Of a stretch of DNA of 64,000 nucleotides, positions 1 through 64,000 are shown in pieces. Position 1 is the first letter of the stretch. Each line of letters opens with the position of its first letter. A model generated the notes under the pieces. The model made no database searches, was not told where the DNA came from, and worked only from the letters and a program-made list of their open reading frames with translations. A program made the position numbers and the translations under genes. The DNA comes from Coniferiporia sulphurascens (taxonomy: Eukaryota > Basidiomycota > Agaricomycetes > Hymenochaetales > Hymenochaetaceae), in assembly GCA_002794785.1 (NCBI GenBank), contig NBBA01000007.1, positions 434,001-498,000 on the forward strand. The letters are read 5' to 3'.

Positions 1-1090
1 CTTGGCAAATTATCGCGCTCGTCTTCTCTATATTCGTCATCGCTGTCCCCTTCATATCCTCCCTCGGAATAGTCAATGCGGGAAACCCTTTGGCGGGGCA
101 ATCTGCTCTGCAGATAGTTGTCCGAAGGAAGGCTTGAGGAAGAGGGGATCATCTCTTCAACACTTCCCCTCGTATATGAGGGAGCAGTTACTGGGGGCGA
201 CGACGTCAACCCAAAGTCCGAGTAAGGAGACAGGCTTTCGCCTTGGGGCTGGATGACCAAGTTGTTGCTAAAAATAGGGAAAGAATCCAATTCCAGTGGC
301 GTAACGAAGTTCGAATCCATCGAAAGATCGAGTGCCAATGCGTTGGACATGATATCAGAGGAGTCACCAATGCTGATACTCTGGGCGTTGACGAGATTGT
401 ATGGCTCAACAGCATCGGATTCTAAGTGGAAGGGCAATAAAATAGGCGATTGTAGAGACGATCCCAGAGAAAGATCATTAAACGCTCGTGCGGGTGATTC
501 TCCGGAGTGACCGAATTGAAGAGGTCCTGGATATTGAGAACTTAAGCCATCAAGGATAGGAAGTTCCGTACTAGACGGCGCAAGACCAGGGCAGGTCTCC
601 CAAGGGGAGCACGTAGTTGAAGACAAGAAAGAAGAAGAGGACGAAGGGGAATCGTCAAAAGAATCCGAGAGTGGTCCAAAAGCATGCGGCTGCCAGGGCA
701 GTGATGTCTGTAGCCAAATTACGGTTCAGCAAACTTCTTCAGCGTCGCTATACGTAGTCCACTCACTTGTCTGTGGTCAAACGGGCTGTCCCAAATCCCG
801 AACGAATAGCCGTCCAGCAAGTCATGCCAGTCACTGTTGGTTTTTTGTAAAGGGGTATGGGGGAGGTCTGGCTGTTGACTCGAAGACCCTGACTTTCCGG
901 ACAATGCGGGATTGCTCGGGGAACTTTCGATAAGTAGTGTCAGCTAACATGGTCGCAAGGTTCAAGACGATACATGCACACCTGTTTGCGAAAGAAGAGA
1001 ATGAGAAATTGTCGATCGGACTCAAAAGCGTTGGATAAGTATCCATCGTCGGCTGCGTATCCAAGCTGATTATTCCTGACAGAGGAGTTT
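1..1090 (-). CDS. Partial Ser/Pro-rich acidic protein, possible transcription regulator (runs off left edge)
   Basis: Three exons join in frame on the minus strand: about 982-1090, 767-943 and 707 down to base 1, where the frame is still open. The introns are 944-981 (38 nt, unusually short) and 708-766 (59 nt, gtgagt...ctacag). The product is rich in Ser, Pro, Asp and Glu. It has a long Ser run (around positions 600-650) and ends in an acidic DSDDEYRED-like stretch, as in activation domains of fungal regulators. No DNA-binding domain is inside the window. The 5' end is unresolved: an acceptor at 1090/1091 implies at least one more upstream exon, but I found no convincing ATG exon. Real coding is supported by frame continuity through two introns; the function is not recognised. 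Confidence 0.55.
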
Positions 1091-4000
1091 CTAAAAGATA
1101 GATGGGAGATAATAAATAGGAGCAAATGAGCGAACGAAGCAATGGGACAAGAAAGAGAGGCCTTCTAGGATCGTCACCTTTTATCCAAGGCGCCTGGGTC
1201 AAAAAGCCGAAGCAATTACGAAATCTTGACGAAGCGGTGGAGAGTTTCACAGACGTCTATCCTCTTGCGGATAACTTGCATTTGCAGTGCAAGACAAACA
1301 GAAGTATTTGGTAACTGTGACGATTTATCAGTAGAATCAGATGGGGTTATTCTCGGCATCTAACTTTAAGGCCACAGAACTTTAACCCCGAAAGACACAG
1401 GGGCCTCCGAGCTGAGCCGAACCGGGTCTGTGCTAGGTCCGCTAAGAAGCCGGAAACTTGAGTAAACGCATTGTACGGGCTTTGAAGCCGAGTTTGTGAA
1501 TCGCCTCCAGTTCTTGGGATTACAATTACATCGTGGGTCCTACAAGTATCATACTGTTGATGAACAGCTGAGTCGAAAGGATTGGCTTAGCCTCAATTAC
1601 CCGGTTGGTAACTCCAAGATAGCGCGCGCGGTGAGGCAGTCCCGCTCGTACCCAGCGCGCTGCTGCCAGTGTCCAATTTGATGCGTACTCTCGCTTATGC
1701 TCAATGAGCCCTCTCTCAGAAGTTAGTTTGACGCAAGCACAGCCAGTTTACCATGCTGAAAAGCCAGCGGTTTCGAAGGTCGCATCTCGGACGAGGAAGC
1801 ATACGTGTCGACCCTCTCCGCTTGCTGAACTGAAAACCTTATTCCCCATTTAGAAGCCAGCTTTCAAGCTCCGTGACGATAATAATAGTAATAACAATTG
1901 TGTCTGCAGGATGGTAGCTAATTCAAAGAAACAGACAAACAAGGAGCATACAGATGAAACCACTCCGCATAGCTACGGAATATCACAGCTCCTGGTTTCC
2001 CGGGCAACGACGGGAGAGACATGGGCGGTGCTCCCCCCTTCCCGTACGTTCCCCGATGTGCATTAAGTGCATCATCCTAATCACGAATCACAAGATTGCG
2101 TGGGGATAATACGTATGTTCGTTTGTATTCGGACACATTCGCGAGCCTTGCTTTTTTTGTTGCTACGCTTTCCAGATGGACCGCTGATGAAGAAAAGAAA
2201 ACCTGTGTAGTGAGTTTTGTGGGGCTGTCTTGGGAGAATAGCAGCCCTGGTGTCAAACTACCATTGGTCGTGAAAACACTGGGAAGTGGCAAATATTTGA
2301 AAGGCTGTGTGTTGTAGCCGTTGAATCTATGACGAGCACCTCTTGAGAGCACAGGATATTGCTGACGGACACCCCAAATTCAGGAGTTGCAGTGACTTTT
2401 CAAATCAAAGACTAGGGAAAGAATCATCGGGACGTGTATTCGTCCGGCCACCCGCCGCACAAATAGAAATATACCTGCGCTGCATATTCCCGCAGCAAGA
2501 CTGTGTAATGTATTTCCAAGGGCGGTCCAGTCATTCTTGTATTATCGGCGACCGTTGTTATTCGCATACCCTTCAATTGTGCTCCTCTCCCTTCCCGGAA
2601 AACGTCCTACTTCGTCATCAGTATCGCAAAGCAGTTGTTGATTATGATCTGGTCACGAGATATTAATAACTCACGCTCCAAGGACACTTCTGAATCGTCA
2701 AGAGTGTCGCGCTTGACCGGGCTCGGAGCGGCCCCGTCGGCATTTCTGATACAGGTCTTCCTCCGACTCCCGTACACTTATTGTAAGCCCGTCTCGGCAT
2801 GATGAAAAAGCACGGAGGTCCCGCTCAATACGGAACGTGTATTGCATCATGTTGCCGTCAAACCCGCTGTGTACCGTCCGTTCTGAGCGTCGGTATAACG
2901 CTTTCCGATTTTCCCCTTTTGTGCTTCACTTGATGGCATCACAGCTTCACACTAAAAGAGCCATTTCGGGCGGACTGCTGCGGATGCCGAGTGGTCTAGC
3001 AACTATCCTTCCGCCAGTAGAACGGAACTACGAAGAACGGGAGGCGGAGACTCGGAGCGGCGATGCACCATCACATGAAAGACGCTCGGAGGTATCTTCG
3101 GGTACCACTTTGCTGACCGCACGTACGGCTCTCCAACAAGTTCCGGATCCGACATCACTTTTGAAGTAAAGAACAATGACGACCCCAGGCCAATTTTGCT
3201 GCAGCCGAGAGCCTGAGCCCATGCACCGCGTGACTGTCGGATCGTTTTGATGTACATGACTGCAGCAGATGGTTGTTGCAAAGGCGAGAAAGACAAGGTT
3301 GCCTTCAGGAAAATCATGAAAAGCGATTGTGTTGGGACGCAAAACTGAACTTCAACATCAGCGACGGATGAGTGCGTTAAACTAAGAGGAATGATCTTCC
3401 GAGAATCTAAGAAATAAAAGCCGGTGTACAACAGACAGTTCTATCTTGTTACATTGAAGGACCTAGTGATATTCGGTACGAAAAGCCCTGTCGATTGATT
3501 GTGGGGGTGTGTTACAAAGTCGCCAGGGATAGCAGTTAGTTCCCTATATTTTCTAGCCAGACTTGCACGGGATGCACACATCCAGGGAATTGCTTGCTGA
3601 TTTGAATGGCATCAGTTTATCCATGATCATGACGAACGGCCTTTAATAAACACCACCAGGAACTGTTCATCTACAATGAAAGCCTCGGCTAGCAAACGAA
3701 AGAGTGCAAGAGACACTAGTTCTTCGGATAAACAAATCGTTCCTGTGTCCAGATTCCCGGTGTGTGATGAGCAAGCCACTAAGTAAACGCAATGATGATT
3801 TAGCGCTGGCGCTGCGCCATGAGGGTGAATGAATTGTTCCCCAATCAGATTTGGACAAGACAGAACAGCAAAGAAGGACAGGTACAAAAATGCTCCTACA
3901 TCAAAGATCTCGGCGCAAGAATACAAACGGCTGTTCGGTCAGCCGGACTGATATCCAGAGTGAGCGCCTATGGCGTCTTTGTTGATAATTGGTTATTGGT

Positions 4001-4311
4001 CAAGGACCGACGAATAAGGATGTGTGCGCCATCTAACTAAGTGATACCTTTTTTCAAGCAATTCGATGGAAATGAAAGTAGGTGCGACACGAAATTATCA
4101 AAGAATACAAGACTTCCGGACTTCCCAAGGGCTTCACATGGGAGACTAGGTTGGGAACGTAGACGCTCGGAGCAAGAAAATAGATTACGTAATAGTCCAA
4201 CTTACTCAATGGAACTGTATAGTTTTACGGACATCTGTCTCACGATGGTGTACACTCGAAAAGTAAAGAAGTGCATAATACCGATAGACCTTGATAGGCC
4301 CACCGACAGCC
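1091..4311. other. Intergenic, no gene supported
   Basis: About 3.2 kb with only short overlapping open frames in all six frames. None has domain features or convincing splice continuity. The left part may hold the missing 5' exon(s) of the gene at 1-1090, and the right part the RPL38 promoter. Confidence 0.5.
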
Positions 4312-4756
4312 ATGGTACGTGCGCCTTGCCGTTGAGCAAGTCCATATGTCGTTGACTATGTTCGTTTCTTTCAGCCTCGCCAAATTTCCGACATCAAGAA
4401 ATTCATTGAATACGCACGGAGGAAGGATGCCCGTGGCAAGTATTGGTCTTTATTCATGTGGTAAAGCGTGGCCTGACCATTGCATCTCTTGTGAATACAG
4501 CGGTGCGCATAAAGAAGACGCTGAAGTCTTCGGACAAGTCGTCGGCGAGGAAGACGCAGACCAAATTCAAGCTGCGCTGCTCACGTCTCCTGTACACCCT
4601 TGTGCTCGAGGACACGGAAAAGGCCGACAAGCTCAAGCAGAGCTTACCCCCTGGTATGCGTGGCACCCCTACGCCGTTTCGAGATATGATACTGACTTTT
4701 CATTCGTATCTTCAGGTCTTACCGTTGAGGAGGTGTCGGCGCCGAAAAAGAAGTAA
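4312..4756 (+). CDS. RPL38: 60S ribosomal protein L38 (eL38)
   Basis: Small component of the cytosolic 60S subunit. Four exons: 4312-4314 (the ATG alone), 4375-4435, 4501-4653 and 4716-4756, giving 85 residues (human 70, yeast 78). The N-terminus reads [20 protein letters not shown], the middle has [20 protein letters not shown], and [10 protein letters not shown] follows, all diagnostic of eL38. A Ser/Lys-rich insert lies between the first beta strand and TKFKLRC. The first intron falls directly after the initiator ATG. The second intron (4436-4500) has a GC donor (GCAAGT) instead of GT. A GT donor 3 nt upstream would also keep frame, but it would replace the conserved RA pair with P, so GC-AG is preferred. 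The short Lys-rich tail ends in PKKK. Confidence 0.95.
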
Positions 4757-5180
4757 ACAAACGACTTGGGTCGGACTTTTACTTTTTTATTTCGCCGAGG
4801 GGGTCTCAGGTCTTAGCAGGGACGACGAGGTCGTATTGACGGTGAGGGCAGATGCTGTTGCCCATTCAACCGCTGGATATGTCCAAGCAAAAAACGACTG
4901 TATGTTTTTTATTATGACTTCACATGCAAGCATGGCCTGCTGGCGCATTTCTTCCGCCTTCAACGAGTGTCTTGTGAACTCTTGATAATCCAAAAAGTCT
5001 GAGCGAATGGCGCCACTATACACTTTGAAGACGGTAAAAGGATGGATATTATATTCACAAAATGTTCACAAGATATTCGCGATAGGATAATCAAAACGTA
5101 GTTCAGACACTACAGGAATCTCCACAGAAACAATAAAGGGTGTGATTGACTTCCAATCGTACCGACAAGTCCCCCTTGCA
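4757..5180. other. Convergent 3' intergenic region
   Basis: 424 bp between the convergent ends of RPL38 and the alpha-amylase gene. It presumably holds both 3' UTRs and polyadenylation signals. No gene seen. Confidence 0.5.
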
Positions 5181-8133
5181 TCACCTCCAACTCGTTGCCA
5201 AAGTCGTCGTGCCCGACGCCGGGGATGTGTCGCTTCTGTTCGGGTCGCTTTCCCATTCGACCTGTCGGCGAAGTTGACGTTTCCCGTTAGCGCCAATTGC
5301 GTCTGCTGAGATCATGTCTATTATTGCACTCACAGTTCCGTTGGTCTCCTTGCGGATAAACTTGAACTCGAATTCGGTGTTCGCTGGAAGGGATACTGTG
5401 ACTGCCCATACGGGGTACGAAGCCGAAGACAGAGCAATCTGTGCAATCTGATTTAGGTTTCTGTCACTTATTATGCATTATACGGATGGACAGACCGCAT
5501 CATCTGGGTTCCATGAACCGAGTTCCGCAATACTGCCAACCAAGAAGATGTTCTATTGTTGTTCCACGCATTCAGTTTTTATAAGTCGATGACGATCCTT
5601 TCTGAGGCGAAGGCAGACATCACGCACCTCTCCATAAGTGGTCGTCGCCGTCTCATTGAACGTCATCTGAACATCAGAGGTTCCAGTTGTTGTTCCGGTG
5701 CCCGTTGCACCGACATGAAGCGCAATAGCGTTTCGCGCGGTGACATCCGCTGTGAAAGTGCCTGACGATGATACCTCGTATCTACAACAACAATCAGACT
5801 AGGCCAATCGACACGGATGGGGCCGGCGACATGGTAGACACTCACGATGCTCCTGCGCAAGTTTGACCGCTGGGCGGGCCCGCGACAACGTCACAGTAGG
5901 TCCCTGCGGGCAGCGTAGTCGTGAATGTTGTCGACCAGTCTGAATCTTCGTTGTTGATTGCGACGAAGCCCACCGATCCGCGGCCGAACGCGATCTGCTG
6001 CGAGCTCGGCGATACCCAAGATGTGAGAGGGTTCGCCGAGTCGGAGGGTGAGTTAGCGGTGTTGCGGAAGCCCACCATGCCCGCGATAGCGGGCCAGCGG
6101 TGCTGGCAAAGCCTGCGTTCATCATAATCAGATACAAACAATCAACAGAAGAGAATGAGGAAGATCCACCATCCATTGGTTCCACCGTTGGCAGAGCATG
6201 TTCCCGTACCTATCAGATCAATTAGTTACAGGCCCCACTTGTTCGTGTAGAAAACGAACCGCCGTTTGGAGCACCAGCATCAGTGTCCGTAAATCCAGAG
6301 TAACTTGATAACACAGTGGGAGTGCCGTATGGGTGGGCCCTGAACTCGCGTTTGATTAGCAACCAGTTACCTCAGCGACTACGGCATGGATGGATGGATA
6401 TATAAATAAAGAACCCACAGGGAATAGATATGCGCGAGAGTGTATGTGTTCGAGGGTGAGTTGTCGTTGAGCGAGTTTCCGTTCTAAAATAGAAAATCAG
6501 ATATCATTCCCGACGAGAGTATATCCCTGCGAACTCTTTCTGTGTCGTGATCGGCGACAAACACGTTCGCGACGTCTCCGGCTACCCAGCCTGGTCACAC
6601 ATCAAACCTTCAGACTATCGAGTAAATAAAAGGGTACGTATATTTGCACACCTAGGTTGTCGAGGTCCTGCAGCGCTGAGATACCGTCGCTCAAGAAACT
6701 ATTCATGACAAGAGTCGTGTATCGGAACCTTTGAAAGTGAATGTGTTGGTTTTTTTTGGAGTAGTACAGATGCCCTTGAAATACACGTACTCCTGCACAT
6801 CACCTTCGAAATTCGAATTAGAGATTATTCGGGCTTTTTAGGCAAAGGGAGAAAGCAATAACATACCAATTCCAACATATTCAGCAGGCGTGATGGGCTC
6901 TCCTGAACCCCAGATGACCTGTATCATGTCAGTTCCCTTTCGATCGATTATATGACGGAAGTTTATAGCTACCTCCTGCGTGATGTATGGCGAACCAGTC
7001 AGACGGCTAGTGATATTCGCAAGGCTTGTCGCCGCGATGTCTGGATATGCAACATAAGGTCAGATAGCACATATAGGGAAATTTACCCCAAGGACATTTG
7101 AATCAAGGGCGTACGTTTCGAAGCATCGAGTCGCAGCCCATCAACGCCCAACGACAGCAGGTCATTTCCGTATTCAGCGAGTCTAGAGCGCACGTATTCT
7201 GACTCCGTATCCAGGCTAAATCACACCTCAATTCAGTACTCACAACAAAGGAAGAAGTAGACACGTACTCGGCGAGGCCATCAAGCTGGCAAGTCTGCAC
7301 CTCCAAGCGGTTGTCGTAGTTCACGATGTCGTTGTTTGGCTCAAGCCCGCAGTAGTGGAAGTCCTGGGACTCGTATGTTCCCGGGTAGACGTAGTGCGTG
7401 AACGCTGGTAAGGCTCAACAGCTTGAGTTTCTTTTTTTTAAATTCAACATTTCACATACTGCTTCCCGCAACACCGGTTCCTGCGCAGAAAATCAGTGTA
7501 AGGGGGGGTAAATTCGTGTATCTTACTTAGAGGACATACCCGAGTCGGCTCCAGACATGTGGTTGAAAAGCGTGTCTACAATGCGATAACAATTTTAATA
7601 TGGTATTCCCTTGCACTTGAAGCTAGAATGGACCTGCGATGACCCCAACGCCCGCCGCATGGCAAGCTGTAATCATATTTTGGTATTGCGTGCGATTGCC
7701 ACGCTTCGATGTAAGGGTGTACGAGACGGGCTGATAGTCCGTCCACCACTGGTCCCCTGCGAGTGAGTAAATTTAGATTATGTTAAAACAAGAATAGAAG
7801 CCCGTTGAACCGGTGATGTGCTCCTGAGCGGGGCTGGCTTGGACGTATCCATATCCTGAAAATACCATTCAGAATTAGAAGGGACGATATTGCAGACCTC
7901 ACTCACCTGCGGGCCCGATGAAGTCCGTGCACTCCGACGCAATGCTATCCCAAGTCCACTCAAACATCTGGATAATTACATCTTTTTTTTTTGCAAGATT
8001 CCTGAATTTTGGACCTGCATTTGCAGAGGGATTACTCACTGTTGTTTTTAGAGGGTGACCTAGCGAGACTTTGCTTTCCAGCACTGCATGTCGCTAGCCC
8101 CAGGGTCAAACCCAGTGCCAGAAGGACGTGCAT
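5181..8133 (-). CDS. Secreted alpha-amylase (GH13) with C-terminal CBM20 starch-binding domain
   Basis: Hydrolyses internal alpha-1,4 bonds of starch outside the cell. I resolved 21 exons that sum exactly to 581 codons plus stop. Exon starts and ends, 5' to 3': 8133-8040, 7981-7907, 7855-7811, 7756-7634, 7575-7540, 7480-7460, 7404-7269, 7215-7115, 7040-6973, 6918-6867, 6803-6791, 6728-6652, 6590-6535, 6483-6419, 6339-6260, 6209-6170, 6112-5846, 5781-5628, 5552-5496, 5438-5334, 5261-5181. A hydrophobic signal peptide covers about residues 1-17. GH13 motifs: region I DTLFNH (113-118), region II GLRLDASKH with nucleophile D207, region III acid/base E233, region IV VADHDTER with D296. CBM20 starts near residue 485 (FLVGSIAELGSWN, then FIRKETNG and WESDPNR). 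It resembles animal-type/basidiomycete alpha-amylases. A TATA box lies about 70 bp upstream. Confidence 0.95.
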
Positions 8134-9656
8134 GATGAGCGAGGAGAGAGGAGAGGTCTGAAGCAGCCGGATCCTTTTTACTTCCAGCCGCCTGTGATTA
8201 TTTATACTTGGCGAATGGAAGCCTGACCAATCCAACGCACTCTCCGAGACGCTGAGAAGAACAGAAAAGGTGTTTCCATCGCAATATCAACGTCCATAAG
8301 ATGCGGCGAGTCGCAGAGGCTGTTGAGACTGTTTCGCGGCTAATCACGTGGAAGCCCGATTACCCGACGAGGAGCAGGAAGAAGGTCATGAGATCACTTC
8401 CGTAAAGATTTCAGCATTTGTTTTCGATGGAGCCGGACCACACGATTGCTTGCCACGTCGACTGGGTGGTGCCCAGAAAAATCCCAAGGTCAGAACAAAG
8501 CTGAACATCTAAAGATGTGTATTCTGGGCGTCGATTTTGGGGTTTCTTTTTCCCGAAGCCGGCACTCCGAGAGCGTCGACATCAATTAGACCCGTTCGTG
8601 CTGGCGATCGGCTGTTCAGCGGTGGTTTAGGGGTTTTTTCGCCGATCGGACTCGGTTACGAGCACGCAGCCGCTTTCCCTAAATACCCTTTCCGCTTGTC
8701 CAGTGGAGATTTTACGGAGTAGCGCCCTGAACCAGCCAGCTTAAGAGACATTTAACTTGAGAGAACGGGGCGAATGTGATCGATGGTTGTAGACTCGTGG
8801 TTGCTGGACCGATCGTCGGGTGCCAGCTGGCACCACGCGAGACGAAGAAACGATTTATTACATGATGTGAGCCCATTGAGTGGGAAATGCAGAGATCATG
8901 GGTTAGCTGCTGGCTTCGTGTGTATTTTGGTCAGTGAATAGCGGATTCAAAATCGTAGGCAGGTACGATGACCGAAACGAAACGAACGATGGTCTGCAGT
9001 AAAGACGGCCCGGGGCCGCGCCGTGGATGATGCTGGCAATCTGAGACCTAGCAATGAACGAAACCATGCTTCGGGCTTGACACATTGATCCAAAACTCGC
9101 GAAAAAACATCAACAGGTAGTCCTATGTATTTCCCGTCACAATACAGAAAGATGAACCTAAATGATAAAATGTGAGTATTCCACGGGCCTTGGTAAAATC
9201 CAAAATGAGTACCTTGCCATTTCTGTTAATGAAACACCCCCCCCCCTTAATTTTTACACAGGGCAATTCTTCCCCTATCACTCTCAAAATTTGCATGCAT
9301 ACTAACAGTATAGATAGCTATACGCAAATAATCTCTTGTTCCAGATACATGTGTAAGGGAGATGTCAAGCCTGCATGGACATGATGCCAGCCAGTGCGAC
9401 AGCAAAGTCCCACGGTCTCCCGCAGCGCGGATAGCAAATTCCCACGTTCGTTCATTACAGTCAATCACCGGCTAATGGGACAATGCCAGTCACTGAAACA
9501 CTTGGCTAGAACATGCTGTATCCACTCAAATTTCTTCATTGTTTTTGCATTTTGCAGCTGGAAATACACCTCTGATTCAGAATAAAATATTTCAAGCTTT
9601 TTGAGCAAGAATTCGGCAAGAAAACCAGAAATTACTCATAAAAACTTCGAAATTAA
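8134..9656. other. Alpha-amylase promoter side and intergenic DNA
   Basis: About 1.5 kb between the amylase start and the retroelement insertion point. The proximal part is the amylase promoter. The distal part is AT-rich near the insertion (the target site lies in an A/T-rich run). No gene supported. Confidence 0.5.
8199..8206 (-). promoter_or_regulatory. Probable TATA box of alpha-amylase
   Basis: TATAAATA on the minus strand, about 66-73 bp upstream of the chosen ATG. This spacing suits a fungal core promoter and supports the start at 8133. Confidence 0.55.
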
Positions 9657-9661
9657 AAATT
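9657..9661. repeat. 5-bp target-site duplication (left), AAATT
   Basis: Identical to the 5 bp directly after the right LTR (19325-19329). It marks one retroviral-type integration of the 9.66-kb element. Confidence 0.9.
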
Positions 9662-10139
9662 TGGAAGCCAACCAGGAGTTGGCAACACTAAAGTTCAGCC
9701 TAGGACAGAAAGGACAAAGGTGTCTTTGTTGCTGTCAGATAGACTACATACATTCCATGCTATAACTACTCACCTTTGTTGCTGTCAGATAGACTGAGGC
9801 AACAAAGGTGTGGAAAGCAGACAGGAATAGCAGGGGAATTATGTAAGTGTAGATCTGTACAGTCCGGAGGAATTCCGATCATGTGACCATCAGTCTGGTC
9901 AGGTGACCGATGGGCGGACACGTGCAATAGTCCGACGCATATAGGTGTCCGACGCACAGCGAGTGCGTCGGCTCCGCTGGTGCAAGGATTAGCTCCGTCT
10001 GTCTGCGTCCAGTCCGACAGTGTGCGTCGGACTGTGTCCTGTCCGACGGTGTGTGTCCGGCCTGGCGGTCTGCGTCGGATCCGCCAGTGTGCACATCAGA
10101 GTACCAGTAGTTGTTGGAGTAGTGAGCCCTGGGCTTACA
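9662..10139 (-). repeat. 3' LTR of the Ty3/gypsy element
   Basis: 478 bp, the same length as the copy at 18847-19324 and differing at six positions, all transitions. It contains a perfect 12-bp inverted repeat and a CpG-rich stretch with repeated TCCGAC/GTCGGA words (about 9930-10090). At most of the differences this copy has TG or CA where the other LTR has CG. Confidence 0.95.
9771..9810. repeat. Perfect 12-bp inverted repeat (hairpin) inside the LTR
   Basis: CACCTTTGTTGC at 9771-9782 pairs with GCAACAAAGGTG at 9799-9810 around a 16-nt loop. It is also present in the other LTR (18956-18995). A second copy of the TTTGTTGCTGTCAGATAGACT word lies about 50 bp upstream. It could be an RNA structure in the transcript or a protein-binding site; this is inference only. 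Confidence 0.7.
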
Positions 10140-10153
10140 CCCCTCCCCCCTCT
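10140..10153 (-). promoter_or_regulatory. Polypurine tract of the retroelement
   Basis: A 14-nt uninterrupted purine run on the minus strand (AGAGGGGGGAGGGG) directly upstream of the 3' LTR. This is the expected primer for plus-strand DNA synthesis, and it confirms the element's orientation. Confidence 0.85.
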
Positions 10154-10260
10154 AAAAATTTGTCCCCCCCTCCAGGGTGGAACACAATAGGAAACAAGGA
10201 AGAGGAAAATGGGAATGGGGAAGTGAGAAGAAAAGGTGGGAAAAGAGAAATAAAATAATA

Positions 10261-12170
10261 TTAAGCAGTCCGCCCTTGGTGCTGCTCCCAAGCCTCCAGG
10301 ACAAGCGGAGCAGATTCCTGGAGCTCTGTCCAGGACTTCCACTCTTGTCCCTGGTTCCCCCAACCTTTCCATCGGACTAGGAACTGAGTTCTGTGCCCCC
10401 GCTTGCGTTCATCCACAATAGCATCCACCTCAAACTCATTCCGGTCTTCATCCACTGGGCCCGGTCGAGCCAGCGCTCGTCTGGGGAAAAGGGCATCATC
10501 GTTGGGAATAAACCGTCGGAGTTGGCTGGCGTGGAACCCCAGGAAAGTCTGGTCCGAGTCCGGCAACTCCAGGGTATACTTGGACTTCTCAGGGAATGCA
10601 GTGGAGACTGTATACAGACTGTCATAGCGAGGCATGAACTTGGCAACCCACTGCTGACCCTTGGACTTGTACTCCTGCCTCCGGTTCCGAGTGGAGACCA
10701 TGACTTGGTCCCCTACTTGAAAAATGTCATCCGGAGTGTGGTGTTGGTTGGCATGGTGTGCCTGTTGGGTCTTGGCCGCCAGGAGGGAGTCCTGTGCATC
10801 CATTACATCTCGGTGGAGTTGCTGGACGAGTTCCATAGCCTGAACGGTTTCCTCCCCATCCGGCGGAGTTCCGCTGGAAGGTACAAGTGGCGGAATGAGT
10901 CGGGGAGAGTGTCCGGACTTCAGGTAGAAGGGCGTGTATCCGGTGGACGCATTCTTGGTGTTCATGATGACAAAGCGGACCTTTGGGAGAGCCTTGACCC
11001 AGTTCCGCTGGTTCCAGTCTACATGGAATCAGAGTATCTGGTTCACCATCTTGTTGGTCCCCTCGCTAGCTCTGTCGGTCTCCGGATGGAATGCGGTGGA
11101 CATCTTCAGCTTAACCCCGGTGAGTGCATGGAGAGCCTTCCAGAAATGGGAAACAAATAGCTTGTCCCTGTCTGAGATGATTTCCAGCAGTAGTCCGTTT
11201 TCACAGTACCACTCATTGAAGAAAACCGTAGCAAAGGCTTCTGCTGACATGTCCATGCATATGGGAACAATGCAGATGTCCGCCGAGCCCATCCGGTCCG
11301 TCATGGTCACAATCCCGTTGAATCCCCCATCCTCCGGAAGTGGTCCGATGAAGTCAATAGCCACACTATCAAAGCGCTTGTCCGGTACCGGCAAGGGGTG
11401 GAGCAGCCCTGCTGGCTTCATGGTTGCACTCTTGTGCCTCTGGCACTCCGGACAGCTGGGGACATAAGCTCCTTCAAGGTCCCATTGCATTCCCGGCCAA
11501 TAATACGCACCCCGGAGTGACTCATAGCTCTTCTCCGGTCCAAATGGCCCAGGGAATCATGGGCCAGTCGGTAGAGTGATTCCCGGATGTCCCCTTTCTG
11601 AGGGATGACAAGTCGGGTACCTACATACAGTAGGTCTGCTTTGGAGCAAGCCCCCTCTATGCTACTCAGGTTGTGGAGCAGCTTCTGGCACCATTCATCA
11701 TCTGCATAACCCTCCCAGATCTTCCTCAGTAGTTCCAGGTCACTAGCAATGGTCAGGACTGCCCCGACAGGCCCGGACTTGCATAGGTTGGGGAAATGGG
11801 CCAGTCCGATTGCCGCGATCTTCGTTGCGGAGCCATGTCCGTCGGGGTAACGTGACATGGCATCGGCCACTGTGTTATCCTCCCCTTTGACATAGTGGAG
11901 GGCATAGTCATACTGGGAGAGGAACTCCGACCATCAGGCTTGTCTCCGAGAGAGGTTGCGCTGCCCCTGGAAGTACTGCAAGGTCCGGTGGTCAGTGTGG
12001 ACCTCGAAGTGTACCCCCAGAAGGTAAACCTGCCACTTCTTGAGTGCCCAGACAATCGCAAGGAGTTCCTTCTCATGCATGGGGTAATTCTGCTCTGCAT
12101 TGTTGAGTTGGCGGGATTCAAAAGCCACTGGCTGGGCAGATTCCCAAGTCCATCTGATGCTCAGCACAGC
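10261..12170 (-). pseudogene. Retroelement RNase H (rest), integrase and chromodomain
   Basis: Downstream part of pol. RNase H continues with PVAFESRQLNNAEQNYPMHE and TDHRTLQYF. Integrase follows with a CPECQRHK zinc-finger half, VAIDFIGP (first catalytic Asp), ISDRDKLF (second Asp) and an E in ASEGTN (DD35E-type core). The C-terminus (about 10261-10450) is a chromodomain with FLVRWKGWG and a following aromatic-acidic motif, so the element is a chromovirus-like chromointegrase that can target chromatin. Breaks: TGA at 11934 where this family has Arg before Trp (QA-R-W), TGA at 11029, and a one-base deletion near 11541 that shifts the frame just before the zinc finger. The terminal stop is TAA at 10261. 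Confidence 0.9.
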
Positions 12171-12280
12171 CCCAGTGTTAGGAATTGATGAATAAGCTTG
12201 CTTACAAGCTTAGACAACGATACCAGTGACTACCAATACAGGAAGGGACTCCCACGGAGACTATCCAGTGATCATTCAAC

Positions 12281-12946
12281 ATGGGGACGGAACTAACTAG
12301 AAAACCAGGACTTCTTGGGAACATCAGGCCAATCACAATGCTCAAGCGACTGCTAAAGACTCTTGACCCATCAATACTCTGCCACCGATGCCGGACCGCA
12401 TACAATCAATCATGGGAAGCATTTAACATGGTAATAACCGAATGCTTTTACATGGCAGGGTACATGAACTGCCAGGTAACTACAGATCATGCTGTAGACC
12501 CTATAGGCGATGGCACAGAGGTCAGGGTAATGCACACGATACAAATGTACATCTTCAATGTACAGGAGTTTTTGCACAACATCCATGTCCAGATGATAGT
12601 GAACCTGCACATACATGACAAGGAATGTGACCTACGAGTGGTCTCAGGATCCTTCCCATACAGGACGTTGCAGGATAACACATTCCTAGCTAACGCTCAC
12701 TGATTATGCGCAAAGGTAATCACCCTCTTCGAGAATCTATCAGCAAAGGGATTGACAACCACTGATCAACAGATCGGCAATGTTAATCTTTACATGATAA
12801 CACTATGGTTATCAAATGGATCACCCCCGGTGCCACCTCCAGGATACATGCGACGTATTGCTAGGATAAACCACATTAACGAACTGCCGGACAATGTGAT
12901 CAATGACAGGACATCAACCGAAAGGTACCCACCTATGGACCTTTAG
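12281..12946 (+). pseudogene. LTR-borne ORF, copy A (unknown family)
   Basis: One frame of 221 residues broken only by a TGA at 12701-12703; the frame continues unchanged after it. It aligns along its length with the ORF in insertion B. Shared features: LC-x2-C near residues 34-37, then a W-x-AFN motif, GY-x-NCQ-(I/V)-T-x-DH, a TT-x-D motif in the second half, PGY-x-R-x3-IN, and a terminal R-T-x2-ER-x-P. No signal peptide or membrane segment is evident. It matches no gag, pol or env domain I know. Function is unknown; it lies upstream of the LTR's TATA box. Confidence 0.6.
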
Positions 12947-13239
12947 CCGATATCGCATTACGCAATTAAGCCACACTCGGCAGGAACCAAAGCGCTTACT
13001 GAAGCCAGCCACAAACTCTAAATGGCGAAGTGTCCAATACGACAAGACAACATGAAGGAACCAGCACAGGAGGCCAACAAGACAAGTTAATGACTTACCA
13101 ATCATCAAGCTGTTAGGCAGCATCTTAACAAGAAGCCACTGGCACATAAGACTACAGGGTAGCATGCAGAACAGTGGGGTGACACGCACAGCCTAAGTGT
13201 CATGTTGAAGTCATTATGATACCATATGACGTCCCTATG

Positions 13240-13460
13240 AGCTCAGTGGAGCCTAGTGGAGCCTAGTGGAGTGCATGATGCGCAATGGAGCTCAGTGGAG
13301 CACCAACGGCCAATCATAGATAGTTATTTCTCATATGATCCTCTAATGAGGTCATTTGCACTGGTATGCAGCTCCAAGTCAGTGGAGCTTATGACGACAC
13401 TGTGAGGCGTCATAGCTCCAACTGCAGAGCCTTGTGGAGCATCTGCTTTCAAGTGGAGCT
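13240..13460 (+). repeat. Cluster of TGGAGC-type words in the U3 of insertion A
   Basis: About eight copies of (A/T)GTGGAGC or close variants, several in a near 10-bp ladder at 13240-13270, plus inverted GCTCCA copies. All lie within 230 bp upstream of the TATA box. The arrangement looks like a repeated enhancer site; the binding factor is unknown. Confidence 0.5.
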
Positions 13461-13471
13461 TCTTCTTCATG

Positions 13472-13479
13472 TATATAAG
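13472..13479 (+). promoter_or_regulatory. TATA box of insertion A LTR
   Basis: TATATAAG about 175 bp before the right terminus, where a U3/R promoter is expected in an LTR read on the plus strand. Confidence 0.6.
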
Positions 13480-13656
13480 GAGGGCCTAGACCAGCCTAGA
13501 CCCCCAGTTTAATTCACCTTCTCAATTCTCTCAGACTTCTCCTGAGCAAAGTACCAACATCTACCAACTTATTCTTGACTCAATCACATGCCTCAACTCT
13601 ATCTCAACTACTTGTTCCATCGGCTAACCATGGTTACCCTTGGTCCTAACACCCAG

Positions 13657-14323
13657 TCCGGAAGTCACTAGCATCAGTCATCACATAGATAGTCTCATCA
13701 GACTCATGGTCCACTGTAGTCAGACAGTCTCAGCCTGTCACAAGCTCCTTAATCTTGTTGAATGCATGCTGATGCTCCAGAGTCCAGGTGGGGAAGTTGT
13801 GGTCATATTCCTTGCATGTGAGCAGAGTAAGGACTGCAGTATACTCTGCCAGCTGGGGGAGAAAAGCCGCGATATACCGGACCATTCCCAGGAAGGCCCG
13901 GACATCTTGGGTACGTGTCAGAGTAGGCCATTCTGTGACCCAAAGGGCTTTACTGGGGTCCGCTTCAATTCCCTGCTCTGAAATGACATGTCCCAGAAAC
14001 ATCACTTCGGAGCAGAAGAGGTTGGTCTTCTTTGGTGAGCAGTAAAGGTTGGCTGCCTGCATGGCATCCAAAACCATCGAAACGCGGACCTGATGCGCCT
14101 CGATGGTGTCGGACCAGATGATTATGTCATCCAGGTATACATGGCAAACCTTTCCGATGAGGTGTTCCAAGGCACAGAACATGCGCCACTGGTGTGTGGC
14201 CGGTGCATTGCATGTCCCCATTGGCATCACGAGCCACTCGTAGAGTCTGAAGGGGGTCGTCATGGCGGTAAACTGGACATCGTCCAGATGCATGCGGGTC
14301 TGGAAGAATGAGTTGGTCATGTC
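13657..14323 (-). pseudogene. Retroelement reverse transcriptase, C-terminal part, and start of RNase H
   Basis: Reads DMTNSFFQTRMH (first catalytic Asp region), then VYLDDIIIWS (YLDD active site), PKKTNLFCSEV and FLGHVISEQGIE, the palm and thumb of a Ty3-type RT. After a TGA at 13730, where related elements have Arg in a G-R-DCLTT motif, the frame continues into YVMTDASDFRTG, the RNase H catalytic Asp. Insertion A interrupts right after this. The upstream side is cut by insertion B. Confidence 0.9.
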
Positions 14324-14505
14324 AATCTTGTTAGATTCGCTCCCTGAATAAGGGATTGAAGCAAGTGATAACAGATTCACACAAATAGTACTAGTTAGTT
14401 TAGGGTAGGCTTGTTACCCTTTACTCGCTAGAGTGTTAGAGCTGATGATGGTGGTAAGAGACAAGAGATGAATTAAACTGCTTTTTACCGCAATTTTACA
14501 TTGGG

Positions 14506-14513
14506 CTTTTATA
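14506..14513 (-). promoter_or_regulatory. TATA box of insertion B LTR
   Basis: TATAAAAG on the minus strand, about 180 bp before the 3' terminus of the unit, matching the TATA position in insertion A. Confidence 0.6.
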
Positions 14514-14972
14514 CCCTACATGTTGTATGCTATTTACTATGTTCTGGTAGATACTACAACATACTACTCTCGCTTTATAAGTCATAGGAACATTCTGGTA
14601 CAGTCCTGTACATGCTATTTACTTATTCTTAGCTTCCTATGAGTTAGTCATATATTCTGGTATGTTCTACAGCCTACCGTGCTATCTTTATCTTACGCTA
14701 GAACCTCCCCTGAGTTTCCATCAAGTCATACAGTATAATACCTAAGTTAACCATTCTTGGATACTACTATACCTATGATGCTTCTCATTATTTCCTAATC
14801 GGTTCTGCTGTGTGATGCACTATACTTGGCTCTCATCAATCATGTCTTTAATTGATCGCCCTGCTTCCATCGGTTATTGTTAACTGAACGCTTAGATATA
14901 CCTGTGTGGCTTAGCACTTATGCTGACCTTCCTAATCTTATCTTGTTGTGGCTTGTTACTTATTACTGTAGA

Positions 14973-15623
14973 CTACAATTGAGTCATACCTTCCATAATA
15001 TCATTAAAAGGGGTTCGTTCTGGTGTCCTATTGTCTACTGGCATAAAGAGTGCCTTGGGTCCTATAGTGTTTATATTCATTATCCTACTATACCCTGGTG
15101 TGACTCTGTATGACAGTTCATCATTGAACCACCATATTATAATCTCCTTATCTATTGGTACTAACTCCTGTCTTAGATTTGGTTCCTTTCAATCTACTGT
15201 TGTGTGTCCTTTGGCTATGAAGTTGGCCTTGTATGTGAATAGTTGTTCTCGTAATTGTTTATTGATAGTATGAACTATTTGGTGTGCCGCTTCTGCATAA
15301 TCAGTTGATGTAATAACTGCCCTTTGATAACATAATTCATTATGTGGCTGATTATAAATCTTGGTTCTTGTGTAAGCACTGATTACATATTTATTCAATT
15401 GATATGAGAACATAGTTGCTCTATGTTCAATTATTACTTCTAGCCTTTCCGCCACTTGTTGTTCCCTTGTAGTATGATCGAATGTAATTTGACAGTTGTC
15501 ATATCCTGCATTCTGTCCTACTGTTGCACATGCAATGTTAAATGCTTTCCATGCTACTTGATCTGCATCTTTACAGCATTGGCACAGATTCCTTGTATCA
15601 ATTAAAGTTATGGGTCTTGCCAT
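14973..15623 (-). pseudogene. LTR-borne ORF, copy B (unknown family)
   Basis: Starts at ATG 15623 (MARPITLIDTRNLCQCC...) and would be 216 codons, broken by one TGA at 15189-15191 with the same frame open after it to a TAG ending at 14973. Homologous to copy A: LC-x-CC against LC-x2-C, WKAFN against WEAFN, GYDNCQITFDH against GYMNCQVTTDH. After the stop, PGYSRIMNIN and DNRTPERTP match the corresponding motifs in A. The stop codons of the two copies are at different places, so each was broken independently. The protein is polar, with no recognised domain. Confidence 0.6.
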
Positions 15624-15684
15624 GTCAATCTTGCTAATCTGTTGATCCAGCAATCATGATTTTCATCAATTTACTAACAAATCT

Positions 15685-16252
15685 TGCCGAAGATTTTTGC
15701 CTGTCCACAGTCACTTAGGATCTTGTCGATCCAGGGCAGGGGAGTCCAGTCTTGGACTGTATTGGCATTAAGCGCTCGGAAATCCCCTACCAAGCATGGC
15801 AGTGCTGTCAGGTCCGCCTTCGGAATGAGAAAGGCAGGCGATGCATACGGGCTGCTTGACTGTCGGATTCGTCCGGTGTCCTCATGCTGTTTCAGGAGGA
15901 TTTGCCAAGCCTCTCGATATTTCTTCGGACATGCATACAAGCAGGCATTCATGGTCAGGGTAGCATCCTTGAGCTTAATGTGGTGGAACACATTGCTGGG
16001 GAGTTCCTGGAGGTGTGGGATGTCTGTTGGAAATCGGTCCTTGTACCTTTCCTTCATTCGAGCATCCTCCTGTGCCAGCAACTCCTGGTAAGCCAGCACC
16101 TGGATCCACTGCCGGATCTTCAGCATGGTGGTGGCTGGCTTGGTGATTGGTTGGGTATGCACTGAAGCAGACTTAGGAGTCGGGATGTTGAAGGAAGGCT
16201 TGGCTCCATGTAGGGGAGCAAAGTCCGGCAGCTTTGAGGACTTCCTGTTCCG
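15685..16252 (-). pseudogene. Retroelement reverse transcriptase, N-terminal part
   Basis: Begins after a TAG at 16253 and contains RFPTDIPHLQELPSNVFHHI, then YACPKKYREAWQ, SSSPYASPAFLIPKADLTALP and DFRALNANTVQD, the fingers domain of a Ty3-type RT. It ends at FGKI, where insertion B begins. The frame is intact across this part. Confidence 0.9.
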
Positions 16253-16890
16253 CTAAGAAGGTGTCCGCTCCACCAGAGTATCGGCCACTCCGTTGGACTG
16301 GGGAAGGGAACTCAGCAAATCGTATCTGCAAGTCTTATCTACCAGTGTGCGGGCTGCTGCATCCAGGACAAGGTTGTTGCGGGAAAGGAATGGGATTCCA
16401 AGGATTAACTGGGTACACAATCTAGGCACCACCTTTGCACATACAGTCTTAGACACCCATTTCCGGTCCGCCGACCACACTTTTAGCTTCACCCAGTCCG
16501 TAAACACAATCTCTGCCCCTTCCACTTCAATTGCCAACATAGCAGTCTCCGGCTGTCGGAGCTTTCTCCGTCAGAGTCTGAGCTGCTCTACGAGGTCCAG
16601 CCTAATCAGAACTGTTACACAGCCATGATCAATCAGGGGTTGGACCAGAGCGGAGCGGGAAGTAGTGGAGTGGGAAACAATGCAGTGGGAAAGGAAATGG
16701 GGCTTGGAAAAGTGCACGTACTCAGAGTTTGAGGCGGTGGAGTCTTCATCCACTTCTTCTAGTCCGGAGTGTCCGGTGGTGAGGGCTGCAATGGGCTCTG
16801 TCTTCGGACACTTGTCCCCAGTGGTCCTGCTGCCACCTGGGGATGTTGTGGAACCTGCCCGAGCCGCTGCAGCGAGGGCCAGTGTGAGTG
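16253..16890 (-). pseudogene. Retroelement gag C-terminus and aspartic protease region
   Basis: The gag/protease linker runs from insertion C through a Ser/Thr/Pro-rich stretch to SALVQPLIDHGCVTVLIRLDL, the protease flap and active-site region. The usual D-(S/T)-G is D-H-G here. Downstream are VVPRLCTQLILGIPFLSRNN and LVLDAA, typical of the second half of retropepsins. A TGA at 16571 (Arg codon likely) and a TAG at 16253 break the frame. The DHG variant could be a lineage feature or damage. Confidence 0.7.
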
Positions 16891-16895
16891 GAGTG

Positions 16896-17414
16896 TGTTA
16901 CGTTTTTCCATACTTTTCCCTTATTGCACTGACTCACTTCCTATTCGTCATCACCAGTCAGAGCAGCTCCCCCATTTCTCTCTATTACTCATCCTTACTC
17001 ATATCACACCATAAGACGCCCCGATGATGCCTTATCGCACCATCATGACGTGCTTTGCTTACTGATCACATTCCTTGTGTTTCCATGACCTTCCATGCCA
17101 TGTAAACGACCGCATACAAGCAGCTACAGTAGTAAACACATAGAGTAGCATATAAGCCTGTAAAGTCGTAGCACAAGCCCTAAGCTTGTGCTCTTTGTTC
17201 ATACAAGCCCATTATCTGCTCCTCACCAAGTCTACTGTGTGCCTACTGAGCCACTAGCCGCTTCGTTGTAACCCGACTCTTCTAAGAAGCCCACCATGTC
17301 CACATCACCGATCACCTTTGACTTATGACATCTAGGAAGCCCTGTTGCTGTACTACCAGCCCCGACGATCAGGAAGCCCCAATGTCGATCACCGTGTACC
17401 CGTTGAGCTTAACA
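16896..17414 (+). mobile_element. Nested insertion C: 519-bp solo LTR
   Basis: TGTTAC...TTAACA ends with GAGTG duplicated at 16891-16895 and 17415-17419. Removing the unit and one duplication joins gag in frame (KDYT then PLTLA). A TATAAG box at 17151-17156 suggests plus-strand orientation. It is shorter than A and B and carries no reading frame of note, so it belongs to a different LTR family. Confidence 0.85.
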
Positions 17415-17419
17415 GAGTG

Positions 17420-18631
17420 TAGTCCTTGGCATACACAGGGCCATTTGGGCATGCAGACCCTATGTGTCTGGCATAAAAACGCCGGCATTGGAAACAGCCC
17501 TGGTGTTCCTGGAGCAGTGTCCGCTCTGCTTCGGTCAATTTGGGCACGTATGGACCAGGCTGCCCTGTGGAGTTCCCTGTCTTCTTCACCTGCTTGCGTC
17601 CGGACAGGGAACCTTCAGGGCAGAGTGTCCGGCCTTCAGCTGCTCTCCTGTGGGCACGGTCTGCCTGGACTGCCTCCTCCGAGGCCTTACGAATGCGAAA
17701 CTCATTGTAAGTCCGGCGCTCATCCAGGTTCTTGACGTGGAATGTCCACTCACAGACCCGGGTGTGGTCAATGACCAGCTCAGGCTTGATGGAGGCGGTC
17801 AGAGGGGTATTTCTGGTGGCCTTGGCAGCTGCTACAGCCACATCATGCAGCCGAGTCTGCTCAGAGTGCATGGGCATGAGGACCGGCGGGTGGAAGCGGA
17901 GTTGGTGCTGGAGGTCTGGGTGCATGTTGGCCTCCAGGAACTCAAGGAGTCAGGCTGAGGAGAGCTGGGATGCATCGGGCAGTATTGCATTCTGGGTGGC
18001 AACCTCCAGCTGCCAGTCCCAGAAGATGGAGGTCCCCTGCCAAGAGGACAGGAGCTTCTGGCACTCTGTTGCTTCCCAATCCACCAGAAGGGCTTCAGCA
18101 TAGAGCTCATTCATGAACTTCAGCAGGGACAGGGAATTGAGTTGGTGATAGTCATTGACATACCATTCCCGGAATTGGGGATCCATCAACCCTCCGGCCA
18201 CCATTGCGATGATCTTATCACCCACCACTAATTCTACCATCTGGTATGAGAGGGCTGCTCCCTGCCATTGGCAAAGGGTCTGGACACTCGGATCACCCGG
18301 AGTGAGTATGGGGCACTTGGTGGGACCTGCCCATTCGACCACTGGAGTCTGTCTGGAGGTCCAGACAAGTGAGGTCATGGCTATTGAGATGGGCTTGTTC
18401 TCCAATGCTGTAGGGTGGTCTGAGGCAGATGATTGAGTAGATGGGCTGGAAAGTCCGGACTCAGAGTCGGAGAGCAGTGGGAGTGTTGGGGAGCTAAAGA
18501 TAGACTCCAGAGGTACTGGTTGGGTGCGGGAAGCGGTGGACTCATGCCACTGGTACAGGCTGTCATGGGCTTGGGTTCGTGGGTGTGGTCTGGGAATTTT
18601 GTAACTGGGATTTTGACCAGGGTTCTGACCT
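17420..18631 (-). pseudogene. Retroelement gag
   Basis: A Ser/Pro-rich N-terminus is followed by a capsid-like helical region (DPQFREWYVNDYHQLNSLSL, then LVDWEATECQ) and a C-terminal zinc knuckle at about 17440-17490. The knuckle reads C-x2-C-x6-H-x4-C, while the common form is C-x2-C-x4-H-x4-C. A TGA at 17950 breaks the frame, which then continues unchanged. The start codon is not clear; the frame is closed by a TGA just upstream of about 18631. Gag would package the RNA and form virus-like particles. Confidence 0.75.
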
Positions 18632-18846
18632 GATCAAAGGTGGCTGGGCTGGGCTAGGATCATTGGGATTGCTTTGAATTGCGAAGCCCGAGAAGCTGGG
18701 AAGCCGTACAAGTCCTGCGGGTCCAGGGATCGTTCGATCGGCAGGATCAGAGGGCGGGGACCGTCAGAGTAGTGTGTAGAGCTTCAGACTTGGTTCCCTG
18801 GCACATACAACAGTGTAGAAATGCTCCGTTGATTTCAAAAAAAAAG

Positions 18847-19324
18847 TGGAAGCCAACCAGGAGTTGGCAACACTAAAGTTCAGCCTAGGACAGAAAGGAC
18901 AAAGGTGTCTTTGTTGCTGTCAGATAGACTACATACATTCCATGCTATAACTACTCACCTTTGTTGCTGTCAGATAGACTGAGGCAACAAAGGTGTGGAA
19001 AGCAGACAGGAATAGCAGGGGAATTATGTAAGTGTAGATCTGTACAGTCCGGAGGAATTCCGATCATGTGACCATCGGTCCGGTCAGGTGACCGATGGGC
19101 GGACACGTGCAATAGTCCGACGCATATAGGTGTCCGACGCACAGCGAGTGCGTCGGCTCCGCTGGTGCAAGGATTAGCTCCGTCTGTCTGCGTCCAGTCC
19201 GACAGTGTGCGTCGGGCTGTGTCCTGTCCGACGGTGTGTGTCCGGCCTGGCGGTCTGCGTCGGATCCGCCAGCGTGCACGTCGGAGTACCAGTAGTTGTT
19301 GGAGTAGTGAGCCCTGGGCTTACA
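18847..19324 (-). repeat. 5' LTR of the Ty3/gypsy element
   Basis: 478 bp with TG...CA ends, near-identical to 9662-10139. It is the promoter-bearing LTR for the minus-strand element. At most of the six differences it keeps CpG where the other LTR has TpG or CpA. No tRNA-type primer site starting with TGG lies directly inside it; the minus strand continues with a run of nine T. Confidence 0.95.
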
Positions 19325-19329
19325 AAATT
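19325..19329. repeat. 5-bp target-site duplication (right), AAATT
   Basis: Matches 9657-9661 exactly. Confidence 0.9.
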
Positions 19330-22300
19330 GTCAATAAAGAGTCACAGAAAATAGTACATATAATGCTGCATATAAGTGTTAAATTTTTGCTGTATATAAA
19401 TCCAGTGAGTGTGGGCCTCATCTCAGACAAACAATCATTGCAATTGATAAAGAAATGGTGGAGAAAGAAGAAAAACAAAAGTTACCACAACCTCCCAGTT
19501 ACTAATGTAGATCTATTTGCCTCTTATGGAAGTTTCCCTTTGGTCGTCACGATGCTACTCCTTCCTTTTTTAGCCTTTTCCTATAGCCGAAATAATTAAT
19601 TATACTGTAATGAGTTTGACTTATCGTGGGAAAGACCTGTGCCAAAGATTGGTGAAGGCCTAATTTTGCCAAATTTCTCCATTCTGCCATAGCTCAGTCA
19701 ATTCTGCTCAGATTCCTCTCAAATTTTGCATATAGATAGCTACATTCTCACTGAATATGAGTGTATTTTTTAGTTTCAGATGTTGTATTAAATAAATATA
19801 ATGAACGATATAAATAACAGATGGTCATATGAACACCCATCTTACTAAGTAAACAATAACGCAATGATAACGCCATATGAATAGGAGCCATGATAGTTAT
19901 AGTATACATAGCACATGGTAGATGTATATAAGGAGAGCTGGTCTCTACCATGAAATACATCGGTTTACACTGATAACCCACCTTCGCCTCTACCATACCA
20001 CTGCACCTCATTGTCTACCACAAAGTGCGTAGATTTTAAGATGTTGAGTAATGTACTGTGAGAAATAGCTTGACAAGCTCAGGTATCCCATTAGCCGGTG
20101 ATTGACTGTACTACGGAATTGCAGTTCTGAGGACTCCACGACATTTTCCCTATTTTTTATTTTTTCAGCCATACTCTGTATTTTTTATGGCATTCAGGTA
20201 TTGGAGGGATGGAGGAGTACATATTCCTAGCCTGTCATGACGCTGGGGAGTATATGTAATTTTGTGCTGGACAAAAGGTCTTATTTCGTTCATTACCCGT
20301 CACAGCACAGTATCGACCACATTCTCTGATGATAAGCAAGGTTCAACACTTATCCTTTTCCTTTGCTGATCTACCCGCTCCGCTCTTGCGGTTCGTGCGC
20401 TCTAACAGCTAGCCTTTTTACTGGTTAGATAACCAGTCTTCTTCCCCTGCATATGGTTGGTACTGATTAATGAACTTGATCTACACATCTAGCTGCCGTT
20501 TCGTTCGATCCTTTTCAACTCGGTCGGAAGCAAAGTGCATGTGTCACCCATCACTCGCACTACTTCCTGGATACTGTCGAAATCTGCCGCGATTTTGACC
20601 CTTAGTTCTTCTTTATCATGATGTATTGCAGCTCGCGAATAATTATCGTAAGCATATGTATAAAATCAAAATTTAGTATATGGCAAGCTACTAGGATGTT
20701 TAGAAACCCGGTTCTCGAATTACGGATTAGGTTGACGCAGATAGCATCTGAGGTGGCAACGATGATTCAATGAATCATGCAAGATATCGTCGATGCTATC
20801 ACGTCAATTGTGCAGGTTGCGAGTGTTCCGACTCCAGATGCCCACAGCGCACATGTGCGGTGCACCCAGTTGAATCCGCAACTGCATGTACGTTGCGAAG
20901 GACGACTATCTCTCTGATATCGGTCTTGGGAGGCTGATGGGGTAGTCGCAAAACGTGTTACGGCTCGAGAATGCTGTGGGGCTCGTTATAGACACTTGTG
21001 GGCAAGGCAACCTTTAATTAACAATTGGGATGAAATGGGGAGCTTTCTCAGTTTTAAAATAAACATGTACTCTGTCGGATTCAAGGGAAATAACGTCCAC
21101 TAACTTCAAGCCCCGCACTCAAGCAAAGACATGATCATCTTCCGTAATCTTGAATCACTATCCGAGTCAGTATTTCTGTGCCGAGCGCGTTGATTAGTCC
21201 TTGTGCCAGTTCACCGCGCTTATCCCCGCAACAGCATGACTCCGACTGAAAAGACCAAGGGCGCTTGAGCTAGAGAAATGACGGATACATACTGAGCCCC
21301 AAGGTTTAGTCGGACTCTGTTGTCGCCCTGCGTGCCGAGTATTATAGACTGGTCCTAATATGAGCGTTAGTCTTTTGACCCTCTTTTTCCCTCCCTGAGT
21401 TCAGATGCATAAGTGGCTTGAACGTGCACTATTACAGGGTGTCTTCTGCTGTAGTTCTCCTGAAATCACTCTTGATCATTCACACTGCATTCCATTTTTC
21501 ACAGCGGACCTGGAGATGTACACCCTAGAACTAGCACCGGCTCATTGCATGTGTGCCGGGCGCCTTGCCGTGGTACGCTCTCCGGAAGCCTTCTGTGCCT
21601 GTGGATGTACATGATCAGTTTATCAGGTCCTTGGATCGCGCTATTGGCACTGGGTATATGCGGTCCCGCGGATCTGATGTCGCCGACCTATTTCGATCAA
21701 GGCGCTTAAATCAAGCTCACACTTACCCCGCCTTTACCCCGTAATAGGTTTCGATCAATATCAGAGGCATTGATTGGTTGCGCCAATATCCACCGTTACT
21801 GAGTGCTGTGGTAAATGGGGGTCAGAGGATGAAGCTCACCGAGTCGGCGCGTCGCGCAATATTAATTATCTGGGTCTGGAACTCGCCTCGCAGCCGGCGT
21901 GATAATAGCTCTTAGTGACTCAGCAGAAGAACCGCCTTTTGGGTTCGGGTGCAGTCACCTTCCTTACGTTCAATAGGAGGATGCACATCGACTCAGCTTC
22001 CGTCCCGATTGCCCTTTTGACCTCATTGTTACGCAAGCTTCCATCTCTTTCTCCGGCACGCAGAAAGGAGTTCTTCCGCACAGGCTGTGCCGGGGGAGTC
22101 ATAGTGTAGTAGGGTAGTAGAGCACAGTCGACGATGAATCGAGATCATGGAACAAGGAGGACGCGCCAGATGAGGCGTGCAGACCGCATTTGAGGTTGAG
22201 TCACGTGTTTGACCGTGCTAGGCGCGCGTGGACCGTTCTGCAATGGTGCAACGCTGCTCACTGTCGACGACGACGACGGCGGCGAAGACGACTGCTCTAG

Positions 22301-22418
22301 ACTTATTTCTTATTCTTTATATTCCAGATGTTTGCCTCAGTTTAATCCCAGTCTTGCCTGTTTCTTGCAATCCCCAGGTCAACCTCCCCGCGTCCTACCT
22401 AGAGTCAAGGAAGCGCCA
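19330..22418. other. Intergenic, no gene supported; possible old LTR remnant near 19780-20030
   Basis: About 3.1 kb. At about 19925-19935 there is TGTATATAAGGAG, almost the same as the TATA region of insertion A, followed by a pyrimidine-rich leader. This suggests a decayed LTR, but I could not find paired termini or a target duplication. The rest up to ATG13 has only short random open frames. Confidence 0.35.
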
Positions 22419-25400
22419 ATGCCCCTCGACGCCAGCACGCTACAGAAGGCGGACCAGATCGCGCACCGCCTATTCGCAAAGTTCGCCCTTGTCATAGACA
22501 ATGCGCGCAACGTTACCGCAGAAGTCCGAGAGGACTCCAAGACCGATAAATGGGTGAGTGTCCGCGTCCATGTCCGCGTCCGTGCCATGTCTCGTCTCCG
22601 TTGTTGTTTGCGATTTGCATATCATCCGGGGGATTTCCGCCGGGTCTCAGTTAGCAGGCGAAATGGGACCTCATTCATCTTTGGAAGAGGTCTAGAGTGT
22701 GTTGGTCTTCTGTTTGAGAACGGGGGCCGCCATTCAGGCATTCGAAAGAGATAGCCAGGCTCAATGAATGAATCTGTCTATCTCAACTGACTGGCAATAT
22801 CTCACCCTCCGTTCATTTGATAAAAACATACTCATCGTTTCTGTGTATAGTTCAACCTTGAGACGCCCGACACAGACGTGTACAAGGAACAGCTTCGACT
22901 GTATCGGTCCATATCACAGCTCGGAGCATCACCGCCACCCCTTGAGCTGCAAATCCTTCTAACTGTGCCAGAGCTCACGAACAACCAAGTTCTCGTCCAA
23001 CACCCACCAGATGCGTCCCGGGTGCGTGTCGAACCTACTCCGACGCACATTTTGCTCGAGAGCTGGACGCTTTCCTTCGCCGCGTCTGGCTCTTCACCGG
23101 TATCGACATCCTCATCCCAATCAAACAGCTCCGCCGGCACCGGCGAGGTGACCTTGGCGACAGTGTACAAGCACGCCATGGCTGTGTTCCGCAGCCTGTA
23201 CACACTACTCCGCGTGCTCCCTACCTGGCGCGTTTGCAAGCGCCTACGCCGGCGGCCCGGCGCGTCCACCCGCAATGGAAACCTCGGTGTCGTTTTGCGT
23301 GTGCGTGTGCGCAATGGGGATGCGTCTGCGTCCGCGGACACGCGTTATTTGGGGTTTGGTGAGCCTGATCCGCACGCCCAATTATGTCTCTGTCTGATAT
23401 CGTATTTGCTTGTCTATAGATACTCCACTGTCGCCCAGCACCCAGGCGCTTCCCACTAAGTCGCACGCCTTCGCTCCCGTCCCTCATCCAATGGGCGCTT
23501 TCACGCTCGCCGTCACTTATCTTTCCGCACCGCACTTCGAGCTCGATACCGTCGAAGCGCTGCTCTCTTCGCGGTTTCTTTCACTTGACACCGAATCCGT
23601 GTTCACGCCGACGCTTGCGCGTAATGCACAGCGGGAGAGTGTGACTGGTTCAACTGCTGTGTCTGCTTCGCCGGGCAGCCTACCAATGCGTATGGGTCTC
23701 CCTCGCTCACCTCCATCTAGCGTGCCGGAAGGATCTGTGCCGCCGACTATAACCGGAACTGGAGCCGGATTGGGATTGAACTTCGGCGCAGGCAATACCT
23801 CCGCTGCGAGCGTCGCCGACAGGTTTGTTCTTCCCGCAAACAATTACAACGCCGCTAGTGGGAGCCGCACATCATTTCCGAGTACGAGCCCCCGTGCACG
23901 CAACATTCCTTTGCCCCCGCCTGGACAGGTGTATCGCTCGATATCGGCCCAACAATCCTCTGCGGCTGGGGGCTCGGGCTCTGCTGGTTCGGCCGGATCG
24001 TCTTCACGCCTCTCGCGGGAGGAAGGCCGCGAGGGCGTATCATCAATCGCATCGCGCGCCAGAAAGGAAAGTCTAGGCATGGGACGCGGCTCGGTGCGTT
24101 TAGTTTTTCTAACTTTAATGGTCTGTTTCTAATGCTATTATGTTTTAGGATCTTCCCTCTACGCAAGGTCCACTCTCCATCCGTCGGCCCTCAACGACTG
24201 TGCATCCGTTCAAGTCGTCGACTCTTTCATCTGCATCGCCTTCACTTTACAGCAACTCACCATCCCTAAGGCACGCATCGCCTCTCGCAGGACCTGCGCT
24301 ACCCTCACTACCCTCACCTTTCCCCGCATTCCCCGGCCGACCGGGCGGACCACCCTCCCCGACGAGTGTGCGCAGTCTTGCGTTCCGCAGCGATGCAGGT
24401 CCGAGCTCTCCTGTGGTGGGTGCCGGAGAGGGTACAGGGGCTGTCCCCGGTCTCCAGGCGTTCCGCGCAGGCTCGTCACCTGTATTACCCCTTCGTCCAT
24501 CCCCACCGACGCCCTTCGTGCCCTCAAGCCTTGGCGACCGGCGTTTTCCCACATCGCCTGTCGGATCGACTGCAAGGATGCATGGGGATGGTGGTTATGG
24601 TGTAGCGCTAGGTGCAGGCACGGAACCCGTAACTGCACCCCCTCGGAAGCGTTATTCTTCCAGTTTCGGATACCGATACGCTGCGGTAGGGAGTGACGGT
24701 AGTGCAGGGAGTGGAGAGAAAGGGAAAGAGACTGAACGTGTTGGGGTGAGTCATACGTTTCGTATGGATAAGTCTTGCAAGGGTTCGGCTTTTTTATCTT
24801 GTGGAGGATGTATTTTGCGACCGCCCATTCGGATCTTAACCTTCATCATTACATCCACACTTGATTTACATATTTTTCTCCATTTCCAACATTGCTTCGT
24901 TGATTTGCCACTTGTTAAGGAATCTGCTACGTCTTGATAGAATGCTGACTTATGCACGTACAATTCTACAGAGCGCGTCTTATCTCAGCACCAACACAGA
25001 CGACGACGACATCTCTGCATTTGTGCAAGAAATCGACGCCCGCAGGCCACTGGGCGGTGGACTCAATGCAAGACCACTCCGTGACAGGACACTTAGTGAA
25101 ATGGATGCAGGTTTAGGCGCACGCGCCAATCTTGCAGAGATGGGGGCGAGGGCGGGGCGAGGACTTGCCGACGTAGGAGAGGCGGCCTTGCAAGCCCAGG
25201 CTGAGAGACGGCACATCAGAACCATATCAGAGGGCCCACATCCATCGCCACAAGCTCAAGAGGTCAGGGACGTTAGGGAGGCGACGAATGCTATTGAGAG
25301 ACCAGGAGCAGGCGAGAGGCCTACAGAGATTTCAGAACCAGACCAGGGAGCCGAACAAGCTAAGGCGAGGGCCATGAGTCAACTTGCGATCGACGAGCGG

Positions 25401-25865
25401 TTGCGGGCACTCCATGATGCATACCGTACGAGCATGGGCGTTATGGAGCGTCGGTCTGGCGCTCTTGGCGATGCGGCATCTGGTGAGGCGTGGGATGCTT
25501 TCATGACTACTGCTTCGCCTTCACGTCCGACATTCCCTGGACAAGGAGCGACACCTGCGCGCGCACCTTCCCTTGGACACGGCACGGGTGGCTCGCCACT
25601 CGCCCGTCAAGCTCGCTCTGGGATGGAGCCTCCGCCGCCCATGACGCGACGCGTCGCGACGACGTCTGGTGTTGGAGGCGCGGAGAATTACAGTGTTTGG
25701 GACAATCGTAACGCGCGCCGTCGTACGGATTCTGCGGGCTCAGCGGCGTCGGCGACGGGCCTGCTCTATGGGCAAGGCCGTGGCGCCCGCGGCTCGGCGG
25801 CATCCGTCGGTAGAGCAAGCATCGGCTCAGAGGAGGTTATGGGCCAGCTTGAGATGGAGCAGTGA
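22419..25865 (+). CDS. ATG13: Autophagy-related protein 13 (ATG13)
   Basis: Regulatory subunit of the Atg1 kinase complex that starts autophagosome formation at the pre-autophagosomal structure. Exons 22419-22553, 22851-23358, 23420-24093, 24149-24745 and 24972-25865 give 935 residues in one continuous frame. The N-terminal HORMA domain (about residues 8-260) starts with LQKADQIAHRLFAKFALVID and DSKTDKWFNLETPDTDVYKE. It continues with ELQILLTVPE, AVFRSLYTLLRVLPTWR and FDTPLSPSTQALPTK. The rest is disordered and Ser/Pro-rich, with an acidic DDDDISAFVQEIDAR motif near residue 650. The disordered half is where TOR-type regulation by phosphorylation is known in the family. The chosen ATG is the first in frame; intron 1 is long for this locus (297 nt). 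Confidence 0.92.
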
Positions 25866-28300
25866 GTGGGGTAACTGAGGCGGAGACGTCTAGGTCCAGG
25901 AGGCGGAACGGCAGAAGGGCGTAAGGAAGAAATGGTGAGCGTAAACTGTTCGCGTTATATTATCTCGTATCGTGGTGCTCATTACTTTATCCCACTTAAT
26001 CCCGCGGTGCCATCTGACATGTGATCCGAACAAACCGACGTATAGTTCAGATCGCACGTTCGGCGTATCCGAACGTCTTGCTGGCATTTTGGGGGAGAAT
26101 ATCGGGGGCGCATATGTACGTGCATAACCTAGAGTCGCCATCAGGTGATTGCTATTATACGACATCGTTCTGCATTAGAAGAAGCAAGGCGTCATACAGG
26201 CTTCCTTGGGCTCACTACTTCCTGCCCTTCGCGAATGCCTAGCCACGACTATCTCGTCGAACTGCTGTCTCGCTATATATCGCGTGTGTACGGGTTGCAT
26301 CGCTAGCCATGTATTTTCCCTATCACCTTGTATCCTCTTTACGAGTCTCCACTCGTTATATATCTGTGCTTCCTCTCCCCCCCTCGCCTTCTATCGCTCC
26401 ACAGGCTTTGCTCACATGAACGCCTCACGTCGCCATTTTACGAGTCTTTTCTCGTTCTTATCTTCTCATTCTACCCGACTCACCCGCCTCGCACGTTTTT
26501 GTACGTACTTGTACGCTTCTATCTCATCGCGTCGCTTCTTTTTCTCTTTTCAATTAAATCCTATCATCTCATTCACTTCTTTGTCTATCCTCCTTCCCCT
26601 CATCATCTCGCCTTCCCCATGCGACAAACGATGTTCTCTTTTCCATCTTCTTTCTGGGTTCTCCCTAGTTCGAGTATTTGCGCCTCAATCACCACATCCA
26701 ACCATACAAATTACCTTCATATGTTGCATTATACCTTCTCGTTTCTATCCACCGTCCGCAGTCCTCCTCTCCCATCCTCTCTCCAACCCTACCCCTCACC
26801 CATCTCAACACCGGTCTCCGCACTACCTTCCTCTCTTCCCTCGCGTCCAGATTCTGCCAATCTTCCGTCGGCAGCCTTTGTCTCTCGGCGCCGAACCACT
26901 GCAGCATCTCGAATCTCCCCGCCGATCTCGTCCACTCTCATCCTTGATCCCTCCTCCTTCCTCGGACTCTGACTTTTTCTTAACGTTCTTTTTTTGTCCA
27001 CGCCTGTCTATGTTCTTATAACGCTATTGATGCGGCTACCGCACACATTACACGTTCTATATCATGTTCATGTCCACTCTGTAGCACCTGCATATATAAA
27101 CCTGATTACCTTATTGTTTAGCATCTCCTGTTTTGAACTGCGTAAGTAACGAACAACATGACGGTCCGGTTACCTGAAACTTGACTCGGGGCGGTCCGAG
27201 TTCAAGAGCCCGTCATGAATGATAACGTTGATAATTGTACACACCGGTATGGACGTGCAGAAGCTCCGGATGGCTCAATCAATTCAGAGGCTAGCCTCCG
27301 GGTAAACCTCTGTTGGAGACTCTGGTTTCGTCTGATTTTTTGAATACTGTAGACGCATGTGCCCTGACCTGCAGTGGTAATAGTGCGTGAGTCCCGGAGC
27401 TAGCCACTAGGCCCTGGTATATTCATATTTATAACATAGTCCCCTGCGGGAGGGCGGGCATTATATTGTTCGAGTAGCAGGGTTGTCGCATTGCATTCGT
27501 CTCGTGATACGGTTACTGACATAGCCCGGTCCTGGTACTACGTCTGACACTGACGCACAAGTTCATGCTCCTGGAATGCACTATCTTGACCATGCGTCGC
27601 TGTTTCTGGCGCTTCTCTCGATGCTCGTTTTTCGTTAGATATTCCCCATCAGAAAAGATTATATGATCGAGCTAAATATTGAAGAAAAAAATCGATTGGA
27701 TGCGTCAGTGAAATTCCTTGGATACCGGCTCTTGCTTGTGTAACTTGCCGCAGACGTAGGTCCAGTGAATGCTCCGCGGATAAGTGTCAGCCCGCGCTTT
27801 TCCACTCAGCTCAGTATTTGATGTTACCTGCCCCCAGGACGTGGCCGCCTGCTGCTTTCGGTCTCCCCTAGAGGCATGTGTTAGTCTGTGGCAGCATTAA
27901 TATTGCACTGAGAAATCTTAGGGCCCGGAGAAGGGACGCGTGTTACATAATCTTTGATGATGGCGTCAATGTCTATTTAAGGTTAACGATCGGATCGTTC
28001 CGCGGGGAAGCTGGGGATTCCCAAGCTATGCACGTAACTGGCACCCTTAACTGATAATTTCCGAAGTTAGCCTGGCAAGAATTCGCTGCATGGTGCATAC
28101 ATCGAGACCGTATCCGTAGATGCTCGAGCGTTACCTTCAGAGCGTAGGGAGCAGTTCCTTTGGAGAAGATACAAGAGCGAGTGCGTGAGATAACGCCTCC
28201 AAAATGGGAAGCGAGCCAATTGAGTCCCCAATTGAACTTTCAAGAAATCCAACGAGTCTCTTCAGCACCGACACGTACCAACACCAAGTCGCGTAACATC
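25866..28300. other. Intergenic with long pyrimidine-rich tract (about 26300-27000)
   Basis: The plus strand from about 26300 to 27000 is strongly C/T-rich. Stop codons are therefore rare and all three plus frames stay open for hundreds of bases. No splice structure or domain supports coding. The end of the stretch (about 27950-28300) is the upstream region of the next gene and is partly duplicated at 29870-30210. Confidence 0.55.
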
Positions 28301-29109
28301 ATGCCAGCATACCGCAGGCAGAAGTTGTCCTGTGCGTCCCTTGAAACGTCGCCGAAGTCCAAACGCCAGAGGAAGCCACGTAAAGAGATGACAGAGGAAG
28401 AAAAGGCGGAGGCCGAGTTTCTGCGCTTGGAGCGTAAGATGAAAAAAGACTTGAAAGTGCAATGGGAAGCCAGCCTGCCACAGCCGTGGGTACCTGTCGA
28501 TGGCTTCCGTTGGCCTGCTGGGACGTTAGTGCGTTTTGACGCGTCATTTGTTTTTGCCCTTTGGCTTATCATGCGACGCGACGCGACGCGTCTTTTTGCA
28601 TCCAGGGAATGTACAAGTCCGATGGTATGTAGCATAGATATTTCGTCGCCAATTTCATTGATGAGAGTCTATTAACTTTTTCAGCTAAAAGGACGTACGA
28701 CTTGACAGACAAGGATTTGTCCACGCTGCGATACGAATCTATTCAAGGCTCCCCTAAAACGTTCTTTTCGCATAGACACGCCAAGCAGCTCGTGCTCCGC
28801 AAGTATACCGCTCTAAACGGCTTACCCTCGGACGATGTCTGGTTCGGCTCTATCCGTCTGTTCAAGAAAACCGAAAACCCCGTCCGCCGTACGAGAACAA
28901 ACTGGTACGATATCGAAGATACTGGGAAAATGGTGTTGAAATTCTATGAGGATAAGGAAATGCAGGAAATTGCTGAATATGCGAAGAAGGCTAAGGAGGA
29001 AGAAAGGGCGAAGATACAGGAGGAGGCCAAGAAAAAAGAGGCAGCTAAATTGAAAAGGCAGCAGGATGCAGAATTGAAACGGCGGGCGGCTTTGTCAGGT
29101 CAGTCCTAA
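28301..29109 (+). CDS. Small lysine-rich protein with XPA-like DNA-binding patch
   Basis: Exons 28301-28528, 28606-28624 (19-nt microexon) and 28685-29109 give 223 residues. The donors are GTGCGT and GTATGT. The N-terminus is basic (KSKRQRKPRK), followed by a charged helix (TEEEKAEAEFLRLERK). The microexon joins to give GMYKSDAKRTYDLTDKDLSTL, which resembles the K-(S/T)-(D/E)-AK-x2-Y-x-L-x-D-x-DL signature of the XPA C-terminal DNA-binding subdomain. The C-terminus is a highly charged helix (about residues 165-215). The XPA zinc finger is absent. It is probably a nuclear nucleic-acid-binding protein; this is inference. A truncated duplicate follows 1.9 kb downstream. Confidence 0.6.
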
Positions 29110-29869
29110 CGACCGACTTAACTTTATAATTACAGTATATGCGGATATGTTTGTTTTAATGTTCGACGGGTTATCCTTATATTCATACGAATTTCCCGCA
29201 GTTTGGTCCATTCAAGTGATAGTAACGATGTTATATTCAAATAATACCTGACCCGCTGATTGTCCATTAGCTCTGTGGATGGTTTTGACCTTCGTCACTG
29301 CTTCCGCTCGTTTGACAGTGCTCGTTGGTTAACATGCTCGCTAAAGCGTGCACTTGACCAAACCGCCCTATCGACATGAATTGGACGTAACTGCAGTTTA
29401 AGGCTACAAGTTGTGGTACGAGATAAGTAGTTGATGACTTGTTGATATATGAAAGTAACCCCCTGCGTTACATTAAGATGCAATATAATTTGACCCTGAT
29501 ACTGGTGCATTTCGCCTTCTCCGGAACAAGTGGGCGTTGTGGTATATGCCGATGGCCCTGGCGCTCTGTCTGATGTGAATTCCCCATTGCATTCTCCTCA
29601 TTCAAGAATCTCTATATACTTGCGCTGGACACAGACCCTGAGGAGGATGCGTTGATGATACTTCTCGGACGCTGTCTACTGAAATCATTAAATACTAAAG
29701 TGATCACTATCAGATTAGGTACTCCTGTTTGGTTGAGCGTTTTGTCTGTGTGGCGCTCCCGAGCTCCGTTGATTTCGGTCTTTCCTCGAGGCATAGATGA
29801 TAGAGTCCATCCATGTTAGAGAGTAAGATCTGACGGTCCGGGAACCGGATCACATCATAACCAAGATGT
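29110..29869. other. Intergenic, nothing recognised
   Basis: 760 bp between the small basic-protein gene and its truncated duplicate. No gene seen. Confidence 0.5.
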
Positions 29870-30360
29870 AGATCGCGTAATCACTGATGCCGGCGTTGAT
29901 GGTTGTTTAAGGTTAATGATTTGATCAATTTGGTGAGATCTGCGAGCTAAACATAGCATGGAACTGAGCATATCTCAACTGACTTCAGCCGGGCTCAACT
30001 TCGCAAGAATTTATCGAACGAGCGACACATATATTGACACCGAGTTTTCAGATTCTCGAGTAGTGAAAAAGCACGGTCAAGTGGTCATTTGATCGAGAAA
30101 CGAGGGTACTCCCAAATGGGAAGCGGAACATGGTGAAGCAAACCCTCTCCCGATTGAACTTCATAACCTATCCGCTCCCTGTAAAGTTTACCAGCACCTT
30201 GACTAGACATTATACCGGCCTACATCATTCAGAAGGTGTATTGCGAGAGACATCACTGAAGCCAAAGCGACAGAGGGCACCGCGTAGGGTAATTTTAGAG
30301 GAAGAAACTGAGGGGAAGGCTCAGCGTCTCCGCTTGAAGGGGACGGAAGGCGGGCATTGA
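29870..30360 (+). pseudogene. Truncated duplicate of the 28301-29109 gene (promoter plus exon 1)
   Basis: Aligns by eye with about 27950-28440. Shared upstream words include the TTTAAGGTTAA motif and the CAAGAATT context. The initiator ATG is ATA at 30212-30214, followed by PAY as in the parent. After a small indel, ETSLKPKRQRAPRR matches parent ETSPKSKRQRKPRK, and LEEETEGKAQRLRLKG matches the following helix. Similarity stops near 30360, so exons 2 and 3 are missing. With no start codon and no C-terminal half it is a pseudogene. Confidence 0.7.
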
Positions 30361-31199
30361 GAAAAGACAAACGAACGAAATGAGGAAAAATAAAATAAAT
30401 AGAAAGAGGCGGAATTGGGGTAGCAGGGGGCTTTGGGAGCTTTGGGTGCTCGGTCTACATGATTTGTAGCCTGCCGTAACGTATGCCTTCATAAGTGTTG
30501 ATTGGGACGGCTTAATGTCTGTGCGAGGTTTCGAGACATCAGGAGTCTGACCTATCCAAAAAGTGTGGTATTGATGTTGCGTCGGATTGTCTGTCAATAC
30601 CAAAAGTAAGCACTGCCAGCGTAAGCTCTCCGCTAATAATTTGCTTGAGAGACAGTTATTTCTGTTGGCGCAGCCAGATGATGCAACCTATTGAACGTAC
30701 ACGAAACTTCGCAGATTTATTTTGTGTAGCAGTATAATGATCATGATGGTCCACCATTGGTCAAACGTTGAGCCAGATAAGGGCGGATTGCTTTTATATA
30801 GTCTGAAGCGAAGGTTATAAGGAAACCAGACAGGAGACACACTCGCATGACGAGAAATAAAAGCGATTCGAAGAAAGAGGACATTCTGGTTTGGTTCACA
30901 GCCTGTGGATAAGCCACAAACGGCGTTATAGATTTTGTTGAAAGCAATTCACTAATTAGGAAGGTGCTGTCTCACAATTTTCCCAGGATGTACCTTAACG
31001 ACCTCACCAAAATAGAAAAATACCGCGTGACTTGTGACCATAATTCGCATTTCGGCTCACCACCGGAGGTAATTGCGTCCAACACAAGCTTCAAGGTCTC
31101 GATCGACGCAAATCATACTACCTGTTTTCTTCCTTAGGTCCTTAAAACGCGTTTTGAATAAACTGGCGATTTTCTTGAAGTTCTCGTTATCTCGCTTGG
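30361..31199. other. Intergenic; promoter side of chromodomain gene
   Basis: 840 bp with no supported gene. The last part is the 5' leader of the gene starting at 31200. Confidence 0.5.
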
Positions 31200-34100
31200 A
31201 TGGGACCTAAGGCAAAGGGGAAACAGAAAGACAACGATCCGGGTCCACACGACGCAGCTGAGACGGAGTATGAGACGCAGGGGTTTGAGGCTCAAGAGGA
31301 TGACTCCGACGACCTATGGGATGTTGTAGAAATTCTTGCGGAAAAGAACAGAAAATACCTCATCAAATGGGCCGGCGCAGACCCTGGGGGGAATCCGTGG
31401 CCGGACAGCTGGGTTCCGCGCCAGGACGTCACAGACGATTTGGTCTCCGAGTGGAAGGCCAAGAAAGCCGCAAGGAGGAAGATAAAAGTGCGCAGGAGTA
31501 AAGATCTGCAGGAGTGGAAGAGGTCAGGCTGTGAGTTTGCACGACTTATGTGGCTTGCACAACTAACAGAAACCATTTGTTATTGATTCATTGCACTGCC
31601 TTAGCTACGACAACTACTACCAGAACCTCATCCAGAACGTCGACACTCGAACCAGCGTCTATTAAACCGGAATCAACTTCGACAACAGCGGCTGCGCGTT
31701 CGTCCTCCGCAAAGGGAAAGAAACGGCCTGTGTCGGAGGTTGAGGGTTCCCCCGCTGACACGGAACGCTCTCTTTCTCCTGATATGCCACGAAAGAGACA
31801 AAAGACAGGAGGTGGGAAACGGAATAAAAGAGAGGAGAGGGAAACGTCTTCCAAACGTTCGAAACAAGCTTCACCCATTTACGATGACGACACGTCTGAT
31901 AGGCATCGAAGAACTAAACCACGAAATACCCCGGAGGAAGGGGAGCCTATGAAGCGCCAGAAGTCGAGTTCGGACACACCTCAGAAGAAAAAGCTACGCA
32001 GAGATGCAAGTGTGAACCTTTCCTTGTCTCAAGACGAAAAGGGGAGAGAAGAGGAGGAGGAGGAAGAGGAAGAGAGTCCCGCTAGGCACTCGAAGTTGAA
32101 GCCCAGTTTACCTTCAAGTAATGGAGGAGACAATTTCTCCAACGCAAGGCCACCGACCAGTCAGTCCAATGCGCTCCCCAAGCGACAGAAATTTGGCACC
32201 TCCGGTAAAGATATCGCCCCACACGTAAAGAAAAACTTGCCGAAGGAAAACGAGCTACCCAATAGTATCTACGATACGCCACCTACGCCTCCCCGCCCTA
32301 CGAATTTCAAGTCGCGGCGCACCGGCGGCAAAACAATCGCCACCGCCTCGTTAGAGTCTGCTGGACGCGATCAGCGCTCGGGGATCGACGAGATCAATAA
32401 AGAACCTTTGGCACACCCCGGCCCGACGCTGTCGACTGTGCAGGAGGGAGAAGGTACAACGACTACGAACGATGTAGGACCCACTCAAACACGGTCACCC
32501 TCCTTGAGCATAGATTATTCGAGCCTGAGACCGTCTCGGGGGCACTTCGGAGACCGAACGCCTACACCCGTCAGTACTGGGACGAAGCGAAAGGAAAAAG
32601 TCACGACGAATGGTTCCGATGAGGAGGCAAGGGGATCGAGCTCGAAAAGGGGACCTAGTCCACGTTCGCGCTCTGTATCACTACCAGTCGTGGAGCGGGG
32701 CGATGACGAAGAACATCGTCGAGGAAACCCTACTATTCCGGTCCCTCGAAGTCCTCAGCTATTGTTTTTGCCAGACTACGATCAAGACCATCCGCAGGCC
32801 GACCTTTCAAATGATTTCCACGTCAATGACAGTGACAACAGAACAAACCTTCACGACCGGCAGTCTCTAGTTGTAAAAAAAGCCGCATCAACATCAGCCG
32901 CAGTAGTCGGTGCATTATGGAAAGATGAAAAAGTTTCTGCTAATGAAATCGGAGACAAGGATGCAGTACAGGGCCGACTCGCTACGGACAAGCAGGGGCC
33001 TGTAAGCACAGTTATCCCCGCGACGCAATCCCAATCCCAGTCCGCTACAGAGTCCGTGCAGTTTGATTCGACTATTGCGGAGCACGGCTCGTCTGCACCG
33101 CAAGCTGAAGCAAACGCATCGATGGTGGCGGCAACGCCTGTCTCCTCGCTTGAGGCCGATTCAAATGAGGTGACATCCCCGCCTGTCGCTGCTCTGGACT
33201 CGAGTGTGAACACAAATGCACGAGCGAAGGCGCTTAAGCCGATTCCGATAATTTCGCCGTCGAAGTTTCAGCCTCATCTGCCCGCGTTCAAGCCACTGTC
33301 GTCAATGCCACTAGCCGAACTTCGACAGCTGCCTTTGAGAAATAGAGACGCAGGCCCACTGGTGGGCTCTGCTGACGACCAAGAAAGTCCTGTCAGGGAT
33401 TTTGACGTTGACGCACGGATCAAGAAGCAACGCTCTGGTGAACGTCATATCTCCAGTGTGAATACCGATGACGACGACGATATTGAGGACCCGGTGGTTA
33501 CGAGCTTCGAGCTCCGCCAGCGCGGTCTTGAACTGGCTGAAATTCATAGACAGAAGGAACTTATGGTCAAGAGAGAACTTGCGAACAAATATGTTCCGCT
33601 GGATGAACTGCTGGAACTCGCTGGGCCGGTGGAAGAACACCGAGCAATGCTTGGCGAGCAAATGGGCGTGTCTTTACCCGATCCTGGTGTACATCCTCGT
33701 ATAGCTGGGGGAACTGACCATAGTCCGAGTCCTTCTCTTCAGCCCGGCCGGGAGGAAGTTGACGATGAGGCGCTCGTCCGCCAACTCGAGCAAGAATATA
33801 TAGATTTCGACGGTAATGCTGGCGAGGTGCCGAATGATCCAAGCTTTAATGGCCAAGGGGCTATGGACGATGACCAGCATTTGCTGTTGTCCGAAATCGA
33901 TCCTCAAGAGGAGGCAGACGTCGAGTCGTCCCTGCACGAAGGCGAGTTAGCAGACGAATCTGTCATGGCGGACGACGACCCTTTCATTGCAAACAACGAA
34001 GGGTACTCTAGGGAGCCGACACCTACGACGACGACGTCGCGGCAGGTACACGTCGGACTAAATGTGAATCGAAAATGTCTATTAATCATGCTTTGCTTTG

Positions 34101-35305
34101 TACAGGACATGGTGATAACCTTCCCAGAAACTCCGGCACGCTTCAAGATTCTGGGATCTCCTCATGTCAGTGTCCTCCTTCGAGTTGATATGTTCGTTTC
34201 TGACGATCGTGTAGAAACTCGATGTCGATGTTGTTGAGACACCTATGCGACAACTCAACTCGGCGCTGGGTCTCCTCAACCGTAAGTCGGAAGAGATAAC
34301 GGCCTTGAAGGCGCTAAACACGGAGGGTGAAAAGGAGCGACTGACACAGTACGAGCGCATCGCCGCCCTGGAGGGGGAAAATGCCGCGCTGAGGAAGTCT
34401 CTCGAAGGTCGGCCGCAGCCAGACCCACCGCCAAACGTCAACGAGGACGAGCTTAATGCCCTGAAACAGGCACACGCATCTGCGTTGGAAGAGCGGAAAT
34501 CTTTCCTTGCAGAAATCTCATTGTTGAAGATGGCGCGCTCGGACGCCGAGAAAAACGCCGAGCTCTTCCGTGAGCTGTATGGGAAAGCGTCGTCCTTCGC
34601 AGACGAGGTCAGACGAGATAATGTCGAGCTGAGCGACCGCGCGACGCTCGCGGAGGGTCAGCTTAGCAAGGGGCTCGAGCTCATACGTGCGCAGGGCGCC
34701 GCGAAGGTGCAGAAACTTTTGGAGGAACTCGGCAAGAGCAATTCCTTGCTTGGCTTACTCAGAGAGAAAGACCAGCGCACCGACGACGAGATCAGACGGC
34801 GGGCGGCCCGCGAGGCGGAACTGCAGCCGCTAATCGACGAGTTGCACGAGGAAAAGAGAGAAATGAAGGGGGAATTATCCGCTGTCGTTCGCCAGCGCAA
34901 CGAACTGATGGTCCAGAACAAGGACATCAAAGAGGAGCTTGACCGTGTGCACAAGGAGAACCTCGTGATGCGGGATACAATGGACGGACTACGGGTGCAG
35001 GTCTTTCGACTTGCTGCTAGGGAGCGCTCGGCGAAAAGAATATTTCAGCAGACGTCGGCCGTCTTGGACGATGATGGCGATGGTCAAGCCTCGCCGCGCG
35101 ACCCTGGGGAGGAGGACGTTTACGTATGCGGGTGGGCGGCGGACGATAGCACGGAGAGATGCGGAGAGATACTTCTAAGTCAGCAGGTGGGTGCACGAAC
35201 GGAAGTTCTGTATTTGTTCAAATCATCTCACCCAGACTAACTTGTACCCTTCTTCGTTCATGTTAGGATTTGCGAGACCATCTCTTCGTGGAGAACCATC
35301 TGTGA
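31200..35305 (+). CDS. Chromodomain / coiled-coil / C2H2-like zinc-finger protein
   Basis: Exons 31200-31530, 31605-34045, 34106-34165, 34215-35186 and 35267-35305 give 1280 residues. An N-terminal chromodomain (about 36-90) has WDVVEILAEKNRKYLIKWAG and a WVP motif, suggesting binding to methylated histone tails. A long disordered basic and Ser-rich middle follows, with an acidic run of 8 Glu near residue 155. After that comes a coiled coil (about 950-1205). The tail forms a C2H2-type finger: C-x11-C encoded before the last intron, H-x5-H in the 13-codon last exon. I do not recognise the family; a chromatin-bound structural or silencing role is inferred. All five exons join in frame. Confidence 0.75.
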
Positions 35306-37759
35306 AGGAATCGAGTGTTTCGTCTCCATCATTGTTGTTTAGTAGCGCTCTCTCCCTATCATCGCGCCTGCACTATCGTGACTTCACTAAATCTTCTTGT
35401 CGTATGGTGCTCAGATCGCAGTTGGCTGCATCCATACCAGCGCATCTTGTGTTACCTTTTTTCATTTTTTTTCACGCAGACTTACCTTACTACCGGATAA
35501 CCCGGGTACAATTGGCAGAGGAAGGATTCTAGTCGTCGTTGTTGTGTTGTTGTACTTTATTTGGATCTTAGTTTCTTTTCCCGGGTGTTTCCCTTCGCAG
35601 TTCCCATCAAATTCCTGCAGGTTCGAATTGTATCGTTGCTGTACAGTATGAAGTTGGTTATTGATTATCGCTCTGTCGCTGGGGAGCGGTGGTGCCGGGG
35701 TAGATCGCGCTCCTCATCATCATGATGTACCGACTATCGTCTTTCGAAATTCCACCCTATCAAGTGAGCGAGTGGGGTGGGCAAGTCCTCCAAGTTGCCA
35801 TATGCATGTCCGGAGGTACTGTAACGGAGTCATGTGTGTTTACGTAAATCAGCTGCAAGGCAAGTTGTTGGATCAATCTGGATTGAGGTACGGGGGGGGA
35901 AAGCGCGCGCCGTGCGTCTGGCTCATACATGCGCCGTCTTGATATGGCAGGGCGTAGTCAAACTAGCCTGGCACTGCAGTGCAGAAGCCCGAGACTCCAG
36001 GGATTACTGTACCTACCATGGCGATATATGTGATGGGACTGAGGCTGGGTCGACGCTGTTCCCTCTGCCCGAGACAGGAGTAGGGGGTGGGGGGGAGGGG
36101 AGCCTGAGGGCGCGCCGGAAAGGGCTGGGTTGCTACTACAGTACCACAATTTGCCTTCAGTGCCTCTGGAGTTTATGGCGTTACAGAAGAGCGAGGGGGA
36201 AGTGTGCCCGCTCCGAGTCCGTCCCGTCCCCGTCCCCGTCCCCGTCCCCGCTCCCGTCCCCGTCGTCAAAACAGATAGATACACCGAGACAAACGCAAGC
36301 CCCCAAAACCGACATCTGATCATCCGGGCATCTGAGCAACTGTCATCCAAGTATATATAGTATATACCGGGCGCCTGTTCAGGCCTTCCAAACAAGGGAG
36401 AAATCTATATCCATCTGCACCCCCGCTACAAAAAGGGCAAAAAGCAAAGTTCAATCTGCACCGTGACGGGCTGAAACCCCGCCGAGCTAAATCCAATCGC
36501 TGATTTCGTCTGATTTATTACCCTCGGAGAGGCGTCCTTAGTCCTTCTTACCCCTTCTGAGCTCTTGAGCTGAGTGCTTCGGAGCGCGATGGATGGCCGG
36601 AGCGTGAGCGTGAAAGCGAGAGACCCGGACGAGGGTGAGCTCACCGGTCAACCCGGGGGTGGTCACCCTCCCCCCCGGCGGGATCACGTGTTTCTCGTCA
36701 CTAATAAGCGCCTACCCCCTAATTTGTTTACCATAGGATACCATACAATTACGTAATCGCACCTCTAGTGATGGGGGAGTTCCGTATCTATCAAAGGCTT
36801 TACGCACAGCTGGGGGGGGAGTGTCTGTGTTTACTGCGCCAGCCGCCAGGCCGCTCCTGGCCTAGCACTAGCACTGGCACAGTCCCATAGCACGTCCCGA
36901 TCTCCCTAGCACTGGTAGCGGGTCCCCATCCCCATCCCCCCCCCACTACTCCTCCGAGCGCCGCCCCGTCGGACCCGTGCACAGGCTGCAGGGTCGTTCG
37001 GGTCCGGTCGCGCGGAGTCCGTCACCCCGCGTGCATGTGTGTATGTGCGCGCGCACGGACTGGGGCGGGAGCGATATGGGAAATCGGAATCGAGATCGGC
37101 ATCGGCGTCCATGGCCATGATCATGATCCATCTGAGGGTGGAGCCGCGCAACCACGCTTGCGTTATTTTTCCCAAAAAAAGTCAAGTCCCAACGGTAGAT
37201 GCTGTTTTTTTTCCTATTGGGAAAATAGGCCCTAGGGGGGACTTAATACATGTGAAAGCCGTAATGTAGATGATAGAGTATATGAGCGAAATTGGTGTAT
37301 ATATGAACAGGTGGGGTATCTCGAGAGTGTGAAGAGACGGAACGGGAGCGGGACGGGGCGAGCACATTAGCTTCGACGGTATAAGTACGTGTGTGGTGAT
37401 GATATTGTTGTTGTTGTTGTTGTTATCGTAAAAAATAAGAGGGAAAAAGTCTCTGCAGAGGCGCGCGCTGGAAATGCTATGCGGGTAAGAAAGAGAAAAG
37501 AGGGCGGGGGAGGAGAAATTATAGACAATTATTTAATAATAATACCAGTCCTGGTCATTAAGCAGGGTGAGAAAGAGGAGCGAGAGACGAGGGGGTCGAA
37601 GGTATGAACGAGAGACGGACGGGCGGGAAGTCGAATAATTAATGAAGACGGGAGTTGAAATAATAAGTAAGAACGTCCGACATAAATGGGTTAACGCATG
37701 AGCATGTGTGGGGAGGTGCATCGCATGAACAGAAACTGACGACAAACCGCAGCATGAAC
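35306..37759. other. Convergent intergenic region with GC-rich low-complexity tracts
   Basis: 2.45 kb between convergent genes. It holds G-runs near 36083-36100, a C-rich hexanucleotide array (36223-36263), a G/C tract near 36650-36680, and GT-rich (TTG)n near 37405-37425. No gene seen; the many short open frames follow from base composition. Confidence 0.5.
36223..36263. repeat. (CCCGTC)n microsatellite, potential quadruplex on minus strand
   Basis: About seven CCCGTC/CCCGTCC units in a row with one CCGCTC variant. The minus strand has regularly spaced G3-4 runs able to form a G-quadruplex. Confidence 0.75.
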
Positions 37760-39887
37760 TCAGTAATTCCACGCGGGCGATGGCGAGTGGGCCCGTGAGA
37801 GAGCAAGCGACTGCGGCGCAGGCGAATGTAAGGACGGGAAGTACCCGTCCGACGCAGTCGAATGTGCATGCGGCGCAGCGAGCGGCGAGTGGTGGCCAAG
37901 CAGCGGCGACGGTTGCCAGCGCTCTGCGCCCCCGTTTCCGTTCATATTCACGCTCCCAGGTCCGCCTGTCATTGCGTCTCCGCCAGTGACGTGCCGCAGA
38001 AACGGCGAGGACGTCGCGGAGTTCGCGGTTGACGGGCGAGACACGGGTGCGTAGCCACCAAACGCGCTTGTGTCCATGCCCACGTCGCCGCCGTTGCGCG
38101 CGCCGTTGTGCATTTGGAAAGAGAACGGCGAGAGCCCGAGGCCCATCGAGTCGCCTGGGGCGATGCATACGCCGGAGCCGGATACGCTACCGTTACTGTG
38201 CGCGGAGCCCGAGCCACCACATGAACTTGCGGGACGGTGTACATAGGGGCGGCCGCCCATGGACGCGGAGGTGGACATGCCGAGCGAGCCAGCTGTGGAC
38301 GGACGCGAGCCTGTGCCCGCAGAGGTGCGTCTCGCGAAGGAATGCGAGAGAGAGAGGGAACTCGCAGTGGAGGGCCGCGAGGAGGTGCTCGTCCCGCTGA
38401 GGTTCGGGAGAATTGACATGCTGCCCACGGGCGAGTACCCTGCGTACCCCCCTGATGGTGCAGAGACGTGCGGGTGCGAATGCGTGTGTGCTTGTGCGTG
38501 TGCGCTATGCGGGTAAAGGAAATCGTTGGGCGTGGATGGCCGTGTCCCAGTGTGGTGCTGGTTGAGCGTCAATCCCAGTGCGCTACCGCCGCCGACTGAC
38601 GGATGGCCATATCGTTGATGGTCGATAAGGTCTGTAACACTGAAATTGCATTCGAAGGTGAGGGGAGGGAGGGAGAAAAAAATAATTGAATTAGTAAGTT
38701 TGAATGAAATTCACAAATGTGGGACACGGTCGTGATTGACAGGTCGCACAGGGGTGGAGGGAAGGTGGAGGTAATCACCTGTGTCGTCGCGATTCCATCT
38801 CTGAGGCTTCGAGGTGTGCCTGGAGGTCCGACTCGCTAAAACAAGAGAAGAGCACAATGAGACATCAGCAACCGTGCCCAACAAATGTTGTTACAAGACG
38901 GATGAGATTCCGTTTTCGCCTCACCTGTGTCGACGGTCGTTTGACGCACCCGCACCGACGTGCAACATGTTTGGATCAGGGTAGTTCAGCTGGGGCGCGC
39001 ACGAGCCCTGTGTGCCGTCGGGCGATGCCGGCTCTGAGACGAAAGGCGGCTGCGGCGTGCCCTCGCTGTAGCCCATGGCCGCCGGAGAAAGGGAGGACGT
39101 CCCAGCGTCGCTCGCTGCATTCGAGTCGTGGTCAGCGGGCGAACCACGCTTTCGCAAGGGGTTTTTCTTCTTTGGGGGCGGGGCTTCCGGCCAAGTACAC
39201 TGCAATAAACCAAAACCATTGAGTTCGCAAGATCGCGGAGGACGAATAAGATAAGAAAGATCCATCATGGGACGCCGAAGACTCGAGGGAATGCAGACAG
39301 AGTTCAGGGAAATGAAAAGAAAGCCGGGGGAGGGGACCAACACCAAAACGTACCTCGAGCTGGGAATTAGTGCACCGCTGGCACGTAGTCTTCGTTTCAT
39401 CACACTGTAACACGCAAAGGCGAAAAGGGGGAAAAGCCACAGAATCAGTGATTGCTCAAGACACAGCGGAGAAGGCGGTAAAATCAAAAGCGAAGTTAAT
39501 TTGCGAAGCAAATTTCGTTCGGCGCAGAGAATATATTTTGAGAATGACGCGACGAGAGCTCAGTTACGAACCTTGACTTTCTTCCTCCTGCACGTCAAGC
39601 ATCCTGTTTTGCTGCGAGTGTATTTGGGGCGCCTGCGCTCTGGTTTGATTGTGCGTTCGGGGTAGGGCGAGGGCGCGAACTGGGCGTAGGGCGCGGAGTA
39701 ATATTGCGGGAGATAGTGAACTTGCTGTCCAGCAGGGTACATAATTGCGCTGATCAAAGGCGAAGAAAAAAACAAAATGAATACGACGCGAGCTGCAGAG
39801 ACGGGGGGAGGGAAACGGCGAGGGGGAAAAAAGCAAGTGAGAGTAAGAGAGAGGGGAGTGTACGTACTGAGGTAGGGTTTGTGCCAT
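37760..39887 (-). CDS. Zn2Cys6 fungal-type transcription factor
   Basis: Six exons, 39887-39868, 39749-39572, 39404-39354, 39199-38925, 38835-38779 and 38639-37760, give 486 residues. The Zn2Cys6 cluster is complete and canonical: C57-x2-C60-x6-C67-x6-C74-x2-C77-x6-C84, preceded by a basic KYTRSKTG lead. Introns fall exactly before C67 and before C84. Downstream are a basic KKKNPLRKRG stretch, Ser/Pro-rich disorder, and a short acidic helix (about 175-200) after SESDLQAHLEASE. The C-terminal half is low-complexity Ser/Gly/His. It lacks the large fungal-specific middle homology domain, so it is a short regulator. It acts in the nucleus; targets are unknown. Confidence 0.88.
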
Positions 39888-42800
39888 TAATGAGGGGCGT
39901 CGGGACGGTGAGCGGGCAGGGATTGTAGTAAGACGAAAGGCGGTCCGGAGAAAAAAGGGTCAAGGACTTTATAGTTTTGCCGGGTACTTGCCCGATGATC
40001 TTCAGCTCTGGTGCAGTTCTGCGTGGCACTGAGCGGATCAGAAGCTGAACATTTGGTGGGCACGGCTGTGGTAGCCAACCTTAGATCTCTCTACGGCGAT
40101 ATATCCAATGTTTCAGTGCGATCATGCTACATATGGCTTCCCCTTTTCGGGGGCGTCGTGAGGGAAATGCTGGCAACCAAATCTGGCCTTCTCTTCTTTT
40201 TATCTCCCTCGTCCCGCTCTCCTACTTGGCAGACTGCCGCAAGCAGGAGGGGAACACAAGGGGGGAACATGAAAGAGAGAAAGAAACGGGTGCTGTTGGT
40301 GCCACTCAGCGCGACCGACGACCAAACGAACGCGCCCGGCCATTAATAAACATCTGACGTAACCTAGGGTCTAAAAAAAAGAAGCTGAATATGTAAAGCT
40401 AATTTTCCACGGCGGGTGAGCCCTGTTGATTCGGACTGATTCTTGATAGTCCTGAGTATTCCCGCATTTGCCTAGCCCGCTTTCAGCCTCCCTCCGCCAT
40501 CCGACCTCCTCTCTCGTCTCCCTTTCGTTCTAATTATTCCCTTCTATTGTATTCCCCAAACACTCCAGCCCAACCTGTACGTTTTAATGTCCGGCACTCT
40601 TTAAAAAGAGCGGAGGGGGGAGGGGGATGGATCTTCAAGGGCAGCAGATAATCGCACGAAGGCGACGACGGCCCCCGTTTCATACTTCCTCCGATCACCG
40701 TACACGCTCTTTTCCTTCTGTTCGAGAACATACCCTAGCAGTCAATACAATACATGTACATTCTTTTCACAAGCCAGGGCGAGCCTATGCGCAATTGCAC
40801 AATTGTGTTCCTCCCCGAGGACGAGGGGGAACAAAAATGATGAAAACGTTCTCACTCGGACGTGATGAAGGGGCGCAGGACAGGTCAGGACAAGACAGAC
40901 AGGAGTCCAACCCTCCGAGTCGGCGGAGAGACGGCGGTAGTGCCTTTTCGCGCGACCGACGACGGTTTCCTGCGCGGCCTTCTCTTCTCTCCTTCTCGTA
41001 CATGCAATCAGACCCGATCCTTCTCGATCGCGTTCAAAACTTCTAATTTTTCTTTTCTCCCGTTCTCTTTTTCTTTTTCTTCCCTTTTTTTTCTTTTTCC
41101 CTTTTCTTTCCCTTCCCCTCTTTTTATAGCGTGACGCGGGCGCGCATGTGCTTCCCAAGCAAGTATGGACTAGGGAGGGGAGGGGGCGGGATAAGACTAA
41201 GCCGTCTGCAGGCATGTTTCGTCTGCGAGCTCATACTCGTCTTCTGATCTCCTCCGACGCCACGCGTCACAAGGTCTATGTTTCTGCATTCTAAACAAAA
41301 TAAAACTAATCTGTCCTCGACATATCTCCGCGCTTTCCGCAAACGAACAAGCCACCGCCATCAACTCTTAACGCCCTCTCCATAACCTTCCCCTCCTTCC
41401 CTCGACGACTTCGAAGGCTCATATGTGCACCAAACGCCCGTACGCGTCGGCTGTTCGTCCGTCGGCGTCGCTTAGCATATTCATAAAGCACAAAAAGTCT
41501 CTTTTGTTGATAACCTTAGGCGAGCCAGGCGGGATCTTCAGGGCGTTTGCACAATGGCCTCGCCTATCGCGACGAGAGGCGCGCGCGGGTGGGGGTGGGG
41601 GTGGTAGGGGGGAAGGCGTCACGTCTTCGCGCACACCACATGAGCCCGCATGAGACCAACCATTCTCGCTCGGCTAATCCATGTGCCCGCTAGATAGGAT
41701 AGCCATGAAGTCATTAGGAGGACCATTCTGCCGAGAAGAGCATCCCCGTGCTGCATAGCTCGCACATTGCCCCCACCGGCGGCGGCGGCGGCGCCATCCA
41801 CTCTACCCCAGGTGGCACTTGCCTGTGACGAAATTTTTGACGTCCTTTACGGTCGGATTGCCCTGAGCCTCCGATCAACGCAGCGGACAACGCCGAGACG
41901 GTCCGCGGCAGCCGGCGCACGCCACGGAAATGCATTCCTGCATCCTGTACTGTGCATAAATTAAATGTTCGCCTCTCCTGTGGCTGAACTCCAGGTCAGA
42001 CCTGCTGAGAAGTCACAGGTGATGTTGGGCAGTGCAGCCGCAAAAACACCGATACAACAACCCTCGGAGTCAACGATAAACGCGCCGAAAACTCGTTGTA
42101 CTGAAAAAGCTCGTATATCAGGCACGTCTCCGGCGGACGGAGAGCGGGGGTTCCGTTCGCTGGCGTCTCCATCTCTCCATCTGGCCCACCGATGGATCAA
42201 GTTGAGGACGGCTCGTGCCAAACGCCATGCAGTGCGCCCCTTACGCACGTTCTGCAAGTATGTCCTCCATCAACATTTCGGTCAGGTCGGGCTAAAGAAG
42301 AACACCACCCCAAATTTAACCACTCATCATTTCTGCCTGATAAGTGGAGGAGCCAAATGTAACCTGACTCCCAATCTCGGTGCGCACCCGAACGTGACTT
42401 TTCGATGGCGACGAAGATAAGACAGGGGGCAAAAGTGTGTAGAACAGGAAACGAGCAGGGCAGAAAGCGACTCAGGGGATAAACACCCGCCTAAATCCAA
42501 GTCCTCCCGTGAAGACAGGATCAGTCAATGTCGACTGTTACGACAGCAACACTCATAAAACAGTAGATGCAACAGCACACAGTGAGCGGTCTGGCGGCAA
42601 GATAGGATCTTATGTGCTATTTTTGAGGAGATATCGTGTCGAGCGAGCGGAGGTAGACAAAAGCATCTAAAGTAAAGAAAGGGCTGAGCGCATGCGGGAA
42701 TGCATCATGTAGCGGATCGACGAGTTCTTAGACGAGCATCAATAATTAGAAGGCAATTAACCCAGCGTGCTATACTTGCCGGCGGTCGACCTCAAGCCCG

Positions 42801-44270
42801 TATCCACTCCGGCCCCAGACGCGGGACATTTGTGCACAGGATAGCGGTGCGTTGCGTTCCTCAAGTCGGGACCTCGTATGTAATTAGTGGCAGGGATCAG
42901 GGGTCAGGATGTGCTTACAGTTCGCCCTGCCACGGCTGAGAAGATGCAGCGGTGTCGGCAGAAGCATCCAAGCGGGGAGCGCACAGGACATGATCAAAAT
43001 GATCAAAGCTCCCTGTCGATCACCCTTCCGGCAACCCAAATGGCAGAAGCCCCGTTGAGGCGCGGCAAGACCAACAATACGTTCACGGCAGGCGCCTCGG
43101 AGGACGCCAGTAGACCTGTTGGTATCCTGGGGGCCAAAATTGGAGAGCTGCAGCCTCAGGCTTTGCAATGCACCGGTCAAGCAACACACGCACAGCAGCC
43201 GGTAACTGTCTCCTGTGGAAATATGTATAGCAAAGGCACGGTACCGGAACAAGCATGTCCGAAGTGTACCCACACACTCAACCCAAACGTAAGTTTGCGA
43301 ATTCACGCCCGGCCATAAGCCAGGCACAGCGAGAAGGTCGCGAACCCGCAAGGCTGTCCAACCACAACCTATGGAGCTGCTAAAAGCCGCAGAGCATGTC
43401 GTGATGGCATCCATGCCGACCCTGTACTACGACGAAATTCGAATCACTTGCCCAGAGTTGCTCTAGAGACGACAGAGATCATCATGGCGCTCAGGCCCCA
43501 ATGAGGATGGCACAGGCTCAAGTTCACAGCGTCGACAGCCCGCCCTCCGGTTGCGCTGGTCCAAAGACGATCGTTGGTAAGGCTGAGCCAAGTTATCGCG
43601 ATGTATGATCCGTCTCAGGACATGGCTCCGCCGGCCAGGGCGATACGAGCAGAATTTTGATGTTTTCTTGGGTGAGCATCAAAACGATCAGAGCTTGGAA
43701 GAAGAAGAGAATCGATCACCAAGTGACCTCGAACCAACGCCCCTGGGAATTTAACTAAATGGGCTTTACGAAATAATCAGCGGCAGAATTCTAGATCTTT
43801 AATATTAGAAAGTCCCATCATACCCTTTAATAGAAGTTCTACTCTCTGATATCGGTCCGATGCGGTTGTAACGTTTCGCGTTTGTCCCCGCCCTTATGCT
43901 TGAGATCTCAAACAGTAGGAATCACAATTTTTGGCCATGGCGGCCGGACTTCAGGCCCTACCGCTGGCCCTGAGTCCGCAATAAAACCTGCAGATTATAC
44001 TGCCTTCAACAGACCGCCTTGATCTGCTACTGCAGTTTACCACGGCTTACACTACACCACAGTCAAAAAGCAAAACATAATACGAACAAATAGTGCTACA
44101 AGGTACACAGTGTTATGCTAAAGGCATAAAGTGCAGACGTGAGTATCAAGACATTGTGCCAGAATAAAGTGAGGAGAGAGAGATCGTAGAAGTCATAATC
44201 GTTATGGTCAAATAAATAAGTATTTTCGGAACCGTCCGACGAGACGAGGCGGAAAACGAGCCAGCCGTCC
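39888..44270. other. Long intergenic region, no gene supported
   Basis: 4.4 kb between the start of the Zn2Cys6 gene and the 3' end of myosin. It contains a T/C-rich tract on the plus strand at about 41040-41130, a G-rich tract at about 41586-41612, and overlapping open frames near 42884-43414 on both strands without splice or domain support. It may hold a long regulatory region for the transcription factor. Confidence 0.45.
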
Positions 44271-47200
44271 TTATGAGCCAAACTTGCGCGGTGACCCAGC
44301 AGGAGACTGTAGCACAGATGCAGGTCGCTCCAGTCGACTTCTCAAACGTTCGACTTCGCGCTCGAGACTATAAACGCCGGTGTTAAATGACGACCGTTAC
44401 TGGGAATCCGAAGGAAAGTGTGAGATCATACCTGAGCACTCTCTGCTTGTAGTCGCCGGCTTCTCGCTCGGCTTTGCGCTTCGCTATTTGGAGGTTTCCT
44501 TCTTTGGTAGACTAAAGGTCGATAATTTAAGAATTGGACCACATTCGGAAGGTAACAGACCCACCAGTTCAGCCATAGCCTCTCTCATATCTGCGATCTT
44601 TGCCTCGTAGGACTTTACCTCCTCCTCGAGGCGGGATCGCATCCGCTCGCTATCAGCCGGTGGATTCCTGGCTCCCGAGGACGGCCGGTCGCCAGTTCGC
44701 GTCTGTCGCAAAGCCTCGCCCTTTAGCCGTGATGCATTTGCATATGCCTTTGTTTCTAGGTCCACGATCCGGACATTAAGCTCCTTGGCTTGTTTCTCTA
44801 GGTTTGCCTGCGGCGAGTTATATTAATCATAATGGACACGGGGTGAGGTAGCGTCTCTGATGAAACCTACATTCTTACGGTCAAGCTCTGAGTTTTCCAC
44901 ACGTATCTCGCCTAGCTCCATTTGACACTCCTGAGCGTGGACTTCCGCCTTCTTCATACGCTCTTCAGCCATCATCACGCGATCCTGATGCTCTTCCAGG
45001 GCGCGCTCAAGATCTTGCTTCTTCAGCTGGAGATCCTGGAGTTTGGATTCCGCAGACATCTTGTCCGGGTCAATGTTGTCCAGCTTGATGCCGTCCAACT
45101 GGGATTGCAGCGCCCGTCTTGCCTTCTGCAGCATGACTCGCTCCGCCTCAGCGTCCTCGAGCACGCCCCGGAGCTCTCGAACTTGCGAGTGTAAAGCAAC
45201 AATCTGGGACTGCTGTTCGGTCCGCGCAGCAGTAGAGGACTCGTAAGCGTTAGTAATGTCGGAAATCTTTGTCTCCAGGCGCTCCTTTTCCTTCTTCCAG
45301 GCACCGCCGTTATAGACCTCATCGTCGTACTGCAGCTGCAATTCGTCGTAATCACTTCGGAGCTTACGATTCTCCTCACGCAGCCGACTCATATTGTCAC
45401 GCTGGGACTGAAGCTCTGCAAAGGCAAAAAAAAAAAGTAAGAAATGCAGCGTTAATATATCGATTTGCCAATCGTCCACATACCATCGCTCAACTCAGCG
45501 AGCTTGGCTGTCGTTCGGAAGAATGATCAGTTATCCGTCTAGGGATGTCCAGGAAGTACTTACTCTGGTACGTTATCTGAGTCTGACTCATTGCAAAGTC
45601 GCGCTCAGCCAGATCGGCAACATGACGGTCGCGCTCTTCCTGCAGCTCCTCCTCGAGCCGTTGTCTACCTTGTTCAAGGTCGGAAGACTGGCGATCACCA
45701 TGTGCAAGCTTGGTAGAGAGGTCGCGGAGGTTCTGTTCAGATTTCGCAGCCCGTTCCTCAGCCGCTTTCCGCTCCTTGAGGGCTTGAGCGTGCGCCTTCT
45801 CGAGATCGTCAAGAGCCTTGCGAGCTGTGAGGGGGTTAGCAATGCAGTAGAGGGTGACGGATAGACAACACACCGAAGGCTTCACCGTTCGTGGCCTTGG
45901 CCTTGTCAATTTCAGCCTGCTCAAGGCGAGTGAGGTAGTTCTCAGCCTTTGCACGGTACGCCTTGACTGCCTCCGCCAACTCCGAGTGCTTGACGGTTGA
46001 CGCAGCCGAAGAAACCTTCACCTCCTGCAGTTCGGTCAGCAGCTTTCGCTTTGCGTCTGGTGCATTCAATTATTAGTGATAATCATGATGTATGGGCCGA
46101 GTGGCTTACTTGACTCCTCGCTCTTCGCAAGCTTCTCGCGCTCCACCTTGTCCTGAAGATTAGTAAGCTCGGCCTGCAACTTGACCTTTGCCTGAGTGAG
46201 CTCTTGGTTTTGGCGTCGTTGCAGCTCAAGGTCCGCTTGGGCATTACGCTGCTGAACGAGCTACGAATATAATATGTATTTAACACCTAGTCCAGAATGC
46301 ACGGATAATAGTCACGACTCACCAAAGCGCGCCGAGACTCCTCCAACCGACTATAGCTCTCTCGTTCCTCAGCCATGGTGCTCTGGAATTTGTCCCACAT
46401 GCTCTGGAGACCATCAAGGTGGTTAGCCTCGGTTGCTCGCCGGGCTTGAGCTTCCTCGTTCAGCAATTCGCTCAACCGCGTATTCTCTTTCGTCAGACGC
46501 GCTTTGTACGATTGAAGCGAGTTCTTTGAGCCATCAAGGCTCTCCAGTTCAGCAGTCATATCCCGCAAAGAAGCCTCCAAATGGCGTCGGACGCGCTCAC
46601 TGGCAGCCATCTGGAGTTCAAGGACCTGTACTTGCTGCTTAAGACGATCCACCTGGCGGTCGGGAGTCTTTGGCGGAGGAGGTAGGTCTTTCCCGCCACG
46701 AATCATCCCGTTCGAGGGCTTATTGGTGGCCTTCGTTGGCGTGTTCATGACCGAGCGGGCGCCCGAGGCTCCCGTATCACGATACTGCTGTGAACGATTA
46801 CCCAGTTCTCTATACAGACCGTTCTCAGTTTGCTGCAATTCCTGGAGAAGGCGAGTGCGGAACGCATCGTCCTGAGGGCCGTTAGATAGGACAAGTTTGC
46901 GAATCTCTGCGTGCTGCCTCTCAACAATGTCCTTGATACGATTTGCGGTCACTTGGGCAGCCTCGGAGTCCTCGAGCTCATTTTGTAGTTTGGCTATTCT
47001 GGACTCATATTCGCGACGGACCTTTGTCATTGAGTTTGGCGTCTCCGTCTCGTCAGCTAAAGTAGTGAGTTCAGCCTCAAGAGTGCTCTTGGACTGCTGG
47101 ACCGTCGCAAGCTGTTGTTCGAGGAAAGCTAGCTGATCTTTTGCGTTCTGGAGCTCTGTCTGACTACGGCGAGCCTGGATCTCTGCAGTCTCCTTTGCGC

Positions 47201-50200
47201 GCTTAGCATCAAATGCTTCGGCCATAGCACGGCTGGCCTTTTCCTCATGAAGACGCACTTCCTTATCTCGGGCTCGAGTCTCTAGTTCGGCTTCGCGCGA
47301 CAGGTCCTCTGCTTCGCTCGCAAGTCGTGCCTTGGACTTCTCGAGGGATCTGATATACGACGCATTCTTCTGCAGCTCCGCCTGTGCCTCAGCCAATTGG
47401 CGGTCGGTGACGCGCTTCGCTTCTTCCAGGACGTGGACGTGCTCGACGATCGTCTTATCTTGTCTTGATTCCAGCTGCTTTACCTCCCATTCCCGAGCCT
47501 TAAGGTTGTCAAGAGCTTTGTTCAACTCTCGGTCGAGCTTTATAGTCCTGTCCTTGAGCTTGATGATTTCGGCCTTCTGCGTCGACGCGTGCTTCTCCAA
47601 TTGCTGACGCTTGGTTTTCTCGTCATCGAGTTGCTGACGTGTTTGGTCCATCTGCCTGACCCAGTTGCTCTTCTCCCGCTCAAGTTGAATGACAGCTTCT
47701 TCGTAGTCCTCGACTTTGGCTTGAGCGCTGGTCAACTGGCGCTCAAGCATCTAAATAATAATAGCACATCATCAATAAGTTTGTAACATTGATTGAGGCT
47801 GAACTGATCGATCGCACCTCCTTCGCCTTCGTTGCTTCCGCACACTGGCCTTCGATGTCGCTTTGCCGTGACTTCGCGGCTTGCAATTCGGACTCAAGCA
47901 TGCGCTTGGCACGGTCAGCGTCAGATAGCGCGGAGTCAACCTCCTTTCTCCGGCTTTGATTGGCTTTCTCACTTTCCACCAGCTGCTGATAGTCACGTTG
48001 GAGGGACGCGTTCTCGCGCAATGCAGCCTCCAAGTCAACCTTCAATCGATTCTGACTTTCGACAGAGACCTTGCGAGATTCCGAAAGTTCCGACTGCAGC
48101 CGAGAAAGCTGACTGCGCAGCTCAAGCAGTTCGTTTTCTTTACTCTTCTCGACTTCCTTGCGCCGTGTCTCTTCAGAGGTCTTGGCCTGCATTAATGTTC
48201 TGAGCTCGTCCATTTCCTTCTGCAGGCGCGCTTGCGCCTCTGTGCTTCGGGCGTTGTCAGCCTTCTGTGCGTCGAGCTGGGCCTGTGATGCCTCGGCCTG
48301 ACCCTGGAGCTCTGCGATATGTTTCAGCGCCTTATCCCTCTCGCTGGAAAGGCTGTCTAGACCTGCCGCAACACGAGCGATGTCTGCCTCTTTCTTAGTG
48401 ATCAAGGTACTATACTCGGTCGCCGTGCGAGCCATCTCCGTAAGTTGCTCTTTCGCTTGACGAGCCTCTTGCTCAAGAGCATCCGTCCGAGTCTTTCCGA
48501 GATCCCTAAACTGTCTAGTGAGCAAGGTGCAAAGAGGTGGATGACGCATAAAAGCACCCACCGATTTCTAACCTCCGAGGCGAGTTTCGTCTCTAGATCA
48601 GCGATAACGGACTCCATCCGTTCCCGTGCACGAACAAGATCCTCTTCACGGTCACCCAGTAACCTCCTAGAGTCCTCAGAAACCTTTTCAAGCTCGTCGC
48701 GTTCGGCTTGCAGACTCTCTAGCTTCTCTTCTGTAATCTTCAGGCTCTGCGACAGTTCCTCTTCTCTGATCTTCCAGCTCTTCTGTTCCTCTTCAAAGCG
48801 AACGAGGTGACTTGCAGCCTCGTCGAAGGCCTCACGGAGTGCTTCGTACTTCTCCTCGGTTGCCTTGTGGTTGGCCATTACTCTGTCGAGCTGAGAGTCC
48901 AGGGTATCCAAATCAGCTTGAAGCGCAGCTACGTCCTCCTCGAGCTCTGTCTCGCGCTTTTTGCTTCGCTCAAGCAAAGCGTCCTTGTCAAGGCCGAGTG
49001 CGCGCTCTGCTTCGAGGTCTTCTTCGACCTTCCGCTTATCTGCCTCCAGTTTCATCTTGAGGCTTTCAAGAGCTTCCTTCTCGCGTTGTTCCCGCTCGGC
49101 CCTCTCTTTGGCAAGAGCAAGCTCGACCTCCTTCTTTCTGAGTTCTTCGTCATTGCGGGTGGCAGTGAGAAGGGGTCGGACCTGTATAAAGGATTAAAAA
49201 TAGAGCACGTCAAGAGAAAAGATTGTAAAACGTACCTTGGTGTAGAGCTGCCACCACGGCCACTCCCGAAGCTCCCCATACACGCGCGCGTTCCGTTGAA
49301 TCGTCCTGATCACAACCGCGCGATTGAGGATCTTCTTCATTTGGCGTCGGGCGGTCCACATACGTGCGGTTGCCTGCAGGCGTGAGAAGATGTCGAACAG
49401 CAAAGCATCACGCCGCTCCTCCAGATCCGCAAGTACGCCTGCTTTGAAAAATATCTTGGAGGTACCGATACGATATATCGCCTTGTCGAGCTCAAGTGCG
49501 TCGACCATACGTAAGCAAGCCTTCCGTCCGTCCATGTATCCTCGCGGAATAATTCCTGGAGTCAGTGACTCGTAACGCTGACGGAACTCGACGAATGGCA
49601 GTCGATTGGGGTAGCCGAGACGCGCGATACGAATTCCTTCCAACACACCGTTACACCTCAGCTGGTCCAGGACTAGGGGTACATCCACTCGACCGGCTTT
49701 CTTGTTTCCATTGGGCACGATACAGCGCACGAAATGTGGCTGCGTCGCCTTCAGTTGGTTCATCAAACTCGCCAGCTGCTCCCGGTGGCGCTGCGCAACA
49801 GTTCGGAAGGCGCCCTTCTTGACCGTGCGCTTCTTGCCGATTGACCCGCTGATACCACCAACGATGGAGTTCGCCGAGGCTTCGGCATAATCTGCAAAAA
49901 GGCCTGCGATATACTGCTCATCCGAGGCGGCAAGGACGCGCGTCAGGTTATCGTTTAGTGGGTCCTTGTTTTTCTCCAGCCAGCCTTCAGTGCGATATTC
50001 GACATCCCCTGCATAATGCTTCACGATGAAGCCCTGTTCGAAGCGCGCGGGGGTATATTTTTCTCTTCCAGGGTGGGGCTTCTCGCCATATGGGGGATCG
50101 CCACCCCACAGTTGATGCAGCTTCTGAGTGAATGTCGAGTCCGTTGCCTTCGGCATGATACACTCTTCATCTAAACAGCTCAAAATACCAATGGTGGCAC

Positions 50201-52083
50201 CGCTTGATTCGATAAGCTCGATCGTTGGCTGGAGGTCGAGTCCGAAGTCGAAGTACTCCCATTCGATGCTCTCGCGTGCATACTCCTCTTGCTCGAGTTC
50301 AAACATGTGATGATTAAAAAACTGCTGCAAGCGCTCGTTTGTGTAATTGATGAGCAGTTGCTCGTATGCGTTTGTCTCGAAGATTTCGAAACCGGCGATA
50401 TCGAGCACGCCGATAAACGTCGACTTAGATGACGGACGGTCGAGCGCACGGTTAATGCGGTCGACTAGCGCGCCGAAGCTCTTTTCATAGAGCGTCTTGC
50501 ACAACGCGGAGAGTTCGTCGAGCGCCTGTTGGCGTGTGCGAGCCTGCGTCACCCACTCACGACCAGCAAGTACTCGGGGGCGGAGGACGGCCTTCGTGAA
50601 TTCGCTGACGGGGATACCTAGGAGGTGACATAGACGCTCTGCCTGTGAGACGTCCGGCATGAGGGCGTCATCCGCTCGCGTAGCCGTTATGGTGATATTC
50701 CCTATATGCAGAATAGCTGCGACGATGCGAAAAAGGTCAAATTGTTCTGTAGCAGTGAGACCAACGACCTCCATTGCATTCTACGAGGCCCTTAGTAAAG
50801 CAATTAGTACTTCAAATTGTAAGCTCACTTACCTTCAACTGCTTCCATTCTTCCTTATCGTCTACACCGTCGACTTCTCGTCTGCTCTTGTTTAGATACT
50901 CGTAGTCAGCGACATCGCCGTCCAGAAGCAGTTGCTCTAGATACTCATGAGCCTCTTGGGTATGCATAAGGGCGAGAACTCACGTTTCAGCTCAGCATCT
51001 GCCTCCATAAGCTGATAAAAGACATGGAAGCTCCTCTCTGCTTCGCTCCTGACAACCACGCGGCTCTTTTCCAGCAAGTACCAATCCACATTCGCGCCCG
51101 CGATGCTCCCATCCGGGGCGAAGCTGATCCTAATAAACTTGCCAAACCGACTCGAATTGTTGTTCCTCTGCGTCTGTGCATTCCCGAACGCCTCGAGGAT
51201 AGGGTTCGCCTGGAGTATTTGGCGCTCGAGCAAGCCAAGACGGCCCTTCGCAGTAAGCGGAAGTTGTGAGCCACCCACAAGACTCTTGCGGTTTGCGCTC
51301 TGTGAGCGCGGAACGCCCGAGTTGAACGAACCAGACGCGGACATGACCGACGGTGAGCGCGTATGCGATGCGTGCACGTCCGTTGCGATCGCGGCAAGGT
51401 ACTGAATGACTTTCTTCGTGTTCTCCGTCTTCCCGGCGCCAGACTCGCCGGTGATGAGGATGCTCTGATTCTCGCGCTCCTCGCCCATGTTCACCCACGC
51501 GCGCTCCGCGACGGCGAAGATGTGCGGCGGGTTCTCATCCCGTCGCTTATTCCGGTATTGCTGGACAATTGCATCCGTGTATAGTGGCAGGTTCTGGTAT
51601 GGGTTTATGGCGACTAGAAACAGCGACGAGTATGTCTATGAAGTATGTGAGAGCGAGTTTGCGACGAAGCATTGAATAGGTAAATGCTCACGTAGATGGC
51701 ACCCGAACCGTAGCGTAGCCTAAGGTTATGTACAACACTGGCCTCGTTGAGAAATGTCAAGTCTGCAATATCGTCCACTCTGTCGAATTTCGGCGGGTTC
51801 ATCTTTGACAGAGCATACAATGGCAAACGACGCGTCTAGATTGCGCGTTAGCAGATGAATTAGCATTGAGCAGCAGCATCGCACTAACCTCCCCGCCGGA
51901 CGCCATGACCACCTCGCCGAGGTCGCCCTCCTCGCGGATGACCCAGCCCGCCATGTAACCTTCCTTGTCATCCGGCACCCACACCCACTTCTTCTCATTG
52001 AACTCTGCCTGCGCGGCGGCTATCCGAGCGGCCTCAGCGCCCTGCGAAGGCCGTTGGGCAAGCATACTGCCGCCACTTATCAT
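44271..52083 (-). CDS. Conventional (class II) myosin heavy chain
   Basis: Actin motor; in fungi class II myosin drives the cytokinetic ring. Sixteen exons (5' to 3': 52083-51889, 51835-51692, 51635-50984, 50936-50833, 50780-49236, 49181-48573, 48510-47818, 47750-46323, 46260-46110, 46056-45874, 45824-45564, 45507-45484, 45415-44871, 44807-44565, 44511-44432, 44367-44271) sum to 2317 residues. The N-terminal SH3-like part has [17 protein letters not shown]. The motor has P-loop GESGAGKT (176-183), a Ser-rich loop-1 insert of about 50 residues, DIAGFEIFE, the actin-binding HFVRCIVPN and [13 protein letters not shown] degenerate IQ neck near residues 835-880 precedes a heptad coiled-coil tail to about 2290. 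A Thr/Pro-rich break lies at about 1630-1675. A further short 5' exon cannot be excluded. The name would be MYO1 or MYO2 depending on convention. Confidence 0.93.
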
Positions 52084-55079
52084 TTGCGCGGCGCTTTCAG
52101 TCTGACTGATACGATAAGTTCAGGCCCTTGACGCGATTATACAACACAAGTGAAAGCGTACAACTTGAGCCCCCCCTTAGTTAGTGATAGGGGTCTGAGT
52201 GTGTTCGTCACGAATCGTGGACGCGTTTGATGCGCCCGATGAAGGCACGTAATTGTTCAGTACCGAATCCAATATTGCCAACTGCCTCCAGAATAAAGCA
52301 CACGTCGAGACGAAGGCGAATTGCTGGGCGCGGCGAGACGCGTTTGAACCTTGGTTGAGGCTCGGTGAACAGCTCGTCCCGAATATGGAAATTGTTACAA
52401 AGCACAGTCTGGCTACGTAATTGTTTAGATTACCCGGCTATGAGGGAAGTCGGCAAAAAATCATATTTTTCTCCCTTTCTTGAACCCACCTCTTTTGCCT
52501 CGACGAAATGCAAAACATAAACAGAACGAGGTATCACTCGTCACACTCCCCCTGATTTCGCCAACGCGTCCGATCGAAGGCACACTTCAATACGCACTTA
52601 GCTCGCAGTGCGCCGGCAGCCTAGACTGCCTAGTAGAAGTTTAGCGACTCGATGCGGTACTCACTAATGACCACAATCACGATGGCAGGTATGGACTCGG
52701 GCCGATAAAAAGATGGGACCAAAAGGTCAAGTTTACCCTCGCCGAACAGCAACATCACCATCTATCCCCCGGTCCGTACACGCTTCGGCAATTATACTGG
52801 TGCTATAAGTGACCGGTTGTCATTCTACAGAATCTGTACCAACTAAAGGTGTTATCATTAATTGCTTGTTGAGAAATTGAGCTCACATCTAACAGGTAGA
52901 CCCGTGCTGCACAGCAACATCGCATTTCATGCCCTGCCGGGCCCGCGCGCATCTCGGCCACCAATATTAATTTTCAAATCAATCCCGTTGTTATCCCATA
53001 TCGATTATTCGGAATTGATGCCAGGGAGTGTCATCGCACTTTAGGTCCTGCAACCAAAACGGCGTTGTTTAAACAACCGTCAGGTCATCCCTTGCAGACC
53101 CGTACGGGTCTTGACCACCTGTTGGTATCAATACTATTATTACTTCAAAGTGCCGTCCATCTGCACTTGGCGCTAGAAAAATTCATCACGGCTTGCGAAT
53201 CCTGACCTGCAACAAGAACAAAAGCTTCGAACAACCGTCAGGTCGGCCCCTACTCAACAGTGACACTGCCTGCCACTTCCCGCGGGACCCGGACGGACTC
53301 GGTCACCAATTCATATCGAGCCAATGTAGACATCATCTATATTATCCCAAATTTCCCGGTCGGCGCTCCCGCGGTCTATCGCGCATTAACAAGGCCTGAG
53401 ATCGCGGCCTGTAACCTCCGGAACAAAGACGGACGAGTGCCAAAACCGTCGGGATGGCCTTGTCTTCTTAGGCGACAAAAACGGTGTCATCGCCCTGCTT
53501 GTCCTGCCGGGCTCGCACGCATCTCGGAGTCGATAACGAACCAATACTCCCGTCCTGGAGCAACCGGCTGTCACTCATCTGCCAAGCTATTTTGTAAACT
53601 CTATAATAATAAAACAACACCCTCATCCCGAAGCGGCAGGCCGTAACTCGATGGCCGAGGCGCTGAAGAAGCTATAACAAAAAGGAAGGATGCATGTTTC
53701 GCACCGAGCCTTTCCTACCTCACCCCGCGCCACTCGGCGTAGTGCAAAACTGTCTATCTATAGGAAGGTAGAACGGAAGATATCACGAAAAGCAGCAGCA
53801 CAAACACGAACATGATTGCGAGCGCGAACACATCATAAACAAACGCGCCCATCCATTATTGCCCGTACCCTTCCACTGTTGGTAATAAACCAGTTGTCTA
53901 CATGACGTAACTCTGAAACCCGGTGTCGCCGACGTAACAGAGAGAAGAAGAAGCTGGAGCCAATGGATCCCCGAACATCCGGCGTGGCGCGCAATCATAC
54001 AGGCACGCCTTTCCGTTGAAGCCTATACATGCCATACCTATATCTACCCACTGTAGTGTCAGTCAACTCCATACCAGCGATGATGGCGATGCGAAAAGTA
54101 TCAGACCGGCCCGCCGCCACCTCCCCTCCGACTCCCCGAGATCTCTAATGAACGCAAAGGGGCGCTCCAGTCTAGACCACGGAAAAAGGAGCCTTACGAG
54201 GCTCAAAAAGGGAGAAATTGGTGACGAAAAAGGAAACCGAGCTCTCAGCGCCGTCAAAGCTCGAAATCATCAGAGCGAAGCACCGGGCGATCAGTTTGAG
54301 CGCTTCCACCATCACACCCTCCCCGCCCCTGCCGTGCTGTTTCTTATTTGCGTACCAGGATGCGCACAGCCCGAACGTAACACAGTTTCGTTCCCCGCCG
54401 GCGCCGCCCGAACTCGATCCCAAATGCTTGGGTTGTTTGGGACCTTTGATTTGGGAGTCAATTTGAACGAGAATGCTTTGTTCTTTTAATGGTAATTTGG
54501 TAAACGATCAAGTCCTGCGTCGATTGTTCGTATTTGTACATCAAGAAGTCCTTATCGCTGAAAGAGCGTCCGAAGTGTGCAATGCGTAAAAAAAGATGAA
54601 AACTGATGATCACTGTCCGTACGATGCCCCCATCGCTACACAAAATGTCCGTGGGGATGCAAAATGCAAGGAAGGAGATGTGAGAAGCGTCCGGGTGTTA
54701 CAGAAAGAGGTGTCCGTGTCGCTATGAAAAGCGTCCGAGGAAAGGGTAGAATGGATGCGAAACGGGGATTGGGAATGGAGGATGCGAAGAAAACTCTGAA
54801 GCAGAAGAAAAACGAGAAGCTGGCACAGATGTCCGAAGTGAATGATATTGGAGAAGAGGGGGGTTTGAATGAAGAAGAAAATGTGGACACAATATGTCCG
54901 TTCGTGGGTTCGTGATGAAGGGGGGGGAAGGGAATTTCCAGGAACGAAGGAGTGCAAGCGGATGTCCGATGCGAAATTGAAGTTACGAGGGAGAATGGAC
55001 CGGACAGACAAAGATCGAAGACGAAGTTGAGTTATAGCGCGAATGGTGGGCAGCAGATGAGGAGGTCGAATGGGACGAA
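52084..55079. other. Intergenic upstream of myosin with degenerate repeats
   Basis: 3 kb. Between about 52880 and 53560 an imperfect motif recurs (CCGTCAGGTC or CCGTCGGGAT, then a Pro/Arg-rich segment and CATCTCGG or GGTCACCAAT) at spacings of about 155-215 bp. The rest shows no gene. The right end is the 3' flank of the gene ending at 55080. Confidence 0.45.
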
Positions 55080-56265
55080 TCAAATCAAAGTCACTGCGTT
55101 CCTCGCCCACTTGATCACTTTCTCCTTCGACGCGCGCCTGGACGCTCGCTCAAGCTTTTCCAAGCGCGCAACTGCAGCTTCGAACGATGCAGGCGACACC
55201 GGTAGCTCGTGCCCGCCCGCAATGTCGAGCATCACGTCGATGACAATTGGCGCACTGCGACTGCCGCCCCGTGCGTGTGGTAATTTAATCGATGTATCAC
55301 CATTGTTCTTGTTCTTGCTGCCGTTATGTTCTGTTGCGGATGATAATGATACGTCTGAGAATTGCGACGACCCGCCAGTGGAGATGCTAGTGTCCGAGCT
55401 CGTCGACGACGGAGGTTCCGCTGCAAGAACGTCTGGCCCAACAGAAGCAGCAGCAGCAGCAGCAGCGGCGAAACGCGCCGCCTCGCTCTGTTCGACAAAC
55501 TCATCTTCCTCCTTGCGCATCTTGTCCATAGCCTTCCCCGCGCGCTCGACCTCCGCCTTGAAGAAATGCGCCCGGGCGCGTGCAGCGCGAGCAGTGCCTC
55601 CTGTCGTAAGTCCTCCCACAGTGAACCTATGTCTACGTCCCGCAGCCTTCGCGGAGGTGGGGGCGGGGACGGCGCGGAGATCGGGGCGGAATGCGTATGC
55701 GCGCGCCCAGGGCAGAGGCGCGCTGGGTCGGAGTGATGTATTCTCAGCCGAAGGTGTGGACGGGGGTGGCGGACTCGGCCCGCGTGGGCGGAGAGGAGAA
55801 AGTGGGGTTTGTGAGGAGACGAGAGCGCGGGAGGGAGTGCAGCCTGATGCCGTTGGTACGGTGTAATCTGGGTGGGTGGAGCGGCGAGGGCGCGAAGCGG
55901 GGAATGAAGAAGGGATGGGACCGTCGGTGTGTACCGCAATTCCCTTACGTTGGTAGGAGAGGTGTGCGGAGGGCGAGGCTAGTGCGTAGGATGCATATGG
56001 CTCTGAGGTGAGGAGGCCTACTTCGAGACCGCTGGGGGATACCTGGGGGAGGGCATGGTTAGCATTACCCGTGATGCGGAAGAAAAGGGGCGAGGAAGGG
56101 ACTCACTTCTGTCACATATCCCATGAATACTTCGTCTTCCGTCTTCTCAAGGGCAAGTTTTTGCTCGACCTCCGGGTCGTGCAGGTGGGAGAGAGAGGCG
56201 AGCTCGTTGAGGCGGAAGGCGAAGATTGTGCCGACGGGCATAGAAAGATAACAGACGCTACTCAT
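55080..56265 (-). CDS. Unknown conserved protein, paralogue 1 of head-to-head pair
   Basis: Two exons, 56265-56107 and 56042-55080 (64-nt intron), give 373 residues. The N-terminus YLSMPVGTIFAFRLNELASL and the sequence around the intron (TEV|SPSGLEV) are shared with the gene at 57900-59164. Ser/Pro/Arg-rich disorder follows, then a conserved RRHRFTVGGLT...GGTARAAR segment and a charged helix (KAEVERAGKAMDKMR). There is a poly-Ala tract coded by a CAG-type repeat (about 55445-55475). The C-terminal block is SAPIVIDVMLDIAGGHELP...FEAAVARLEKLERASR...KVIKWARN. No signal peptide or membrane segment. I do not recognise the family. It is divergently transcribed from its paralogue. Confidence 0.75.
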
Positions 56266-57899
56266 CGTGGGAATGTGTGTGTGCAGATGTGGGGGCGAAA
56301 GCGGTTGGGTATGATGAGGAGAACTGGGGAAAAAACTGGATGTGGCACTCGCGGACAGATGCCGACGGCGGAATGAAAGTCCTTGAGTGCTGTTTCTTGT
56401 GCGAGTGGGTGATACGAAAACAGCCGCTGTTTCGAGTACTGGAAGTGTGTGGATGCTGGTCAAGTTGTGTGCTCTGACATCCAGCAACCCAAGCTATCTA
56501 TATACTTTTCCTGAACCCCACACTTACATACACAGAGTACAGAGTGACTCGGAAGGCCTGAACAGTGCTGAGAACAGTTAACTACACCATACAAAAGCGA
56601 AAAACGGGACAGGGTATGAGAGTCAGACTTCAGTATGCGTCATCGCACACGCCATAAGGAATCGGATACGCGGGTGTCGGGACGGCCTCAGATAGCTCCA
56701 AAATGTGTGCTTAATGGAGAGCGGTGCGGGATCCGTTAGGATAGTTTTATTGTCGAGGTCAAAGACACCGATACTTCTGCGTAGCACCGATAGCCTGAGT
56801 GAGACAGTCCGAGTCAATGCAACTTAACTAGCAGTCAAATTAGAAAAAAAAATCGAAACACGTATCCCAAGCTGCCAGCCATCAATAGCAGTCTAATATC
56901 TCTCCTATATTATTCCAATATCATGCAATAGTCTGGTGTTCTCAAAACGCGAACGTTGTGTTCCAAATCCCAAAAACCATATTTGTGCTGGAGGAAAACA
57001 AATGATCGGCATTAACGAACGCGGAAGCAAGCGCGGCCTCCCCGGCGATCACGATATATTATAAGTCCGCTTCCGTGTCCGACACGTCGATCATTTTTCC
57101 TTGGCTAATTATAACGCGTCCGCGTCGACTCTTTTTGGTTCCGCGACTTGGTGTACTGGTTACCATTAGTGCCAGCCTCCGTCTTGAGTTTCGAGTCCTA
57201 CAGCTAGACAACTATGCCGTTGTGTGGAAGAAAGGAAATAAGAATTGGTTGGACTGTGGGTTTGTTTGTGTGCATGCTCGATATTATTTTTATTGTTTCT
57301 GACGACCAGAAACAGTTGTCTCACTTGGCACTAGTACTGTCTCTGATCTTGACAATCGATACCGTTCCGGAAGTACAAACTCTACAAGAACGAAAATATC
57401 CCACCCCATTCGGGGCACTGGCACTCCAAAACTTTCAGGATCATGCATATCCGTGTCCCGACATCCGCATCCAGTGCATCCGAGTCGGAATACAAACAAG
57501 TCTGAATCGTTACTCAGGGTACTATCAGTATGACGCATGTGCCTGCCGCGCTGAGTCTGGGTCCTTATTCTCCCACCCAGCCCCTTTTTTCACCTTACCT
57601 TTTTGTGTGGTGTAGCTGACTGTCTGCGCGCTGTTCGAGCGATCTAGGTTACTCCATGCTCTGTGCTCTGTGTATGGTATATGAAGCCCAATTTCTGGAC
57701 GTAGGAGCATTCAACTTGACTAGCATCCACCTTCTGCGAACCGCATAACAGAAACCATAACTTTCACATTCCACACACCCCGCGTACAACGTACGGCACC
57801 TTAACAAGACTATCCAGTCATCGGCGCCAATCCGCGAACTTCACCTCCAGCCTCTCCTCATCCCGCTTGACCTATTTCGCCAGTGGATACATACTTGAG
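56266..57899. other. Shared divergent promoter region of the paralogue pair
   Basis: 1.63 kb between the two start codons. TA-rich boxes occur near 56490-56502. No gene is supported. The region may carry a bidirectional promoter, but I saw no clear inverted-repeat symmetry. Confidence 0.45.
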
Positions 57900-59164
57900 A
57901 TGAACAGCCTCTGGTACCTCTCAATGCCTGTTGGCACGATCTTCGCTTTCCGTCTCAACGAGCTTGCCTCGCTATCCCACTTGCGCGACCCGGAGGTCGA
58001 GAGGAGACTCGCACTTGAAGATATTACGGAAGATAAAGTATTCGTGGGATATATCGCTGAGGTGAGCTCCTTACCCAACCTTCTGCATAATTGGATGGTA
58101 TTGACCGTCCCTTCCATCAGGTATCTCCTAGCGGCCTCGAAGTCATTCTCCTCGTCTCGGAGCCACAGACATCATACATACCCACCTCATCCTCTGCACA
58201 CCTCTCTTCCCTGCGTGAAGGAATTGCGATACACACCAATGGTCCCTTCCCCCTCTCCCCTTTCGCGTTCTCATCCTCCCCATCCTCGTCCTCGCGCCCC
58301 CGCCGCTCCACCCACCCAGCATATACTGCACCGCCATCGTCAGAATGCCACACCTCTTCCCGTGCTCTCGTCTCTTCACAAACCCCACTCTCCGCCCTCC
58401 GTCCATGCGGCCCATCCCGGCCGCCCGAACTTGTGCCGACTGCAGAGAGCACGACCCTCCGTCCTAGCGCACCTCTACCCTGGGCACGCGCGTACGCTTA
58501 CCGTCCGGACATTCGAGTCCGCACCCCATCCGCGCTCACGAAAAGCACGGGAAGAAGGCACCGATTTGTTGTTGGAGGACTTACTGCTGGCGGAACTGCT
58601 CGAGCGGCGCGCACGCAGGCGCGGCTTAGTAAGGCGGAGGTCGAGCGCGCGGGGAAAGCGATGGGTAGGGTGCGTGAGGCAGAGGAGGAGGAGTATGTTA
58701 AGCGGAGTAAGGCGGCACACTGTGCCGCCGCCGCCTCCAAGTCGGACGTACCTGCGTCAGAACCACCGTCGCCGACGAGCTCAGGCACCAACGCCTCCTC
58801 CGACTCGGGCGGGTCTTCGCGATTCTCAGATATACCTTTATCATCCGTTACTGAGCACAGCGCCACTGGCAGCAAGGAGATTAACAACAACAACAACATC
58901 AGCGACGGGAGCGACGGATCGGCTACGACGCCGCGTGCCAATGCGCCGACTCGGAGAGGCGGCGGCAATGGTGGCAGCGGCGGCGGCTTGAGTGCGCCGA
59001 TCGTGATCGACGTGATACTCGAAATCGCAGATGTCCATGTACTACCGAAGTCGCCCACTGCCTTTGAGGCTGCCGTCGCGCGCTTGGAGAAGCTTGTGTG
59101 TGCATCGAGGCATGCGCCGAAGGAGAGGGTGCGCGAGTGGGCGAGGAATGCGGTGGCTTTTTAA
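57900..59164 (+). CDS. Unknown conserved protein, paralogue 2 of head-to-head pair
   Basis: Two exons, 57900-58061 and 58121-59164 (59-nt intron at the same place and phase as in paralogue 1), give 401 residues. Same order of blocks: N-terminal MPVGTIFAFRLNELASLSHL, a Ser/Pro/Arg-rich middle ending in LRPSAPLPWARAYAYRPDI, GRRHRFVVGGLTAGGTARAAR, a charged helix, a Ser/Asn-rich linker with an AAC-coded Asn run (about 58884-58898), and the C-terminal SAPIVIDVILEIADVHVLP with FEAAVARLEKLVCASR. It lacks the poly-Ala tract of paralogue 1. The start is the first ATG that gives the conserved N-terminus. Function unknown. Confidence 0.78.
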
Positions 59165-61059
59165 TTTAACTTGACTTGATTTGATTTGATTTTCTTGTTT
59201 TCGTCTCTTCTGAATCGCAATTACTATCCTAGTGTTATTTCAATTTCGCGGCACCGTGAACCGTGAACCCTCTGCTTTTCTTATTCTACCCTTCGTTGGA
59301 CCGGGTACTATATAACGTGCTGTTATATATATATATAAAACTCCCATTTAATTTCTACTCCTCCACTTTCTTACCTCCACCCTTTTCTGCGTCACATTCT
59401 CTTTGCTTATTTTTTCTTATAATGCACAATTCACATCCGAGTCAGACATCCGCCGTATCAGAGCCTCCTAATAGTGGCTTGTGACAGCTCCATCCCATCC
59501 CTTGTACACTTTTTTTTTGATTCTCTCCTCCAACTTCCTTCGTCATAATCACATCGGACATCCGAGTCTGCGCTTTATAACTAACTATCTTACTTCCCCC
59601 GAGTCGCTATCATTTTCATTTTCATTTACGGTTCGCATCTTGCATTTTTCGCTTCACATGATACATACATCCGTATTCCCCTTACCTCGTAGCAACACGT
59701 ATTTACCCGTACATACTGTACCGTCTATCTTTCATCTTTGAAAAGCGGAAGTTAAGCTATGTGAATGCAGGGCGGACAGAACGTCACGTCTACCCCAACT
59801 TAACTCTCGAGACAAGAAGAGGTTACGCGCCTCCGAGTCCGAGTCGTTCCTTGGACTACTACTAATATAATACTATTGGTGTTCAAATTATTAATGTATC
59901 AGCATCCAAACGTTGACGTCGGCGTTGACACTGCTCACCAATAGTATTATCGCTCCCAAATCTAGATTCTTAAGCCTATCTGGCAGCGGCTCAATTCCCC
60001 CTCTCTGTACAAAGTCACATCCGAGTCCGAATCCGGAACAAAAAAAACAACTCTTATGTCAAACCGAAAATTCCCCCAAGTCAAGATTCTACCGAAAACA
60101 AAAAACAAAAACAAAAACAAAAAAAGCCAGTAAAACCCATACACCACACAAGCAGCTTACATGAATATCTCGGAGGAGTGGGGGTGCCGTTACCATGGCG
60201 TAGAAGCCAGAAATCCTGAGTTCGTCTGAGACTCTGAGGATCTATGTGACCTTTGTACCAAGTGTTGGTTTTCAGAAATATTCATCTGCGGCGCTTGCAA
60301 ATACCTTCCGTACGCCAACCACGACGTAGATACTGTATCTTGTAACCAGTAGATAACCGTGCAAGGAAAACCGAGCGCATACAAGCAAGGAAAAAACTAC
60401 GAAAAATAATTCAAACTCCGACACCGTCTCTGCATCGAGCTCGAGCTTCAACACCAGTACTAAGGGTGGGCATACGGTAGTACACTGGCATGCCAGTATG
60501 TGCCAGTTGCGTGGGTGCGTTTCCGTATGTCGTGTACGTAAAGGGGTCGTCGATCTCGGCTTCTACCCGTCGATCACTCGTCTCCGGGTAGTCGTGAGCC
60601 TCAGGTTTACGTACACGGTATACCCCATATGCATGTTCCGTCCTCGGCTGCAGGCACTAGTACTGCAGTGGCGGGTAGTAAGTAAGCAACAATAGTACAT
60701 TCATGTGCAAAAAACAAAAAAGCACATCGAGCGCGAGTGGGCCGTCTGGGTCCACGCACGCCACACTCAGGCTGACACTAGTACTGGCATGCCGGGCCCG
60801 GGGCACCCTGAGGTCCAGTCCAAGTCAAATGCGGGGGTACGCATTAATATTTGCGTCCGAGTCTCTTGAGTACTGTACCTTCCAAGTCCACCGTGACTCA
60901 TTCGCACGACTCGGAGCGGCCCGGGGTTATCTTTACCTGCAAGCCTGGGGGTATGATATACTGTATCTCCGGTGTCAAGTACCGTCACCGTTTTGTCAAG
61001 GCTTCAAGTTCATGGAAACCATACCGTGACCAGTGGCATGACCGCGGAATCGAACAGAA

Positions 61060-61096
61060 CAAAGACAAAGACAAAGACAAAGACGAAGACAAAGAA
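61060..61096 (+). repeat. (AAAGAC)n microsatellite
   Basis: Six units in a row, one with AAAGAC changed to GAAGAC. Simple repeat, non-coding context. Confidence 0.8.
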
Positions 61097-61446
61097 AAGG
61101 GGAAGACGACTCGAGGGCACGGCTCCGAGTCATGTTCATCCTAAACTTGGACCTGGACCGGCGATCTGTCGGCCTAACATGGTACGACGAGATGAACGAT
61201 AATACTACCAGTAATAATACTGTAACGGCGGGAACTAGGAACGACTTCCATCACAGTAAGAATCACCGGTTCCCGACTTCATCTGTTTCCCGCCGTCACA
61301 GTCTGTCGTCTGTCATCGTATGCGTGCGGCGTGCATCGTGCACGCACACTGTACACCGACACCCATTCCCTTTATCACTGTAAATATTTAGTTGCATTTT
61401 TTTAGAATCATCATCATCATCAATGCGTACTAGCGAAGTAACGGTT

Positions 61447-61454
61447 GCAAAACA

Positions 61455-61485
<31 letters not shown>

Positions 61486-61496
61486 CAGAAAAGAGA
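61447..61496 (+). repeat. A-rich (AAAAC)n microsatellite
   Basis: Imperfect AAAAC/AAAAAC array. A similar array lies at about 60095-60125. Confidence 0.75.
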
Positions 61497-61812
61497 AAAG
61501 CACAGACGGAACAACTTCATAGACCAGACCGAAAAAAAACAAACTGAAATTACAGAGCCACTCCGTATCAGAAAGAAAGAAAGAAAGCAAAAACGAAACT
61601 GAGAAAAGGGGAGGAAGCTCCGAACAGGAACATATGCATGTCGACGGAAACAAAAAATCAATCGACGAACTCGAGCCGCGCGCACGCGTACCAAAACCGA
61701 CGCCACCGCCGCAAAAAAACACCCCACCGGAGTCCGGTTGACATCCACCACCACATGCACCATATTCAAAGTGGCCTCCTCTCCACATGCCCATACCCAT
61801 GCACCTAGACCC

Positions 61813-62802
61813 TTAGACCTTCTCCTTCCGCACAGCGTCCTCCACGTACTCCCCCTCCCCATCTCTCTCCTTCTCCGCCCCCGCAGACGGAGGCGGCGGA
61901 GTCGCCAAGCGCTCAGTCACAGCCCCCGTCGACGCTGCAGATGACCCTGCCCCCGCTTCGTAGCTTGGAACGCGGAAGAGCACGGCGGAGGCGAGCGCGC
62001 CGAAGAGGAAGGTGAACCATGGGATGATAGCTACGAGGCGGACTGTACGCGTATTTAATTAGTAAATTGGTTGGCGAGTAAACAAAAATAAAAGAAGAAA
62101 ATGGGGAGCGATAACGAAACAAGAACGAAAAAACGAGAGACCTCAAAAAAGGGGGCAAAAAAAACACTTATACTCACGATAATGCTGATCCCAATAAACC
62201 GGGCTCACACCCAACTGTTGCTCCTGCTGCTGCACAAACGCAGGTGGGAGCGTCTGGCCGCCAATCGACGCAGTGATACCCGCCTGACGGTTACGCGCAA
62301 AGTCCGCAAAGGGCACGAGCGCAGCGAAGAGCCAGACGACAAGAAACGCGTGTGTGTATGCGAGTGCGCGGGCAACTTTGGATGATTTCGGCGAGGCGCG
62401 TAGACGTGAGAAGGTGGATGTCAGGACGAGAGCGAAGAATGAGCTGAGACCGATGAGTCCGCCGACGGCGGTGACGACTGCGCCGGCGCTGAATATATCT
62501 GAGAGGGAGTGGGGGGATAATGCAGATTAGTAAGAGGGCTAAAGAGAGATGAGGGGAGTGGGACGGAGACGTACCGTGTGTGTCGATGTCGACGGTCGCG
62601 CCGGCGGGCGCGTTCTTCTTGACGAAGCTCTTCAGCTTGTTCGACCTGCAATATTGATGCGCCCAGGTCAAGAGTGAGGGAGGACGATGGTAACAACGAT
62701 GACGTACTTGACGAGCGCGTTAATGCCTACACCGAACGCGATCGTGCCGAACGCGAAGGAGAGGAAGAGCAGGATGGGGCGGAGGATACGGCTGGTCGGC
62801 AT
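61813..62802 (-). CDS. Four-pass (tetraspan) membrane protein of unknown function
   Basis: Exons 62802-62708, 62645-62575, 62498-62178 and 62042-61813 give 238 residues; all splice phases match. Four hydrophobic segments: about 8-30 (ILLFLSFAFGTIAFGVGI), 60-84, 98-118 (AFLVVWLFAALVPF) and 165-185 (VAIIPWFTFLFGALASAVLF). Between TM1 and TM2 is a basic loop (SNKLKSFVKKN). Between TM3 and TM4 is a Gln-rich stretch ending in SPVYWDQHY. The cytoplasmic-type tail is Ala/Pro then acidic. The layout resembles small fungal tetraspan plasma-membrane proteins, but I cannot assign a family. Confidence 0.8.
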
Positions 62803-64000
62803 CGTTAGTCGAGGGCGAGGGGGGACGTCACCGTCGTCGTCGTTGTCGGTCGAAAGAGAGAAAGGAGAGACTCAGGGAGGCGAGATCTGGGGAAATTAAA
62901 GTGTGCAGTGTGTAATTTATTTATGAGCGGGGGGGTTAAATTAATTGCTGGGAAAAAAGCGAAGCCGGGTGTGGGGTGCGGGGATAGGAGATGACATACG
63001 GGTGCATTACAATATGCATAAGCTCGGGGTAACCGACCCAAGTGCGAAGGCCGGCTTTCCGGACGACCCGACTCCCGCGAAAGGCCAAAAAGGACAAAAC
63101 ATCTGTCAGTCAGCCAGTCTTCCGCGGAATGCGTCCAGAATGATAGAATACAGAATGATAGAATACAGAAATGGGCGTGGGGGCGGTGGCACGTGTATTA
63201 AGTCCCAGGCCTAGTCATACGACGCTGACGAGGTCTGCATCGCCCCCAGTCGTCCCAGATGCAGTTTAGCCCACAGCGCCCACTACTAGTGTCTGCAGCC
63301 ACCGAGAGCTAGCGGCACGAAGCATGGCGTCGGCGCTGTTTGTCATAGTGGCGGCAATTTGAAAATGCACGAGACGTCAGGGACTATTGGTGCAATTCAA
63401 AGTCGCGCGTTTAGCCAGTGGGAGAAGGAGAAAGGAAAGGCTATCACATGCGAATCAGACTAGTGACAGGATCCGATTCGCGAAACAGGAGACCTGTGTA
63501 GGGATTTGCAGCATCTCTTCTCTCGTAACCCATGTGACGTAACTCGTTGCTCATTTTTCGTCACCCAATCACGACGCACAAGTGTCAGGACCAGCACAAT
63601 TTGTATATATATATACGACTACACGCTATCGCTTCTCGATTCCACGCCAGGTCCCCCGCTTCTTCTTCTTCTTCGTCGTACTTCTTCTACTTGCAACTTG
63701 CATCTCGAGTTTCAGTCGACTCCAACTAGCTTGGTCTCCTGCACCGCACTTGCTAAACCACCGTTAAATGACCCCTCATGAGAACGCCCTTAGGTTCCTC
63801 AGGCCCACCAGACCAGCAGACCAACCAAAGAAGCCGCCTAGTCCCGCGGAAACGGAGACCTCTTGATACCCATACCGTGACCTTTCCCCCTCTGGGGTCC
63901 GACATCGATCGATCGCAGATCGCAGAACGAAAAATGAAATGAACCCGAAGTCGTGATGGGAATCCCGCTGGAGTCTGGGCGGAGAAAGAACCCACTCGCA
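62803..64000. other. Right-edge intergenic region
   Basis: 1.2 kb upstream of the membrane-protein gene. Contains a direct repeat of AGAATGATAGAATAC near 63140-63170, a (TA)n run at 63603-63614, and a (CTT)n run near 63660-63690. No gene supported. Confidence 0.5.

What the first reader, a model, noticed from the sequence alone, without database searches (positions are those of the whole stretch)
12176..15679. A protein family encoded inside the LTRs of two nested retroelement insertions
Insertions A (12176-13651, plus) and B (14329-15679, minus) are each bounded by TG...CA inverted termini and a perfect 5-bp target duplication, and each has a TATA box near its 3' end. In both, a reading frame of about 216-221 codons sits near the 5' end, in the U3 position. 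The two proteins align along their length (LC-x2-C; W-x-AFN; GY-x-NCQ-x-T-x-DH; PGY-x-R-x3-IN; RT-x2-ER-x-P) although the DNA has diverged strongly. Each is broken by a single TGA at a different place. Shared protein motifs between such diverged DNA suggest past selection on the protein. LTRs that encode their own protein are rare (mouse mammary tumour virus superantigen is the classic case) and I know of no such family in fungal elements.
Basis: partly seen in the sequence, partly recalled or inferred. Interest (0 to 1): 0.85.

Follow-up and report, generated by a model that had tools for sequence, protein, structure and literature searches.

The report
LTR-type repeats that encode a protein
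In one genome a retroelement end-repeat is scattered in many copies that carry a small gene of unknown function, which selection kept working while the repeats were spreading; repeats of this type are normally non-coding, and the best-known exception is a gene of a mouse retrovirus.

Summary
A (12176-13651, +) and B (14329-15679, -) are TG...CA units with perfect 5-bp target duplications. Each has a TATA box about 33 bp before a shared CAGTTTAATTCA motif near its 3' end, and a 221- or 216-codon frame near its 5' end. The window's genome holds 92 exact A-type 3' ends and 195-204 B/C-type ends. The proteins are homologous (E 1e-15 to 1e-19). A third version, C, is about 60% identical to B.

The ORF was under purifying selection. 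No indel falls in the ORF of 24 A and 8 B units; the similar-length 3' part has 13 and 5 indel sites. Non-CpG polymorphism at codon positions 1+2 is half or less of that at position 3; a control region is flat. B-C dN/dS is about 0.23.

New here: B and C share nearly the same noncoding LTR (5-10% non-CpG difference) around ORFs that differ at 40% of third positions. The ORF looks like an exchangeable cassette.

Against the LTR reading, none of 30 flank-checked units adjoins an interior, and no LTR-interior-LTR element was found. I read them as solo LTRs of a lost element, comparable in layout with MMTV sag. A self-contained small element is the main rival. The function is unknown; a zinc-binding regulator is my guess.

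The parts
12176..13651 (+). Unit A: LTR-like unit, TGTTAG...CTAACA, 1476 bp
   Evidence: 92 exact 3' ends in the genome
12171..12175 (.). Left target duplication of A (CCCAG)
13652..13656 (.). Right target duplication of A (CCCAG)
12281..12946 (+). ORF of A, 221 codons, broken by TGA at 12701-12703 (codon 141)
   Evidence: in 21 A copies 24 of 25 stops stand where the commonest codon is CGA
13472..13479 (+). TATA box of A (TATATAAG)
   Evidence: read by eye
13505..13516 (+). CAGTTTAATTCA, about 33 bp after TATA; putative start region (R), also present in B and C
   Evidence: read by eye
14329..15679 (-). Unit B: LTR-like unit, 1351 bp
   Evidence: 195-204 B/C-type ends in the genome
14324..14328 (.). 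Target duplication of B (AATCT on +)
15680..15684 (.). Target duplication of B (AATCT on +)
14973..15623 (-). ORF of B, 216 codons, broken by TGA at 15189-15191 (codon 145)
14506..14513 (-). TATA box of B (TATAAAAG)
   Evidence: read by eye
14469..14480 (-). CAGTTTAATTCA of B, about 33 bp after TATA
   Evidence: read by eye
9662..19324 (-). Host Ty3/gypsy-like element into which A and B inserted; LTRs 9662-10139 and 18847-19324, TSD AAATT
   Evidence: LTRs; pol-like frames (label by motifs I recognised)

Best explanation
A and B are solo LTRs of retrotransposon families whose U3 region encodes a 216-221-aa accessory protein. SHOWN: TG...CA ends and 5-bp duplications, close to 300 ends of these types in the genome, one homologous protein family (A, B, C), purifying selection on the frame, CpG decay of A copies, and a B/C LTR with two old ORF versions. 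INFERRED: in the parent element the 5' LTR promoter (TATA plus start motif near the 3' end of the LTR) made an RNA that ran, probably spliced, into the ORF at the start of the 3' LTR, as is described for MMTV sag; I saw no TATA by eye in the 56-105 bp before the ATG, but MMTV also uses a promoter inside U3, so that is not excluded. After insertion, recombination between the two 1.4-kb direct LTRs removed the interior and left lone LTRs. GUESSED: the protein (invariant C-x2-C, C44, H50, H67 and H-x3-C) is a zinc-binding regulator of the element, for instance copy-number control or superinfection exclusion, or a counter to host silencing. Such a role would fit the old, exchanged ORF versions.
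For: Ends and TSDs: perfect 5-bp TSD at 15 of 22 A units and 5 of 8 B units; 6 more units carry TSDs exchanged between inverted partners, one pair with a 1-base change. No indel in the ORF of 24 A or 8 B units; in the de-duplicated set (21 A, 7 B) 13 and 5 distinct indel sites in the 708- and 643-bp 3' parts, 3 and 0 in the 105 and 56 bp before the ORF. Non-CpG polymorphic sites by codon position: A 13/193, 14/192, 26/180; B 10/201, 11/206, 30/199; control region after the ORF A 22/154, 22/152, 18/148 and B 18/135, 15/131, 13/135 (tests). NG86 dN/dS: A 0.30, B 0.16, C 0.17 within families, B-C 0.258/1.123. B-C non-CpG difference 0.396 at third positions against 0.075 in noncoding U3 and 0.050 in R-U5 (28 pairs). 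sag precedent: 490 of 527 sag contigs had no other retroviral gene and were read as solo LTRs (PMC4667437, passages). [quoted passage not shown] 2012 as cited in PMC7251063, passages).
Against: No complete element was found. None of 30 flank-checked A and B units shares a same-direction adjoining flank with another; 26 have their own or an exchanged TSD, and of the other 4 one is cut, one has a shifted 4-bp match and two are unexplained. 0 of 17 same-strand neighbour pairs within 30 kb has near-equal scores. Only 20 B/C 3' ends are followed by TGG within 6 nt, about what chance gives. One apparent copia with a B-type 3' LTR was an insertion into its RNase H frame. A and B entered a gypsy whose own LTRs differ at only 6 of 478 sites, so they are not ancient, which makes the lack of complete copies awkward. 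Two of two C units read to both ends lack matching flanks. The units tested for indels were the best-matching copies; among the weaker rows several frames are split or partial. No expression data.
Confidence: 0.68

Rival explanations
1. The 1.35-1.48-kb unit is itself the mobile element: a compact single-ORF element, moved in trans by some retroviral-type integrase, never part of a longer LTR element; or an LTR pair with an almost empty interior (TRIM-like) that collapses at once.
For: 20 of 30 checked units stand alone with their own TSD; no shared interior, no excess of PBS-like junctions, no matching direct pairs among listed rows; the units inserted recently enough to sit inside a little-diverged gypsy yet are already alone; the ORF is the only selected coding part seen in the unit.
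Against: The promoter-like TATA plus start motif lies after the ORF and points out of the unit; a lone unit could not transcribe itself end to end from it. The 5-bp TSD with TG...CA ends is the retroviral or LTR signature (recalled knowledge). The one close tandem noticed, on C2 with a 493-bp gap, is a C unit beside a B unit.
Confidence: 0.24
2. The ORF is a fossil: a captured gene piece drifting neutrally, open by chance or because the copies are young.
For: Most listed copies carry stops (49 of 62 A rows; 123 of 150 B rows; 21 of 22 C rows). Private A variants alone show only weak, non-significant constraint (ratio 0.62, p=0.13).
Against: Codon-position constraint with a flat control region, zero ORF indels in the units tested, and B-C positions 1/2/3 at 0.22/0.22/0.396; 24 of 25 stops in 21 A copies are CpG decay. 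Variants shared by two or more copies (mostly made before insertion) are the most constrained, positions 1+2 to 3 ratio 0.13 in A (p=0.006) and 0.22 in B (p=1.4e-4).
Confidence: 0.04
3. The B/C contrast is homogenisation of the noncoding LTR by gene conversion among copies, not exchange of the ORF.
For: Inverted neighbours in this genome are strongly homogenised, 99.3-99.8% against at most 96.3% for other pairs. The 5' edge is not razor-sharp: positions 21-40 of the unit already differ at 5 of 20 sites.
Against: Conversion would have to spare just the ORF; in the three B-C pairs viewed window by window the change lies near both ends of the ORF. The excess of third-position over noncoding difference is also seen between two C units (41/205 against 34/424, p=3e-5).
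Confidence: 0.3

Closest known systems
Mouse mammary tumour virus sag (superantigen) and related betaretroviral LTR-encoded sags
   Same: Gene mostly in U3 of an LTR, upstream of the U3/R start; most genomic relatives survive as solo LTRs; protein conserved in otherwise fast-changing LTRs (PMC4667437, passages)
   Different: No relation of the proteins seen (no Pfam match below E 0.05, no PDB-sequence match; no direct comparison with Sag); no complete element found; the host looks non-vertebrate (not tested), so a superantigen role is implausible
Genes that overlap U3 in complex retroviruses (nef, bet; recalled)
   Same: Accessory gene at the 3' end reaching into U3
   Different: Only partly in the LTR; no sequence relation tested
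TRIM/SMART small LTR elements (a small grass LTR element seen in the listing, PMC3281118; rest recalled)
   Same: Many short LTR-type copies, non-autonomous
   Different: TRIMs are non-coding (recalled); here one selected ORF
Ty1 p22 copy-number control (recalled)
   Same: Model for an element-encoded trans-acting restrictor
   Different: p22 is a Gag fragment made from inside gag, not LTR-encoded

Membership tests
LTR of an LTR retrotransposon | TG...CA ends | tested here: met
LTR of an LTR retrotransposon | 4-6-bp target duplication | tested here: met
   15 of 22 A and 5 of 8 B units perfect 5 bp; 6 further units exchanged between inverted partners; 4 of 30 not; 2 of 2 C units not matching
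LTR of an LTR retrotransposon | Pairs in direct orientation around an interior with PBS, PPT, gag-pol | tested here: not met
   capped lists, so not exhaustive; absence is expected if all copies are solo LTRs
LTR of an LTR retrotransposon | Promoter near the 3' side (U3-R-U5 layout) | tested here: inconclusive
   TATA and shared CAGTTTAATTCA about 33 bp on in A and B, motif also in C (by eye); no promoter scan, no RNA data
MMTV-type LTR-encoded gene | ORF inside U3 and under selection | tested here: met
   holds if the unit is an LTR
MMTV-type LTR-encoded gene | Spliced mRNA from the 5' LTR into the 3' LTR ORF | not testable with these tools
   needs RNA-seq and a complete element
MMTV superantigen protein family | Sequence homology to Sag | tested here: inconclusive
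   Pfam: A none, B only four matches with E 0.054-0.21, none to Sag; no PDB sequence match; no direct comparison with Sag made
TRIM | Two LTRs around a very short interior | tested here: not met
   the one close tandem noticed, C2:1026938-1030132, is a C unit beside a B unit; only the first 100 places of each end were listed
TRIM | No coding capacity | tested here: not met

The most novel reading that the evidence does not exclude
A retrotransposon lineage encodes in its LTR a trans-acting protein with diverged self-types, such as a superinfection-exclusion or copy-control factor. Old ORF versions are kept apart by selection and moved as cassettes between otherwise near-identical LTRs, so that even solo LTRs go on carrying the gene and could act as a distributed immunity or regulation array in the host genome.
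Probability: 0.15. Interest if true: 0.92.

Novelty: new variant of a known kind. Interest (0 to 1): 0.74.

Why it matters
LTRs are ordinarily non-coding, and the standard exception is one betaretroviral gene (PMC4667437, passages). A selected protein family inside LTR-type units of an apparently non-vertebrate genome would show that LTR-encoded genes arose more than once. Such a gene survives the usual fate of the element, collapse to a solo LTR. The ORF cassette in a shared LTR gives a direct way to test whether element-encoded factors diversify under self-recognition or an arms race. Masking LTRs as repeats would hide such genes from annotation.

Tried and rejected
Direct same-strand A pair on C7 (L037): 89.8% alike, with a NACHT/WD40-like host gene between them, so two solos (gene label recalled from its motifs). 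ORF downstream of A on C18 (L040): single copy, not an interior. Copia with an apparent B-type 3' LTR on C5: a solo inserted into the RNase H frame. C2 tandem as a TRIM: a C unit beside a B unit. Integrase (PF00665) and copia RT (PF07727) places against unit pairs: compared by eye, none gave a convincing LTR-interior-LTR (150 of 248 and 150 of 191 candidates were scored). C6 three-unit array with about 5-kb gaps: scores differ and no integrase or copia RT was listed between, but the sequence was not read. PBS-like junction: 20 ends followed by TGG within 6 nt (strings shown for 16, two of them twice), against about 21 by my estimate from 195 ends. Structure of the protein: AlphaFold mean pLDDT 47.7; no PDB fold match at 1e-3, best SecB 0.009 with TM 0.2, RAD52 among the weak ones; not used. 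IMG/VR: no relative. PLSDB plasmids: none. Rfam: none in 10000-19500. Protein database (5.8 billion): two C-like proteins only, P0001 and P0002; none for A. Literature: listings; passages of PMC7251063, PMC9674265 and PMC4667437; I saw no fungal LTR-encoded protein in them; most subscription papers are not held.

On re-check (one search added) I changed: the interior test is now stated as adjoining same-direction flanks, with 4 of 30 units lacking an own or exchanged TSD; the stop statement is limited to A; break points were viewed in three B-C pairs, not in all 28.

Full report
WHAT IS THERE. Units A (12176-13651, +) and B (14329-15679, -) begin TGTTAG and end CTAACA, and stand between perfect 5-bp duplications. 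Both lie inside one Ty3/gypsy-like element (9662-19324) whose 478-bp LTRs differ at 6 sites, 5 of them CpG-type, with TSD AAATT. A and B are therefore younger than that insertion. Each unit has an ORF near its 5' end (221 and 216 codons). Near its 3' end it has a TATA box followed about 33 bp later by CAGTTTAATTCA, a motif also present in C (by eye).

COPIES. The window lies in a 39.35-Mb, 31-contig genome. It has 92 exact A-type 3' ends (control 0), and 195 B/C-type 3' ends and 204 5' ends (control 1 and 0). Protein searches scored 150 of 322 candidates for B, 150 of 315 for A and 150 of 317 for P0001. A third version, C (22 rows; five loci in hand), is 58-61% identical to B and 23-26% to A. 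In 5.8 billion database proteins two relatives were found, both C-like, on contigs under 1 kb; none for A. No Pfam family reached E 0.05 and there was no PDB sequence match.

SELECTION. Units tested: 22 A units from the 20 fetched best-scoring loci and the window, plus two from L037, and 8 best-scoring B units. Over these 24 A and 8 B units there is no indel in the ORF. The equally long 3' rest of the unit has 13 and 5 distinct indel sites after dropping four near-identical twins, leaving 21 A and 7 B. Weaker A rows include split and partial frames, which were not in this test. At columns without CpG the polymorphic fractions by codon position are A 13/193, 14/192, 26/180 and B 10/201, 11/206, 30/199. 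The region after the ORF is flat (A 22/154, 22/152, 18/148; B 18/135, 15/131, 13/135). Fisher tests, positions 1+2 against 3: A p=0.008, B p=7e-5. Variants shared by two or more copies show ratios of 0.13 (A, p=0.006) and 0.22 (B, p=1.4e-4). Private variants show 0.62 and 0.53 and are not significant (p=0.13 each). This is as expected if selection acted in the source lineage and inserted copies decay. NG86 dN/dS is 0.30, 0.16 and 0.17 within A, B and C (323, 27 and 10 pairs with dS above 0) and 0.23 between B and C (40 pairs). Stop codons were dropped pairwise there, which lowers dN a little; twins and CpG sites were included. Of 25 stops in 21 A copies, 24 stand where the commonest codon is CGA. 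In 7 B copies 3 of 8 do, and 4 of 8 are a TGA that is itself the commonest codon at that place. 13 of 62 near-full A rows, 27 of 150 B rows and 1 of 22 C rows have no stop.

ORF CASSETTE. Between B and C (28 pairs of 7 B and 4 C units, two of the C units partial) the non-CpG difference per site is 0.096 in the first 56 bp, 0.22/0.22/0.396 at codon positions 1/2/3, 0.075 in noncoding U3 and 0.050 in R-U5. Within B noncoding U3 is 0.052. One pair: 75/203 third positions against 22/416 noncoding, p=7e-23. In the three B-C pairs viewed by windows the change lies near the two ends of the ORF, though positions 21-40 already differ at 5 of 20 sites. One LTR family thus carries two old ORF versions. 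I read this as exchange, for instance by template switching during reverse transcription. Conversion of the noncoding part is the alternative.

LTR OR NOT. For: ends, TSD, promoter layout. Against: of 30 flank-checked A and B units (22 A, 8 B), 20 have a perfect TSD; 6 form three inverted pairs with exchanged TSDs, one pair with a 1-base change; 1 is cut 10 bp from its end by another element; 1 has a shifted 4-bp match; 2 (L035, L014) have none. None shares a same-direction adjoining flank with another, as an interior would give. Two C units read to both ends have no matching flanks. TGG follows within 6 nt at 20 B/C 3' ends, about the chance number by my estimate. A neighbour with copia pol on C5 proved to be an insertion into the RNase H frame. 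I keep solo LTR as the best reading because the promoter points outward after the ORF, longer LTRs are reported as more prone to unequal recombination (passages of PMC7251063), and LTR-encoded sag genes show the same fate, 490 of 527 contigs (passages of PMC4667437).

RECOMBINATION SIDE RESULT. Inverted neighbours are 99.3-99.8% alike in 4 of 4 pairs in hand, while other pairs reach at most 96.3%. In 3 of these 4 pairs the TSDs are swapped, one with a 1-base change, which marks an inversion between them. By score, 12 of 33 inverted pairs within 30 kb are near-equal, against 0 of 17 direct pairs; random pairs 4-5% (62 of the A rows and 136 of the 150 rows were entered). Frequent recombination between nearby copies would delete whatever lies between direct copies, which fits the absence of complete elements. 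This is inference.

MECHANISM. Shown: a selected protein family in LTR-type units. Inferred: expression from the 5' LTR into the 3' LTR, as for sag. Guess: a zinc-binding regulator, from invariant C14, C17, C44, H50, H67, H94 and C98 (numbering of L043; 10 sequences). The structure prediction was too poor to use.

LIMITS. The organism was not identified. No RNA data. Family labels such as gypsy and NACHT/WD40 rest on motifs I recognised, except rve and RVT_2.

Noticed in passing
L017/L018, L023 (two units), L024/L029, L010/L011: Inverted neighbouring units are 99.3-99.8% identical and in 3 of 4 pairs have exactly or nearly exactly exchanged target duplications: inversions and conversion between inverted repeats.
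   Followed up: partly
L044 (C5:634960-635420): A B-type unit sits inside the RNase H reading frame of a copia element.
   Followed up: yes
window 9662-19324: Gypsy-like element with 478-bp LTRs, TSD AAATT, 6 differences of which 5 are CpG-type; CpG observed/expected 0.51 against 0.99 for the window, A 0.46, B 0.33: methylation-type decay.
   Followed up: partly
G000 C1:248670-249236 and C23:154234-154800: Two frames of 211 aa, 65% identical to P0001, each with one TAA and not among the listed B hits: possibly a fourth ORF version.
   Followed up: no
L040 (C18:247056-249000): Single-copy ORFs directly after an A unit, the first running on from its last codons; unidentified.
   Followed up: partly
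G000 C6:665187-679600: Three same-strand B/C units spaced about 6.5 kb with about 5-kb gaps; scores differ; interior not read.
   Followed up: no
flanks of L013, L035 and L036: A and B units landed within about 145 bp of each other in copies of the same other repeat, which hints at a preferred target element.
   Followed up: no
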